A DNA stretch of 64,000 nt from Aquabacterium sp. (GTDB lineage: Bacteria > Pseudomonadota > Gammaproteobacteria > Burkholderiales > Burkholderiaceae_C): contig NZ_JAQSDR010000037.1 of the NCBI RefSeq assembly GCF_029946005.1, positions 92,991 to 156,990 on the forward strand, written 5' to 3'. Shown piece after piece: positions 1 through 64,000 of the stretch (position 1 is the stretch's first letter; every line of letters starts with the position of its first letter). Made by a program: the position numbers and the translations under genes. Under the pieces are notes generated by a model. The model had not been told where the DNA came from. It saw only the letters and a program-made list of their open reading frames with translations, and did no database searches.

Positions 1-873
1 GATCTTGCCCTCCTTGTACCAGGCCGCCAGCTGCATCAGGCAAGCCGCGTTGTTCTGCGGTTCGCGCTTGGCGAACTCGCCCCAGAACACGCCCATGATC
101 GAGGCGCCCTTCAGCAAGGCCAGGTTCAAGGGCAGGGCCGGGATCGTGCCGTTGGCAAAGCCGATGACCAGGTAGCGGCCGCGCCAGCCGATCGATCGGA
201 AGGCGGCCTCGGTCAGGTCGCCGCCCACCGGGTCATAGACCACATCGGGGCCTTTGCCACCGGTCAGCGTCTTCAACTCGTCGCGCAAATTGCCGGTGCT
301 GTAGTTGATGGTCTCGTCGGCGCCCAATTGCTTGCACAGCGCGCACTTTTCATCGCTTGATGCGGCGGCGATCACCTTGGCGCCTGCGGCCTTGGCGATC
401 TGGATGGCCGCGGTCCCCACGCCCCCTGCGGCACCCAGCACCAGCACGGTTTCCCCAGCCTTCAAGGCGGCGCGGTCCATCAGTGCGTGGTACGAGGTGC
501 CATAGGTGCACAGGAACGCTGCCGCATCTTCAAATGAAAACGCGGGCGGCAGCGGCATCAGCATGGCGGCCGGTGCCACCGTGTGGGTGCCAAACCCGCC
601 CGTGCCGGCAAAGCCTGCCACCGAGGTGCCCACCGCCAGGTGCTTGACGCCTTCTCCCACCGCTTCGACCACGCCCGCGAACTCGGCGCCGGGCACAAAC
701 GGTGGATTGGGCTTCATCTGGTACTTGCCCTGCACGATCAGCAGGTCGGGAAAGTTCAGGCTGGCGGCCTTGATGGCCACGCGCACTTCGCCCTTGCCAG
801 GCTCAGGCGTCGGGGCTTCTTTCCAGGTCAGGGCATCGACGCCGGTGGGGTTGTCGCAAATCCAGGCTTGCAT
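1..873 (-). CDS. NADPH:quinone oxidoreductase / zinc-type alcohol dehydrogenase superfamily (3' end truncated by window)
   Basis: Reverse-strand translation starts MQAWICDNPTGVDALTWKEAPTPEPGKGEVRVAIKAASLNFPDLLIVQGKYQ and contains VLVLGAAGGVGTAAIQIAKAAGAKVIAAASS (Rossmann/MDR motif). No stop before base 1. Confidence 0.85.
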   Translation of the reverse strand, partial: MQAWICDNPTGVDALTWKEAPTPEPGKGEVRVAIKAASLNFPDLLIVQGKYQMKPNPPFVPGAEFAGVVEAVGEGVKHLAVGTSVAGFAGTGGFGTHTVAPAAMLMPLPPAFSFEDAAAFLCTYGTSYHALMDRAALKAGETVLVLGAAGGVGTAAIQIAKAAGAKVIAAASSDEKCALCKQLGADETINYSTGNLRDELKTLTGGKGPDVVYDPVGGDLTEAAFRSIGWRGRYLVIGFANGTIPALPLNLALLKGASIMGVFWGEFAKREPQNNAACLMQLAAWYKEGKI

Positions 874-904
874 GGGTGGTGTCTCCTCGGTCTATGCCTT
901 GTCG

Positions 905-1819
905 TCAAACAGGCTGTTTGGTGAAGGTGTTGCATTGGTTGATCTCGCCGCTTTCAAAGCCCCGCTTGAACCAGCTCACGCGCTGTTGGCTGCTGCCATG
1001 GGTGAAGCTCTCCGGCACCACCTGGCCTTGTGATTTGCGCTGCAGCGTGTCGTCGCCAATCTGCGATGCGGCATTCAGCGCTTCTTCGATGTCGCCCGCC
1101 TCAATGATCTGGCGCGAGCGCTGAGCATGGTTGGCCCACACGCCCGCAAAGCAATCGGCTTGCAATTCAAGGCGCACGCTCATGGCGTTGTACTGGGCTG
1201 TGCTCAGGCGACCGCGCGCCTCGTCCAGCTTGGCCGAGGTGCCCAACAGGTTCTGAACGTGGTGGCCCACCTCATGGGCGATGACGTAGGCTTGGGCAAA
1301 GTCGCCGGGCGCGCCCAGGCGCTCGCGCAGGGTGTCGTAAAAGGCCAGATCGACGTAGACCTTGTGGTCGGCCGGGCAGTAGAACGGGCCCATGGCCGAT
1401 TCGCCCCGGCCGCAAGCGGTGGTGGTCGCGCCGCGAAAAATCTTCAGCTTCGGGTTCTCGTAGGTGCCGCCGGCTTGTTTGAAGATTTCGCCCCAAACGT
1501 CTTCGGTGTCGGCCAGCACCGTGGCCACAAACTGCACCTGCGGGTCCTGGCTTGGCCCTTGCGGCGTGGTCGGGGCCGTGGGGTCGCTCACTTGTGACGG
1601 GGGTGGGTTGGTCAGCGCGCCACTACCGCCACTCAGCATGCTGAGCACCGTCATGGGGTTGATGCCCAGAAAATAGCTCGCCACCAAGGCAATGGCCACG
1701 GTGCCCAAACTCAAGCCGCCGCCGCCGATGGAGAAGCCCTGTCGGCCTCCACCACCATCCGAGGCCTCGTCTCGTGCGTCTTCGACGTTGTCGCTTTGGC
1801 GGTTGCCTTTCCAGCGCAT
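905..1819 (-). CDS. YpfJ/KPN_02809-family neutral zinc metallopeptidase
   Basis: 304 aa ORF with N-terminal TM, FYCPADHKVYVDLAFYDTL and zinc motif HEVGHHVQ. Confidence 0.9.
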   Translation of the reverse strand: MRWKGNRQSDNVEDARDEASDGGGGRQGFSIGGGGLSLGTVAIALVASYFLGINPMTVLSMLSGGSGALTNPPPSQVSDPTAPTTPQGPSQDPQVQFVATVLADTEDVWGEIFKQAGGTYENPKLKIFRGATTTACGRGESAMGPFYCPADHKVYVDLAFYDTLRERLGAPGDFAQAYVIAHEVGHHVQNLLGTSAKLDEARGRLSTAQYNAMSVRLELQADCFAGVWANHAQRSRQIIEAGDIEEALNAASQIGDDTLQRKSQGQVVPESFTHGSSQQRVSWFKRGFESGEINQCNTFTKQPV

Positions 1820-1924
1820 GGTTTAACTCCGAAAGTGAGGCCGCCAAAAAGGGCGGTGCGTGGGAATGGTAGCAGTGACTAAAATGGGCGATTGACCGCC
1901 TTTGCGACCTCGTCGCCCATTTGC

Positions 1925-3562
1925 ATGCCAGACCAACTTTCGGCCTCACAACTCCCCGTCGTCATCATCGGCGCGGGCCTGGCCGGTCTCACCGTGGCGC
2001 TGCACCTGGCCGAGACGCAACCCGTCATCGTCCTGGCCAAGCGCCAGCTGGAAGAAGCCGCCACCGCCTGGGCGCAGGGCGGCATCGTCGGCGTGCTGGG
2101 CAACGATGACAGCATCGGCTCCCACGTTCGGGATACCCAGGAGGCTGGCGCGGGTTTGGTCGATGAACACACGGCCGAGTTCATCGCCCGCCACAGTGCC
2201 CGCGCGGTGCAATGGCTGGTCGAACGCGGTGTGCCGTTTTCAGCCGACCCAGAAGGCCCCCTTGGCTTGCACCTGACCCGCGAAGGTGGCCACGCCGTGC
2301 GCCGCATCGCCCACGCGGCCGATGCCACCGGCAAAGCCATCCACGATGTCCTCCTGGAAGAGGTTAAGCGCCATCCCAACATCAGCATGCGCGAACGCTG
2401 GATGGCGGTGGACCTGATCACCGACCGGCACCTGCGCAAGGGCGGCGCCACCTCCGCCAACACGCAACGCTGCCACGGCATTTACGCGCTCGACATCGAA
2501 ACCCAACGCGTTGAAACACTGGCGGCCTCGGCCGTTGTGCTGGCCACTGGCGGCGTGGGCAAGGTCTACCGCTACACCAGCAACCCCGACACCGCCACCG
2601 GAGACGGCATCGCCATGGCCTGGCGGGCGGGCTGCCGGGTCGGCAACATGGAATTCATCCAGTTCCATCCGACTTGCCTGTACCACCCACAAGAGCGCAG
2701 CTTCCTGATCACCGAGGCAATGCGCGGCGAGGGCGCCATCCTGCGCCTGCCCGATGGCACCCGCTTCATGCCTTCGCATGACGAGCGCGGCGAACTGGCC
2801 CCGCGCGACATCGTCGCCCGCGCCATCGACTTCGAGATGAAAAAGCACGGCCTGGACCACGTCTGGCTTGACGCCACGCACTTGGGCGAGGCCTTCCTCA
2901 AAGAGCACTTTCCGACCATCCACGCGCGCTGCCTGACCTTGGGCATCGACATCGCCAAGCAGTTCATCCCGGTGGTGCCTGCTGCGCACTACACCTGTGG
3001 TGGCGTGGTCACTGACCTGCAAGGTCGCACGGATTTACCGGGCCTGTATGCCGTGGGCGAGACCACTTACACCGGCCTGCATGGTGCCAATCGCCTGGCC
3101 AGCAATTCCTTGCTGGAGTGCGTGGTGCTGGGCCGCACTTGCGCGGACGACATCCAGGCTCAGCAGCCTCCAGAAGGTCCGGCTTTGCCCGGGTGGGACG
3201 AAAGCCAGGTGTCCGATGCCGATGAAGAGGTCGTGATCTCGCACAACTGGGACGAGCTGCGCCTGGTGATGTGGAACTACGTGGGCATCGTGCGCACCAC
3301 GCGCCGCCTGGAGCGCGCGTTGCACCGCATCAAGCTGCTGCGCAGCGAGATCGACGACTATTACGCGGCCTTCCGTGTCAGCCGCGATTTGCTGGAGCTG
3401 CGCAACCTCGTTGACTGTGCCGAGCTGATCGTGCGATCGGCCCTGTCGCGCCAGGAAAGCCGCGGCCTGCATTACAGCCGCGACTACCCGCGCACCTTGC
3501 CAGTCAGTTTCCCCACCATCCTGAGCAAGAAGCCCAAGAAGCGCGACGCCTGGTTGCCGTGA
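1925..3562 (+). CDS. nadB: L-aspartate oxidase
   Basis: FAD motif [48 protein letters not shown]-like [36 protein letters not shown]. Start at internal ATG (MPDQLSAS) is tentative; the ORF opens at 1892. Confidence 0.95.
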
Positions 3563-3580
3563 CTTTTCGGGTTTGAGCCT

Positions 3581-3865
3581 TCAGCGTCGCGCCCGCATCG
3601 CGAATCGCGCCTGCACGAACTCGCAGGCATAGCGCACAGCGTCGGCAATGGCGATCTCGTTGTCGGCCCGCTCTTTCTCGGTCAGGTAGAAAGCCAGGTC
3701 GACCTCGTGGCGGATGTAGCGCGTGGGCAAATGATTGAGCGCCACGCAGGCCACGTCCGGCAATTGCTCTTCGGTCAGCAGGGGGTATTGGTGGGCGATG
3801 TCCACCACGGCCTCGAAGACCTGGCGTTCAAAATAGTTGCGAAGCGATGAGAAATCGGCAGGCAT
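3581..3865 (-). CDS. ComFB-like small protein (late competence development protein ComFB family)
   Basis: 94 aa: YFERQVFEAVVDIAHQYPLLTEEQLPDVACVALNHLPTRYIRHEVDLAFYLTEKE, resembling the ComFB domain. Confidence 0.7.
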   Translation of the reverse strand: MPADFSSLRNYFERQVFEAVVDIAHQYPLLTEEQLPDVACVALNHLPTRYIRHEVDLAFYLTEKERADNEIAIADAVRYACEFVQARFAMRARR

Positions 3866-3982
3866 GGGCGGCCTCGTGCTTGAAGATCCGCCCAGTTTGT
3901 CTCATGCGGCTGGTTTGAAAACGCCTTGGCGGCCCTCGCAAGCCCGGGCTTTGTGCACTATGCCCGCCGCCGGGCCCTCAGC

Positions 3983-4891
3983 TCAGGTGCCCAGGCGCTC
4001 CAGCACGCGCAATGAGAAGTCCACGGCCTTGACGTCCTTGGTCAGCTTGCCGATCGAGATGCGGTCCACGCCGGTGCTGGCGATGCCGCGCAGCTGGTCC
4101 ATCGTCACCCCGCCCGAAGCCTCCAGCAGAGCCTGCCCTTGAGTCAGCTCCTGATTGACGGCGACGGCTTGGCGCATCAGGGCCAGGTCGAAGTTGTCCA
4201 ACAGGATGCTGACGGCGCCAGCACTCAAGGCTTCGCGCAGCTGGGCCAAGGTCTCAACTTCGATCTGGATGCTGATCTGCTCACGCAAAGGCTGGGCTTG
4301 CGCAGCCACCAGCGCCTGTGCATTGCGCAGCGCGTTCGTCACGCTGCCAGCGGCCGCGATGTGGTTTTCCTTGATCAGGATGCCGTCGTACAAGGCCAGG
4401 CGCTGGTTGGCACCGCCCCCCACACGCACAGCGTACTTCTGCGCCAGGCGCAGGCCGGGCAGGGTCTTGCGCGTGTCCAGCACCACGCAGCCGCGTGGGT
4501 TGGGCGAGGCACCTTCGATGGCCTGCATGTGAACGTGCGTCAAGGTGGCCACGGCCGACAAGGTCTGCACGAAGTTGATGCCAGGGCGCTCGGCAGTCAG
4601 CAGCGCGCGCGCGTCGGCCTCGATCAGGCAGACCTCTGTGTCGGGGGCCATCAAGGCGCCTTCTTCATAAGCCCAGGTGATCAAGGCCTTGGGATCGAGC
4701 TTGAACAGGCAACCTTCGAACCAGTCGCGACCGCACAGCACCGCTTGTTCGCGCACCAGCAGGCGGGCCTTCACGCGCTGGCCAGCGGGGACCAGTTGCG
4801 CGGTCCAGTCGCACACGCCCACGTCTTCGAACAGCGCGTCGCGGATGTTGCGCTCACGCGCCTCGGTCAGGGTTTCGTTGTGGTCGAACAT
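3983..4891 (-). CDS. nadC: nicotinate-nucleotide diphosphorylase (carboxylating)
   Basis: Start MFDHNETLTEARERNIRDALFEDVG; conserved DTRKTLPGLRLAQKYAVRVGGGANQRLALYDGILIKENHI and LDNFDL. Confidence 0.95.
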   Translation of the reverse strand: MFDHNETLTEARERNIRDALFEDVGVCDWTAQLVPAGQRVKARLLVREQAVLCGRDWFEGCLFKLDPKALITWAYEEGALMAPDTEVCLIEADARALLTAERPGINFVQTLSAVATLTHVHMQAIEGASPNPRGCVVLDTRKTLPGLRLAQKYAVRVGGGANQRLALYDGILIKENHIAAAGSVTNALRNAQALVAAQAQPLREQISIQIEVETLAQLREALSAGAVSILLDNFDLALMRQAVAVNQELTQGQALLEASGGVTMDQLRGIASTGVDRISIGKLTKDVKAVDFSLRVLERLGT

Positions 4892-4916
4892 GGTGATGCA
4901 AGCAGGGCGCGGCTTA

Positions 4917-6047
4917 TCAAGCTGCGCCAATGTTGGGGACAAAGCCTTGTGCGGGTTTTTGAATGGCGGCAGGATGGCGAGCCACGAAATCGAGCATGCG
5001 GTCGATGCAACCATGCGCCTTGACGCGGATGGCCTCGTCGACCATCACCTCGCCGCTGCCTTTTTCCAGGCAGTCGAGCACGCCTTGCAGGGCGTTCATG
5101 GCCATCCAGGGGCAATGCGCGCAACTCTTGCAGGTGGCACTGTTGCCCGCGGTGGGCGCCTCGATCAGGCTTTTGGTCGGCGCCAGCTGGCGCATGCGGT
5201 GCAGGATGCCGTTGTCCGTGGCCACGATGAAGGTTTGCGCACTGGATTCGACCACGGCTTTGAGCAATTGCGAGGTCGAACCCACCACGTCGGCCAGGGC
5301 CACCACGCTCTCGGGCGATTCGGGGTGCACCAGGATAAGGGCCTCGGGGTATTGCTCGCGCATCAGTTGCAGTTCGACGCCTTTGAACTCGTCGTGCACG
5401 ATGCACTCGCCGTTCCACATCAGCATGTCGGCGCCAGTCTGGTTCTGGATGTAACGGCCCAGGTGGCGGTCAGGCGCCCACAGCACTTTTTCGCCTTGCG
5501 CCTTGAGGTGGCTGACGATGGCCAGCGCGCACGAACTCGTCACCATCCAGTCGGCCCGTGCCTTCACGGCGGCGCTGGTGTTGGCGTAGACCACGACCTT
5601 GCGGTCCGGGTGAGCATCGCAGAACTGGGCGAAATCGTCGGCCGGGCAGCCCAGGTCGAGTGAGCAAGTGGCGTCCAGGTCGGGCATCAGCACGCGCTTT
5701 TCAGGACTCAGAATCTTGGCCGATTCACCCATGAACTTCACACCGGCCACGATCAGGGTCTTGGCTGCATGGTCGCGCCCGAAGCGCGCCATCTCCAGCG
5801 AGTCGGACACGCAGCCACCGGTTTCCAGGGCCAGGTCTTGCAGGTCGCCATCGACGTAATAGTGGGCCACCAGCACGGCCTCGCGTTCCACCAGCAATTG
5901 CTTGATGCGCGCCTTGGTGGCTTCGCGCTGCAGGGGGCCCAGGGTCGCGGGCACCTTGGCCCAGGCGTGCGCTGTGCAACTGGCGCCAGTGGCGTCTTGG
6001 CGGGTGTAGTCGTAGACGACGGACTCGGGAGAACTCATGGTCGGCAA
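4917..6047 (-). CDS. nadA: quinolinate synthase
   Basis: [30 protein letters not shown]-like, [45 protein letters not shown] (Fe-S cysteines). Confidence 0.95.
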
Positions 6048-6126
6048 TCTATCGTGCGCGGAAAAAGGGAATCACGGAGCGAACCGGCATGCTAGCCCAG
6101 ATGGCGCTGGGCGCGGGCGGTTGAGG

Positions 6127-6858
6127 TCATTGAGGGCGGCGCCTTCGGCGTTCCAGCGCCGCGACAATCTCGCAGGGTATCCAGACCGCGTAAAACGAAA
6201 AAATGATGTCGCTCAGGAAGTGTCCGCCCTGCATCATGCGGCCAAGGCCGATCAGGCTACCCATGAACAGCCCAATGAGCAGCCAGCGGCGGCGCCACAC
6301 AGGGCCCGCTGTCAGCCCCAGGCTCAGCAGCCAGAATCCGGTGGCGGCATGGCTGCTGACAAAACTGCGGTGAGTCGTGGCATCGGCCCCTTGCTGAAAC
6401 ACACCGTGAAAAGGCTGATCGCCCCCAAATTCGGCCACTTGCACAGGGCGAGGTCGCCCCACTGTGTTCTTGAACCAGACCTCCACCACCAATCCGGGCC
6501 CCAGCACGCCGCAAAGCACCGCCACCGCTGCCATGCGTCGCCACGGACCCCGGCATTGCACTGCGAGTTGTTCCCGGCCCTGCCAGCGCAGCAGGCGGGC
6601 CAGCAGTGGGCCCAGCAAGGCCAGGATCAACATCCCCGCGAGGATGGCTCGGCCGATCAGCGGCGTCCAGTGGTAGGACGCCTGCACCAGGGCATTTTGC
6701 GCATGGATGAAACCCAGGCCGGGCGTGTAGAGGTGCCCGGTCACCATCACGTCAATGCTGGGCACCTTGGCGAAGGCTACCGCGCAGAAGAAGAGCGCCC
6801 CCCACAGCCAGCGAACTTCTTTGCCCGCACGGTCACGTTCAATCGCCACGTTACTCAT
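6127..6858 (-). CDS. PAP2-family phosphatase (membrane)
   Basis: PAP2 motifs KNTVGRPRP, RSFVSSHAATGFWLLSL, GRMMQGGHFLSDIIFS. Start at MSNVAIERD. Confidence 0.85.
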   Translation of the reverse strand: MSNVAIERDRAGKEVRWLWGALFFCAVAFAKVPSIDVMVTGHLYTPGLGFIHAQNALVQASYHWTPLIGRAILAGMLILALLGPLLARLLRWQGREQLAVQCRGPWRRMAAVAVLCGVLGPGLVVEVWFKNTVGRPRPVQVAEFGGDQPFHGVFQQGADATTHRSFVSSHAATGFWLLSLGLTAGPVWRRRWLLIGLFMGSLIGLGRMMQGGHFLSDIIFSFYAVWIPCEIVAALERRRRRPQ

Positions 6859-8662
6859 CACTGCTGGGGGTGGCGGCGCCGCTTTGCTCCAGGTATGACT
6901 TCTCGTCATAGCCCAGAAAACCGCGCAGGAAGAACACATGCAGCGCCAAATTGCGGTCAATGCCCGTGGGCACCACGACACTCTTCATTTCGCGAACGAT
7001 GGCAAAACGTTGAAGGATGGCCTTGGGGTTGGCCTCGTCGGTCACCAGCACCATGTCCTGCCCCACCTTGTTGCCCAGGCTTTGAGTGAGCTCGTAATGG
7101 TTCGTCTGCAGGTTTTTAGGGTTCCACGCCACCAACTTCGGATTGAACCGGCGCCAGTGGTAAGCCGTCTGGCTCAGCAGCAGGCGTTTGTCGGCCAGCA
7201 CGGGCAGGCCGGCGATGGTGGGTTCCTCCATGACGGGGGCCAGTTGGTCAAACGCTTCCTGCCAGCCGCGCATGCGCACCAGGATGTCGTACTTCGAAGA
7301 CAGGCTGTCGCCCCCGATGTCTTTGGCGTGCAGCACCAGGCTGGTCAAGACCAGGTTGCTGATCAGAACCACCGCCAGCCACTTGTTGGGGCGCGGCGCC
7401 GCCAAGGGGACCAGCGGCTGACTCAAACGCGAGGCCGCCAACATGGTCAGGCCGATCATGGCCGGGGCGGCCCAGTTGACATGGGCGTCGGCGTAGAAAG
7501 CCTGCGCCAGCGCCACCAGCAGCAAAGGAATGCTCAGCGCCCACAAGAAGCGGTAGGACGACATGGACGCCAGGTAATAAGCCGAAGTGCGGATGGCCTG
7601 AGGGCGGCCATCACCAGTGGCCGCATCGCGCGCACCCGGCATGTTCAACTGGCTGGGTGGCAATACGGGGCTGGATGAGCGCCATTGGCTTGGGGGCATC
7701 ATCTGGCTGGACGCAGCCCATTGGCTGGGTGGAATCGAGGCATTGCCCAAATTGGTGGCCTGCTGCTTGAGCAGCCACAAGGCAGCCAGCACCGTGACCG
7801 GGCCCAGCATCAGAATCTGTCCCAGTGCGAACGTGATCATCGGGAGCAAGCCACCATGGCGGCCGGACTGCGCGGTCAACTCGGCGGTGTGGTGAAGAGT
7901 CGGGAAGCCGTGTTGGGCATTCCACCAGAGATTGGGCGACACGATGATCATCGCGACCACCAAAGCGGCCCAGGGGCCGACGCGCAGCAAGCCGCGCTTG
8001 GGGCCATGCACGCCCCAAAGTGCCCACACGGCGGTCAGACCAAAGGCGGCCATGGTGTATTTGTCCATGATGCCCACGCCGACGACGGCGCCGCACAGCA
8101 CCCACAGGCCCAGCCGGTTGGTCACCTGTGCTCGCCAAAGGGCCCAGGCTGCCAGCGTCCAGCACAACATCAACGGGCCGTCCGTGCTGGCCACCAGGCC
8201 CAGCAAGCCCACCACGGGGGTAGTCAGGAACAAGGCGCCTGCGACCATGCCAGTGCGCACACCGCTGCTGGTGGGCCAAAGGGCACGCGCCAGGCCCACC
8301 ATGGCCACTGCGGTCAGTGGGTAGACCAGGATGGACAGGGCCTTGACACCCAGCACGCCAGACCCAAACAAGCTGGTGCTCAGTCCGACCAGGCCAGCGA
8401 TCAGTGGAGGCTTTGAAAAATAACCCCAACTCAAATGCCGCGACCAATCCCAGTACTGAGACTCGTCAAAGAACAAGGAGATGCCACTGTGAGTGATCAC
8501 CCAGAAGCGGTAGAGCGTCAAGACCACGGCCAGCGCCAACAATTTCCACATGCGCGGTCCCCACAGCCGAGGCCAGCGCTGACCCGATGGTCGGACGGGT
8601 GGGGCCATGGCGGCGGGCTTGTCCTGCGCGTCGGTCGCTTGATCAGACGTCTCTGTGTTCAT
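6851..8662 (-). CDS. ArnT/GT39-like integral membrane glycosyltransferase (GT-C)
   Basis: 603 aa with FDESQYWDWSRHLSWGYFSKPPLIAGL (GT-C acidic loop motif), multiple TM helices. Confidence 0.85.
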   Translation of the reverse strand: MNTETSDQATDAQDKPAAMAPPVRPSGQRWPRLWGPRMWKLLALAVVLTLYRFWVITHSGISLFFDESQYWDWSRHLSWGYFSKPPLIAGLVGLSTSLFGSGVLGVKALSILVYPLTAVAMVGLARALWPTSSGVRTGMVAGALFLTTPVVGLLGLVASTDGPLMLCWTLAAWALWRAQVTNRLGLWVLCGAVVGVGIMDKYTMAAFGLTAVWALWGVHGPKRGLLRVGPWAALVVAMIIVSPNLWWNAQHGFPTLHHTAELTAQSGRHGGLLPMITFALGQILMLGPVTVLAALWLLKQQATNLGNASIPPSQWAASSQMMPPSQWRSSSPVLPPSQLNMPGARDAATGDGRPQAIRTSAYYLASMSSYRFLWALSIPLLLVALAQAFYADAHVNWAAPAMIGLTMLAASRLSQPLVPLAAPRPNKWLAVVLISNLVLTSLVLHAKDIGGDSLSSKYDILVRMRGWQEAFDQLAPVMEEPTIAGLPVLADKRLLLSQTAYHWRRFNPKLVAWNPKNLQTNHYELTQSLGNKVGQDMVLVTDEANPKAILQRFAIVREMKSVVVPTGIDRNLALHVFFLRGFLGYDEKSYLEQSGAATPSSDE

Positions 8663-8694
8663 GGTCGATGAGGCAAATGTGATTTGGACAGGCC

Positions 8695-9726
8695 TTAGGC
8701 CTGACGATGCCAGCCCTGATCGGGGGCCTGGGCCGGCGCTTCAGTCGTGTGATACGGGGCCACTTCGCCCCGATCGTAATAGATTCGGATCAGCAGTTCG
8801 GCCAGCACGCCTGTGGTCAGAAACTGTAGTCCACCCAACACGCAGAAAAATCCGAGCCAGAGTAACGGTCGCCCACCGATGTTGTTACCCAACATCTTGA
8901 GCACGCCCAGGTAGCCCAGGATCAAACTGCCAATCAAGCCCACGCCGAGCCCGACCCCGCCAAAGAAATGTCCGGGGCGACCGGCAAAGCGCAGGAAAAA
9001 ATTCACCGCCAGCAGATCCAGCACGACGCGCAGGGTGCGCGAAATACCGTACTTGGATTCACCTTGCGTTCGGGGATGGTGGCTGACCACCAGCTCGGAC
9101 ATGCGGGCTGGCGAAGTCACTGTGGCCATCCAGGCGGGAATGAAACGGTGCATTTCACCGTACAGGCGCACACGTTTGAGCACGCTGGCTCGGTAAGCCT
9201 TCAAACTGCAGCCCAGGTCCTGGAACTCCAGCCCGGTGATCTTGCGGATCAGGCGATTGGCAATTCGTGAAGGCACCTTGCGCAAGAAAAAGCCATCCTG
9301 GCGGTTCTGGCGCCAACCCGCGACCAAGTCCAGATCCTCCGTCACCAGCTTGGCAACAATGGCTGGGATGTCCTTGGGGTCGTTTTGCAGGTCACCGTCC
9401 AGGGTCACGATCACATCGCCTCGGGACGTGTCAATGCCCGCCTGCATCGCGGCGGTCTGGCGGAAGTTTCGCCACAAATGGACGGGGCGAACGTGAGGGC
9501 CGCGAAGCTTGGCCTGGGCATCCAGGGCTTGCTGGGTGCCATCGCGGCTGCCATCGTTGACGATGATGAGCTCCCAGGGCCAGGCGTAGGTAGCCAAGGC
9601 CTCGTGGACAGCATTCACAAAAGGCACGACGTTGTCCACCTCGTTGTACATGGGTACGACGATGGACAAGTGATGGTCTGGCACAACAGGCAGGGGGGCG
9701 ACGAAGGGTGTCGACACTGAACTCAT
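8695..9726 (-). CDS. GT2 polyprenyl-phosphate glycosyltransferase (ArnC/DPM1-like)
   Basis: HHLSIVVPMYNEVDNVVPFVNAVHEAL, IIVNDGSRDGT, DVIVTLDGDLQNDPKDIPAIV, C-terminal two-TM region. Start at MSSVSTPFV. Confidence 0.9.
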   Translation of the reverse strand: MSSVSTPFVAPLPVVPDHHLSIVVPMYNEVDNVVPFVNAVHEALATYAWPWELIIVNDGSRDGTQQALDAQAKLRGPHVRPVHLWRNFRQTAAMQAGIDTSRGDVIVTLDGDLQNDPKDIPAIVAKLVTEDLDLVAGWRQNRQDGFFLRKVPSRIANRLIRKITGLEFQDLGCSLKAYRASVLKRVRLYGEMHRFIPAWMATVTSPARMSELVVSHHPRTQGESKYGISRTLRVVLDLLAVNFFLRFAGRPGHFFGGVGLGVGLIGSLILGYLGVLKMLGNNIGGRPLLWLGFFCVLGGLQFLTTGVLAELLIRIYYDRGEVAPYHTTEAPAQAPDQGWHRQA

Positions 9727-9760
9727 GAACACGCTTTCTAACAAACTAAAACGATCTTGC

Positions 9761-10789
9761 TCAGCCGGGATGACGCGGGGGCAAATCCCCTTGTATCTTG
9801 GTTTTTCCAAAGGATCTGGGTAACAAAGCCGCCACGCACGCCGCGCAGACCGCGCAAATTAAAAAGCAAACATGCAGCGCCAGGGCGGCGCCAACGACAT
9901 GCGCCAACAGGGGTGACTCGCGTTCCAGCAGTGCTGCCACGCCGGCCCATACCCCTGCTTCATAAGTGCCAAAGCCGGCGGGTCCTTGAATAGGAAAGAT
10001 GGCTGCCAATTCGCCCCCCAGTGCGCCACCCCAGGCCACAGGCCAGCTGATCTGGCTGATGGCGCTGAGCAACGTGGCGCCGGCTGCCAGCTTGAGCATC
10101 CAGTTGGCCAGGGTCAGCCCCCAGGCGGCAGGCCGATGGTGAGAGGGTTCCAGCATGGCGGCTTTGAGTTTGAGGGCCAAGTTGTGCCATCCGGCTGTCG
10201 CAGCCTGGTCTCCTGGGGATGCCAGGTTCAACAGCCGCTTCAACAACCACCACGCGCCGTGCCAGCAAAGGACCAGTCCCAGCAGGCCCGCGATCCTGGC
10301 AACCAAGGTCAGACCGGGCCACAAGGCCAATCCCAGGCCCGCCAGCACCGCCACGTCCTGAAGGCGCATCCACATCAGGCAAACCAAGGCGCGCGACATT
10401 GGCAGCCTCAACTCGCGGGCGGCCAACCAGGGGAAACTCAATTCGCCGGCGCGCATGGGTAACAGGTTCACCGCGGCGTTGTGCAGCAGGATCACTCGCA
10501 GGGCGTCGGTCCTCAAACCCAGCCACCGCTGGGGGGGCGCATGGTGGGTGTCCAGGCCGAGGACCACCTGCAGTCGGGCGCCCCGCAAACCATAGCTGAG
10601 CAGCAGGCCGCACAAGGTGAGCAACCAGATGGTGATCGAGGGTCTGTGAATGGCCTCAATGACCGGCGCGATGGGTGTGTTTGACAAAAGCCAGCCCAAC
10701 AAGGCCATTCCAAACGCCCAGGCCAATGCCAGCTTCATTCGCGAACGGGGCTTGGCGGGGGTGATGGGCGCTTCTTGAAAATCTGTCAC
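9761..10789 (-). CDS. flippase-like / lysylphosphatidylglycerol synthase TM-region (UPF0104-like) membrane protein
   Basis: 342 aa, multi-TM, LLSYGLRGARLQVVLG... HNAAVNLLPMRAGELSFPWLAARE... FPIQGPAGFGTYEAGVWAG typical of the family. GTG start or internal ATG. Confidence 0.75.
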   Translation of the reverse strand: MTDFQEAPITPAKPRSRMKLALAWAFGMALLGWLLSNTPIAPVIEAIHRPSITIWLLTLCGLLLSYGLRGARLQVVLGLDTHHAPPQRWLGLRTDALRVILLHNAAVNLLPMRAGELSFPWLAARELRLPMSRALVCLMWMRLQDVAVLAGLGLALWPGLTLVARIAGLLGLVLCWHGAWWLLKRLLNLASPGDQAATAGWHNLALKLKAAMLEPSHHRPAAWGLTLANWMLKLAAGATLLSAISQISWPVAWGGALGGELAAIFPIQGPAGFGTYEAGVWAGVAALLERESPLLAHVVGAALALHVCFLICAVCAACVAALLPRSFGKTKIQGDLPPRHPG

Positions 10790-10884
10790 AAGAGGTTGGA
10801 GGTTACTGCCCAGTGCAGGCCGGGCAGCCTTCTATTGTCCCGCATCTCGGGAGTTCGCTGCCGATCAAGCGGCGGCAAAAACGG

Positions 10885-10912
10885 CAATGGCGCACCCGAG
10901 GGTGCGCCATTG
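10885..10912 (-). terminator. Rho-independent terminator downstream of the sugar transferase gene
   Basis: Perfect palindrome CAATGGCGCACCC-GA-GGGTGCGCCATTG; on the minus strand it is followed by CCGTTTTTG (rc of CAAAAACGG). Confidence 0.8.
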
Positions 10913-10942
10913 CTCAACTGAACATGTCGGTTCAGTGAGCGT

Positions 10943-12352
10943 TCACTGCGAACCTTCGCGGAAAATCACCACGCTGACCGTTTCGAACAGGATCAGCAAG
11001 TCCAGGAACAAGGAGTTGTTCTTCACGTAGTACAGGTCGTACTGATGCTTGTGCAGCGCATCTTCAAGGGATGCACCGTAGCTGTACTTGACCTGGGCCC
11101 AACCTGTCACGCCCGGCTTGACGCTGTGGCGGATGTCGTAAAATGGGATCTGTTGCTTGAGCTGCTCGACAAAAGTGGGGCGCTCGGGGCGCGGCCCCAC
11201 CATGCTCATCTCGCCCTTGAGCACACTGAGGATCTGAGGCAGTTCGTCGATGCGGGTTTTGCGGATGAAAGCGCCAACGCGGGTCACTCGCGAATCGTTC
11301 TTCTTGGCCCACACGGCCACGCCGTCTTTTTCAGCGTCGGTGCTCATGCTGCGGAACTTCAGGCACATGAAGATCTTGCCGCCCAGGCCTACGCGCTCCT
11401 GGCGGTAAATGATCGGGCCTTCGCTTTCCAGCTTGATGGCCAACATCGTGATCAGCATGATCGGCGAGGCCAACAACAGCAGCACAGACGAACTGACGAT
11501 GTCGAACAAGCGTTTGATGGCGATGCGGGTGCGATTCTGGGCAAAGCCCTGGCCGTAAACGAGCCAGCTGGCCTTCAAGCTGTCAACCGGCACTTCGCCG
11601 GTTGTTTGCTCGTAAAAAGCGGCCAGGTCCAGGACTGGAATGCCCTGAATGCGGGCAGACAGCAGTTGATCCATCGGCACGCTGCCGCCACGTTGCTCTT
11701 TCACGGCCACAATGATCTGGTTGATCTCATGGCTTTGAATGATGTCTTTGATCGACAAGGCTGTGGAGAAGATGTTGAAGCGCTTGTCGGTGACGCCATG
11801 GTCGGCTTCTCCGGCGGGATAAAAACCGATCACCGAATGGCCTTGGACGCGGCGTGCCTTCAAGTCGGAGGCGACGGAGTGCGCTTCCTTGCCTGTGCCG
11901 ACAATCAAGATGCGTTGCTGCACGAAGGCGCTGCGCCACGAGGTCATCAGGTAACCGCGCACCACCACCAAGCCAAAAACCAGATAGGCCGTGGCGAACC
12001 CCATGAGTTGGTACGCCTGAGTGCCATCCAGCATGGTTTTGATGGCCAACTGATAGGCAATGGGGGCGCCCAGCAGGCAACCCAGCAAAGCGCGGCCCAA
12101 TTTGGCACGCGGGGTCTTGCGCTCAGAGCCTTCTCGGTAAACGCCCAGCAAACCGCAGTGCAGGGGCATCACGAAAGCAAAGCCCAAACCTGCCCACAGG
12201 GCAGTGGACATGCTAACCAGATCGGGGGATGTCCCCGTCATGTGCATGAAGGTCATGACCCCCAACACGATTGCCAAAAAACTGGTCAGGCTGTCCGCCA
12301 ATAACTCGGACAGCGTCGCGATGGAAATGTGATGCTGGAAGACCCGGAACAT
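10943..12352 (-). CDS. polyprenyl glycosylphosphotransferase (undecaprenyl-phosphate sugar phosphotransferase; EPS initiation)
   Basis: C-terminal KRLFDIVSSSVLLLLASPIMLITMLAIKLESEGPIIYRQERVGLGGKIFMCLKFRSM...TRIDELPQILSVLKGEMSMVGPRPERP. Confidence 0.92.
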   Translation of the reverse strand: MFRVFQHHISIATLSELLADSLTSFLAIVLGVMTFMHMTGTSPDLVSMSTALWAGLGFAFVMPLHCGLLGVYREGSERKTPRAKLGRALLGCLLGAPIAYQLAIKTMLDGTQAYQLMGFATAYLVFGLVVVRGYLMTSWRSAFVQQRILIVGTGKEAHSVASDLKARRVQGHSVIGFYPAGEADHGVTDKRFNIFSTALSIKDIIQSHEINQIIVAVKEQRGGSVPMDQLLSARIQGIPVLDLAAFYEQTTGEVPVDSLKASWLVYGQGFAQNRTRIAIKRLFDIVSSSVLLLLASPIMLITMLAIKLESEGPIIYRQERVGLGGKIFMCLKFRSMSTDAEKDGVAVWAKKNDSRVTRVGAFIRKTRIDELPQILSVLKGEMSMVGPRPERPTFVEQLKQQIPFYDIRHSVKPGVTGWAQVKYSYGASLEDALHKHQYDLYYVKNNSLFLDLLILFETVSVVIFREGSQ

Positions 12353-12561
12353 TTGGTGCGCCTCTCAAGACCGAGCAAATCGTGCAGCTATGCAACAACT
12401 TGCCTAACCCGTAATTATTTGTAATGCGCGATTATGGTCATACCGGCGGCTTGAAATAATCCTCCAAACGAGGGGGGGGCCCTAACTCAAGGGGGTTAGT
12501 GGGCAATACCGTGAAAAATTGATAAATGCACTGATCTGAGTCAAGGCGAGGTAGCCGGGCG

Positions 12562-13560
12562 TCAGTCCAAATTGGGCGCGGTCAGGGGATGTTGACCTGT
12601 CATGGCATTTTTAAGCAGGCGCATGACCAAGCGCTTTGGGTTATCGTCCCAAGGCGAAAATCGCGGCAATTGGTAGCGGTCGCAGGATTTCGTGGCGACA
12701 CCCCAGGCGGTTGATACGGCAGAGTGGTATCCCAGCTCCCGGACAAGCTTTACGTGCTCAGGGCCGTAGTCACGAACGGGGCGGCCATTGGGGTAGGCAA
12801 AAATCAGGGGCTCCTGGCCAATCACGTCGCCCAGCAGGCGCCGATTTTGGGCGATGTCTTGCCGCGCGCTGTCCAGGTCAATTCGATTCAGGATCGGGTG
12901 TGTGTGGGTGTGGCCACCAACGGTCATCCCCTGCGCCGCGAGGTGGCGAATTTCCTCGTCGGTCATCATGAGGCGCGGACGCAGTTTGCCAGGTGCCGCG
13001 GTTTCCCACACGCGCAGACAGGCTTGTTCTCTTTCCTGAAACGGTAGATATTTGACGGCGCTCAATATTTTCTCGGCGCAGCCTCGCCTGGAGGTCATGT
13101 CTTGCACGGGAAGTTGACCCAATCCGAGCCAATTCAACTCAAGTGCCGAGGATTGGCAGGCCCTCAGTGCTTCAATGATGATGTCATTGAACATGAGTCC
13201 GTCATTGATGTAGCCGCTGCAGATGAAAAAGGTGGCCTTCAATCCATGGCGCTGCAGTATTGGCAGGGCAATGGTGTAGTTGTCTTGGTAGCCATCGTCA
13301 AAAGTGATGCTGAGCGCACGAGCGGGCAGGGTGTCGCGCTCCAGGCGTTCAAGTGCTTCTGGCAGAGGCAGTACATTGAAACACTCGGCCAAAACCGCCA
13401 TGTGCCTGGCAAATTTTCGAGCATCAACCTGGTCGCTGGACAGCAATGGGTCGATGTCCGGAGGCACGCGGTGGTAGGTCAGGATGGTGAGATTGCCATT
13501 GCTTCCTCCCGGCGACACAAGTCTTCCTGCAGCGCGGAACAATGGCGTGACAGCGGTCAT
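12562..13560 (-). CDS. polysaccharide deacetylase (CE4/NodB domain)
   Basis: LTILTYHRVPPD, ALSITFDDGYQDNYTIALPIL, GMTVGGHTHTHPILNRI, FAYPNGRP. Confidence 0.88.
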   Translation of the reverse strand: MTAVTPLFRAAGRLVSPGGSNGNLTILTYHRVPPDIDPLLSSDQVDARKFARHMAVLAECFNVLPLPEALERLERDTLPARALSITFDDGYQDNYTIALPILQRHGLKATFFICSGYINDGLMFNDIIIEALRACQSSALELNWLGLGQLPVQDMTSRRGCAEKILSAVKYLPFQEREQACLRVWETAAPGKLRPRLMMTDEEIRHLAAQGMTVGGHTHTHPILNRIDLDSARQDIAQNRRLLGDVIGQEPLIFAYPNGRPVRDYGPEHVKLVRELGYHSAVSTAWGVATKSCDRYQLPRFSPWDDNPKRLVMRLLKNAMTGQHPLTAPNLD

Positions 13561-13642
13561 TTCCTGGAGATCCTTCGCTCAGTGGCGGTGCCTGCCATTG
13601 ACAGTTGCATTCATCATATCGATACGTACACCTAAAGTGGTA

Positions 13643-15802
13643 TTAGAACCCGGCTTGTTGTTCAAGTGGCAAAGGTGTTGTCTCGTCTGTTCGATCCAAA
13701 TTGCAAATACCCTTGGTCTTGATCCAGGTCAACAGGTGTTCGGCCATTCTGGTGGAAGTCTGCCCATCCCAAAACTTGGGCAGCCGTCCCTTCTTTCCTC
13801 CCCCACGCAAGATTTCAGCCACCGCTCGGCTGATCACGCTGCTGTTGTGACCCACTGCGATGTTGGTGCCCTGTTCGACCGTAATGCGCCGCTCCGTGAA
13901 GTTGTGCAGCGTCAGGCAGGGAATGCCCAGGATGGTGGCTTCTTCCTGAACCGTGGATGAATTGGTCAGGATGCAGGCCGAATGGCCCAGCAAGCCAATC
14001 ATCTTATGGTATGGGATCAGGGGCAGCGCCATGATGTGCCCTTCGTGGGCGATTTGCAGCAAACCCAGGTGGTCCAAGCAAGCGCGCGTGCTGTCGTGCA
14101 TTGGCCAGATCAACGGGATGTCCTTGCTGACCATGCGCAAGATGCCCACCAGGCTGGCCAACTCTTCCGGGTTGGTGACTTTGTCCAGTTGCTGGAGGTA
14201 GACCACCCCCACGCCACTTTTGCTTTTCAGGATGTCGGTGGGCTGATTGAGCTGACGCAGGGTGTACTTGGGTTGGGATGCTTGCGGCAGCATGGCGCGG
14301 ATGGCGTCCATCAGCAGGTTGCCCACGAACACCACGCGGTCAGCCGGGATGCCTTCTCTGGCCAGGTTGTCGTGCGCCACCCACTCCGAGGTGAACAGCA
14401 ACTCGCCCATGTGATCGCACATCATCCCGTTGACTTCTTGGGGACGAGAGCGGTCGAAGCTTCGCAGTCCGGCTTCCAGGTGGATGATGGGGATCCCATG
14501 CCGCTGCGCGGCCAGACTGCCTGCCAGCGCCGTGTCGTCTCCGGCCTGAACGATGATCGCCGCTGGACGATGTTGCTCGAACAACTGATCGAGTTGTTGC
14601 AAGGTGGCCGCCAGGTGGGTCAGGCCATTGCCCGCCGGGAGGCGCAACCGGTAGTCCGGGTTGCGCAATCCCAGGTGTTCCGACCAGTCTTGAGTCAACT
14701 CGAAGTGGCCTGGCGTGTCGATGTGCAAGAGCCTTGCGGGCGGCAAGTCAGCGCGGCAACTCAATGCTTTGAGCAAAGGTGATGCACGCAGGCAACCCGT
14801 GCGCGAGCCCGTGAGGCACAGCAGAAACGGCGTGTTCGGCTTGGCCTCGGGGTTGATGGAGGGTGCCACCCAACTTTGACTGGGAACTGGTCCGTCCAGC
14901 CCCTGGGTCAGCGTTGGAATGGCTGATTCCTTCAACGCAAGGCTGGTGTTGGCCGAGGCGGACGCGCCGGTGTTGCTGAGCACAGGCTCACCAATTTCTG
15001 AGCGTATTTCCTGGGCGATTCGAGACACACTGGCGGCCGAGATGTCGTGTTCGCCTGCCAGAAATGCAGCGAGCAGCACCCGGTTGCACAGTAAGTTGAT
15101 GCGTCGGGGAATGCCCGAGGTCCATTCATAGAACTCGTCAAAGGCTTCGGCGCTGATTTGCGGATTGTCGGTCCAGCCGACTTTGTGCAAACGATGCTCA
15201 ATGTAGCGGCGCGTCTCGTCACGGTCCATGGGACCAAGGTGGTAAGACGCGATCACCCGTTGCCGCAGTTGCTCCAGCGAGCGTGACAGCAACATGGTGC
15301 GCAACTCAGGCTGCCCGATCAGAAAGCTTTGCAGCAGAGCCTGGTTGCCAAACTGGAAGTTCGACAGCATGCGCAGTTCTTCAATCGCATCTCGGCTGAG
15401 GTTTTGGGCTTCGTCCACAATCAGCACTGCCCGCTTCTGCTGTGTCGCCAGCAGCGTCAGGTAGGCCTCCAGTGTGGAGATCAGATCGGCTTTGGTGTTG
15501 CCTTTGCACGGGATGCCAAAAGCGGCGATCGATGCTCTCAACAGATCACCGGCCTCCAGTTGGGTACTCACCAGCTGGGCCGCCACGACCTTTTCGGTGT
15601 CGATGTCGTTGAGCAGGGTGCGTACCAGGGTGGTCTTGCCGGCGCCGATGTCGCCCGTGATGACGATGAAACCTTCGGCTTGGTACAGGCCAAATTTCAG
15701 ATAGGACAGCGCGCTGCTGTGACCTTTGCTGTCGAAGTAAAAGCTGGGATCCGGGTTGAGCAGGAACGGCGCGCCGGTGAATCCGAAGTGTTTTTCGTAC
15801 AT
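13643..15802 (-). CDS. fusion: XrtA/PEP-CTERM-associated ExeA-like AAA ATPase (N-term) + UDP-GlcNAc 2-epimerase-like domain (C-term)
   Basis: N-term MYEKHFGFTGAPFLLNPDPSFYFDSKGH... VITGDIGAGKTTLVRTLL (Walker A), LIVDEAQNL (Walker B). C-term IIHLEAGLRSFDRSRPQEVNG, VVFVGNLLMDAI, ILTNSSTVQEEATILGIPCLTLHNFTERRITVEQGTN. One uninterrupted 719-aa frame. Confidence 0.88.
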   Translation of the reverse strand: MYEKHFGFTGAPFLLNPDPSFYFDSKGHSSALSYLKFGLYQAEGFIVITGDIGAGKTTLVRTLLNDIDTEKVVAAQLVSTQLEAGDLLRASIAAFGIPCKGNTKADLISTLEAYLTLLATQQKRAVLIVDEAQNLSRDAIEELRMLSNFQFGNQALLQSFLIGQPELRTMLLSRSLEQLRQRVIASYHLGPMDRDETRRYIEHRLHKVGWTDNPQISAEAFDEFYEWTSGIPRRINLLCNRVLLAAFLAGEHDISAASVSRIAQEIRSEIGEPVLSNTGASASANTSLALKESAIPTLTQGLDGPVPSQSWVAPSINPEAKPNTPFLLCLTGSRTGCLRASPLLKALSCRADLPPARLLHIDTPGHFELTQDWSEHLGLRNPDYRLRLPAGNGLTHLAATLQQLDQLFEQHRPAAIIVQAGDDTALAGSLAAQRHGIPIIHLEAGLRSFDRSRPQEVNGMMCDHMGELLFTSEWVAHDNLAREGIPADRVVFVGNLLMDAIRAMLPQASQPKYTLRQLNQPTDILKSKSGVGVVYLQQLDKVTNPEELASLVGILRMVSKDIPLIWPMHDSTRACLDHLGLLQIAHEGHIMALPLIPYHKMIGLLGHSACILTNSSTVQEEATILGIPCLTLHNFTERRITVEQGTNIAVGHNSSVISRAVAEILRGGGKKGRLPKFWDGQTSTRMAEHLLTWIKTKGICNLDRTDETTPLPLEQQAGF

Positions 15803-15811
15803 GGGTTGGCT

Positions 15812-17329
15812 TTAATAGCGGTAACCCAGGCCGACGTACATGGCTGATTCGTCGTTGGTGTTGATGTTCAACTGAGTGCCGCTGCTGGTTTGGTGGCGCA
15901 AACCAAATGTCGCTGTGGCTTGAGGAGACAAGCGCGTGCTGATATCGCTGTTCCAGGTAAGGCTGCGGAGACGGCCGATACTGTTGGGGTTGACGTTCGA
16001 GGTCAGGGTAGATTGCCCCCAGCGAACTCCTGCATTCAGGGAGGTGATCGGAGTCAGCCGACGGTTGAAGTTGAAGTCGACGTAGCGTTCCAGGCTTTGA
16101 TCACCGATCGGAGGCAGGTTGTTCAGGGCCAGTGCTTTGGTCTTGTTCATGCCTCCGGCCAAGCTGACGGTATTTCGCCGACCCATCAGCACCAGTCGGC
16201 CTTGAAGTGTCTGCCGTAGTGTAGGGGTCAAGGAATAAGGATCCAGCAGCGCAGACATCTGGTCATTCAATCCGCGCTGGGCGATGGTCTTGTCGACCAG
16301 CTCCGAACGGCTTCGTTCGTCCGGATTGTTGGTGGTGAACATTCGGTCCAGCAGTCCCCGCAAGGTTTGATTGCCGGGGTTGCTCAGGGAGGAGGCATAG
16401 GTGCTAGCCTCTCGCTCCGAGAAGATATTCCAAGCGAAGAAGGGGGTGCGGTGGTTCCAATCGACCTTCCAGCCGGTGCCGAAGACGCGGCGCTCCAGTC
16501 GGGATTCCAGGGTTGCGCGTTCATTGGGCCTCCAAGCCAGCGTGATTCCGCGGATGGTTCCGCTTTGCTGGTCTTGCGTGCCCGGCTGACCTGGCCGAGG
16601 CGCGTGGATGGAATCGCGCCCCAGAGTCAGCCCCGGGTAAAGGCCCTCTGTCAGGGCATAGCTCGCGCCCGCTCGCACGGTGTTTTCCCGCAAGGCCGAT
16701 GCCCGCAGGCCCGTCCATTCAAGCGACGTGCCCACCGGCACGGGTCGGCGCTCTAACCGAACGGCATGCCGCGTGAATTGAAGATCTTCTCTTGGCGAGC
16801 CAGCACTCGAGGTGTTTCGGCTGGATTGGACGAAGGATCGCTCAAGTTGGGCGTTGAGCTGAATGTCGGCGTCAAACGAATGGCGAATGTAAGGGATGAA
16901 CCGCGTGAGGGTTGTGGTGTAGCCATCGGTTGCGCCTGCCACAGTGCTTTGGCGGGTCAGCACCGTGGCCGGTGTCTGGCTGGCTTGGACCGAGGCATTG
17001 AGGCCTCCCCATTGGTCCACGAGCACGGATTCAAGTGCCAGCTCGCCCTCAGGCAAGGTCTGATCGGGCTGGCTGTTACGCACATAGTGAATGTTGTTAA
17101 CCCGGAGCCTGCCATCAACGCGAGAGCGGGCGCCCTCGTAGGAGCCACTCAACTCGGGTGAAGTGCTGATCACCAAGTCTTTTCTGGACGAATCACCTGC
17201 TGTTTGGGCATTGGTGGTCGCGGTGGCCGTGACGTTGATGCCAGGTTTAAGGTCCAGCTTCTGGCCTTGGGCATGAGGCAACCATGCGCACAGCATCAAG
17301 GCCAGGATGGAGCCAGACTCACGGCGCAT
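15812..17329 (-). CDS. XrtA-system-associated outer-membrane beta-barrel protein (TIGR03016-like)
   Basis: Signal peptide MRRESGSILALMLCAWLPHAQG; many beta-strand-like aromatic repeats; C-terminal SAMYVGLGYRY (terminal aromatic). Position in XrtA-type locus. Confidence 0.75.
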   Translation of the reverse strand: MRRESGSILALMLCAWLPHAQGQKLDLKPGINVTATATTNAQTAGDSSRKDLVISTSPELSGSYEGARSRVDGRLRVNNIHYVRNSQPDQTLPEGELALESVLVDQWGGLNASVQASQTPATVLTRQSTVAGATDGYTTTLTRFIPYIRHSFDADIQLNAQLERSFVQSSRNTSSAGSPREDLQFTRHAVRLERRPVPVGTSLEWTGLRASALRENTVRAGASYALTEGLYPGLTLGRDSIHAPRPGQPGTQDQQSGTIRGITLAWRPNERATLESRLERRVFGTGWKVDWNHRTPFFAWNIFSEREASTYASSLSNPGNQTLRGLLDRMFTTNNPDERSRSELVDKTIAQRGLNDQMSALLDPYSLTPTLRQTLQGRLVLMGRRNTVSLAGGMNKTKALALNNLPPIGDQSLERYVDFNFNRRLTPITSLNAGVRWGQSTLTSNVNPNSIGRLRSLTWNSDISTRLSPQATATFGLRHQTSSGTQLNINTNDESAMYVGLGYRY

Positions 17330-18251
17330 AGTAGCCATATGCACGGTTGCCTTTAGGGCCGGTGTACTTGTTCAACATGGACATGACCACGGGGCATTCT
17401 TCCACGGTGGCGAAGGCTTGTTTGACGGTGTTGAGCGCGGTCTTGCCTGCTTCAACCACCATCAGCACTTGGCCCATGGAGGTGGCCAGCACACGTGATT
17501 CGGTGCTGGGCAACAGTGGTGGCGTGTCAAAGATGATGACCCGGTCTGGATAAGTGGTGGCCAGTTCTTCCAGCAATTTGTCCATCGCTGCGCTGGCCAG
17601 TAACTCAGTCGACCTGGAGCTTGAAGTTCCTGCTGGCAGTAGCGTCAGCTTGGGAATGTTGGTCTTGAGCAGAACCTCGGACAGGTCGGTTTCAGGGTGT
17701 ATCAGCATGTCCAGCAATCCCTTGGAGGCTGAAACACCCATGCGTTCCAGGGCGGATGGGCGCACCACGTCCGCCTCCACCAGCAGCACGGTGTGGTCAA
17801 GTTCCATGGCAATGCTGACGGCCAGATTGATCGCTGTTTGTGTTTTGCCTTCCCCTGGCAAGGCACTGGTCACCATGATGATGTTCGCCCGCTTGGGGCG
17901 CGACGCCGTCTGGCCCCGCACGTTTTCCAGCAGCGGCCTCTTGATGATGCGGAATTCTTCTTCCAGTTGCGAGCGTGGATGACCCGGCACCAGCAGGCCG
18001 CAGCGGGTCATTTTCATCAAATCCAGCTCGATCATGCGCGACCTGCGCTCATCACCAGACGCTGTCACGTCAGCCTTGTGAGAGACAGGGCGGGGTGACG
18101 CAGAGGCTATTGAAACCGGTGGAGCCTTGTCGACCTTGGTTTCCGCCACGGTTGGCGCCGCCACTTGAACTTGAGGCGAAGCCTGGCCCACATCCACGCC
18201 AGCGCGGCGCAACTCTTCCAGTCGTTTGGCTGCTTGTTCAATGGTGTTCAT
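17319..18251 (-). CDS. XrtA-associated tyrosine autokinase (BY-kinase, CpsD/CapB-like)
   Basis: MNTIEQAAKRLEELRRAG; Walker A-like ALPGEGKTQTAINLA, VLLVEADVVRPSA, VIIFDTPPLLPSTES; tyrosine tail YGYYAP. Confidence 0.9.
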   Translation of the reverse strand: MNTIEQAAKRLEELRRAGVDVGQASPQVQVAAPTVAETKVDKAPPVSIASASPRPVSHKADVTASGDERRSRMIELDLMKMTRCGLLVPGHPRSQLEEEFRIIKRPLLENVRGQTASRPKRANIIMVTSALPGEGKTQTAINLAVSIAMELDHTVLLVEADVVRPSALERMGVSASKGLLDMLIHPETDLSEVLLKTNIPKLTLLPAGTSSSRSTELLASAAMDKLLEELATTYPDRVIIFDTPPLLPSTESRVLATSMGQVLMVVEAGKTALNTVKQAFATVEECPVVMSMLNKYTGPKGNRAYGYYAP

Positions 18252-18258
18252 GGTCGTA

Positions 18259-19818
18259 TCAAGGCAGAAGTTGACGAGCCACGACCACGAGCCATGCCGC
18301 ATGCAAGACAAAGAAGATGCCGACGTTCCAGTTGAACAAGCGATTACTCCGCTGCATGGCTTCGCTGATCGCTGGACTGACAACCAGCGAAACACTGCCA
18401 AGCACGGGGCGTCCAGAGATTTCTTTAAGCTGGCGACTGTCTTGCACCGTTGGAAAAAGCTGAGTCAAACCAAAGGCTGTGGCTGCGCCAGCGGCCAGCG
18501 CGGCGACGACGGCCAACAATGCGATGACCAAGCGACTCGGTTTAACGGGGCTTGGCTTGACCCGGGGGGGCTCGACCACGCGGAAATCTGCCACTTTGGT
18601 GGTCTGATCAATTTTCTCACCCAAGGAAGCTGATTCACGGCGTCCAACCAATTGCTCGTAGTTTTTGCGCACCACTTCGTAGTCACGGTTCAACTGAGCC
18701 AACTCGGCTTCAACTTGGGGCATTTGTCCGGCGAGTGCACGGGTGCGCGCTAACTGGGCGTTTTGCTCTCCAAGCTGTCCGCGCAAGGAGGCCGCCTTGG
18801 CTTCGGCTTCTGCCAATGCGACGCGGATGCGCTGGAATACTGGGCTGGTGGGGGCTGCGCGCAATCGGGTCCCCCCCTGCGCGCGCAGCCGAGCATCCAG
18901 CTCCGCTTTGCGCTGTTGTTCAAGTTGGCCAATGGTTCGCTTGGCGCTCACCACGTCGGGGTGCTCGTCGGTGTAGCGACGCATTAACTCATCCAGTTGG
19001 CGCTTTTGAACATCCAGGCGCACTTCGAGGTCTGTGCTTGGCGCGGTGGATGAGCCTCCATTGCCCAACAGCTCTGGCGGAATGGAGGGCTCTTCGGTGG
19101 ACAATTCTCGGCGCAGTGCGTCTCGGGCTTGTTCGGCGGCACTGAGTTCCACGCGCAGCCTGCCTGTCTCGTCGGACAGGTTGGACATGCGAGCGAAGTA
19201 GTCTTGGTTGGACGTACCAGTCAAACCAAAATTACGCAGTTTGAAATCCTTGAGCTTGTTTTCAGACTCGCTGAGCTTGCTTTCGTAAGCGCGAATTTGC
19301 TCGTCCAAGAATTGACGCGCTTGCTCTGAATCCCGCCGCTTGTCGCCAACCCCGGCGCTCATGAACAGTGACACCAACTCCTCCACGAGGCGTTGAGCAC
19401 GTTGGGGATTGATGTCCCGGTAGATGATCTCGTACAGGTTGTTGTTGCCGCTGGGGTTGACTTTGATGTCCTTCATCAAGCGATCAATCACTTTTTCCTG
19501 ATCGCGCTCATTCAGGTTGTCCAGCCCAATTCGTGGCGAGCTCATCAGGCGTTCAATATTGGGGCGGCTGATGAGCGTGCGGGCCAGCATGCGCACTTGC
19601 TGATCCACATCGGGCTGAAACGCCAGGCCGGTCATCAATGGCTTGAGCACGGTTTCTGTGTCAACGTAAATGCGGGCGGACGCTTCGTAGCGATCTCGGA
19701 TGATCAACACGCCCAACATCCCGGCGATCGCGATCAGCCATGCCATGGCTGCGCCGAGCCAGCGCCGCTGCCACATCGCATTCAATATCCCGGCGACTTG
19801 TCTAAGAAGGTCATCCAT
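18259..19818 (-). CDS. XrtA-system polysaccharide chain-length determinant (Wzz/BY-kinase-associated TM protein)
   Basis: N-terminal RWLGAAMAWLIAIAGMLGVLIIRDRYEASARIYVDTETVLKPLMTGLAFQPD; coiled coil; C-terminal PPRVKPSPVKPSRLVIALLAVVAALAAGA. Confidence 0.92.
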   Translation of the reverse strand: MDDLLRQVAGILNAMWQRRWLGAAMAWLIAIAGMLGVLIIRDRYEASARIYVDTETVLKPLMTGLAFQPDVDQQVRMLARTLISRPNIERLMSSPRIGLDNLNERDQEKVIDRLMKDIKVNPSGNNNLYEIIYRDINPQRAQRLVEELVSLFMSAGVGDKRRDSEQARQFLDEQIRAYESKLSESENKLKDFKLRNFGLTGTSNQDYFARMSNLSDETGRLRVELSAAEQARDALRRELSTEEPSIPPELLGNGGSSTAPSTDLEVRLDVQKRQLDELMRRYTDEHPDVVSAKRTIGQLEQQRKAELDARLRAQGGTRLRAAPTSPVFQRIRVALAEAEAKAASLRGQLGEQNAQLARTRALAGQMPQVEAELAQLNRDYEVVRKNYEQLVGRRESASLGEKIDQTTKVADFRVVEPPRVKPSPVKPSRLVIALLAVVAALAAGAATAFGLTQLFPTVQDSRQLKEISGRPVLGSVSLVVSPAISEAMQRSNRLFNWNVGIFFVLHAAWLVVVARQLLP

Positions 19819-19867
19819 GCAAAAAGGGGTTTGACGCCAAGTCAGATGTCAAGGAGTACAAGTCTGC

Positions 19868-20500
19868 TCAGAACCAGCTTTGCGGGACGATGATGATGTC
19901 ACCGGGTTTGATTTCCACGTTGGCAGAAATATCGCCACGTTTGATCAGATCCTTGAGTCGCAGGCTGTACTGTTTGCCCTGCTCTGATCCCCGCACGAGG
20001 ACTGCACCATTGCCATCAGCAAAATCGGTCAGCCCACCGGCCTGGATCATGACGTCAAGCATGGTCATGTTTTGACGGAAGGGCACAGCCTGTGGGCGAG
20101 TGGCTTCGCCAACGATGCGAATCTGCTCAGTGGACACACCTTGAAAATTGCTAACGATGACCGTGACAACCGGCTCGCGGATGAACTTGGCCAGCGCCTT
20201 TTCGATGTCCCGAGACAAATCAGCAGGATTGCGGCCGGCGGCCTCAAGGTTTTCGACCAGGGGAAGCGAGATGCGACCGTCTGGGCGCACCGTGACCGAG
20301 GATGACAGGTCGGGATTGCGCCAAACCACGATGTTGAGCGTGTCGAGCGCGCCAATCTTGTAGAAGTGATCAGACTTGCTGGCCACCGCAGGCGCTGGTG
20401 GATAGCTGCTGAACGATGTGCATGCCGTCCCCGCCAGAACAAGGGCACTCATCAACGCGATGCGACAAAAAGAAGAAATTGCATTGTGACGAAAGACCAT
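19868..20500 (-). CDS. polysaccharide export lipoprotein (Wza family, XrtA-type)
   Basis: Lipobox LVLAGTAC; YKIGALDTLNIVVWRNPDLSSSVTVRPDGRISLPLVENLEAAGRNPADLSRDIEKAL (Poly_export) and SLBB region ending IIVPQSWF. Confidence 0.93.
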   Translation of the reverse strand: MVFRHNAISSFCRIALMSALVLAGTACTSFSSYPPAPAVASKSDHFYKIGALDTLNIVVWRNPDLSSSVTVRPDGRISLPLVENLEAAGRNPADLSRDIEKALAKFIREPVVTVIVSNFQGVSTEQIRIVGEATRPQAVPFRQNMTMLDVMIQAGGLTDFADGNGAVLVRGSEQGKQYSLRLKDLIKRGDISANVEIKPGDIIIVPQSWF

Positions 20501-20679
20501 TGTCGTTACCCCGGAGAAGTCTGCTGTGGCGCAAGCATAGAGCCAAATTACATTCGGAAACGCAGCAATTGCATCACGATCCTCAGCTTAGGGGGATATG
20601 TGTCACGCAGGCGCGTCAAGTTGGTTTTATCACACCATCGCATGCTGAGCGCCTGTTCCCCCTAAATAAGGTGGTTCGG

Positions 20680-22254
20680 TCAGTTCAGTGATCCGGCCCA
20701 GCGTGTGAGCCAAGGGGTGATAGGACCGAATAACCGCGGTTTTTTGGCGGCAAGCATGAGTGCCATATCAGCATCCTTCGCTTTCCATGCTTTAAGAACA
20801 ATGGTGCCACCCAGCAGGATGAATATATAGACGAATCCTATGCCGATTTGTGTCAGCACCGCAGGATGGTGGGGCATGAGGAGCCAGCAGGCCGTGCCTG
20901 CAATCATTGCGGCCAGGCACAAGCGCACGATGTGACTGATGGGGAAGGTGACATTCAGCGATTTCCTGATCCAAATGGCCGTGACTAAAAAAATAATCAC
21001 CCGGGTGCTCGCGTGAGATACCAATGCGCCGGTTAATCCGAATTTTGGGACCAGTACAAAAGCTGCGATGGCGCTGATCAATACCGACAACGTGGCAATA
21101 CCTGCTCGCAATTTTTGGTTGTCGGTGGTGGACATCAATGCGCCAAATGCCCCTTCCGGTAAAGTCAGTCCGCCCACAACGACCATGACCTGCAGCACTG
21201 GGGTCACAGCCTGGTATTGGCTGCCGTAAAGAATGGCAATGCCAGGCTCTGACCAAATCAAACCCGCCCCGCCTATGATCAAGCCAAAGAATAAGAAATA
21301 TCGGATTGAATCGCTCAAAATGGTGTTGACCTTTTCGCTGCCGCCTGCACCATAGGCGTGTGCCATGATGGGCATCAGCATGGCCGTCAGTGATGAGGAC
21401 AGCAGGTCGATGCCGCCTCGGGTCAGGGTGGTTGCGATGGTGAAGTAGCCCACCTCTTTGGCGCCCACCTGGGTGCCCAGTAAAAAGGTCTCGATGGTTT
21501 TGTTGCTGAGGGTGGCGACTGCCACCAAAACAACGGTCCAGGCGATGTGGGGTTTGATGTGTTGGATCAGGTCGGGAGGGCATGGTGTGTAGTCGGGGCT
21601 GATGCCGTTTTTTCGCATCAACCACCAAACCATGCATATATGCAGGAAGCTGACCGCGCCAAAGAAAATGGCGTAGTCGTTCAGGTCGGCCTTGCCCAGT
21701 GCGAGCAGGCCCACGCCTGCGGCATAAACCAAACTCATGACCGTGTTGGTCAGGGCCTCAACGGAAAACTTCTTATGGCCTTTGGCGATAGAGACATCAA
21801 ACAGATAGGCGGCCTTGGATGCCACGCCAATGATCAAAATGGACAGCAACAATGTTCGATGGTGTTCCCATCCCGCCATTGGAAGCCACCATGATGCAAT
21901 CGTGAATACCAACAATATCAGCAAAGTGCTGATTTGCTGCCATTTATTCAACCAGCCGTGTATTTGGCGGGCGATTTGCTGCTGACCACGTCCGAGGTAT
22001 TCAGAGACGAATCGAATCCCGGAAATGCCCAAGCCGTGATTGCAAAATACCACGAGTAAACCTGACATCCAGATGAGGTAGGAGTACCTTCCGTAGTCTT
22101 CGGGGCCCAGGCTGCGGGCGATGATTGTGCTGACAACTAAGCCCATCACCGTTGTCACATAAGTGGCAGCCGTTATGAGCAATGCATCACGGAGAGATGC
22201 TAGGCGTCCTGATGCGGGGGCGGTCACAGGCGGTGTACGATGGTCTCGTTGCAT
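20680..22254 (-). CDS. polysaccharide biosynthesis flippase (Wzx/MATE-like)
   Basis: 524 aa multi-TM; ALLITAATYVTTVMGLVVSTIIARSLGPEDYGRYSYLIW. Confidence 0.85.
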   Translation of the reverse strand: MQRDHRTPPVTAPASGRLASLRDALLITAATYVTTVMGLVVSTIIARSLGPEDYGRYSYLIWMSGLLVVFCNHGLGISGIRFVSEYLGRGQQQIARQIHGWLNKWQQISTLLILLVFTIASWWLPMAGWEHHRTLLLSILIIGVASKAAYLFDVSIAKGHKKFSVEALTNTVMSLVYAAGVGLLALGKADLNDYAIFFGAVSFLHICMVWWLMRKNGISPDYTPCPPDLIQHIKPHIAWTVVLVAVATLSNKTIETFLLGTQVGAKEVGYFTIATTLTRGGIDLLSSSLTAMLMPIMAHAYGAGGSEKVNTILSDSIRYFLFFGLIIGGAGLIWSEPGIAILYGSQYQAVTPVLQVMVVVGGLTLPEGAFGALMSTTDNQKLRAGIATLSVLISAIAAFVLVPKFGLTGALVSHASTRVIIFLVTAIWIRKSLNVTFPISHIVRLCLAAMIAGTACWLLMPHHPAVLTQIGIGFVYIFILLGGTIVLKAWKAKDADMALMLAAKKPRLFGPITPWLTRWAGSLN

Positions 22255-22387
22255 CGCCTGGGCGACATGCCCGAGGCTTTTACTCGAAGGGGTAGTGTAA
22301 CATCATGAACTGTTGTTCACCTTGCTACATACTGTCAGTTTGGTCTGTTGGCGATGTGTGTCGGATGTTCAAATATTTTTCGCACCC

Positions 22388-23563
22388 ATGACGTCTTTCC
22401 TACTTTTGATTTTGATGGTCGGCGTTGCGGCGGTCGCTTTCCTGGCCTGGGAAGTCCGAAAAAAAAATACGCTTGTTTGGTTGCCCAGCTACTTTAAGCA
22501 AGATTGGAAAGCGCCAGTTGAGCCGGGTGTGACCAGGCATCTGATGTTCTGCTTTGTTGATCACTACGAGCCAATGTGGCTCAAACCAACTTACGAGGTG
22601 GAGTGTGCTCGGGTCGCACGCTGGAGGCAAGACTACCCAAAACTGTGTGCCGACCACAGAGACGCGGACGGTCGAGCCCCCGTGCACAGCTTCTTTTATC
22701 CCGAAGAAGAGTATCGGCCTGAGCACATGCGTGCCTTGGTTGAGTTGTGCCAGTTGGGCTTGGGTGAGATTGAAATCCACCTTCACCATGACCAGGACAC
22801 GGAAGCCGCTTTGCGAGAAAAGCTGTCGCGCTTCACCGAGTTGCTGGCTCGCGACCATGGCGCCTTGCCCAGAAACACGGTGACCGGGCAGCCGATGTGG
22901 TCCTTCATCCACGGCAATTGGGCGCTGGACAACAGCCATCCCCAGGGCCACCACTGCGGGGTCAACAACGAGTTGCTCATCTTGCGCGAAGAAGGATGTT
23001 ACGCAGACTTCACCTTGCCTTCGGCGCCAGACCCCTGCCAGACCAGCACCATCAACAAAATCTACTACGCCATTGATGACCCGCACCGCCCGAAGTCGCA
23101 CGACAAGGGCCCTCGCGTGCGTGTGGGGGGGCAGCCGGTTGGAGACCTGATGATCATTCAGGGACCATTGGGTTTCATGGCGGGGAATCGTAAATTCGGG
23201 ATCATTCCCAGGATCGAGAGTTCGGATGTGCGCACAAGCTGCCCACCGAAACTGGACCGAATCGATGATTGGGTGAGCACTGGCATCCACGTGGAGGGGC
23301 GTCCCGAATGGATTTTCGTCAAGGTTCACACCCACGGCACACAAGAGCGTGACATGGACACCTTGCTGGGTGAACCCATGGACAAGGCCTTCACCCACCT
23401 TGAAACGCGTTACAACGATGGCAAGGCCTGGAAGCTCCATTACGTCAGCGCGCGTGAGATGTACAACATTGTCAAAGCGGCAGAAGGGGGGTTGGTTGGT
23501 GATCCCGGCCTGTACCGAGATTACATCGTGCCCCGACCAAGTTACGTGCCCGAGGCGGTATGA
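22388..23563 (+). CDS. membrane-anchored protein of unknown function, putative deacetylase/metalloenzyme-like fold
   Basis: N-terminal TM MTSFLLLILMVGVAAVAFLAWEV; then RHLMFCFVDHYEPMW, EIEIHLHHDQD, SFIHGNWALDNS, FVKVHTHG: His/Asp-rich motifs suggestive of a metal site. Stop overlaps start of the next gene (ATGA). Confidence 0.6.
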   Translation: MTSFLLLILMVGVAAVAFLAWEVRKKNTLVWLPSYFKQDWKAPVEPGVTRHLMFCFVDHYEPMWLKPTYEVECARVARWRQDYPKLCADHRDADGRAPVHSFFYPEEEYRPEHMRALVELCQLGLGEIEIHLHHDQDTEAALREKLSRFTELLARDHGALPRNTVTGQPMWSFIHGNWALDNSHPQGHHCGVNNELLILREEGCYADFTLPSAPDPCQTSTINKIYYAIDDPHRPKSHDKGPRVRVGGQPVGDLMIIQGPLGFMAGNRKFGIIPRIESSDVRTSCPPKLDRIDDWVSTGIHVEGRPEWIFVKVHTHGTQERDMDTLLGEPMDKAFTHLETRYNDGKAWKLHYVSAREMYNIVKAAEGGLVGDPGLYRDYIVPRPSYVPEAV

Positions 23564-24744
23564 GCGTACTTGAGTGGGTGGTGGCTGCCAGTCTGGGGCT
23601 GGTCTTCTATTCGTATGCGCTTTATCCTTTGATTTTGGCCTTGGTGGCCATGGTGGTGCAGTTGCGAAGGGATGCGCGGTATGTGTCCTCCAAACAAGAT
23701 CGTCGTGTGCCCGCCCAAGCTCGCATGCTTCCTGCCGTGGCGGTGATCATCTCGGCTTACAACGAACAAATGCATTTGCGGCAGCGCATCGACAATCTGC
23801 TCACGATGAACTACCCGCCAGAGTTGCTGAGGTGTTACATCGGGTCCGATGGCAGCAGTGATGCCACCGCCAGCATTCTGGCGGCGTGCACCGATCGGCG
23901 CATTCAGGCTTGTGTGTACGACGTCAATCGGGGCAAAGCCAGTGTTCTGAATGACCTGGTCGCGCAAGCGTCAGCCCCCATTCTGGTTTTCTCTGACGCC
24001 AACACGTTCTTTCATCCTGACGCGATCACAGTCCTGGTCAAGCATTTCGATCAAGCCGATGTGGGTGGGGTGAGCGGTGAGCTTCGCTTGAAAGGCAGTG
24101 GGGGCGACAACCAGGACAGCGTGTACTGGCGCCTCGAGCAATTTCTGAAATTTTTCGAAGGGCGCATCAATGGGCTGTTGGGCGCGAATGGTGCCATTTA
24201 TGCCATTCGGCGCAACCTTTGGCAGCCTTTGCCGCCAGACACCATTTGCGATGACTTTTGTGTGGCCATGAATGTGTCGGCATCAGGGCATCGCCTGGTG
24301 TACGAGCCTGCGGCCTGGGCAGAGGAAGACACCCCACAAGCCATTGCTGAAGAGTACAACCGGCGTTTGCGCATAGGCATTGGCAACTTCCAAGCCTTGG
24401 TCCGGCATCCCGAGTACATCACCCGCACTTCTCTGGGCACATCCTTCGCCTATTTGTCGCACAAGGTGCTTCGCTGGACGGCGCCGCACTTGCTGTTGCT
24501 GGGATTGGTGGCATCGGCCATCCTGGCGACGCAATCCATCGGCTGGTTGAGCCTCACGTTGCTGCAGCTGGCTGCTTATGGAGCGGCCATGTGTTTGTAT
24601 CAGCTGACGCAGCGCCAGGTGGTGCTGCCTTCATTGCTCCGGATGGCGGCGTTTCTGTATGCGCTCAATTGGGCGTTCATGGTTGCTTCTTGGCGCTTTG
24701 CCCGAGGCAATTACCGCGGCTCATGGCGCCGAACCGAGCGCTGA
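23560..24744 (+). CDS. GT2 processive-type glycosyltransferase (cellulose synthase/PgaC-like)
   Basis: AVAVIISAYNEQMHLRQRIDNLLTMNYPPELLRCYIGSDGSSDAT, VFSDANTFFHPDAI, TM segments at both ends. Confidence 0.88.
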   Translation: MSVLEWVVAASLGLVFYSYALYPLILALVAMVVQLRRDARYVSSKQDRRVPAQARMLPAVAVIISAYNEQMHLRQRIDNLLTMNYPPELLRCYIGSDGSSDATASILAACTDRRIQACVYDVNRGKASVLNDLVAQASAPILVFSDANTFFHPDAITVLVKHFDQADVGGVSGELRLKGSGGDNQDSVYWRLEQFLKFFEGRINGLLGANGAIYAIRRNLWQPLPPDTICDDFCVAMNVSASGHRLVYEPAAWAEEDTPQAIAEEYNRRLRIGIGNFQALVRHPEYITRTSLGTSFAYLSHKVLRWTAPHLLLLGLVASAILATQSIGWLSLTLLQLAAYGAAMCLYQLTQRQVVLPSLLRMAAFLYALNWAFMVASWRFARGNYRGSWRRTER

Positions 24745-25869
24745 GCGGTAAAACCGGTCGTACGCTAGATGCAGGGCTTTGGCCGAGGCGTGTTCGAGCA
24801 CCCAACGACGTGCGGTTTCACCCAGGCGGGCTCTGAGCGACGAGTCCTCCAGCAGCCGCAGTAGGGCGGCTTGCGTGGCAGGCGCATCGTCGCTGGCAAC
24901 CAGAAGGCCGCTGTGGTCGTTTTTGATGATTTCGGGATTGCCTCCGACAGATGAGGCCAAGACGGCCAAGCCTGTGGCGCAGGCTTCCAGCAGCGCGATG
25001 GACAGGCCCTCCGTCAACGATGGCAAGGCAAAAACATCAAACGCCGGCAGCAAGTCGGCAACGTCGGAGCGTTGGCCGGTGATCAGCAGGTGCTTGGACA
25101 CGCCCAGTTGAGCCGCCTGTTCATTCAACGCTTCGTGCAGTTCACCGTACCCCACGATGACCAGCTTCAGGTTGGGGTGGGCCTGGATCAAGGCGGGCAA
25201 AAGCCCGATCAGCAGCCGGTGATTCTTCAAGCCCACCAGCCGCCCGACACAGCCCAGCACCAGGTCGCTGGATGCTAGTCCAAGCAGGGTGCGGGCTTTC
25301 GCCCGGCGGTCGGGGGTGGGTGTGAACCGCTCAACAGGGATGCCATTGAGCACCATGTCGGCGCGCGTTTTAGGCACCATGCCTGACTGAATATAGCGGT
25401 CATAAACTTGCTGACCCACCATGGCCACCCGTGCGGTGCGTTTGAGTGAGCATTCGAACAGGAACTTCAATCGCTTGTGGCTCAGGCGTGTGCCCATGTC
25501 GTGGCACGTGTTCACCAGTTTGGGGGCACGCCGCCAGGCCAGTAGTGACAATGCCGAGTAGTAATTCGGAACGAAATTGTGCGCGTGCACGATGTCGGCT
25601 TTCATGTTGAAAGCTTCTTGGCGCAATGCCTTGAGCACGGACCAATCCAGGGTGCCGCTTTTGTTGCCGATGTGAACAGGGATGCCGACCGCCTGCAGTT
25701 CACTGGCAAAACCAGTGGTGTGATTGATGCTGAAAACCGCGACCTGGTGGCCATGTTGCTGTTGGGTGATGGCCAGATCGGTGACAACGCGCTCAAGACC
25801 GCCGAATTCGAGTGAATCGACGACATGCATGATGCGCAGGGGCGGAGTTGATGCGTTGGCGCTGCTCAT
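24721..25869 (-). CDS. GT4 glycosyltransferase (stp2-like, PEP-CTERM/EPS associated)
   Basis: MSSANASTPPLRIMHVVDSLEFGGLERVVTDLA; LGCVGRLVGLKNHRLLI, LPSLTEGLSIALLEACATGLAVLASSVGGNPEII. Confidence 0.9.
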   Translation of the reverse strand: MSSANASTPPLRIMHVVDSLEFGGLERVVTDLAITQQQHGHQVAVFSINHTTGFASELQAVGIPVHIGNKSGTLDWSVLKALRQEAFNMKADIVHAHNFVPNYYSALSLLAWRRAPKLVNTCHDMGTRLSHKRLKFLFECSLKRTARVAMVGQQVYDRYIQSGMVPKTRADMVLNGIPVERFTPTPDRRAKARTLLGLASSDLVLGCVGRLVGLKNHRLLIGLLPALIQAHPNLKLVIVGYGELHEALNEQAAQLGVSKHLLITGQRSDVADLLPAFDVFALPSLTEGLSIALLEACATGLAVLASSVGGNPEIIKNDHSGLLVASDDAPATQAALLRLLEDSSLRARLGETARRWVLEHASAKALHLAYDRFYRSALGSAP

Positions 25870-26954
25870 GCGATGCGTTCTTTGAGCTTCAGAAAGGGGC
25901 GCTCCACCAAACGATGCGACAAAATGGCAGCCCCAAAAGCCAATGCGATGTTTTGGGGGAATGACGCAACCCAGTGCGTCGACTGGAAATTCAGGAATGG
26001 TTGCTGCCAAAGGTAGAGCGAATAACTCAACACCCCAATTTTGACCAGGAAGCGGGTATTGAGGATTTGACTCACCGCGCTGGTGGGATGCCTGACCAAG
26101 TGCTGCAGGATCAAGGCAATGCCAATGTTGGCGATGGTTTGACCAATCAAATAAGCGGCAGGTCGCGATGCATAGGCCAGCCCGTACCCTAACGCAACAC
26201 ACATCAGGCCAATTGGAATGGCTGGCCAGCGTGTCAGGCTGATAAACCAGCGCCATTCTCCCAGTTTGTTATGCAGCATGGCGGCCAAGCAGCCTGTGGC
26301 CAATGCGTCTGCGACGGCCTGGAACTCCCGACTTAAACGGATTTCAGGGCCATCGCTGTAAAGAATCATCAAAAGCCGGAAGCATGGCGCAAGGGCCAGC
26401 ATCAGGAGGCCCGCCCACACGGCCCGCCGGGTTCCCAGCAAGAACATCGTGAACGGCCATATCAGGTAAAACTGCTCTTCGACGGACAGTGACCACAGGT
26501 GATTGAAATACCAGTTGTAGTCGTGCTGGTAGTTGGCGGTAAAGGTCAGGGCATGGGCCAGGTCAGGGAGCGCCGATGCTGCATTGGTGCGCGACGTGAG
26601 GTGGAAGGTCAGGTCGATGATCCCTGACATGTACAACAACCACATGATGGCGATGTAGCAAAAAGCCGCGGGCAGGATGCGCAGACTGCGTCGGATGTAA
26701 AAAAGCTTGAGGCGGATCTGCCCATGCTTTTCAATGTCACGCAACATCAAGGTCGTGATCAGGAAGCCGGACACAATGAAGAAAAACCGCACGCCGACGT
26801 TGCCCAACGAGGTAAACGAGGGGCGATCAAGCCAGAGTGGGGCGCCGTTGGTGGCGGCCATGTGCCCAAACAGCACCAGGCAGATCGACAGGGCTCTGAG
26901 GCCATCCAGGGATGGAATGTGCGCGGGCAGTCTGGGTGCTTTGATGGGATCCAT
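25866..26954 (-). CDS. acyltransferase 3 family protein (OafA/YrhL-like)
   Basis: HIPSLDGLRALSICLVLFGHMAATNG; FFIVSGFLITTLMLRDIEKHGQI; NHLWSLSVEEQFYLIWP. Confidence 0.92.
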   Translation of the reverse strand: MDPIKAPRLPAHIPSLDGLRALSICLVLFGHMAATNGAPLWLDRPSFTSLGNVGVRFFFIVSGFLITTLMLRDIEKHGQIRLKLFYIRRSLRILPAAFCYIAIMWLLYMSGIIDLTFHLTSRTNAASALPDLAHALTFTANYQHDYNWYFNHLWSLSVEEQFYLIWPFTMFLLGTRRAVWAGLLMLALAPCFRLLMILYSDGPEIRLSREFQAVADALATGCLAAMLHNKLGEWRWFISLTRWPAIPIGLMCVALGYGLAYASRPAAYLIGQTIANIGIALILQHLVRHPTSAVSQILNTRFLVKIGVLSYSLYLWQQPFLNFQSTHWVASFPQNIALAFGAAILSHRLVERPFLKLKERIA

Positions 26955-27149
26955 TGAAATGAACGTGTACTTCGCGCTGGAGGTATGGCGGCGTGGCGTC
27001 GCTATTGGTAGCCTGAGTGCAGGCAATTGCCCGGATGTTAGACTGGCTTGGGCATAAATCGGCGATGCTGATCGGGAATTTGTCTGAACACTTTGGTTTC
27101 TGTCATTTGAATTCATGCCCTCCAATCAATCCGTTTGTCGTGGTCGAGA

Positions 27150-27659
27150 ATGAAACTGATTGATGATTTGCGGGCCAAGCAGCGCCTTTATTCACAATAC
27201 GGGCCATCATGCTCGATGGTGAAAGTTGTTCTGGCTGATGGAACGTTGGCCAATGCCTTGTTTCGTTTACAGGAGTGGCTGACCGGCTTGGGGTTGGCCC
27301 CATTGGCGCTGGTGCCGCATTGCTTGAATAAATGGATCAATGGTTGTGTGATCGGAACCAAGGCCAGTTTCGGGCCAGGATTCGTGCTGATTCACCCTAT
27401 CGGGGTGGTCATCAATTCCAGCGTCCGCGGTGGTCGCGATGTATGGCTGGAAAGCGGCGTGGTCATTGGCGACAACCGTGGGCAGTCACCCCGGTTGGGC
27501 AATGGCGTCTTCGTTGGCTCGGGCGCCAAGATCATCGGGGGCCTGACGATCGGCGACGATGTCCGCATTGGGGCGAACGCTGTGGTGACCAAGGACGTGG
27601 ATGCCGGAGTCACCGCCGTTGGTATCCCGGCCCGGGCGCTCAGCAAGCGCCCCTCATGA
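27150..27659 (+). CDS. serine O-acetyltransferase-like (left-handed beta-helix) acetyltransferase
   Basis: GTKASFGPGFVLIHPIGVVINSSVRGGRDVWLESGVVIGDNRG...IIGGLTIGDDVRIGANAVVTKDVDAGVTAVGIPAR hexapeptide repeats. Confidence 0.85.
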   Translation: MKLIDDLRAKQRLYSQYGPSCSMVKVVLADGTLANALFRLQEWLTGLGLAPLALVPHCLNKWINGCVIGTKASFGPGFVLIHPIGVVINSSVRGGRDVWLESGVVIGDNRGQSPRLGNGVFVGSGAKIIGGLTIGDDVRIGANAVVTKDVDAGVTAVGIPARALSKRPS

Positions 27660-27666
27660 CGCCCGG

Positions 27667-29025
27667 CTAAATGCTCTTGCCGACGGTCGCAGTCTTGACA
27701 ATGACGATCACGTAAATAAGCACAATACTCAGGACCTCGATGCTGAGCGTCGCCTTGACCCAGGTGATGGGGCCTGGCAACGGTTGTTTTGCGTGAGAGC
27801 CCCCTGGTGATTTTTCGGCGCAGTAGGCGACGCAGATGCAGAAGCCCAGCAACAGGTAGAGCAGCGAGTCAAAGGCCTTGGATAAGAAAAATGCGCAGGT
27901 CAAAAAGCCCATCAAGCCTGCTCGCAGCATCATGGCTAGCGTTCGCTCATCGGAGCCAATAGCCGAGATTTCAATGGCGCGCGCTAAGCCCTTGTAGACC
28001 ACGACAATCAGTCCCAGCCAAATGAAATACCCAATGAGGCCGGTTTCGGCAAAACACAATACAAACGAGTTGTGCGCCGTGTAGTAATGATGGTCTGTGA
28101 AGGCGCCATGCCCCACGCCAAACAGGGGGTGACTGGACAGCATGCGCATGCCTTCACTCCACGCATCGATGCGGCCACCGGCGGATTCTTCATTGGCGGT
28201 ATAGGCGCGGCCACCCGTCAAGTTGACCGCCATGGCCCCAGCGCCCCCGATGACCATCAAGGTCGCGGTTTTCATGGTCCCCAATAGGCTTCTGACGCCG
28301 AAGAACATCAGGGAGGCGACGCCGAGCAATGCGCCGCGAGAATGGGTCAGGTAGATCGTGTAGAAGCACATGCCCATGGGGATGGCGACCGTGAACAGGT
28401 TCTTGATCCTGCTGCCTTTGGTGTACAGCCCGAACAAAAGCGGCACGGCCACCACCAGCGCTTGGCCAAAATCATTCGGGTCGCCGAGCAAACCCACGCT
28501 TCGAACTCGCCACAAATACTGCGGGGAGGTTTCATCGGCAGGAATGGCATTTTCAATCACCTCGGCGGGCGCCATGTCGTCGAGTTCGATGTTTTGTCGA
28601 AGCACCAGCTTGTCGACCATGAAGCCTGTGTGATACGAATAGGCCCCTGCTGCGGCCAAAATGGTCATGCTGTAGGCAAATACCTTGCAGCTTGTTTTCA
28701 ACCGGTCAATGTTCTGCACATTGGCGACGGTGGAAAAAATCATGAACAAGGACAAGGAGAAGTCACTGAGGGACTCCAGAGCGCCTCCCATCCAGCCATT
28801 GGCGATGCGAGACAGCGGCAGTGCCAGCATGATCGCGAAGAACAGTTTGATGTGAATGGGGCGCGAAGCAATCGTTTTCGATTGCATCACGCTGACGGTC
28901 GACGTGAGGAGCGTCAACGCGCTCAGGATCACCATCGGACGGAGCACGGCCAGTTCAGGTGCAAACAGCTCGAATGGTCGAAGGAAGCTCAGCGCAAAAA
29001 AGAGCAAGTACAGGCGAAAGCTCAT
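27667..29025 (-). CDS. O-antigen ligase family membrane protein (exosortase-A-system-associated type)
   Basis: 452 aa multi-TM; VRSVGLLGDPNDFGQALVVAVPLLFGL, THSRGALLGVASLMFFGVR, GVGHGAFTDHHYYTAHNSFVLCFAETGLIGYFIW. Confidence 0.87.
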   Translation of the reverse strand: MSFRLYLLFFALSFLRPFELFAPELAVLRPMVILSALTLLTSTVSVMQSKTIASRPIHIKLFFAIMLALPLSRIANGWMGGALESLSDFSLSLFMIFSTVANVQNIDRLKTSCKVFAYSMTILAAAGAYSYHTGFMVDKLVLRQNIELDDMAPAEVIENAIPADETSPQYLWRVRSVGLLGDPNDFGQALVVAVPLLFGLYTKGSRIKNLFTVAIPMGMCFYTIYLTHSRGALLGVASLMFFGVRSLLGTMKTATLMVIGGAGAMAVNLTGGRAYTANEESAGGRIDAWSEGMRMLSSHPLFGVGHGAFTDHHYYTAHNSFVLCFAETGLIGYFIWLGLIVVVYKGLARAIEISAIGSDERTLAMMLRAGLMGFLTCAFFLSKAFDSLLYLLLGFCICVAYCAEKSPGGSHAKQPLPGPITWVKATLSIEVLSIVLIYVIVIVKTATVGKSI

Positions 29026-29431
29026 TTTGGTGATCCGATGTTCATGGCGCTGGGCAAAGCGTGGCTATCACGACTCTATGGCCGCGCCACTTTGTGAGAT
29101 GTGCCATGTGGCATGGGTGTTCCGGAATGAAGTTTTCGTTCGGCCAGTCGGGCGGCTCGATGACGAGCAAGTGCGCTCTGTGTAGTCGCCCATTTTTGGA
29201 CGGAGTGCACCAATGCCGTGGTGAGGATTCGGGTTCGTGGGAACGAGGTGGGGCGGGCGGCAAGCTGGGCACGATGGCTGGGCGGACCGCTTCAGGTTGC
29301 CGGTGTCAGTCGAAGTGACTGTCGTGGTAGGACGGGCGTGCCCCGATTCAAGCGTTGGCGCAATGTAGCATAGGCTTTTGCGCTGTCTGGCCATGCTTTG
29401 GCAGGCGCCAGAGGCGCCCGCTTTGGGCCTC

Positions 29432-30766
29432 CTACCAGGAGGCCGCCATGGAGTCCTTGTTGAACTTGGCGTTCTGGGTGATGGCGTTCAGGCTCACGAA
29501 TTCCAGCTTGTCCAGGGTGATTCCCTGCTGCAGTTGTGAATAGGTGTTGGAGCTCCACTTCACGCTGGGCTCCCCTTGTACGTAGAAGCTGGAGCCGTTG
29601 TCGGCAATGTACAGTCCGTACCGCTTCATGGCTGTCGCCACCGCTTTGGCCTGTGTGTTCCAGGTCGAGGGAATCACAAAATCAGAGCGCAGCCGAAGCA
29701 GGGCCCCAAAAGGGATGCCGCCAGTTGCCAGTTGCCCCGCGGCATGCCGACCTGGCCACACGTAGCCATTGGTGGCGCGAATGCTGGCCATGACGCTTCC
29801 GGGCAGTGTGACGCGAAGTGCATGCTTGATCTCGCCAGCGCTGGCTTCATCGGCACGCACCAGGAGCGGGAGGATGGGCAGCCCGGCGGCATCGCCGGAT
29901 CCCCATGTTTCTGGGCGCATTTCAAGCGAGTTCAGGTTCCATGCTGCTGAAGCGTAGCTGTGCCACTGCCCGTTGAATTTGTAGGTGTAGTAGCTTTCCC
30001 ACAAGCGACAGGAGCCGGTTTCCAGAACCACGGCATGGCTGTCGGTGGTGAACTGATTGGCAGCGTTGCTCCCGCCTTCGATCTTGATGGTGGCGTCGGG
30101 TGGGAAGGGGAAACGGCGCTGAGTCGCTGCCACGCTGCCGCAATTGCGTTGCAGCTTGAAGGAGGCCCCGTTGGGCACGGCGCAATCACTTTCGTCGGGA
30201 ACGCCCGCGCCGTTGCCATCCCGAGGGTCCGTGATGTCGTACGAGATCAATGGCCAACTCGTGCTGCTGAACGAGCCGTCTACGGTGTTGTAGGGGATGC
30301 CGTAGTAGTCGGAGGCGGTGGGGTCTTCATTCATGCCCCAATCCAGGTGCATGCGTGGGTTGCCGAGTTTGCTCTGCATGGAGGCCTTCCACGCCGTATT
30401 TTGGGGGTGGGCAGGGAACTTGGCAGTGTCATCAACGCGGGTGTTGAAAATCGCATTGGCCGGAAAGATGGTGCAACCAGCGATCACTGGGCTGCTGGCG
30501 GTCGTTGTGGCCGTCGTGCCCGTTGTGGCGGTGCCAGTGGTGGTGGTGCCAGTGGTGGTGGTGCCAGTGGTGGCGGTACCAGTGGTGGCGGTACCAGTGG
30601 TGGCGGTACCAGTGGTGGCGGTACCGCTGCTGGTGGCAGGCGGTGTCACCGTTGTGGCGGGCGGCACGGTGGTGGTGGTTGTCCCACCGCCGCCGCAGGC
30701 GGTCAGAGTGGCCATCAGTGACAGGCTGATCAGGTGGCTGTGGGGATATTTACTGGAGGAGTTCAC
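29432..30766 (-). CDS. secreted lipoprotein of unknown function with GTATT low-complexity linker
   Basis: Probable GTG start VNSSSKYPHSHLISLSLMATLTAC (lipobox LTAC) then GGGGTTTTT; Thr/Gly repeat linker; C-terminal domain with DESDCAVP, DSHAVVLETGSCRLWESYYTYKF, AAGLPILPLLVRADEASAGEIKHALRVT, NGYVWPGRHAA, ADNGSSFYVQGEP. Confidence 0.75.
   Translation of the reverse strand: MNSSSKYPHSHLISLSLMATLTACGGGGTTTTTVPPATTVTPPATSSGTATTGTATTGTATTGTATTGTTTTGTTTTGTATTGTTATTTASSPVIAGCTIFPANAIFNTRVDDTAKFPAHPQNTAWKASMQSKLGNPRMHLDWGMNEDPTASDYYGIPYNTVDGSFSSTSWPLISYDITDPRDGNGAGVPDESDCAVPNGASFKLQRNCGSVAATQRRFPFPPDATIKIEGGSNAANQFTTDSHAVVLETGSCRLWESYYTYKFNGQWHSYASAAWNLNSLEMRPETWGSGDAAGLPILPLLVRADEASAGEIKHALRVTLPGSVMASIRATNGYVWPGRHAAGQLATGGIPFGALLRLRSDFVIPSTWNTQAKAVATAMKRYGLYIADNGSSFYVQGEPSVKWSSNTYSQLQQGITLDKLEFVSLNAITQNAKFNKDSMAASW
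30519..30626. repeat. 15-bp tandem repeat (about 7 units, consensus GGTGGCGGTACCAGT) coding for (GTATT/GTTTT)n on the minus strand
   Basis: Direct read: gccagtggtggtggtgccagtggtggtggtgccagtggtggcggtaccagtggtggcggtaccagtggtggcggtaccagtggtggcggtacc. Confidence 0.9.
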
Positions 30767-31310
30767 GTTTAATTCAATCCACGCATTTGCACTACAAAAT
30801 TGCCTTCTGCCGACGTCGACGACAACCGTTGAAAGCAGCATGGTTGGAAGGTTAGCGGCAAGGTCTTTCAGTCACTGGGCAAGTTGTAAGTGAATACAAA
30901 AAAAAGCTTTTTAAAGAAACATCTAAAAGTGTGAAATAAGTCAACCCCTGATATGGGGGGTTGTCCGGTTTAGCGGGGGAGGCTGTGTCGTTTGTGCCGA
31001 TCTCTGGTGTTTCCGTGTGCCTGACGTTGTTACAAATTGGCGCATTATCCGCAACATGGGGCTGCCGAGGCTAAGCATGATGCATTCGTTGTTTGGGAAA
31101 AATCGCTTTCATCAAGCGGTTAGGGTTCTTGCAAACGGTCGGTTGGTTACATGAGCAGATGGTCGCATTCGATGTAGCGGCTACAGTGCTGGCCAAGTCG
31201 GTCGAAGAATTTGGAAGAGCTGGGCCGTGTTGGGTCATCCCAAGTTTGGACATGTTGCTCGCAATGCGAGTCTGGCTTGGCGCATCCAGTTATGTGCAGT
31301 AGAGGTATCA

Positions 31311-33935
31311 ATGCTTATTTCTCGTCAATTTCTTTTCGCCGCAGTGACCTCCGCCATGTTGGCCGCCTGCGGCGGCGGTGGTACTTCAGGCACTGAAACC
31401 CCGACCACCAGTGGTTCGGGGACCGTGGTTCCCCCATCGGGCACGAGTTCCACCGGCTCTTCCACAGGCGGAACGACAACGACGCCGACCAGCCCCACGG
31501 CGCCTGTGCCCGCGGCCACTGTCACAATCACGGTTCAACCTGCCAATGTCAGCACTTCTGCTGGTGGCGATGCGTCGTTCAGCGTCACTGCATCTTCTAC
31601 CGACACCCTGAGCTACCAGTGGCTGCGCAATGGGGTCGCCATTGCGGGGGCAACAGCTTCCTCTTTCGTGGCCAAGGCTGTGCAGTCCGCTGACAGCGGC
31701 GCCAAGTTCTCGGTGGTTGTCAAAGGCTCTGTGACCAATGTCACCAGCTCGCAAGCAATTTTGAGCGTGACGATGGCATCGGCCACGTCATATCCCGTCA
31801 TGTTTGTGACCAGCGTGCCTGCATTTGGCTTTGCCAACCAGTTGAACACGTTTGGCAACCATGGCAGTGGTGTCACTGATGCCATTGCCGGTGGCGATTT
31901 GTATGTTCGCTATACCGATGGCACTTTGCGCAACCTGACCAAGGAAGCTGGCTGGGGCGTTGACTCTGGCGGTATCCAAGGTGGTGCCAAGGCCATTTCC
32001 GTGCGCCAGCCTTCGATGCACTGGGATGGCAAGAAAGCTCTTTTCTCCATGATGGTGGGCGGAGCTACTGCTCGCTACCAGGCGCCTGCCAGAAATTGGC
32101 AAATGTACGAAGTGACCGGCTTGGGCAAGGGCGAGAAGGTGGTCATCACCAAGGTGGCCAACCAGCCCGCCACATACAACAACATCTCGCCGATCTATGG
32201 CAGCGACGACAGCGTCCTGTTTATTTCCGATGCCCCATTGTTTGGCATGACCGCGACTTACCCGCAATTGGACGAGTACGAGGCCATTGCCACCAACACT
32301 GGTGTCTGGAAGCTGAATGTATCAAGCGGCAAAATTACGCAACTTGAGCACTCCCCCAGTGGCGTCTTTGACCTGTTCTTGGACAGCTATGGTCGTGTCT
32401 TGTTCACCAAGTGGGACCACTTGAAGCGTGACCAGGAAGCGGACATCGATCGCTACCTCGGTGGCGTGTACGGCACCATTGACTACGAGTCGGAAACCTC
32501 CACGAAGACCAAGACCTATCCCCGCAGGGACGCCAGTGGCAAGCTCATCGCCGACACGAAGGGCGTTCTCTACGACGTGTTCCCCGAGGCCCGCCATGCC
32601 CAGGATCCGACGCGCGACCCCAATGAGCCGCTGCATGACTACAACCAGTTCTTCCTCTGGCAGGTCAATGAGGACGGCTCTGAAGAAGAAACCATCAACC
32701 ACGTAGGTCGTCATGAGTTTGGGGGCACTTACAACACCGGGGTGTTTCTCAATGACCCGAATTTGAGCGATGCCTTCCCGAGTTTTGGTGCCAACGTCAG
32801 CATGCGCGGCACGTTCAGGCCTGATGCCGGTATGTTCCAGATGCGTGAAGACATCAACCGCCCTGGTACTTATCTTGGCACCTATTCGATGGAATTTGCC
32901 CGTCAAACCTCTGGCCGCATTGTCGAATTCTCGATGCCGCCCGGCAAGAGTCCTGAGGAGGTGGCGGTCACTGACTACACCAATGCCACACTTGACGCGG
33001 ACCCCTACGGTTCTGCCGCGCCCTTGGCCACCATGACCGGTCACTACCGCAACCCCCTGCGCCTCACGGATGACAGCATTCTGGTCACCCATACGGCTGA
33101 ATACCGTTTGAACAACACCAGCAATCCATATCGGTTCCAGTTGAAGAAGTTGGTGCCCAATCCTTTTGGCAAGGACATGATTGCAGGTCCCTCCCTGACT
33201 GGTGGCATTGTCAAGAACATCCTCTACTGGACCGACGAGGCCACACCCCGCCAGTACCTGGGACCCCTGAACGAGCACGATGCCATCGAAGTTCGCTCGC
33301 GTCCTCGCCCTGTGTCTCGCACCATGACCGTGGCTGACGTCGAAAAGAAAGTGCTCACGGAAGAAGGTGTGAGTGAGACTGAATTGCGCGCTTGGCTGCA
33401 GAGCAAGAATCTGGCGCTGATCGTGACTCGCAATGTGACCCTGCGTGACCGCGCTGATGTGAGCCAGCCTTATAACTTGCGTGTGCCTGGTGGTGTTCAG
33501 AATGTGCCGAAGTCCGGCACGGTCTATGACATCGCTGGTTTGCAGATCTTCCAAGGCGATTTGACGCGTGGGTATGGCAATGGCGCCGGCAAGGGGCGCC
33601 GTGTTTATGCCAGACCCGTTCACAACAGCACGGTTCACACGGATGTGGAGTCTTGGTACCCCACGGGCACCCAAGCTGCCACCGTGCAGATTGGCAAGGA
33701 TGGATCCACGGCGGCTTTCGTGCCTGCTGGCCGTGCACTGAGCTGGCAGCTGACCAGTCCCACGGGCAAGCCGGTGGTGCGTGAGCGGGTTTGGGTGAGT
33801 TTTGCGCCCGGTGAAATCCGCACCTGCGCCAGCTGCCACGGTATCAACAAGCAGACGCTCAATGGATTGACCGAGCCGAAGAATCCACCGGAAGCGTTGC
33901 GTGATCTGATGCGCACCTGGAAAACGCGCAAATAA
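31311..33935 (+). CDS. lipoprotein with Ig-like domain, propeller-like/HzsA-related region and C-terminal monohaem CxxCH
   Basis: MLISRQFLFAAVTSAMLAACGGGGTSG (lipobox LAAC); Ser/Thr linker; Ig-like VTITVQPANVSTSAGGDASFSVTASSTDTLSYQWLRNGVAIAGATAS; VRQPSMHWDGKKALFSMMVGG; C-terminal EIRTCASCHGINKQ (CxxCH). Confidence 0.8.
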   Translation: MLISRQFLFAAVTSAMLAACGGGGTSGTETPTTSGSGTVVPPSGTSSTGSSTGGTTTTPTSPTAPVPAATVTITVQPANVSTSAGGDASFSVTASSTDTLSYQWLRNGVAIAGATASSFVAKAVQSADSGAKFSVVVKGSVTNVTSSQAILSVTMASATSYPVMFVTSVPAFGFANQLNTFGNHGSGVTDAIAGGDLYVRYTDGTLRNLTKEAGWGVDSGGIQGGAKAISVRQPSMHWDGKKALFSMMVGGATARYQAPARNWQMYEVTGLGKGEKVVITKVANQPATYNNISPIYGSDDSVLFISDAPLFGMTATYPQLDEYEAIATNTGVWKLNVSSGKITQLEHSPSGVFDLFLDSYGRVLFTKWDHLKRDQEADIDRYLGGVYGTIDYESETSTKTKTYPRRDASGKLIADTKGVLYDVFPEARHAQDPTRDPNEPLHDYNQFFLWQVNEDGSEEETINHVGRHEFGGTYNTGVFLNDPNLSDAFPSFGANVSMRGTFRPDAGMFQMREDINRPGTYLGTYSMEFARQTSGRIVEFSMPPGKSPEEVAVTDYTNATLDADPYGSAAPLATMTGHYRNPLRLTDDSILVTHTAEYRLNNTSNPYRFQLKKLVPNPFGKDMIAGPSLTGGIVKNILYWTDEATPRQYLGPLNEHDAIEVRSRPRPVSRTMTVADVEKKVLTEEGVSETELRAWLQSKNLALIVTRNVTLRDRADVSQPYNLRVPGGVQNVPKSGTVYDIAGLQIFQGDLTRGYGNGAGKGRRVYARPVHNSTVHTDVESWYPTGTQAATVQIGKDGSTAAFVPAGRALSWQLTSPTGKPVVRERVWVSFAPGEIRTCASCHGINKQTLNGLTEPKNPPEALRDLMRTWKTRK

Positions 33936-33953
33936 TCCGAGTTCCCTGGATGC

Positions 33954-33982
33954 AATGGCGGCCCGAAGGGCCGCCATTTTTA
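33954..33982 (+). terminator. Rho-independent terminator after the monohaem lipoprotein gene
   Basis: AATGGCGGCCC-GAA-GGGCCGCCATT followed by TTTTA. Confidence 0.85.
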
Positions 33983-33998
33983 CTTCTGAGTGCTGAAA

Positions 33999-35174
33999 TC
34001 AGTATCGCAATGACACCAGCGTCAAGTTGACCACCGTCCAGGCGATCAATGATTTGGTCATGTTGACCAGCTTCGCAGGTTGGTCCAACGCGAATGCGAA
34101 GATGGACAGGGCGAGCGGCCAAATGTAAAAGTCCACATACTTGATGTAGAAAACGTTGCTGATGGCCAGGGTGGCGGACAAGCCCAACAATGTCAGCGTT
34201 GTCATGGGATCTTCGCGGAGGGAGGGCACGCACAAAGTCAATGTCAAGGACAGGATGAGGGGGCTGCTGAGGCACCAGCCCCATTGCTTGGCATCCATTT
34301 TGTCCAGGATTGAAAAGATGAATCCACCACGGTCGAAGTGGATGGATCCGTTGTAAACAATCAGGCAGATTGGGAGCAGGATCAGCCAGTACCGCAGAAG
34401 GGTTCCCCAGCTGGCCCGGGCAGGCCGCATGTTCCAGTTGAACAGTGCCAAGCCCATCATGGCGAAGGAGGCCAGGAAAGTTCGGCCACTGATGGCCATG
34501 TGGTCCTGGAATTTTGGCGGGGTGAGGCCATGCCAATGGTGGATCAGTGCCACCAGCATCACCCCAGCCACGGCCATTTTCAAGGCCAGGTTCTTGAATC
34601 GACCTTGTTGCAGATCCCAGAGCCCCAGGCCCCCGAGAATGGCAATGGCGGTTTGGCGGCTGGATACCGACAGCGCTGACAGCACCGATGCCGTGGCGAC
34701 AAAACCTTGGGTGTGCAGCCACAGCGCCAGGAAGATCAAAAGCGTGGCCAAGGTTTCGGGGTGACCCCACAGCGCGGGGCCCAATTGAAATGGCGAAAAG
34801 TAAAACGCGCTGGCCAATAGCCATGGCCATGCCGTGGCGCCCAGTCGGCGATACCCCAACCACCAGACCAATCCGGTGGACATGACGTGCAACAACAAGG
34901 TGCTGATTCGGACTGAGTCAGGCCCCATGGGCGTGGTGCCCATGAGCGCGTAATAAAGTGGGCCGGAGGCCGTGTTCATCTCGCGCAGGAACACAAAGAA
35001 ATCCAGCGTGCGGAACTGTTCGATGGTGGGGTAGTGATACCTGGTGAAATCGATCCGCGCCCCGAACGAGGGGTTGTACTCAAGCTTGCAGAACAGCACC
35101 CCCAGTGCCAGGCAGCCGATCAGGAACAGGGCGGCCATGATCCGTTGGCGGCCAGGCAGTGCGGGTGTGTTCAT
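33999..35174 (-). CDS. multi-TM GT-C-like membrane protein (putative glycosyltransferase)
   Basis: MNTPALPGRQRIMAALFLIGCLALGVLFCKLEYNPSFGARIDFTRYHYPTIEQFRTLDFFVFLREMNTASGPLYYALMG; repeated TM segments; SSRQTAIAILGGLGLW. Confidence 0.65.
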   Translation of the reverse strand: MNTPALPGRQRIMAALFLIGCLALGVLFCKLEYNPSFGARIDFTRYHYPTIEQFRTLDFFVFLREMNTASGPLYYALMGTTPMGPDSVRISTLLLHVMSTGLVWWLGYRRLGATAWPWLLASAFYFSPFQLGPALWGHPETLATLLIFLALWLHTQGFVATASVLSALSVSSRQTAIAILGGLGLWDLQQGRFKNLALKMAVAGVMLVALIHHWHGLTPPKFQDHMAISGRTFLASFAMMGLALFNWNMRPARASWGTLLRYWLILLPICLIVYNGSIHFDRGGFIFSILDKMDAKQWGWCLSSPLILSLTLTLCVPSLREDPMTTLTLLGLSATLAISNVFYIKYVDFYIWPLALSIFAFALDQPAKLVNMTKSLIAWTVVNLTLVSLRY

Positions 35175-35191
35175 GCTGAGTTTGAATGATG

Positions 35192-36358
35192 TCAGGGACG
35201 GTTCGCGAGCACTTGCTCGCACACGGCCAGTGTTTCGGTGGCAACGTCGTCCCAGGTGCGGGTCATGGCTTTTGAGATGGCCGATCGGTTCCAGGTGTGG
35301 TGCAGGGCTTGCTCGAGCCCTTGCTCCAGGGCGGCTGTGTTCTTGGCGGGCACCAGCACGCCATTGCTGTCGTTGATGATTTCGGGGATGCCGCCAACCC
35401 GTGTGGCCACGACCGGGCAGCCGCAAGCCAGGGCCTCGACCAGCACATTGGGGTAGCCCTCTGACCAACTGGGCAGCACCACGAGTTCTGCGTTGCTCAT
35501 CCATTCGGCGACTTGTTGCGGCAGCAATCCCCCGGTGAGGGTGACTTTGTCGCTCAAGCCGCGCTGCTGAGCCGTGGCCTGGAGTTCTTCCCGCAGTGCG
35601 CCTTCGCCGATCAGGGTGAGTCGAACACCGGGATCGCGTTGAGCCAGGCGTTCGAAGGCGTCGATCAATTCACGCAAGCCCTTGGCTTCGATCAGGCGGC
35701 CGACGTAAACCATGAGGCGGTGTTGATCATTCAAGCCGTGCAGCGCACGCAAGGGGCCGCGAGGTCTGGGATAGAACACCGTGGTGTTGAAGCCGTTGAC
35801 AATGGTGTGGACTTTTTGCCCAGGCACCTGGTAGTGCTGAACGGTGAATCGGGTCATGGCATCACTGACGGTGATGACCGCGTCGGCTTCACGCAGGGTG
35901 TTGCCTGTCAGGCGTGCACTCAGGCCGGAGCGGACATGGATGTCGGTGCCCAGTGCTCCGATCACGATCGGACAATGGAGCTGTCGAGCTGCTTGGAGGG
36001 CGCCGGCTCCTTCGGGGTAGACCCAGTAGCCGATGACGATGTCGGGCGCGAATGCGCGTAGCTTGGGCAACAGGCTGCGGCCACAGGCCCAGCCATTGGT
36101 CAGGCGTGACAGCACAGGCAGGGCCGGGTAGGTGCCCGCTTGCACGTCGATGCCCGGCAAGGTGAAGTCGGGCCCCACGGGTGGAGGCGCCGGGCTTCTG
36201 GGCCGCAGGCCTGGAATCGATGGGTATTGGGTCTGTTGCAAGAAGACCCGAACCGTGGCGTGTCGGGACAGCGCCTGCGCCGTTTCGTAGATGAAGCGCC
36301 CCCGGGTCTTGTCATCTGGCACAGGCAAGATCGGCGTGACCACCGCAATTCGTGTCAT
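35192..36358 (-). CDS. GT4 family glycosyltransferase
   Basis: MTRIAVVTPILPVPDDKTRGRFIYETAQALSRH; RLMVYVGRLIEAKGLRELIDAFERL; LPSWSEGYPNVLVEALACGCPVVATRVGGIPEII. Confidence 0.92.
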   Translation of the reverse strand: MTRIAVVTPILPVPDDKTRGRFIYETAQALSRHATVRVFLQQTQYPSIPGLRPRSPAPPPVGPDFTLPGIDVQAGTYPALPVLSRLTNGWACGRSLLPKLRAFAPDIVIGYWVYPEGAGALQAARQLHCPIVIGALGTDIHVRSGLSARLTGNTLREADAVITVSDAMTRFTVQHYQVPGQKVHTIVNGFNTTVFYPRPRGPLRALHGLNDQHRLMVYVGRLIEAKGLRELIDAFERLAQRDPGVRLTLIGEGALREELQATAQQRGLSDKVTLTGGLLPQQVAEWMSNAELVVLPSWSEGYPNVLVEALACGCPVVATRVGGIPEIINDSNGVLVPAKNTAALEQGLEQALHHTWNRSAISKAMTRTWDDVATETLAVCEQVLANRP

Positions 36359-36459
36359 GTGTGTTGTTCAGTGATTGAGCAGCCCGACGCAGGCGCCATT
36401 CCGTGCCAATTGTCTCAGCTTGTGGGGGCTGGGTGCGCTTTAAGCGCAGCGCCGCTCAA

Positions 36460-36651
36460 TCAACCGCGTAGGCGCAACAGCAAATCGTCGGTTTCCTGGC
36501 TGGCTTCGCGCTGGGCGTTTTCGTCGGTGAGGAAGGACAGCTCCTGCAGCGACAGGCTCAGGTTCACCAGGCCATCGCGCAGATTGAACAGGGCCGCCTG
36601 CATGTCGAGGAGCTTTAACCTCATTTGTTCAGAGCGTTCTTCGTCATGCAT
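36460..36651 (-). CDS. small hypothetical protein (63 aa, helical)
   Basis: MHDEERSEQMRLKLLDMQAALFNLRDGLVNLSLSLQELSFLTDENAQREASQETDDLLLRLRG; coiled-coil-like composition; only modest evidence for expression. Confidence 0.5.
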   Translation of the reverse strand: MHDEERSEQMRLKLLDMQAALFNLRDGLVNLSLSLQELSFLTDENAQREASQETDDLLLRLRG

Positions 36652-36782
36652 TGCCGTACTCCTGCCCCCGAGACCATCACAACTTCAAGCGGGCCACGGG
36701 GCGGCCTGTGTGCTTGACGGCCTCACTTTACCCGCTGGTATTTCAGCGGGCTAGTGCCTATTCGCGGGGGGAGGGGCGTTGG

Positions 36783-38681
36783 TCAGCGGTTGCTTTCGTT
36801 GACGATCACCCATTGACCATCGATCAGCTTCCAGGTCAGCGCTTTGAAGCTGCTGTCTTTGAAGTTTTGCGATGTGTAGTTCTGGGTGAAGCTGGTGACC
36901 ACGGCATCACCTCGGGCTTCGGCCTTGACTTGGGTCAGTTGGACCTCGATGGGGCCGGGCTTGCTGAGCAGGCGGCGGCGCTCATTGATCCATTTGGCAG
37001 AGGTGGAGCGCGCGGGAGCGAAGTCCTTGGCGTAGACGCCCATGTAGCGGTCGATGTCCTTGGTGGCCCAGGCGGAAGCCCAGCCGCGCAGGCGTTCGGT
37101 CACCGTGGGGACGGCCGCGATGGCGGGCGAGGATGCCGTGCTGGCTGCCACGGGGGCGGCATTGGCCACGGCCGGGCCGCTCAACTTTCGGGCACGGTTG
37201 TTCAGTTCTTCGCGGTTGATGGTGGGGGCATCAATGCTGATGGCCGGGCAGCGCTGGGCAGCGTCTTCCGCCGCCTGCCAGTTCTGACCGCGCTCGTTGG
37301 CGGTGTCCGCGCTGGGGTTCAGGCCCAGGTTAGCCGTCAGCGAGTTCTTGGCTGCGTGCGTGCGGGCAAAAGCAAGGTGCAGGTCGGCTTCGGCATTCAC
37401 ATAAGCGCGCTTGGCGGTGTAGAGCTCGTTCTCAGAGTTCAGCAAGTCCAGCAGGCTGCGTTGGCCAATGTCGAATTGTTGGCGGTAGGCGTCGCGGGCC
37501 TTCTCGATGGCCAGCACATTGCGGTCCAGGGCGGTCAGCTGATCCTTCAGCTTCTGGATGTCGTTGTGGGCGATGGAGGCGGTCTGGCGCACGTCGCGGC
37601 AAGCCTTGTCGCGTTGGTCGGCGGCCTGGTTGACCAGGTTGGCCAACTGGCGGGCACGGGCCTGGTCTGAGCCTCCGTTGTAGAGGTTCCAGGACATCAG
37701 GATCTCGGCGGAGGTGTCGCGCTTTTGGGTTTCGATGCCATCGAAGTTCTTGCCGACACCGCTGCGCACGCGGGCTTCCACCTTGGGCTGGTAGTTGCTT
37801 TTCTGGCCGGAGGCCTGGGCTTTGGCGGCGCGCAGGTTTTCAACGGCAGCTTCCACCGTGGCGCTGCCCATCACGGCCTGGTTGGTGGTGTCGTCGCTGC
37901 TGCTTGAAATGCCTTTGTCCAGGCCTTGGGCAGCAGCCTGGTTGCTGGCGGGGGCTTCACCCACGACGCGCAGATAGCGGGCGCTGACATCGTGCAGGTT
38001 GGCGGCTTCGGTGGTGAGGTTGGAGTCGGCCAGGGCCAGGCGGGCGTTGGCTTGCTCCGAGTCCACGCCTCGGCCCACGCCAGCCTTGACCTTGGACTGC
38101 AGTTGGTCTTGCACGTAGCGGTGCTGCACGTAGTTGTCCTGGGCCAGTTCCACCAGCTTGCGGTAGCGCTGCACGTCGATGTAGGCGCGGGAGGCTTCCA
38201 GGGCGGCCTCTTCGGTGGCGGACAGGAACTCGAAGTAGCGGGTGAGCTTGGCATGCCCCAGCCGTTCGACTTCACGGCGGGTTTGCAAGCCGTCCCACAG
38301 CACCTGGTTGGCACTCAAGGCCACGCCATTGCGGTTGAGGCTTTGTGATTCGGGGTTGCGGTTGGTGAGGCGGTCGCTGTCGCGGCCCACGCTGGCCGAT
38401 AGATCCACGCGGGGCAGGTAGCCGCCTCGGGCAACGCTGATCTCGTCGGTGGCGGCGCGCAGGGCATTCAAGCGTGCGGTGACCTCAGGGTTGCTGTCGA
38501 TGGCTTTCTGGGCCGCCGCGCTCAAGCCCGCATTGGGCGCGGTCTGCGCCTGGGCGGCCAGCGCGAACGCGGCCAAAGCAATGGCGGTCATGCCATGTTG
38601 AAAAGTCGCAATTTTCAAATCTGACCTCGTTCCTGGGTTGTGGCTGCGAAAGCTATGCGCAAAGCGGATTGATTTTGTCAT
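36783..38681 (-). CDS. TolC-family type I secretion outer-membrane protein (LapE-like) with extra C-terminal SnoaL/Cds6-like domain
   Basis: TolC-type region (AAQAQTAPNAGLSAAAQKAIDSNPEVTARLNALRAATDEISVARGGYLPRVDLSASVGRD ... RDAYRQQFDIGQRSLLDLLNSENELYTAKRAYVNAEADLHLAFAR) then linker and RLRGWASAWATKDIDRYMGVYAKDFAP...KLIDGQWVIVNESNR. Confidence 0.9.
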   Translation of the reverse strand: MTKSIRFAHSFRSHNPGTRSDLKIATFQHGMTAIALAAFALAAQAQTAPNAGLSAAAQKAIDSNPEVTARLNALRAATDEISVARGGYLPRVDLSASVGRDSDRLTNRNPESQSLNRNGVALSANQVLWDGLQTRREVERLGHAKLTRYFEFLSATEEAALEASRAYIDVQRYRKLVELAQDNYVQHRYVQDQLQSKVKAGVGRGVDSEQANARLALADSNLTTEAANLHDVSARYLRVVGEAPASNQAAAQGLDKGISSSSDDTTNQAVMGSATVEAAVENLRAAKAQASGQKSNYQPKVEARVRSGVGKNFDGIETQKRDTSAEILMSWNLYNGGSDQARARQLANLVNQAADQRDKACRDVRQTASIAHNDIQKLKDQLTALDRNVLAIEKARDAYRQQFDIGQRSLLDLLNSENELYTAKRAYVNAEADLHLAFARTHAAKNSLTANLGLNPSADTANERGQNWQAAEDAAQRCPAISIDAPTINREELNNRARKLSGPAVANAAPVAASTASSPAIAAVPTVTERLRGWASAWATKDIDRYMGVYAKDFAPARSTSAKWINERRRLLSKPGPIEVQLTQVKAEARGDAVVTSFTQNYTSQNFKDSSFKALTWKLIDGQWVIVNESNR

Positions 38682-38825
38682 CAATTGTTACATCACCGTT
38701 CGACGATTTCGGTGATTTCGCGCCCGAATTGGCCCTGCGAGGGTCCAAGCATCAAGTTTAGGCGGGGTCGGTCGATTCAGTGAGGTGACTGTTTGCGACC
38801 TTGACCCCCGACTGAGCCCCATGGA

Positions 38826-39542
38826 ATGAGCCTGGCCCGTGCCACATTGAGATTGCCCTTGAAGGGAGGCCGGCCAGGGCAAGGCTTCGGAAACCCGTTC
38901 GGGATTTGGCTGGCGCGCTTGATGATCTTGGGCAGCTTGCTGCTTGGGCATGTCGGCAGCGCATTTGAGTCTCAGAGGATCATGGCTGCGGCGCAACGCT
39001 TGGGTCCGTCCACCGCCGTCCAGGCGCAGGCCTTGATCCAGGAGGTTGCCGAAGCAACTTCCAGCGACGAGGCCAGCCGCCTCAGCCGCCTCAATTCATT
39101 TTTCAACCGGCGTGTGGCGTACCGGGACGACCGCGACGTTTGGGGGCAGGTTGACTACTGGGCCACGCCGCTTGAAATGTTGAGCAGGGGCGCTGGCGAT
39201 TGCGAGGACTACGCCATTGGCAAGTACTTGTCCCTGATCGCGGCGGGCGTGTCTCCGGCGAAGATGCGGCTGGTGTATGTGCGGGCCGAGGTGGGCGGGG
39301 CGATCCTGGCCCACATGGTGCTGGCTTATTATCCTGAGCCCCTGGCCGAGCCTTTGATCCTGGACAACCTGATCACGGACATCCGGCCCGCGTCCAGGAG
39401 GCCAGATTTGGCACCTGTTTTCAGCTTCAACGCCGAAGGTTTGTGGCAAGGTGTGGGCAGTACCACGGCTGGGGATCCGGTGGCACGTCTTTCGCGCTGG
39501 CGGGAGGTGTTGACCAAGACACGGTCGGAGGGTTGGTGGTGA
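38826..39542 (+). CDS. lapG: LapG-like transglutaminase-like cysteine protease (BTLCP)
   Basis: VDYWATPLEMLSRGAGDCEDYAIGKYLSLIAAGVSPAKMRLVYV...AHMVLAYYPEPLAEPLILDNL (Cys-His-Asp triad arrangement). Confidence 0.9.
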   Translation: MSLARATLRLPLKGGRPGQGFGNPFGIWLARLMILGSLLLGHVGSAFESQRIMAAAQRLGPSTAVQAQALIQEVAEATSSDEASRLSRLNSFFNRRVAYRDDRDVWGQVDYWATPLEMLSRGAGDCEDYAIGKYLSLIAAGVSPAKMRLVYVRAEVGGAILAHMVLAYYPEPLAEPLILDNLITDIRPASRRPDLAPVFSFNAEGLWQGVGSTTAGDPVARLSRWREVLTKTRSEGWW

Positions 39543-39564
39543 TGTCTATGACAAGGGACGCTGC

Positions 39565-41478
39565 ATGTCGCTGATTCGTCAGATCTGGCTGCTGTTGATG
39601 GTGACGCTGCTCATGGCTTTTCTGGGCAGCTTTGCGGTCTGGATGGTTTCGTCGCGGAACTATCTGGAAACACAGTTGCGGTTGAAGAATGCAGACAACG
39701 CGCAGTCGTTGGCCTTGGGCCTGTCCCAGCAAAAAGGCGACATGGCCTTGATGGACCTGGTCGTGGCAGCCCAGTTTGACACCGGCTTCTACAAGCGCAT
39801 TTCCCTGCGTGATCCGCGCGGTCAGGTGGTGTCCAACCATGAGGCTGACGTTAAACGCACCGATTCACTGGCGCCGACCTGGTTTGTGAACATGCTTTCG
39901 ATCGATTCGACCCCGGGCGTGGCTCAGGTGTCTGATGGCTGGCGCGCGCTGGGTTCGGTGGAGGTGGTCAGCCATTCCTCGTTTGCCGATGACCAGTTGT
40001 GGCAAGGCAGCATCACCACGGCCATGTGGTTGGCGGCCATGGGCGCCCTGGCAAGCGTGGTGGCCAGTTTTGGGGTGCGCGCCATTCGCCGCCCGCTGGA
40101 TGCCACAGTGGGACAGGCGCAGGCCTTGATGGAGCGGCGTTTCATCACAGTCGAGGAACCCCGGGTGCCTGAACTGGCGAGGCTGAGCCAGGCCATGAAC
40201 GCGGTGGTCGAGCGGCTCAAATCTCAATTTGACGATCAGGCTTTTCAGGTGGAGCAGTTGCGCAAGCAGGCGCATTGCGACCCATTGACGGGTTTGTCCA
40301 ACCGGACCCATTTCGTGGCTCAGTTGGGCGCTGCCCTGAACAACGATGAAGGCTCGGGTCGTGGCTTGCTCTGCATGATCCGTGTGGCGGACCTGGCCAT
40401 GGTGAACCGGGTGATGGGGCACCGGCAGACCGACGTGCTGCTGCAGAAGCTGGCCGCGGTGCTCAATGAGGTTTCCGTGGGTGTGGTGGGTGTGGCCATC
40501 GGGCGCCTGAATGGCGGTGATTTCGCGGTGTGCCTGGCGCATGACGAGGTGCCCTTGCCACAGCCCGAGCATTACGCCGATGCGATCAAACGCGCCTTTG
40601 CCGAGTTGGGAACGACTGCCAGCGTGGTGGTGGGCGCCACGCACTGGGAACGTGGTGTGGCCATGCAGCAAGTGCTGGCTGCCGCCGATTCGGCCCTGGC
40701 CCGCGCTGAAAGCCGTGGTGGCTTCGCGGTGGAGTTGACCCATTTGAGTTCTGCGTCTGAATCCGCCATGGGCGAGGACGAATGGCGTCGCCGCATGAGC
40801 TCGGCCTTGCTGGAAGATCGCTTGCTGCTGGTGCGCTTTCCGGTGCTGGACCGCGAGCTGAAACTGGTGCACCACGAATCGCCCATGCGCATGCAACTGG
40901 AGCCGGGCGGGCCTTTCGAGTCTGCGGCGCATTGGTTGCCCATGGCCTTGCGTTGCAACCTGATTTCGCAGATTGATGAAGCCGCGGTGGCGTTGGCGCT
41001 GTCGCAAATCGCCGCTGACCAACAGCCGCGTGGGGTGAATCTGTCTCCCGCTTCTTTGGTGGACAGCGGCTTCGTGCCGCGTCTGCGAGCGCGTTTGGCC
41101 GAGGCGCCCATTGAGGCGCAGCTTCTTTGGCTTGAGGTCTCTGAAGTGGCGGCGGTCGAGCGTTTCGAGCTGGTGCGCGAACTGTGCAAGCAGTTGCGGC
41201 CTTTGGGAGCCCGCATCGGTCTGGAGCATGCCGGTGAGCGCTTGACGCGCATCGAGTTCCTGTTCGAGGCAGGGCTGGACTACGTCAAGCTGGACGCTTC
41301 CGTGGTGCAGGGCGTGTCGAAGGATCTGGCTCGGGCGGCCTTTGTGGCGGCAACGGCGTCCATGCTGCATGGCTTGGGTTTGCAGGTTTACGCCGAAGGC
41401 GTGGCCGAGCCTGAAGACATTCCCGCCCTGATCGATTGCGGCATCGACGGCGTGACCGGCCCTGCAGTGAGGGCATGA
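39565..41478 (+). CDS. lapD: LapD-like transmembrane c-di-GMP effector with degenerate GGDEF and EAL domains
   Basis: N-terminal MSLIRQIWLLLMVTLLMAFLGSFAVWMVSSRNYLETQLRLKNADNAQSLALGLSQ (LapD/MoxY-type), GGDEF site RLNGGDFAVC, EAL-domain start LLLVRFPVLD (EAL lost). Confidence 0.9.
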   Translation: MSLIRQIWLLLMVTLLMAFLGSFAVWMVSSRNYLETQLRLKNADNAQSLALGLSQQKGDMALMDLVVAAQFDTGFYKRISLRDPRGQVVSNHEADVKRTDSLAPTWFVNMLSIDSTPGVAQVSDGWRALGSVEVVSHSSFADDQLWQGSITTAMWLAAMGALASVVASFGVRAIRRPLDATVGQAQALMERRFITVEEPRVPELARLSQAMNAVVERLKSQFDDQAFQVEQLRKQAHCDPLTGLSNRTHFVAQLGAALNNDEGSGRGLLCMIRVADLAMVNRVMGHRQTDVLLQKLAAVLNEVSVGVVGVAIGRLNGGDFAVCLAHDEVPLPQPEHYADAIKRAFAELGTTASVVVGATHWERGVAMQQVLAAADSALARAESRGGFAVELTHLSSASESAMGEDEWRRRMSSALLEDRLLLVRFPVLDRELKLVHHESPMRMQLEPGGPFESAAHWLPMALRCNLISQIDEAAVALALSQIAADQQPRGVNLSPASLVDSGFVPRLRARLAEAPIEAQLLWLEVSEVAAVERFELVRELCKQLRPLGARIGLEHAGERLTRIEFLFEAGLDYVKLDASVVQGVSKDLARAAFVAATASMLHGLGLQVYAEGVAEPEDIPALIDCGIDGVTGPAVRA

Positions 41479-41485
41479 CGCCGGT

Positions 41486-42928
41486 TCAGCGCTCTCGCAG
41501 TGCGTAGGCCCGGGCTTTGAGCACCGGCTTGAGCAAGTAAGACAACACCGTCTTTTTGCCGGTGAGGATGTCCACTTCGGCCGTCATGCCGGGAATGATG
41601 GGCATCTTGGCGCTGAAGTTGGCGGCCTTGGTGCGCACCCGCACGACGTAATAGGTGTTGACGCCACGCTCGTCGGTGATGGTGTCGGGGCTGATGTTTT
41701 CCACGACGGCGTCCATGCCACCGTAGATGGAGAAGTCATACGCCGTGAGCTTGACGGTGGCGGCCTGGCCAGGATGGATGAAGGCGATGTCGCGCGGTTG
41801 GACGCGGGCCTCCAGCACCAGGGCATCGTCCAGCGGCACGATCTCGAGGATGTCTTTGCCCGGCTGCACCACACCGCCCACGGTGTTGGCCAGCAGGCGC
41901 TGGATGCGACCGCGAACCGGCGACTTGACCTGGGCTTTGTCAACCTTGTCAGCCAGGGCCACGGCGCCTTCGTTCAGGGCGTTCAGCTTGCCCAGCACAT
42001 CCGACAGATCTTTGCGGACGTCGTTGCGGAAGGTGAGTTCGGTTTCTTGAATCTTGCGCTGCGCTTCATTGATGGCGGCCATCACGCGGGCGCTTTGCGC
42101 ACCAGCTTGCTCCATGTCGCCGCGGGCCTTGCTGACGTCGCGCTCCAGTCGCAGCACTTCTACTTCGGAGACGGCGCCGGTGGCCAACAAGGGGCGGGTC
42201 TTGGCCAGTTCCTGTTGTGACAAATCCAGGGTGCGCACGGCTGATTCGCGGCGTGAGCGCATTTCGCTCAGCTCCTGTTGCCGTTGCGCCAGCTGTTGCT
42301 GGTTGATGCCAATCATGGAGGCCAGTTCGGCTCGCTTGGCATCGTAGAGCTGGCGTTCTTCATCAACGATTCGAAGCTCGTCGAGGTTGTCGACGGTGGG
42401 GGTGGGGGGGGCAAAAGCCACACCTTCGGCCAGTGCTTTCAAGCGGGCAAGCTTGGTCCGCAGGGCAAAGGCATTGGCGTTGCTCTCGCGCATGCCGGAG
42501 GTGGCGCGGGTCTCGTCGATTTTCAGCAGCAGTTGGCCTTGCTCGACCAACTGGCCTTCCTTGACCAGGATCTCGGACACCACGCCGCCGTCGTAAGACT
42601 GGATGACCTGCAGTTGCCGCGATGGGATGACCTTGGCTTCGCCCTTGGTGACCTCATCGATCTCGGCCACGGCCGCCCAGACCAGCAAGCCCAGCACCAC
42701 GAACACGGCTGAACGCACCAACGTTTGGGCGCGGTAGGTGCCGTGGGTGGACATGACCGCATCGGCATCCAGCTCGAAGCTGTGCATGCCGGCGGCCTGG
42801 GCGGATTCGGCCGTGACGCGCGGCCCGGCGACACGGTCCAGCAACCAGTCGGTGGCGGGGGCGGTGAAGCGGCGGATCGACTCCAGCACGGCGATCATCA
42901 CCTGGCCCAGTTTCATGAGTTTTTTCAT
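41486..42928 (-). CDS. lapC: HlyD-family type I secretion membrane fusion protein (LapC-like)
   Basis: AVAEIDEVTKGEAKVIPSRQLQVIQSYDGGVVSEILVKEGQLVEQGQLLLKID... VRGRIQRLLANTVGGVVQPGKDILEIVPLDDALVLEARVQPRDIAFI. Confidence 0.93.
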   Translation of the reverse strand: MKKLMKLGQVMIAVLESIRRFTAPATDWLLDRVAGPRVTAESAQAAGMHSFELDADAVMSTHGTYRAQTLVRSAVFVVLGLLVWAAVAEIDEVTKGEAKVIPSRQLQVIQSYDGGVVSEILVKEGQLVEQGQLLLKIDETRATSGMRESNANAFALRTKLARLKALAEGVAFAPPTPTVDNLDELRIVDEERQLYDAKRAELASMIGINQQQLAQRQQELSEMRSRRESAVRTLDLSQQELAKTRPLLATGAVSEVEVLRLERDVSKARGDMEQAGAQSARVMAAINEAQRKIQETELTFRNDVRKDLSDVLGKLNALNEGAVALADKVDKAQVKSPVRGRIQRLLANTVGGVVQPGKDILEIVPLDDALVLEARVQPRDIAFIHPGQAATVKLTAYDFSIYGGMDAVVENISPDTITDERGVNTYYVVRVRTKAANFSAKMPIIPGMTAEVDILTGKKTVLSYLLKPVLKARAYALRER

Positions 42929-42949
42929 GGTCGCTGCCTTGGTGCTGGT

Positions 42950-45154
42950 TCAGACAGCGCGGGCGATTCGCCCAGACGCCAAGGCCTGCAGGATCTGCTC
43001 GCGCGGACCATCGGCCATGACCTTGCCCTGGTCCACCACGATGACGCGATCGACGAAAGACAGCATGGAAGTGCGGTGCGTGACGAGCACCACGGTCTTG
43101 CCGGCCGAGAATTCTTTCATGCGCTGGGTAACGAAGGCCTCGGTCGAGAAGTCCATGGCGCTGGTGGGTTCGTCCAGCAGCAGGATGGGGGCGTTGTGCA
43201 GCACCGCACGGGCGATGCCCACGCCTTGCCGCTGTCCGCCAGAGAGCAACTCGCCACGCTCGCCCACAGGCATGTCGAAGCCTTGCGGATGGCGGTGGAT
43301 CATGTCGCTGATCCCGGCCAATTCGGAGGCCGCCACGATGGCGTCGTCTTGCGCATGCGGCATGCCAAAAATGATGTTCTCGCGCAGGGTGCCGAAGAAC
43401 AAGGTCACGTCTTGCGAGACATAGCCCAGGTTGCGGCGAACGTCGGCGGGGTCGAGCTGGCGCATGTCGATGCCATCGAGCAGGACGGCGCCCTGGGCTG
43501 GGTGGTACAGGCCCAGGATCAACTTTTGAAGCGTGGTCTTGCCGGAGCCCACCTTGCCGATCAGGGCGACTTTTTCACCAGGTTTGATCTTGAAACTGAT
43601 GTTGTCCAGCGCCGAGTCCTGGCGCCCGGGGTAGGCAAAGGACACGTGTCGGAACTCGATCTCGCCCTTGATTTCGCGGCGCTCCAGGAAGTTGGTGCCC
43701 AAGGGGCGCTCCACCGGCTGGTCCATGATTTTGTTGAGGGATTCCATCGCGGTGACGGCGCCCTGGTACTGCATCAGCAGTCCCACGATCTGCCCGGCGG
43801 GCGCCAAGGCGCGGCCCGCCAGCATGGTTGATGCGATCAATCCGCCCATGGTCAGGCTCTTGTCGGTGATCAGGTACACGCCAATCAAAATGATGGCGAC
43901 CGAGACCAGTTGCTGCAAGGTGGCCGTGGTGTACATGGCGCTGGACGACAGCCCGCGCATGCGCACGTTCAGCTTGGCCAGATACTGGTTGGCCCGCTCC
44001 CACCGAGCCTGGATCAGGCCTTCGGCGCCTTGCGACTTGATGGTCTCAATGCCGGTCAGGCTTTCCACCAGGGTGGCGTTGCGCTGGGCGGATGCCTGAT
44101 AGGTGCTTTGCGACAACTCGTGCAGGCGGTGTTGAAGCACATAGCCGGCCACCAAAATGATGGCGAACACCAGCAGCACGGGGATCACCAACCACAGCGA
44201 GATCCAGCCGATGACCACGACGAACAGCAGTGCGAAGGGCAGGTCGATCAGGGCGGTGACGGTGCTGGAGGCGATGAAGTCGCGCACCTGCTCGAAGCCG
44301 CGCAGGTTGGCCGCGAACGAGCCCACCGACTGCGGGCGATTTTCCAGCTTCATGCCCAGCACGCGTTCCATCAGCGTTGCCGAAATCTGCACATCGATGC
44401 GTGCGCTGGCCTCGTCCACGAAGTGGCTGCGCAACAGGCGGATGGCCAAGTCCGAGGCCTGCACCAGCATCACGCCGATGGCCAGGGCCCACAAGGTTTC
44501 GACCGCGTGGTTGGGCACCACCCGGTCGTACACGTTCATGGAAAAGATCGGAAAGGCCAGGGCGAACAGGTTGATCAGCAAGGCGGCCGACAACACGTCG
44601 CGGTAGACAAAGCGCTGCGCCAGCACCGCGCCCCAGAACCAGTGTCCTGTTTTGGTGTCACGCACTTCAGGTGTGCGTTCGTCGAATCTGAAATGAGGGC
44701 GGGCGAACAGCACCACCCCGCTGTACCTTGCGGCCAGGTCCTGCGCAGACAGCTCAATGCGGCCTTGGCCGGTTTCTGGCAGCAGCACTTGGGCGTTGCC
44801 CTGTGCATCCTGGCTGAGCAGCACGCAAGCCTGGTTCTCCTTGAGGACCAGGATCGCGGGCAGGGTTTGGTCGTCGATGTCTTTCAAGCTCAGGCGCTGC
44901 AGCTTGGCGGCCAGGCCAGCACGTGCAGCGGCTCGTTCGGCCAGTGCCAAGGGCAGGGGGCCTTTGTCCATCGGCAGCCCGGCGGACAGGGAAGCGCGCG
45001 TGGCCGCATGGCCATGCAGCCGTGCCACTTCAATCAGGCAATCCAGCAGCGGATCGGGCGCGATCAGGTCTTCGCGCAGGCGCGCCGTGGCATCAACTGA
45101 CGATGTGGCGGACGGCGGTGCGAGCGCCGCAATGGGTTCCTGAGGTTTGTTCAC
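42950..45154 (-). CDS. lapB: type I secretion ABC transporter permease/ATPase with C39-like domain (LapB-like)
   Basis: C39-like N-term without catalytic Cys; GKVGSGKTTLQKLILGLY (Walker A), LLSGGQRQGVGIARAVLHNAPILLLDEPTSAMD. Confidence 0.94.
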   Translation of the reverse strand: MNKPQEPIAALAPPSATSSVDATARLREDLIAPDPLLDCLIEVARLHGHAATRASLSAGLPMDKGPLPLALAERAAARAGLAAKLQRLSLKDIDDQTLPAILVLKENQACVLLSQDAQGNAQVLLPETGQGRIELSAQDLAARYSGVVLFARPHFRFDERTPEVRDTKTGHWFWGAVLAQRFVYRDVLSAALLINLFALAFPIFSMNVYDRVVPNHAVETLWALAIGVMLVQASDLAIRLLRSHFVDEASARIDVQISATLMERVLGMKLENRPQSVGSFAANLRGFEQVRDFIASSTVTALIDLPFALLFVVVIGWISLWLVIPVLLVFAIILVAGYVLQHRLHELSQSTYQASAQRNATLVESLTGIETIKSQGAEGLIQARWERANQYLAKLNVRMRGLSSSAMYTTATLQQLVSVAIILIGVYLITDKSLTMGGLIASTMLAGRALAPAGQIVGLLMQYQGAVTAMESLNKIMDQPVERPLGTNFLERREIKGEIEFRHVSFAYPGRQDSALDNISFKIKPGEKVALIGKVGSGKTTLQKLILGLYHPAQGAVLLDGIDMRQLDPADVRRNLGYVSQDVTLFFGTLRENIIFGMPHAQDDAIVAASELAGISDMIHRHPQGFDMPVGERGELLSGGQRQGVGIARAVLHNAPILLLDEPTSAMDFSTEAFVTQRMKEFSAGKTVVLVTHRTSMLSFVDRVIVVDQGKVMADGPREQILQALASGRIARAV

Positions 45155-45706
45155 TCAACGGATATCGGCACAGTGGACGCCAAATTGACCACTCATGCGG
45201 TCGGCGTAGTACTTTTCAAGCGTCATGCGGACGGTGCGAAAGGCCAACTCGCTCCAGGGGATGTCTTTCTCGCTGAACAACTGAGCCTCGATGGTTTCTG
45301 GGCCCGGGGCGAAATCCGTGTCCAGCAAGCGGGCGCGGTAGAAGAAATGCACCTGGCCAGCCGTCAGCACATTGATCATGCAATACAGGCCTTGCATCTC
45401 GAAGCGTGCGCCGGCTTCCTCATCGGTTTCGCGGGCGGCGCCTTCTTCGGTGCTTTCGCCCAGCTCCATGAAACCAGCGGGCAAGGTCCAGAAACCCTTG
45501 CGTGGCTCGATGTTGCGGCGACACAGCAGCACCTTGTCTTCCCAAACGGGAAGGGTGCCCACAACGTTGAGGGGGTTCACATAGTGGACATGGTGGCAGG
45601 CGGGGCAGACCGCGCGCTCCCGGTTGTCGTCCTCGGGCACGCGATACTCGACTCGGGTGCCACAGACTTGACAGTGCTCGATGCGGCGTGAAAAAAGCAT
45701 GGGCAT
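45155..45706 (-). CDS. NUDIX hydrolase with zinc-ribbon-like N-terminus
   Basis: CQVCGTRVEYRVPEDDNRERAVCPACHHVHY; Nudix box GFMELGESTEEGAARETDEEAGA. Confidence 0.93.
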   Translation of the reverse strand: MPMLFSRRIEHCQVCGTRVEYRVPEDDNRERAVCPACHHVHYVNPLNVVGTLPVWEDKVLLCRRNIEPRKGFWTLPAGFMELGESTEEGAARETDEEAGARFEMQGLYCMINVLTAGQVHFFYRARLLDTDFAPGPETIEAQLFSEKDIPWSELAFRTVRMTLEKYYADRMSGQFGVHCADIR

Positions 45707-45730
45707 CAGTGTAAGGGCATCAGGGACGCC

Positions 45731-46318
45731 TCAGCCGACTTGGCGGGTCAGTCGGTGGGCATCCAGTTGCCCGATCGTGGGGGCAAAGGACTCCATCACC
45801 CGCAGGGCCTGGCCATGCTGCCAGAACACTGAGCTGCGTGCCCAACGGGGATGCGCGCCAGTCCATGCGGCGCGCAGTCGCGATTCGGCGAGTCCATGTG
45901 GGGCCAAGTGCTGAAGGCGCAGGGGTTCGCGGCAAACATGACTTCGCTGGAACAGCAGCTCGGCCAGCGGCCGCGTGCCCAAGCCGGTCAGTGCTTTCCA
46001 GGTGCCTTGCAGCGCGCGGTGCGAGGTGGCGCTGCGCGCCCATACGACGGGCACACCATCGAGCAGCAGCACCACTTCGCGGACGTGGCCACTGCGGCAG
46101 CCCAGGTCGCGGCGCTCTTGCGGCCAGAGGCGTTGGCTGCCCTGGCGTTGCACCCGGACCTCGACCGCGCCATGTGCCCGCAACCGCGCGGTGAGCGAGC
46201 CCGGAGCGGTCAGCCAGGCTTGAAGCGAGGCGCTGGGGGGATGTGGCTCGCGACGTCGGCCAGGGTGGCGGGCGCTGCGGTGGCGGGGCAAACTGGAGGC
46301 GGTGGAACGAGGTAGCAT
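45731..46318 (-). CDS. ubiC: chorismate--pyruvate lyase
   Basis: LQAWLTAPGSLTARLRAHGAVEVRVQRQGSQRLWPQER...REVVLLLDGVPVVWARSATSHRALQGTWKALTGLGTRPLAELLF...ARSSVFWQHGQALRVMESFAPTI. Confidence 0.82.
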   Translation of the reverse strand: MLPRSTASSLPRHRSARHPGRRREPHPPSASLQAWLTAPGSLTARLRAHGAVEVRVQRQGSQRLWPQERRDLGCRSGHVREVVLLLDGVPVVWARSATSHRALQGTWKALTGLGTRPLAELLFQRSHVCREPLRLQHLAPHGLAESRLRAAWTGAHPRWARSSVFWQHGQALRVMESFAPTIGQLDAHRLTRQVG

Positions 46319-46327
46319 CGGGCCGCG

Positions 46328-47137
46328 ATGATAGCCTCGACACCCCAACTTTGGCCTGCGGGCTGGATTGCTCCGCAGTTTGGGCCGGGCGCGCGCGCGC
46401 TCATGACGGCGCGTGCAAGCTTGCACAACGTCACTTCCAGCCAGCCGCCCTGGGATGGTTTCAACCTGGGCAACCATGTGGGCGATGACCTGGCCGATGT
46501 TCGCCAGCATCGCCTGGAGTTGGCGGCCGCCATGCAGGCCCAGCCCGTTTGGCTGCAGCAGGTGCACGGACACCGCGTGGTGCGCCTGAGCAGCCCAACG
46601 CAAACGACATTGGCCGAGGCGCAGGCCGATGGGGTGTTCACCACCGAGCCTGGTCTGGTTTGCGCTGTCATGGTGGCCGACTGTCTGCCCATCCTGCTGG
46701 CCGCGCCGGAAGGTCGGGGTGTGGCGGCATTGCACGCAGGCTGGCGGGGCTTGGCGGGGGCAGGTGATTTGAACGGCCTGGGCATTGTCGACACCGGGGT
46801 GACCGCGCTGTGCGAAGCAAGCTCAGCGGATCCGAAAGATTTGCAGGCATGGCTGGGCCCGTGCATTGGCCCGACCGCCTTCCAGGTGGGCGTTGATGTC
46901 CTGTCAGGATTTGGCGTTGATCCCAGTCAACACTCGCCGCGTTTCATTCGACAATCGCGGGACCGCTGGCTGGCAGATTTGGCGGGGTTGGCAACGGACC
47001 GGCTGCAGTCGCTGGGACTCCATCGCATTGAAGGAGGTCGCTGGTGCACCGTGTCTGAGCCTTTACGCTTCTTTTCGTTCCGGCGGGACCGTGTCACTGG
47101 GCGGCAGGCCGCCTGCATCTGGCTTGACGGCGCCTGA
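46328..47137 (+). CDS. pgeF: peptidoglycan editing factor / laccase-domain protein
   Basis: FNLGNHVGDDLADVRQHRLELAAAM, WLQQVHGHRVVRL, VCAVMVADCLPILLAAPEGRGVAALHAGWRGLAGAG, WLGPCIGPTAFQVG. Confidence 0.92.
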   Translation: MIASTPQLWPAGWIAPQFGPGARALMTARASLHNVTSSQPPWDGFNLGNHVGDDLADVRQHRLELAAAMQAQPVWLQQVHGHRVVRLSSPTQTTLAEAQADGVFTTEPGLVCAVMVADCLPILLAAPEGRGVAALHAGWRGLAGAGDLNGLGIVDTGVTALCEASSADPKDLQAWLGPCIGPTAFQVGVDVLSGFGVDPSQHSPRFIRQSRDRWLADLAGLATDRLQSLGLHRIEGGRWCTVSEPLRFFSFRRDRVTGRQAACIWLDGA

Positions 47138-47347
47138 GCTTGCAGCTTCATCGGCGGCGTCCTCCCTGGCGCGGCGTGCCTTGCGGCGCATGGGGGTGCC
47201 TAGCAGGTACATCACCAAGGACAGCGGGCCCACCCCGTACAAAAAGAAGGTGACGATCGCCCCCAGCACACTGCCGATGGGGCTGACGGCTTCGGCAATC
47301 GACATCAACAACACCACGAACATCCAGGCTATCGCGACGATCCACAT
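47063..47347 (-). CDS. small two-TM membrane protein of unknown function
   Basis: MWIVAIAWMFVVLLMSIAEAVSPIGSVLGAIVTFFLYGVGPLSLVMYLLGTPMRRKARRAR; 3' end overlaps pgeF antisense. Confidence 0.6.
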   Translation of the reverse strand: MWIVAIAWMFVVLLMSIAEAVSPIGSVLGAIVTFFLYGVGPLSLVMYLLGTPMRRKARRAREDAADEAASSGAVKPDAGGLPPSDTVPPERKEA

Positions 47348-47525
47348 TTCAGGTCAGGGCCTTTGTCAAGCCAGGGGCGGCCCGAAGTTTGCTTTGAGTG
47401 AGGCGAAAACACATCAAACCGAAGACAGATGTTGATCCACCGTAAAAAAACTGTGCTCAGAATACGGCAACATTGAAGCATCCACCCGGATGTTCGCAAT
47501 CTCGCAGGTCCTGCCAAGGAGACAT

Positions 47526-49247
47526 ATGGCTGTCATTCAACGGTCTCGCTCAAAAAAATCGACGAATGCTTCCTCCGCGACTGCGCCGCCACCCCTCGAA
47601 TCCACGCAGGTTCTGACTGACAGCGTGGGCACCAGCCTGCAATCCATCGCAGGCTTGACCGTGCCTTGGGACCAGATGTCCCGCATTCAGCAAGAGTATG
47701 TCGAGCAGGCCACGGCCTTGTGGAACCAGTCGCTGGCGCAACAAGGCCAACCCAAGCCCGATGACCGCCGATTTGCCGCGCCCGAGTGGAGCAGCACGCC
47801 GGCCAATGCTTTCATGGCATCGATGTACCTGCTCAATGCGCGCACTTTGCAGCGCCTGGCCGACAGCCTGAGTGGTGATGAGAAAGCCCGTGACCGTGTG
47901 CGCTTCGCCGTGCAGCAATGGGTGGACGCGGCCGCGCCCTCCAACTTCCTGGCGTTGAACCCCGAGGCGCAGAAAAAAGCCATCGAGACGAAGGGTGAAA
48001 GCATCACCCAGGGCCTGCAGATGCTGCTGAGTGACATCCGCCAAGGGCACATGTCGCAGACCGACGAAAGCGTGTTCGAAGTGGGCCGCAACGTGGCCAC
48101 GTCCGAAGGCTCGGTCGTGTTCGAGAACGAATACCTGCAACTGATCGAGTACAAACCGCTGACCGACAAGGTCCATGCCTTGCCCTTGCTGATCGTGCCC
48201 CCCTGCATCAACAAGTTCTACATCCTGGACCTGCAGCCAGACAACTCGTTGGTGCGGTTCGCTGTCTCGCAAGGGCACCGGGTGTTCGTGATCAGTTGGG
48301 TCAATGCCGATGACGACCTCGCCCAGTCGACCTGGGACGACTACATCGAAAAGGCCACCATTGAGGCCATCAATGTGGTGCGCGAGATCACCGCCACCAA
48401 GCAGATCAACGCCTTGGGCTTTTGCGTAGGAGGGACTTTGCTGGCGACAGCCCTGGCGGTGATGGCCGCGCGTGGCGAAAAGCCCGTGGCCAGCATGACC
48501 TTGCTGACCACCTTTCTGGACTTTACCAACACTGGCACTTTGGATTTGTTCGTGGACGAGGCCATGGTGCAGATGCGCGAAACCAGCATTGGCGAACGCA
48601 GCCCGCAAGGCGGTGGCCTGATGCGTGGCGGCGAGTTGGCTGCCACGTTCTCATTCCTGCGCGCCAACGACCTGGTCTGGAACTACGTGGTGGGCAACTA
48701 CCTCAAGGGTGAAAAGCCTCCGGCGTTCGACCTGCTGTACTGGAACGGCGACAGCACCAACCTGCCCGGGCCGATGTATTGCTGGTATTTGCGCAACACC
48801 TACCTGGAAAACAAGCTGTCCCAGCCCAATGCCGTGACGGTGTGCGGTGAACCTTTGGATTTGCGCCGCCTGGACATGCCCACTTTTGTCTACGGCTCGC
48901 GCGAGGACCACATCGTCCCCTGGGACGGTGCCTATGCGTCTACTCAATTGATGCAAGGCCCCGCCACCTTCGTGCTGGGCGCCTCCGGGCACATTGCGGG
49001 GGTCATCAATCCGCCACAGAAACACAAGCGCAGCTACTGGACCAGTGGCACGGCTGGTACACATCCCCCCACGGCCAAGGCGTGGATGGCCACGGCGCAA
49101 GAGCACCCTGGCAGCTGGTGGATGACCTGGGCCGAATGGTTGGGCACGCACGCCGGCAAGCAGGTAGCCTCACCCAAGCAGCTGGGCAGCAAAAAACACC
49201 GACCGATTGAAGCTGCTCCGGGCCGTTACGTCTTGCGCAAGGCGTGA
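47526..49247 (+). CDS. phaC: class I poly(R)-hydroxyalkanoic acid synthase
   Basis: RBS-like AAGGAGACAT before ATG; KVHALPLLIVPPCINKFYILDLQPDNSLVRFAVSQGHRVFVISWVNAD; lipase box GFCVGG; GASGHIAGVINPP. Confidence 0.96.
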   Translation: MAVIQRSRSKKSTNASSATAPPPLESTQVLTDSVGTSLQSIAGLTVPWDQMSRIQQEYVEQATALWNQSLAQQGQPKPDDRRFAAPEWSSTPANAFMASMYLLNARTLQRLADSLSGDEKARDRVRFAVQQWVDAAAPSNFLALNPEAQKKAIETKGESITQGLQMLLSDIRQGHMSQTDESVFEVGRNVATSEGSVVFENEYLQLIEYKPLTDKVHALPLLIVPPCINKFYILDLQPDNSLVRFAVSQGHRVFVISWVNADDDLAQSTWDDYIEKATIEAINVVREITATKQINALGFCVGGTLLATALAVMAARGEKPVASMTLLTTFLDFTNTGTLDLFVDEAMVQMRETSIGERSPQGGGLMRGGELAATFSFLRANDLVWNYVVGNYLKGEKPPAFDLLYWNGDSTNLPGPMYCWYLRNTYLENKLSQPNAVTVCGEPLDLRRLDMPTFVYGSREDHIVPWDGAYASTQLMQGPATFVLGASGHIAGVINPPQKHKRSYWTSGTAGTHPPTAKAWMATAQEHPGSWWMTWAEWLGTHAGKQVASPKQLGSKKHRPIEAAPGRYVLRKA

Positions 49248-49299
49248 ACCGCGCTCATCATTTCACTGCAATTGACACTTCTGAAAAAAGGAACTTGTC

Positions 49300-50478
49300 A
49301 TGACTGACATCGTGATCGTTGCCGCTTCTCGCACCGCCGTGGGCAAGTTTGGCGGCACCTTGGCCAAGACGCCAGCGTCGGATTTGGGTGCCGTGGTGAT
49401 TCAGGACCTGCTCAAACGCACCAAATTGGCGGGCGACCAGATCAGCGAAGTGATCCTGGGGCAGGTTCTGGCGGCCGGTTGTGGTCAGAACCCGGCCCGT
49501 CAGGCGGTGATCAAGGCGGGCCTGCCGCAGGGCGTGCCTGCGTTCACCATCAACAAGGTGTGTGGATCGGGCTTGAAAGCTGTGATGCTGGCGGCCCAGT
49601 CCATCCGCGATGGCGATTCCGAGATTGTCATTGCGGGCGGCCAGGAAAGCATGAGCCTGGCCCCGCACGTGCTGCCTGGTTCGCGCGACGGGCAACGCAT
49701 GGGCGACTGGAAACTGATCGACACCATGATCACCGACGGCCTGTGGGACGTCTACAACCAGTACCACATGGGCATCACCGCCGAGAACGTGGCCAAGAAG
49801 TACGAGATCAGCCGCGAGCAGCAAGATGCGCTGGCCCTGGCCTCGCAACAAAAGGCCGCTGCGGCGATTGATTCAGGTCGATTCAAGGACGAGATCGCGT
49901 CGGTGTGGATTCCCCAGCGCAAGGGCGATCCCTTGGTGTTTGACACCGATGAATTCGTCAATCGCAAATCAACCGCCGATGTGTTGGCGGGCCTGCGCCC
50001 GGCTTTTGACAAGGTCGGCACGGTGACCGCCGGCAATGCCTCAGGCTTGAACGATGGTGCAGCGGCCGTGATGGTGATGAGCGCCAAGAAGGCTCAGCAA
50101 CTCGGTTTGACGCCATTGGCCCGCATTGCCTCGTACGCCAGCGCGGCGCTTGATCCGGCCTACATGGGCATGGGGCCGGTGCCCGCATCGCGCCGTGCCT
50201 TGGAACGCGCGGGCTGGAAAGCGGCCGACCTGGACTTGCTTGAAATCAATGAAGCCTTTGCCGCGCAAGCCTGCGCTGTGCACAAGGAAATGGGCTGGGA
50301 CACCAGCAAGGTCAATGTCAATGGCGGCGCCATTGCCATCGGTCACCCCATCGGCGCTTCGGGCTGCCGCGTGCTGGTCACGCTGCTGCACGAAATGCAA
50401 AAACGTGATGCCCACAAAGGCATTGCTTCACTGTGCATTGGCGGCGGCATGGGCGTGGCCCTGACGGTCGAACGCTGA
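49300..50478 (+). CDS. phaA: acetyl-CoA acetyltransferase (beta-ketothiolase)
   Basis: [70 protein letters not shown]. Confidence 0.96.
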
Positions 50479-50541
50479 TCACCCGATTTGTTCTTTATCT
50501 CTCGCAACGATTAGATTTTTTCCCAAAAAGAGGAGCATTCC

Positions 50542-51279
50542 ATGAGTCAAAAAGTGGCCTACGTGACCGGCGGTATGGGCGGCATCGGCACCTCGATCTG
50601 CCAACGTCTGCACAAAGACGGTTTCAAGGTGATCGCAGGCTGCGGGCCGAGTCGTGACTTCAAGAAGTGGCTCGATGAGCAAACGGCGCTCGGCTATCAC
50701 TTTTACGCTTCTGTGGGCAATGTGGCTGACTGGGATTCCACCGTGGAAGCCTTCAAGAAAACGCGCGCCGAGCATGGCCCGGTGGATGTGCTGGTCAACA
50801 ACGCCGGCATCACGCGTGACGGCATGTTCCGCAAAATGACTAAGTCCGATTGGGACGCGGTGATGGATACCAACCTGAACAGCCTGTTCAACGTGACCAA
50901 GCAGGTCATTGACGACATGGTGGACCGGGGCTGGGGCCGCGTGGTCAACATCAGCTCGGTCAATGGTGAGAAGGGCCAGTTTGGCCAGACCAACTACTCG
51001 GCCGCCAAGGCTGGCATGCACGGTTTCACCATGGCCTTGGCCCAGGAAGTGGCCAACAAAGGCGTGACGGTGAACACCGTGTCGCCTGGCTACATTGGCA
51101 CCGACATGGTGCGTGCCATTCGCCAAGACGTGCTGGACAAGATTGTGGCCACCATCCCGGTGAAGCGCCTGGGCACGCCTGAAGACATCGCGTCGATGGT
51201 GTCGTGGGTGTCCAGCGACGAGTCGGGCTTTGCCACAGGCGCAGACTTCTCGATCAACGGTGGTCTGCACATGGGCTGA
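50542..51279 (+). CDS. phaB: acetoacetyl-CoA reductase
   Basis: VAYVTGGMGGIGTSICQRL, DVLVNNAGITRDGMFRKM, NISSVNGEKGQFGQTNYSAAKAGMHGFTMALAQE. Confidence 0.96.
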   Translation: MSQKVAYVTGGMGGIGTSICQRLHKDGFKVIAGCGPSRDFKKWLDEQTALGYHFYASVGNVADWDSTVEAFKKTRAEHGPVDVLVNNAGITRDGMFRKMTKSDWDAVMDTNLNSLFNVTKQVIDDMVDRGWGRVVNISSVNGEKGQFGQTNYSAAKAGMHGFTMALAQEVANKGVTVNTVSPGYIGTDMVRAIRQDVLDKIVATIPVKRLGTPEDIASMVSWVSSDESGFATGADFSINGGLHMG

Positions 51280-51309
51280 GCGCACGCCTTCGGCATGGGC
51301 TTGACCAGA

Positions 51310-51344
51310 AAGCCCCGCAGGTCTTCGGATCGCGGGGCTTTTTC
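51310..51344 (+). terminator. Rho-independent terminator after phaCAB
   Basis: AAGCCCCGC-aggtcttcggatc-GCGGGGCTTTTTC. Confidence 0.88.
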
Positions 51345-51362
51345 ACGCCGGGCCAAGGGAGC

Positions 51363-51605
51363 TCAGACGGCTGCTTCTTGTTCAAGCACCAGGCGGTCAA
51401 GCGCGGCGCAAACATCGGCGAAACGGCCGGCGATGACGGTGCGGCGGGCATCGGCTGGGTCGCTGCTGATGCGCAGTCGGCGCGGGGCGATGACGGTGGG
51501 GCTCAAAAGCCGTTCAGGGGCAAAGCTGGGCTCGGTGCGAGTGGCCCCCGCACGCGCGGCGCTGGAGGAGCGAACAAAGAAAGCACGGGCAAAGTGATGA
51601 ATCAT
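51363..51605 (-). CDS. small hypothetical protein (about 80 aa)
   Basis: MIHHFARAFFVRSSSAARAGATRTEPSFAPERLLSPTVIAPRRLRISSDPADARRTVIAGRFADVCAALDRLVLEQEAAV; directly upstream-adjacent to lexA's 3' side. Confidence 0.5.
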   Translation of the reverse strand: MIHHFARAFFVRSSSAARAGATRTEPSFAPERLLSPTVIAPRRLRISSDPADARRTVIAGRFADVCAALDRLVLEQEAAV

Positions 51606-51736
51606 GGAGAACTCCGGCAACAACGATTGAAGTTCGGCAGGATTCCAAAATGACGTCAACGCGCGGGACTGCACACTCAAGCGAGGTGCAAATGCCCGCC
51701 ACCCGCGCGATGACGTTGCCAACATGGCAAGTTAGA

Positions 51737-52435
51737 TCACATCAAGAGCTGATTTCGGATCAGGCCCACGGCCAACCCTTCGAGTTCGAATTCAGGGTGG
51801 TCGGGCGGCACGATGATGGGTTGGAAGTCGGCGTTTTCAGGCAACAACTCGATGCCTTTGGACGTGCGCATGAAGCGCTTGACGGTGACTTCGTCGCCCA
51901 GGCGTGCCACCACGATCTGGCCATTGCGGGCATCTTTGGCACGGGCCACGGCCAGCAGGTCGCCGTCGAGGATGCCGATGTCTTTCATGCTCATGCCGCG
52001 CACGCGCAAGAGGTAGTCGGGGCGTTTGGTGAACAGGCTGGGTTCAAGCGAATAACTTTGCTCGACGTGTTCTTGCGCCAGGATGGGGCTGCCTGCGGCG
52101 ACTCGGCCGATCAGTGGCAGCACCAGTTGTTCAAGACCCGGCAGGCTCATATTGAACGGAGCACCACCAGCCGAGCCAGACTTTTTGCGGGTTTCGTTCA
52201 CGGTGCGCAGGGTGCCCGCCTTGAGCCGGATGCCGCGTGATGTGCCGCCCAGCAACTCGATCACGCCTTTGCGAGCCAATGCTTGCAGGTGTTCTTCAGC
52301 GGCATTGGCCGAGCGGAAACCCAACTCGGTGGCGATTTCTGCGCGGGTGGGTGGGGCACCTGTGCGCGCGATAGCCCGCTGGATCAGCTCGAAGATCTCT
52401 TGCTGGCGGGGGGTGAGTTTGGGTTTATCGTTCAT
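51737..52435 (-). CDS. lexA: LexA SOS repressor
   Basis: [88 protein letters not shown]; catalytic Ser/Lys context. Confidence 0.97.
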
Positions 52436-52462
52436 CTGCTATCCACTGGATGGCTTGGTTAA

Positions 52463-52478
52463 CTGTCATTCTATACAG
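52463..52478. promoter_or_regulatory. LexA-binding SOS box 1
   Basis: CTGTCATTCTATACAG: CTGT-N8-ACAG, 28 bp upstream of lexA ATG. Confidence 0.9.
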
Positions 52479-52480
52479 GC

Positions 52481-52496
52481 CTGTTCGTTTGTCCAG
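52481..52496. promoter_or_regulatory. LexA-binding SOS box 2
   Basis: CTGTTCGTTTGTCCAG: CTG-N10-CAG, 2 bp from box 1. Confidence 0.7.
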
Positions 52497-52519
52497 TGTT
52501 TTTAAAGAGGTTGCGTTGC

Positions 52520-53506
52520 ATGGATGTGAAGTCGCGATTGGTGGTGGTGCTGGGCACCGGGGGCACGATCGCCGGCACGGGCGCTGGGCCGGATGACGTG
52601 GGCTACCAGGCCGCGCAGTTGAGCGTGGAGCAATTGCTGCGCGCGGTGCCCGCGTTGGCGGGCGTGCCAATGGAGGCACAGCAAGTCGCACAGATCGACA
52701 GCAAGGACATGGACTGGTCTGTTTGGCAGGCGCTCGCGCAACACATTCGGGAGGCTTTGGCGCGCGATGACGTGGCCGCGGTGGTCATCACCCATGGCAC
52801 GGACACGCTGGAAGAAACGGCGTACCTGTTGCACCGTCTGCTGGATGTCCACAAGCCTGTGGTTTTGACGGCGGCCATGCGCGCCGCGACGTCGGCTCAG
52901 GCCGATGGCCCCCGCAATCTGCACGACGCGGTGCGGGTGGCCGAACACGCGGCGTCTCAGGGGTGGGCTGGCGTCGTGGCCGTGATGGCGGGGGTGATCT
53001 GGCCTGGGCACGCCGTGCGCAAATCTCACACCTGGCACATTGATGATGCCTTTGATGGTGGTGGTGAGGCGCCGCTCGGGCACATCACCGACAGTGGCGC
53101 CATTGTGGGCGCCGTTTCATGGCCGCCCCCAGGTCGTGCTGGTTGGTTTTGCCTGGAGGCCGCGGGACCACCGCCTCGGGTCGAGATCTTGACCAGCCAT
53201 GCCGGGGCCGACGGACTTCTGGTGGAGGCGCTTTTGACGCAAAGTCAGCTGGCAGGTCATGCCCTTGGGGGCTTGGTGGTGGCCTGCACCGGTCATGGCA
53301 CCATTCACCAGGGATTGACGCGCGCTCTGGAAAAGGCCGAGCAACAAGGCATCAAGATTTGGCGAAGCAGCCGTGTCGCGCGGGGCGGGGTGCTAACGCG
53401 GGCCGGAGACCATTGGCCTGCGGCGGGGGCGCTGACAGCAGCCCAGGCCCGTGTGGCCTTGATGCTGGATTTGTGGGGTGTCCCGTGTGGCGAGATGAAG
53501 GACTGA
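52520..53506 (+). CDS. asparaginase
   Basis: MDVKSRLVVVLGTGGTIAGTGAG; AAVVITHGTDTLEETAYLLHRLLD; VLTAAMRAATSAQADGPRNLHDAVRVA. Confidence 0.94.
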   Translation: MDVKSRLVVVLGTGGTIAGTGAGPDDVGYQAAQLSVEQLLRAVPALAGVPMEAQQVAQIDSKDMDWSVWQALAQHIREALARDDVAAVVITHGTDTLEETAYLLHRLLDVHKPVVLTAAMRAATSAQADGPRNLHDAVRVAEHAASQGWAGVVAVMAGVIWPGHAVRKSHTWHIDDAFDGGGEAPLGHITDSGAIVGAVSWPPPGRAGWFCLEAAGPPPRVEILTSHAGADGLLVEALLTQSQLAGHALGGLVVACTGHGTIHQGLTRALEKAEQQGIKIWRSSRVARGGVLTRAGDHWPAAGALTAAQARVALMLDLWGVPCGEMKD

Positions 53507-53632
53507 ACCGTGCTGCGGTGACCGACTAGCCAGGTACTGCCTTCATCCCTGAGGCACGCATTTGCCCCGAGACAAGCGTGACTTTAGTGGCGGGTCATGA
53601 CGGGCTGATGACAGCCCCAGCACGCCGACGGA

Positions 53633-54223
53633 TCAGGATTTGACGCGCAGCATGACGGCCTGGCCGCCAGCCTTGAGCACCTGCTCGACGCCGGGGTTGC
53701 TTTCACCCAGGGCGGGCCACCAGATCTGGACGCGGTGTTCACCAGCCGGCAGGTCCAGGTTTAATTGGCCGTCGCTGCCAGTCACGCTGAAAAAAGGCGT
53801 GTCAACGACGTGGATGTAGCCCAGCATCTGGTCATGGATGTTGCAGCCCAGCGTGGCGGTGCCCGCTTTGTCGAACACCACGGGTGCGGCGGGGGTGCCC
53901 GCATACAGCTTGATCTCGAACTTCCTGGTGGGCGAGAACGAGTAGACGTGGTGGCGAACCGTGTCGAAATTGGGGAACAGCACGGGCGTGCCCGTTTGCA
54001 CGACCAGCAGGGTGGGCTGGAAGGCGCGGCCCTTCTGGGCCATGTTGGCGGTAGCGTTGGCTGGGGCCGTGGCGCGCAGGCCCTTGACGTACACGGACAC
54101 TGCCGCTTGCGCCACAGGTTGACCGGCCTCGTTGGTGACCAGGATGGCTTGCGGTGCGGCGTGGGGGCCCAGGCTGACCGCGCTCAGGGCGCTCAAGAGG
54201 GCGATTCGGGCAAGGGGCGTCAT
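53633..54223 (-). CDS. cupredoxin-like periplasmic protein (methylamine-utilization-protein type)
   Basis: Signal peptide; GTPVLFPNFDTVRHHVYSFSPTRKFEIKLYAG...GTATLGCNIHDQMLGYIHVVDTPFF (His...Cys-x-x-His-x-x-Met copper-site-like). Confidence 0.8.
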   Translation of the reverse strand: MTPLARIALLSALSAVSLGPHAAPQAILVTNEAGQPVAQAAVSVYVKGLRATAPANATANMAQKGRAFQPTLLVVQTGTPVLFPNFDTVRHHVYSFSPTRKFEIKLYAGTPAAPVVFDKAGTATLGCNIHDQMLGYIHVVDTPFFSVTGSDGQLNLDLPAGEHRVQIWWPALGESNPGVEQVLKAGGQAVMLRVKS

Positions 54224-54234
54224 ATCGGCAGGGC

Positions 54235-54738
54235 TCAGGAGTTTTTGACGATTTCGCGGCGCGTGGGGGCCAGGCGCTTGAGCAGCTCATTTTTGGCGCC
54301 AGTGGGGGCATTGGCACGGTTGATTTCCTCGCGCAGGATTTCAACCATGAGGTCGAACTCTGCGCCAGTGATGCCCAGGTCCGCGTGCGAGTTGCGCATG
54401 GTTTCGCCCTCATAGGCGCAGGGGCCATCGGCTACCTTGCACACGTAGGCGGCCACGCTCTCCTTGAGCGCTTTCATTTTGATGTTGGCAAACGTGCGGT
54501 GGGTGCGTGGGTCGCTGGACACCCGGTCCAGCGTGCGGTCGGAGATCTGCGTGATGGCCGTGACACCGCCCAGTTGCTGGTACAGCGGGGTGGTGCCGCT
54601 GGTTTTCGTGGAGGTTGCGCAGGCCATCAGGCTGGCCAGGGTCCAACTGATGGCCAAGCCCACCGCCAGGGTGATGAGGTTGCGCTTGCGCTCTGGCGTG
54701 AGTTGAATGCGCAGGTCTGGAAATTTCATGAATGCCAC
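54235..54738 (-). CDS. group 1 truncated haemoglobin with N-terminal lipoprotein-like signal
   Basis: SLMACATSTK lipobox-like; TPLYQQLGGVTAITQISDRTLDRVSSDPRTHRTFANI; VCKVADGPCAYEGETMRNSHADLGITGAEFDLMVEIL (proximal His context). Confidence 0.85.
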   Translation of the reverse strand: MAFMKFPDLRIQLTPERKRNLITLAVGLAISWTLASLMACATSTKTSGTTPLYQQLGGVTAITQISDRTLDRVSSDPRTHRTFANIKMKALKESVAAYVCKVADGPCAYEGETMRNSHADLGITGAEFDLMVEILREEINRANAPTGAKNELLKRLAPTRREIVKNS

Positions 54739-54851
54739 CTTTGTGATCCTTCTTTCGGCGTTTGCTGCTCAATGTTGAGGCGTTTTGACCGATACCGATC
54801 TGTTGAACAAAGGCGTTTTGGCCCCCACGGGCCCTGAAAAGGCAGATTCAC

Positions 54852-55751
54852 ATGCAGCGATTCCCGGCCAGTAAGAATTCGAAAAATGCGTGGCTCACCC
54901 TGGCAGTGGCCGCCGCCTGTGCGGTGTTGGTGCCCAATTCGGCCCGCGCGGGCGACCGCTTGCTGGCCACCTGGGGCGTGACCCAGGTGGAAGGCGCAGC
55001 GGGCGGCGGGCTCACGCCCTGGGCCACCATCGCGGGCAGTGGCAGCAGCAACCAGATCGGGGGCTCGGCGTTTGTCACGCACAGCAGAACCAACGATGGC
55101 TATGACTTGAAAGTGGCCGGCGCGGCAGTGGGCATCCACGACCGGGTGGAATTGAGCATGGCGCGCTGGAGTTTCAAGCTCGGCGATGTCGTGCCAGACA
55201 AGTCCATCGAGATGACTGCCCTGGGCGTAAAGGTCAAGGTGCTGGGCGATGCGGTGTATGCGCAGGACAGCTGGATGCCGCAGATCAGCGTGGGCGCGCA
55301 GTTCAAATCCAATGAGGACAAGGTGCTGGTGAACTCGTTTGGCGCTGACAGCAGCGACGTGGACGTGTACGCCTCGGCGACCAAGCTGTGGCTGGGTGCG
55401 GCAGGCGGCTACAACGTGCTGGCCAACCTGACCTTGCGCCTGACGCGGGCCAACCAGTTTGGCCTGGTGGGCTTTGGCGGGGCCGGTCATGACAAACGCC
55501 AGTTGATGGCAGAGGGCAGCGTGGGTGTGATGCTGCGCGATGACCTGGTCGTGGGCACCGAATACCGCCAAAAGCCCAACAACTTGGAAGACACCGCGGC
55601 CATCTTGAAAGAACAAGCGGCCTGGGACGTTTTCGTGGCCTGGTTCCCGACCCGGCAAGTCAGTTTGACGGTGGCCTGGTTGAACCTGGGCAACATCGTC
55701 AGCAAGCCGGATCAGCAGGGCTTGTACTTGTCTGGACAAGTGACCTTTTAA
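54852..55751 (+). CDS. DUF3034-family outer-membrane protein
   Basis: Signal peptide ...SARAGDRLLATWGVTQVEGAAGGGLTPWATIAGSGSSNQIGGSAFVTHSRTNDGYDLKVAGAAVGIHDRVELSMARWSFKLG; ends LYLSGQVTF. Confidence 0.8.
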   Translation: MQRFPASKNSKNAWLTLAVAAACAVLVPNSARAGDRLLATWGVTQVEGAAGGGLTPWATIAGSGSSNQIGGSAFVTHSRTNDGYDLKVAGAAVGIHDRVELSMARWSFKLGDVVPDKSIEMTALGVKVKVLGDAVYAQDSWMPQISVGAQFKSNEDKVLVNSFGADSSDVDVYASATKLWLGAAGGYNVLANLTLRLTRANQFGLVGFGGAGHDKRQLMAEGSVGVMLRDDLVVGTEYRQKPNNLEDTAAILKEQAAWDVFVAWFPTRQVSLTVAWLNLGNIVSKPDQQGLYLSGQVTF

Positions 55752-55841
55752 GCTGGGGATCGAAGGACCAGTTTTTCTCCTTTACAGTCGGTTCACAAGC
55801 GGGACACCGTTGGTAAACCTGAGTGGGCAAGACTGGTCTTC

Positions 55842-57062
55842 ATGAAAAAAATCAAATCCGCCTGGTTCACGCCGACGCGCGTGGTGCTGGGCGCCCTGGT
55901 TGTGGCGGCCGCCGCCTGGGGTGTCAAAAAAGTCTTCTTCGCCGAGCCGACCAAGCCGGATGTGATCACCGCCACCGTGACGGTGGGCGATATGGAAGAC
56001 ACCGTGTTGGCCAGCGGCACCATCAAGTCCTTCAAGGACGTGAGCGTGGGAGCGCAGGTGTCAGGGCAGATCAAGCGGCTGCATGTGGCCTTGGGTGACC
56101 GAGTTCAAAAAGGCCAGTTGGTCGCCGAGATTGACTCCACCACGCAGCAAAACGCCTACCAGAATGCCCAGGCGCAGATCGCCTTGCTGCAAGCCCAGTT
56201 GCTGGCCAAGCAGGCCACCCTGACGCAAGCCGAACTGTCGTTCAAGCGCAAGAAGAGCCTGCTGGCCCAGGACGCCGGCTCGGCCGTTGATTTTGAAGAC
56301 GCGCAAGCCGGCCTGGCCACGGCCAAGGCCGACATCGCGGTGCTCCATGCCCAGATCCAGCAGGCCAAAACGTCCTTGGACACGGCGCGCGTGAACCTGG
56401 ACTACACCCGCATCACGGCGCCGATTGATGGGGTGGTGGTGGCGGTGCTGGCCGAGCAAGGCCGCACCGTGAATGCCAACCAGTCGGCACCGACCATCAT
56501 CAAGTTGTCCAAGCTGGACACGGTGCAAATCAAGGCGCAGATCTCGGAGGCCGACGTGGTGCGGGTCAAGCCCGGTCTGCCCGTTTACTTCACGATCCTG
56601 GGCGAGCCCAACAAGCGCTATGAAGCGCAACTCAAATCCATCGAGCCGGTGCCTGATTCGTCGCAGACCGACACCAACACCTCGGCAACGAGCACGTCCA
56701 CCAGCGCCACCGCCATCTACTACAACGGCCTGTTTGAGGTGCCGAACCCGGATGGCAAGTTGCGCGTGGCCATGACGGCCCAGGTTTTCATCGTGCTGGC
56801 CAAGGCCAAGGATGCCTTGCTGATTCCCGCCACGGCCTTGTCGGACAAGGCAGTGAAGGGCGAGTACACCGTGCGCGTGCTGGAAGGCGAAGAGGGGGAC
56901 CAGAAGGTGGTGCCGCGCAAGGTGAAGGTCGGCCTGAACAACCGCGTGCAGGCCCAGGTGCTGTCGGGCCTGAAGGCGGGCGACAAGGTGGTGGTGGGTG
57001 AGGGTGGTCCGGCAGGCAGTGGCAGCAGCGGCGGTGGCCGTCGCAGCGGCGCGCTGTTCTGA
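55842..57062 (+). CDS. macA: MacA-like efflux periplasmic adaptor
   Basis: [87 protein letters not shown]. Confidence 0.93.
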
Positions 57063-57078
57063 TCGCGAAAGGCCTGCC

Positions 57079-59031
57079 ATGACACAAACCCTGTTGGAGG
57101 TGAAAGACCTCTGGCGCGAGTTCCCGTCCGGTGAGGACAAGGTGGCCGTGCTCAAGGGAGTGAACCTGAGCATACAGGCTGGCGAGATGGTCGCCATCAT
57201 GGGCGCCTCAGGCTCGGGCAAGTCCACCTTGATGAACATCCTGGGTTGCCTGGATCGACCTAGTCGGGGTTCGTATTTTGTGGCTGGCCAAGAGACCAGC
57301 GAACTGGCGCCTGACGGTCTGGCCCGTTTGCGCCGCGAGCACTTTGGCTTCATCTTCCAGCGCTACCACCTGCTGGGCGACTTGACCGCCTTGGGCAACA
57401 CCGAGATACCGGCCATCTACGCCGGCCACGGCAGCGAAGAGCGCCAGCAGCGCGCCCGGGCGTTGCTGACGCGCCTGGGTTTGGCCGACCGCGTGATGCA
57501 CCGGCCCGGACAGCTGTCGGGCGGGCAGCAACAGCGGGTCAGCATTGCGCGGGCCTTGATGAACGGCGGCGATGTCATCCTGGCCGACGAGCCCACGGGC
57601 GCACTCGACAGCGTCAGCGGCGCCGAGGTGATGATCATCTTGCGCGAGTTGCATGCCGAAGGGCACACGGTCATCATCGTGACCCACGATCAAAAGGTGG
57701 CGGACCACGCGCAGCGCATCATCGAGATCGCCGATGGCGTGATCGTGGCCGATCGCATCAAGCCTGGCGATCCCATGCCGAGCACCATCCTGCATGGTGG
57801 TGGCCCCGCCAATCCGCACCCGTGGGCCGCGCACTGGGACCGCTTCACCGAGGCCTTCACCATGGCCCTGCGCGCCATGGCCGGCCACCGCCTGCGCACC
57901 TTGCTGACCATGCTGGGCATCATCATCGGCATCGCCTCGGTGGTGTCGATGGTGGCACTGGGGCAGGGCACGCGAGAGCGGGTGCTGAAGGACATCAGCG
58001 CGATGGGCACCAACACCATCGACATTTTCCCGGGCAAGAACTTTGGTGATCGGCAAGCGGGGCGCATTCGCACTTTGGTGCCCAGCGATGCCGATGCCTT
58101 GGCGCAGCTGAGCTATGTGGACAGCGTGACGCCGACCGTCAGCACGAGCGTGACCCTGCGGCGCGGCAACGTCGAAGCCTCGGCCAGCATCACCGGCGTG
58201 GGCGACCAGTTCTTCCGCGTCAAGGGCTACACCTTGGCGAAAGGGCAAACCTTTGACGCCGACAGCATTCGTCGCCAGACCCAGGAGGCGGTCATTGATC
58301 CCACCACCGCCAAGACCATGTTCGGGCCCAATGAAGACCCGGTGGGGCAGGTGATTTTTCTGGGCAATGTGCCAGTGCGCGTGGTGGGCGTGACCGCCCC
58401 CCAAGAAAGCGCCTTCATGGCCAGCGACAGTTTGAACGTTTGGGTGCCCTACACGACGGCCTTGCGCCGTTTGCTGGGTCAGTCCAACCTGCGCAACATC
58501 ACGGTGCGGGTCAGCGACACGGTGTCTTCCTCAGCGGCCGAGCAGGGCATCGTCAAGCTGCTCAAGCAGCGCCACGGCCGCGAGGATTTCTTCGTGCGCA
58601 ACAGCGACAGCATCCGCCAGACGATCGAGACCACCACGGCCACCTTGACCTTGCTGATCTCGTCGATCGCGGTGATCTCGCTGATCGTGGGCGGCATCGG
58701 GGTGATGAACATCATGCTGGTGTCAGTGACCGAGCGCACGCAAGAGATTGGCGTGCGCATGGCCGTGGGTGCGCGCCAGAGCGACATCCTGCGGCAGTTT
58801 TTGATCGAGGCCGTGCTGGTCTGCCTGATCGGCGGGCTGCTGGGTATTGCGCTGGCGCTGGCCATTGGCGCCATTTTTGACGCGGTGAGTGGCGGCAATT
58901 TCCGCCTGGTGTATTCGGCCTCCACCATCGTGCTGGCCTTCGCGGTGTCTTCGCTGATTGGGGTGCTGTTCGGTTTCTTGCCGGCGCGCAACGCGGCCCG
59001 GCTGGACCCGGTGGATGCGCTGTCGCGCTGA
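57079..59031 (+). CDS. macB: MacB-like ABC transporter (ATPase-permease)
   Basis: [63 protein letters not shown]; MacB periplasmic and FtsX-like domains. Confidence 0.95.
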
Positions 59032-60455
59032 TGGTGAAACGGATGGAAACCTTGCTCATGACGGATCGTTTGCCCCTTCGATGCCAGGCCTCAGCCCAGC
59101 GCCTCGTGATGCTGGCCGTGGTGGCCATGCTGGCGGCGTGCGCCAGCCCCAGTGTGTACCGCTCGCCCGAGGTGGCCGTGCCCACGCAATGGCAGCAGCA
59201 AACCGCAGCGCCAGCTCCCAGCCAAGCTGCGCAGGTGCCGGAAGTTGACCGCTGGTGGGCGCGCTTTGGCGACCCGCGGCTCACGCAGCTGGTGGACGAA
59301 GCCCTGCAGCGCAACAATAACCTGGCCGTGGCTGCCATCAAGGTGCGTCGTGCGCAATTGCAGGCCGGTTTAGCCGCCAGCGCTCAATGGCCCTCCGTCA
59401 GCGCGGGTGCCAACACCTCGGCCAGCCGATTGCTGGATGGCGGTCCGACCACGCGCACCAACAGCTTGAGCGCCGGTGTGAGTTGGGAAGCCGACTTGTG
59501 GGGGCGCCTGGCGGCGTTGCGCAACACCGCCGAGTGGGAGGCGCAAGCCACCGACCAGGACCGCGCAGCCGCTGCTCTGTCCCTGGTGGGCACGACCGCG
59601 TCCTTGTACTGGCAGGTGGCTTACCTGAACCAACGCATCGAATCCAGCCAGCAAAGCATTGACTACGCCCGCAAGACCTTGGACCTGGTCAAGGCGCAAC
59701 ACGAGGCGGGCAGCGTGACCGGCCTGGAAGAGGCCCAGGCTTTGCAAACGCTGGCCAGCCAGGAAGCCAGCCAATCGCAACTGGTGCAGCAGCGGGTGGA
59801 AGCCCGCAACGCCTTGTCCATCTTGTTCGATGGCCCGCCCAGCCAAAGCCTGGCGGAAGCCCGGCGCTTGCCCGAGGCTGCCTTGCCGACGGTGGAGGCC
59901 GGCTTGCCTGCTTCGGTGTTGGCACGCCGGCCTGATCTGCGCGCGGCCGAACTCCGCTTGCGCGGCGGCTTGGCCACGGTCGATGCCACACGCACCAGCT
60001 ACTACCCCACCTTGAGCTTGACGGGCAGCTTGGGGGGCACCAGCAATGTCTTGTCCAATGTGTTGAGCAACCCGGTAGCCACCTTGGGTGCCGGGCTGGC
60101 ACTGCCCTTTATCCAGTGGCGCGACATGCAGCGCAATGTCGCGGTGTCGCAAGCCGACTATGAACAGGCCGTGCTGGGCTTCAGACAGGCCTGGTACCAG
60201 GCCTTGACCGACGTGGAGAACGCGCTGTCGGCGCGCACGCAGTACGAGGTGCAAGCGCAGCAATTACAGCGGTCTTTGACGGCGGCCTTGCAATCAGAAC
60301 GCTTGAGCGAGATTCAGTACCGCGCCGGCGCCGTGTCTTTGAAGACCTGGCTGGACGCGCAGGAAACCCGGCGCGTGGCGACCAACAACCTGGCGCAGAA
60401 CCGCTTGAATCGTTTGACCAACCTGGTGACGCTGTACCAAGCCTTGGGTGGCTGA
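59031..60455 (+). CDS. NodT-family outer-membrane efflux lipoprotein
   Basis: Lipobox LAACAS; YRSPEVAVPTQWQQQ; VDRWWARFGDPRLTQLVDEALQRNNNLAVAAIKVRRAQLQAGLAASAQWPSVS; VLARRPDLRAAELRLRGGLATVDATRTSYYPTLSLTGSLG. Confidence 0.94.
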   Translation: MVKRMETLLMTDRLPLRCQASAQRLVMLAVVAMLAACASPSVYRSPEVAVPTQWQQQTAAPAPSQAAQVPEVDRWWARFGDPRLTQLVDEALQRNNNLAVAAIKVRRAQLQAGLAASAQWPSVSAGANTSASRLLDGGPTTRTNSLSAGVSWEADLWGRLAALRNTAEWEAQATDQDRAAAALSLVGTTASLYWQVAYLNQRIESSQQSIDYARKTLDLVKAQHEAGSVTGLEEAQALQTLASQEASQSQLVQQRVEARNALSILFDGPPSQSLAEARRLPEAALPTVEAGLPASVLARRPDLRAAELRLRGGLATVDATRTSYYPTLSLTGSLGGTSNVLSNVLSNPVATLGAGLALPFIQWRDMQRNVAVSQADYEQAVLGFRQAWYQALTDVENALSARTQYEVQAQQLQRSLTAALQSERLSEIQYRAGAVSLKTWLDAQETRRVATNNLAQNRLNRLTNLVTLYQALGG

Positions 60456-60461
60456 GACCCG

Positions 60462-61184
60462 TCAACGGTCCACGTCGTAGAAGAAGTGATCCGCCGCCGC
60501 GCGGTCCCCCTCGAAGATGCGTCGCACCAGACCCGGGTTCTTGAAAAAATACCAGTCACCAAAGGTGTCGAATTTGCGGCAAGAGGTGGTGATGCCATGG
60601 CGCCAAACAGTGCCGTATTTCTGGCCCCGCTGCCGGCCGAGGGCCCTCAGGCGCAGCGCAAAGTCCACGTCCTCGACGCTGACCATCTTCTCGTCAAAGC
60701 CGTTCAGTTCGTCAAAGGTTTCTTTCCGGAACCAGAACATGCCGTACGACAGCCGATGTTTGACCACGTAGGGCAGCACGGTCAGGGCACTGAAGAATAG
60801 GCCGACCGACATGCGTTCAGGCTTGATCATCGAGCCGCCACCCACGTACACGGGGTCTTGCACGCGATGCATGACGGCCGCCACGGTGTTCTCTGACATC
60901 CAGCTGTCAGCATCGATGGTGGCAATGGCGGGCGCATTGCTGGCGCGGATGGCCGCATTGCGCACGGCCGAAATGCATTTTTTGTCTTCGACCACGCAAC
61001 GCGCGCCCAAGGACTCTGCAATCGCCTGGGTTTGGTCGGTGCAGCGGTTCAGCGCCACCACCACTTCCACGGACTGGTCGGCCCTCTGAGCCGATTGGAA
61101 GACGCTTTCGATGCACCGGCCGATGAAGCGTGCTTCATTGTGGGCGGGGATGGTGACCGAAAGGGCCAGCGGCTTGGCGCTCAT
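60462..61184 (-). CDS. GT2 family glycosyltransferase
   Basis: LALSVTIPAHNEARFIGRCIESVFQSAQ; VVALNRCTDQTQAIAESLGARCVVEDKKCISAVRNAAIRASNAPAIATIDADSWM. Confidence 0.9.
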   Translation of the reverse strand: MSAKPLALSVTIPAHNEARFIGRCIESVFQSAQRADQSVEVVVALNRCTDQTQAIAESLGARCVVEDKKCISAVRNAAIRASNAPAIATIDADSWMSENTVAAVMHRVQDPVYVGGGSMIKPERMSVGLFFSALTVLPYVVKHRLSYGMFWFRKETFDELNGFDEKMVSVEDVDFALRLRALGRQRGQKYGTVWRHGITTSCRKFDTFGDWYFFKNPGLVRRIFEGDRAAADHFFYDVDR

Positions 61185-61196
61185 GGATTGAACTGC

Positions 61197-62510
61197 TTAC
61201 CAGCAAATGCCCTGGTAGCGACCGGCCTCGGACCGACCGCTGGTGATTCTCACGAAATCAACCACCATTTGATGAGGCTGTATCTTGCTCAAAATGTCTT
61301 TGAACTCAGGCGCGTCATTGCCAATGAGAATGACTTCTGCATGAGCAAGGATGTCGTCAATGTTATCCACCATCAGGCGAGATATGTGCGGGATGTGGTT
61401 CAAAATATAATCACGGTTTGACCCGGTGATGCTGGCGATCGACACATTCTTATCGTAAAGGCGCAAGTCGTAGCCCTTGCCGATCAATGTTTCAATGACT
61501 TCGACAACGGGGCTTTCACGCAAATCATCGGTGCCCGCCTTGAAGCTGAAGCCTAAAACGCCGATCTTCCTTTTGCCATGCTCCGTCAGCATCTTGATGC
61601 CGCGCTGAACCTGCAAATGGTTTCCCGGCAATATTGAATTCAGGATGGGTGTCTCAACATCCAGGGTTTTGGCCTTGTAGGTCAGCGCCCGGACATCCTT
61701 GGGCAAGCAAGATCCCCCGAAGGCAAAACCGGGCTTCAGGTAATAAGAAGACAGATTCAGCTTGTGATCGTGGCAGAAAATGTCCATCACCTTGTGGCCG
61801 TCAATATCCAGAGATTTGCAGATATTGCCAATTTCATTGGCAAAACCCACTTTCAAGGCATGCCACACATTGTCGGTGTATTTAACCATTTCCGCCGATG
61901 CGACATCGGTTCGGATCAATGGAGCGTCCATGTTCGCGTAGATTTCCGCCAAAAGGGCGCCACTTCGGCTGTCCGTTTCACCAATCACGGTTTTTGGGGG
62001 TTGGTAATAATCGTGAACCGCTGTGCCTTCGCGCAGGAATTCAGGGTTGTTGCAAACGCCAAAGTCCACGCCTGCAGTTTTGCCGGAACTGGCTTCCAGC
62101 GTTGGAATCACGATGTCCTTCATCGTTCCCGGCAGCATGGTTGAGCGCGCCACGACGATGTGAAAGCTTGTTTTCTGGGCAATCGCGGCACCGATTTCCT
62201 CGCAGACCCGGCGCACATAGGTCAGGTCAAGGCTCCCGTTGAGCTGGCTGGGCGTGCCCACGCAGATCAGCGAAATATCGGAATTGTTCACGGCCTCGGC
62301 CACGTTGGTGGTGGCGCTGAGTCGCCCATCGCGAACACAGGTCGCGATGATGTCGCCGATGTCCTTCTCGACGATTGGAGAGACCCCTTCGTTGATCAAC
62401 TTGACCTTGGCCGCGTTGGAGTCAACACCGATGACGCGGTGGCCGTCATTGGCCAAACAGCCCGCTGATACTGCACCGACATATCCAAGGCCGAAAATAC
62501 TGATGTTCAT
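61197..62510 (-). CDS. algD: GDP-mannose 6-dehydrogenase
   Basis: MNISIFGLGYVGAVSAGCLANDGHRVIGVDSN; DFGVCNNPEFLREGTAVHDYYQPPKTVIGE; GFAFGGSCLPKDVRALTYKA; FKAGTDDLRESPVVEVIETLIGKGYDLRLYD; C-terminal GICW as in Pseudomonas AlgD (from memory). Confidence 0.94.
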   Translation of the reverse strand: MNISIFGLGYVGAVSAGCLANDGHRVIGVDSNAAKVKLINEGVSPIVEKDIGDIIATCVRDGRLSATTNVAEAVNNSDISLICVGTPSQLNGSLDLTYVRRVCEEIGAAIAQKTSFHIVVARSTMLPGTMKDIVIPTLEASSGKTAGVDFGVCNNPEFLREGTAVHDYYQPPKTVIGETDSRSGALLAEIYANMDAPLIRTDVASAEMVKYTDNVWHALKVGFANEIGNICKSLDIDGHKVMDIFCHDHKLNLSSYYLKPGFAFGGSCLPKDVRALTYKAKTLDVETPILNSILPGNHLQVQRGIKMLTEHGKRKIGVLGFSFKAGTDDLRESPVVEVIETLIGKGYDLRLYDKNVSIASITGSNRDYILNHIPHISRLMVDNIDDILAHAEVILIGNDAPEFKDILSKIQPHQMVVDFVRITSGRSEAGRYQGICW

Positions 62511-62544
62511 TTTCAAATCACTCAAGGGTTGAAGGCGGTTAAAT

Positions 62545-63798
62545 TTAGTGGCGTGACGATGGGTTCATGGCCTTGTCGCAAAGTTGGTCGAATTGATCAA
62601 CCGCGGTGCGCCAAGAGAATTTTTCACTCACCATGTGCTTCCCAGCATCGCCCATTGCGCGAGCCGTTGGTGGATTCTGAAGTAAAGCAAGCACTCGTTG
62701 CGAGAAAATGTTGGCATCGTCGGCGACATGGATGTTGACGCCGTCTTGAACGGGCAGGCCTTCGGCGCCGATGGTGGATGAAACCACGGGGATTCCCATG
62801 GCCATCGCTTCAAAAATCTTGATGCGGGTGCCACCCCCCACGCGCAGTGGGACCACGGACACCGTGGCTTTGCTCATGTAAGGCCGAACATCATCCACCG
62901 TTCCGGTGACTTTAATGCTGGGATCCAGTGCGGACAGTGCCACGATGGCGGGGGTGGGATTGCGACCAATGATGGTCAGGCGCACATCCGGACATTGATT
63001 TTTAATGAGGGGGTAGACATTTTTGGTGAATTCTAGGATGCCATCTATATTGGGCATCCAATCCATCGAGCCCAGAAAAACAATGTGCTTGGGCTCAGGG
63101 GCGTATTCAATTTCTGAGAAAAATTCGGTGTTGACCCCGGTGGGGACGTGGCCGAGCACATTGCGAAGCTTGAATTCATCCTGAAAGCGGAGGGCGTCGT
63201 CTTCGCTGACGGCAATGACCCCCTTGAACTTGGCGCATGTCTCCTGCTCGAAGCGATGGTAACGCTTCCATTGGATACGCATGTAGGTTTTCAAAAGGAT
63301 GTTCTTGGCGGATTCAAAGTGGCGTTTCCATATCTGACTTTCAACATTGTGTTGAAAGACGATGATTTTGGAAGGGCTGATTCCGGAATCCAGAATATTG
63401 GGGGTCATTGACAGAAAATCTGCGATGACGATGTCGTAGTTGTTTTTCTTTTCAAGGGCCGCAATCTCTTGGGTTGCTTTGGCGCTTCGGTATTTGTCAA
63501 TGACGTAAGGGTCTTTTGAAAAAAAGAGATTCTTAAGCGCGCTGATTTTGAATTTTAAACTGCTTTTTGGTTGGTCCTGCCATGGAACCCAGGTCTGCTT
63601 GCTGGAATAGGTCAAGGCATGTTCTTTGGCGGCTTGCGGCATGCCTTGTGGAAACAAGGCCAAATAGGTGATGTCGTGTCGAGTGTGCCACTCCTTCAGC
63701 ATCTGGAAGGTGCGGATTTTTCCGCCTGAATCCAATGGGTATAAAGGATCTGCTTTAATCCAAAGTATTTTTTTGGGGGAATGTTTGTTATTCGACAT
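62545..63798 (-). CDS. GT4 family glycosyltransferase (stp1-like, EPS associated)
   Basis: KKILWIKADPLYPLDSGGKIRTFQMLKEWHTRHDITYLALFPQG; IVFLGSMDWMPNIDGILEFTKNVYPLIK; VVPLRVGGGTRIKIFEAMAMGIPVVSSTIGAEGL. Confidence 0.9.
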   Translation of the reverse strand: MSNNKHSPKKILWIKADPLYPLDSGGKIRTFQMLKEWHTRHDITYLALFPQGMPQAAKEHALTYSSKQTWVPWQDQPKSSLKFKISALKNLFFSKDPYVIDKYRSAKATQEIAALEKKNNYDIVIADFLSMTPNILDSGISPSKIIVFQHNVESQIWKRHFESAKNILLKTYMRIQWKRYHRFEQETCAKFKGVIAVSEDDALRFQDEFKLRNVLGHVPTGVNTEFFSEIEYAPEPKHIVFLGSMDWMPNIDGILEFTKNVYPLIKNQCPDVRLTIIGRNPTPAIVALSALDPSIKVTGTVDDVRPYMSKATVSVVPLRVGGGTRIKIFEAMAMGIPVVSSTIGAEGLPVQDGVNIHVADDANIFSQRVLALLQNPPTARAMGDAGKHMVSEKFSWRTAVDQFDQLCDKAMNPSSRH

Positions 63799-64000
63799 AT
63801 AAAAGCCGCATGCCTATGACAGTTGGTGTGGCAGGCTCGTATTCTAGCGATAATGTGGACGCAAGGCGATTGCAAGAATGGGGGTTGACACACCTGCATC
63901 ATTCATTCTTCTTCAGCGCCCTTGCCTGTATTTTCACCAAGTTAGTTGTCGCGTCCCGTGTGATCATGTACCCATTCGTAGCTGGGCACTATTCCGGGCA

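Follow-up and report, generated by a model that had tools for sequence, protein, structure and literature searches.

Organization of the fusion gene

The window analyzed here (the whole stretch of 64,000 nucleotides from Aquabacterium sp.) carries a gene in which an ATPase of the XrtA type is fused to a UDP-GlcNAc 2-epimerase-like (WecB) domain that has lost catalytic residues. We favor, with moderate confidence, the reading that its product is an ATPase of exopolysaccharide (EPS) assembly and export with a non-catalytic WecB module, acquired in one fusion and likely serving as a docking or oligomerization platform. The gene and its parts were delimited as follows:

13643..15802, minus strand: fusion of an ATPase and a catalytically degenerate WecB, 719 aa (reading frame and profile matches)
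14996..15802, minus strand: ATPase domain spanning residues 1-269 (TIGR03015; both Walker motifs intact)
14831..14995, minus strand: linker rich in Ser/Pro/Ala, residues 270-324 (22 of the 55 residues)
13727..14830, minus strand: WecB-fold pseudo-epimerase domain, residues 325-692 (profile and AlphaFold2 model)

The original prediction, made by eye, had described a single 719-aa frame joining an XrtA-type ATPase to a WecB fold through a Ser/Pro/Ala-rich linker, and the analysis confirmed each of these elements. From its ATG to its TGA the reading frame is uninterrupted, with no stop codon between the two halves. Residues 1-269 matched TIGR03015 over the full model length with 370.7 bits (cut-off 324.5), and the Walker A (GDIGAGKTT) and Walker B (LIVDEA) motifs that had been named were located at residues 50 and 127, respectively. 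The match to Epimerase_2 (PF02350) covered residues 362-690 with 209 bits, and the WecB domain reached 181.4 bits against the wecB model TIGR00236, under its equivalog cut-off of 210.15. The linker evolves fast and its residues 271-321 have a pLDDT below 50 in the predicted model. A sequencing or assembly artefact was ruled out as the origin of the fusion, because the same architecture was found in independent, related genomes and in other genera.

The AlphaFold2 model of the WecB domain (pLDDT 84.5) has the two Rossmann-like lobes of the WecB fold. Foldseek matched it to solved WecB-like epimerases, with TM-scores of 0.84-0.86 to 4nes and 0.86-0.89 to 8sxy, 8sye being also among the matches (about 0.84-0.89 overall). 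It must be noted that AlphaFold2 models speak to the fold and not to side-chain chemistry; at that level, the predicted model bears out the earlier claim that the WecB fold is kept.

Active site of the WecB domain

Residues were numbered after the WecB of E. coli MG1655, in which the catalytic four are D95, E117, E131, and H213. The codons at the main positions, identified by alignment, are the following:

14786..14788, minus strand: codon of R339, equivalent to K15 of E. coli WecB (K to R)
14540..14542, minus strand: codon of G421, equivalent to the catalytic D95
14534..14536, minus strand: codon of D423, equivalent to E. coli position 97
14438..14440, minus strand: codon of Q455, equivalent to the catalytic E131
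14192..14194, minus strand: codon of Q537, equivalent to the catalytic H213

Aligned to E. coli WecB, the window protein keeps E117 alone among the catalytic four, D95 being replaced by Gly and both E131 and H213 by Gln. The pocket is also changed at K15 (to Arg), R135 (to Gly), R214 (to Gln) and in the SGG loop, while R10, S290, E296, and R313 on the UDP side are kept. Nine sequences compared in Aquabacterium show no variation at R10, S290, E295/E296, E312, or R313, and every one of them has Arg at K15. These alignments agree with two motif changes reported in the original prediction, namely Lys to Arg in the N-terminal WecB motif (K15R) and the replacement of His and Arg in the HRxEN motif (H213Q and R214Q). 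Its statement that the PxExN motif is retained stood only in part, as the Glu kept there is E132 and the catalytic E131 has become Gln. The loss of D95 was absent from its list.

Neither E131 nor H213 is restored by an indel in either of two alignments, in line with the predicted loss of catalytic chemistry, and the epimerase catalysis of the window protein has very probably been lost. In this regard, published work shows the enzyme to be disabled by single substitutions at these sites: a K15A WecB has been described as catalytically inactive (PMC8669472), and D95Q and E131Q were approximately 100-fold slower according to Samuel and Tanner, as cited in PMC8869731. The E135A variant of P. alvei MnaA, equivalent to E131A, showed no measurable kinetics in the work in which the substrate-binding and allosteric residues are listed (PMC11464976). 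The K15R change alone is not diagnostic of a dead enzyme and was discarded as its sole mark, because two stand-alone WecB-like proteins (L105 and L106) carry K15R together with G292T and yet keep all four catalytic residues.

Residue conservation in fused and stand-alone WecB domains

The comparison covered 50 distinct fusion domains, 33 of them below 70% mutual identity, and 68 stand-alone WecB homologues. Each sequence was aligned singly to a stand-alone profile, and MAFFT alignments agreed with the result. All catalytic four are kept in 66 of the 68 stand-alone proteins, and the stand-alone WecBs sampled from XrtA loci have an intact active site. By contrast, 18 of the 50 fusions have kept none of the four, 25 have kept one and 7 have kept two, with more than two in no case. 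H213 is lost in all fusions or in all but one, depending on the alignment. The substrate residues have also been eroded (R10 is kept in 14 fusions, S290 in 27, and E296 in 32) and the five substrate-binding residues occur together in a single fusion. The Walker A and B motifs, for their part, are intact in all 49 fused ATPase domains tested.

The columns that were once invariant are kept at only 35% on average in the fusions. Catalytic columns were not lost in excess of other once-invariant columns (permutation test, p of 0.15 with the catalytic four and of 0.45 with all nine), so that a targeted loss of the active site beyond general relaxation is not supported and the residue losses are better described as a general release from enzyme constraints. 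One residue is conserved specifically in the fusions: at E. coli position 97, Asp is present in 41/50 fusions and Asn in 54/58 stand-alone WecBs.

EPS operon and genomic context

The following genes around the fusion were assigned by profile matches:

20680..22254, minus strand: Polysacc_synt flippase (Wzx-like)
19868..20500, minus strand: EPS export protein TIGR03027 (Wza-like)
18259..19818, minus strand: chain-length determinant TIGR03007 (Wzz-like)
17319..18401, minus strand: tyrosine autokinase TIGR03018
15812..17344, minus strand: outer-membrane protein of XrtA-type EPS loci, TIGR03016
12562..13560, minus strand: polysaccharide deacetylase (PF01522), directly downstream of the fusion
10943..12352, minus strand: glycosylphosphotransferase TIGR03013

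The five TIGR families of this list (TIGR03027, TIGR03007, TIGR03018, TIGR03016, and TIGR03013) all scored above their cut-offs, on the same strand as the fusion, and make up the gene set usual for XrtA-type EPS loci. These neighbors bear out the earlier proposal that the WecB-like domain is joined to its ATPase within an exopolysaccharide operon. The arrangement is shared with other genera, since in the six that were checked (Aquabacterium and five others) the fusion directly follows the TIGR03016 gene and the export, chain-length, and kinase genes lie in the same cluster. Against TIGR03006, the model of the XrtA deacetylase with a cut-off of 276, the deacetylase scored only 20 bits, so it is a different deacetylase at the same operon place. 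Elsewhere in the window, a 902-aa protein (31227-33935) gave a weak match to the middle domain of hydrazine synthase alpha (PF18582, 31.7 bits) and has a CASCH motif near its C-terminus.

Completeness of the source genome is 100% and its contamination 0.36%, and no second WecB or Epimerase_2 protein was found in it, which answers in the negative the question raised earlier of whether an intact wecB exists elsewhere in the genome. The fusion is likewise the sole Epimerase_2 protein in the five genomes of the genus that have it and in four genomes of genera g271 and g279. In a sixth genome of the genus (G698) neither an Epimerase_2 match nor the fusion was present. In most of the other genera that carry the fusion, stand-alone WecBs occur in addition to it.

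With respect to the sorting system, no exosortase was found on the contig of the window (C37), those of the source genome being on contigs C12, C27, and C2. The distance between wecB and an exosortase gene is 2-11 kb in eight unfused genomes. Where the fusion is present, the exosortase genes are separated from it by 16 kb or more or are found on different contigs, and the tested genomes of g206 and g191 have none. Judging from these positions, the fusion locus seems to be decoupled from XrtA sorting. Outside the window, at positions 64915-70124 of contig C12 of the source genome (G000), two exosortase genes flank a WecG/TagA-family glycosyltransferase gene, a possible user of UDP-ManNAc; this is a separate exosortase-linked polysaccharide locus.

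Distribution of the fusion and its paralogues

A search for the same domain architecture in other genomes, as proposed with the original prediction, found it in related genomes and in about 13 genera of one Burkholderiales family. Among 401 genomes of this family, 27 had a single match that ran through the ATPase and reached the final part of the epimerase domain; further fusions were recognised by profile in genera g165, g191, and g215. In an order sample and a phylum sample, drawn evenly and of 399 genomes each, the fusion appeared only in the same family (G000 and G264). The Aquabacterium-related genomes L122-L126 have the same architecture at 79-95% identity, the nearest named relatives being Aquabacterium L122, L124, and L125 (92-95%), and four further genomes of the genus have the fusion at 68-70% identity. 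Elsewhere, the ATPase and wecB are commonly found side by side as separate genes.

Six genomes (G264, G719, G655, G777, G586, and G781) have two fusion paralogues each. A second paralogue with a more divergent ATPase was seen at L187:9392-11620 (G264) and in L138, L139, L140, L149, and L150. That of G264 lies outside any EPS cluster and adjoins genes for NAD synthase and a NuoF-like/molybdopterin oxidoreductase, and that of G586 forms a near-tandem pair with the EPS-type fusion, with a TIGR03013-like gene between them. The fusions of genus g215 (L088, L092, and L154-L156), recognised with a profile built from other fusions, have a very divergent C-terminal half in which the Epimerase_2 match is weak or partial. 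In G463 (L100/L157) the fusion and a stand-alone XrtA-type WecB occur together in one genome; no ATPase gene was found in the stretch read around this stand-alone WecB, one of the stand-alone proteins most closely related to the fusion clade.

Origin of the fusion and selection on its domains

In a tree of 116 ATPase domains, the fused and unfused proteins were parted by one branch (100/100). With generic WecBs as the root, the tree of epimerase domains grouped the fusions in one clade (100/100), nested within the stand-alone WecBs of XrtA loci; most fusion clades were on long branches. When the ATPase tree was rooted on distant ExeA-like ATPases the root fell inside the fusions, but the outgroup branches were very long; this rooting was set aside as untrustworthy and the epimerase-domain tree was used instead. 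Because the fusion clade is nested in stand-alone XrtA-locus WecBs that look active, the trees indicate a single fusion event, from a stand-alone WecB with an intact active site, followed by the loss of catalysis.

Between the window protein and its relatives in L122-L125, at a synonymous divergence of 0.5-1.1, the dN/dS values were 0.017-0.044 for the WecB domain, 0.025-0.034 for the ATPase, and approximately 0.1 for the linker. By these ratios, the degenerate WecB domain is maintained by strong purifying selection among near relatives and is functional even if dead as an enzyme. Compared with more distant members of the genus, the WecB domain showed roughly three times the rate of the ATPase (dN of 0.30 vs. 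0.105), though still with a ratio of about 0.24-0.30.

Proposed function and alternative explanations

According to the reading that we favor, the gene for an XrtA-type EPS-export ATPase was fused once, in one Burkholderiales family, to an adjacent active wecB, and the epimerase half then lost its catalytic residues. The fused protein would act as an ATPase within the complex that assembles and exports EPS, and the C-terminal WecB fold as a non-catalytic module, which would most likely dock or oligomerize and so link the ATPase with the operon's tyrosine kinase and with its chain-length and export proteins. A docking or oligomerization role shared by the family fits best with a fold that is kept while the ligand pocket varies between fusion clades.

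The same variation bears on the original suggestion of nucleotide-sugar sensing, according to which the dead WecB would bind UDP-GlcNAc or UDP and its open/closed movement would gate the ATPase, so that export tracks the precursor. The closing of active WecBs over UDP-GlcNAc at an allosteric site (PMC11464976) and the invariance of the UDP-side residues in nine Aquabacterium sequences speak for it. With R10, S290, E296, and R313 retained and Arg in the place of K15, UDP-sugar binding is possible in Aquabacterium. The window protein is, however, altered at H213, R214, R135, and the SGG loop, and the other fusion clades have lost more, down to one complete set of the five substrate residues among 50. 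Given this erosion of the UDP pocket, a shared sensor role is not indicated by conservation; as stated the suggestion found no support, and we regard it as unlikely. A pocket remodeled to act on a different nucleotide sugar or to carry out a different reaction, with Asp97 as a new functional residue, would agree with the prevalence of this Asp in the fusions and with the strong purifying selection among near relatives, but we consider it improbable, since the other pocket positions differ between fusion clades and no common new catalytic set is visible.

We consider it highly improbable that the protein is still an active UDP-GlcNAc 2-epimerase working through displaced residues, such as the neighboring Asp of GDDT in place of D95. 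It is the sole WecB homologue of a complete genome whose WecG/TagA-family glycosyltransferase could want UDP-ManNAc, and E117 and the UDP-side residues remain; nevertheless, H213 and E131 are replaced with no indel to restore them, and the WecG-family gene is on another contig beside the exosortases. Transferases of this family use several donors. Even less credence is given to a functionless epimerase half on its way to loss: the long branches of most fusion clades and the low retention of once-invariant columns would be expected of such a passenger, but a half that decays without doing anything is difficult to reconcile with the low dN/dS between near relatives and with full-length frames in about 13 genera.

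Comparison with known systems and implications

The window protein resembles the XrtA/PEP-CTERM ATPase TIGR03015 in its whole-model match, Walker motifs, and operon place after the TIGR03016 gene, and differs from it in being fused to WecB and in having no exosortase on its contig. With WecB/MnaA (TIGR00236, PF02350) it shares the fold, a length of about 370 residues, and R10, S290, E296, and R313, but it does not have D95, E131, or H213, has Arg at K15, and falls under the equivalog cut-off. The gene order of ATPase, epimerase, and polysaccharide deacetylase is also that of the XrtA EPS locus of Rubrivivax gelatinosus (RGS1_10397-10398), where the ATPase and the epimerase, a stand-alone epsC (wecB), are separate genes followed by the deacetylase (PMC3684757). 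GNE (UDP-GlcNAc 2-epimerase/ManNAc kinase, 4zht), to which the window protein gave a weak match (E 0.006), is comparable in that an epimerase-fold domain is fused to an ATP-using domain. GNE is an active hydrolyzing epimerase with a sugar kinase, whereas the window protein has lost the epimerase residues and has an AAA-type ATPase as the partner domain. No description of a pseudo-epimerase in EPS systems or of an ATPase-WecB fusion was found in the literature searched.

The fusion of both genes suggests that the ATPase and WecB, neighbors in many EPS operons, belong together physically. NCBIfam lists the XrtA-associated ATPase as a "hypothetical equivalog," and the fusion makes the function of this ATPase directly testable. 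The loss of catalytic residues across the fusions separates a non-catalytic role of WecB from the supply of UDP-ManNAc. In addition, it must be considered in annotation that epimerase models match the fusions; UDP-ManNAc should not be inferred from the genomes of the genus, because those with the fusion have no other WecB. We tentatively raise, as a possibility still open to considerable doubt, that the WecB of XrtA loci has a second, non-catalytic role as partner of the neighboring ATPase, and that the fusions kept this role and dropped catalysis. If so, the fusions would be ATPases regulated or scaffolded by a pseudoenzyme, and active stand-alone WecBs would bind their ATPase in trans.
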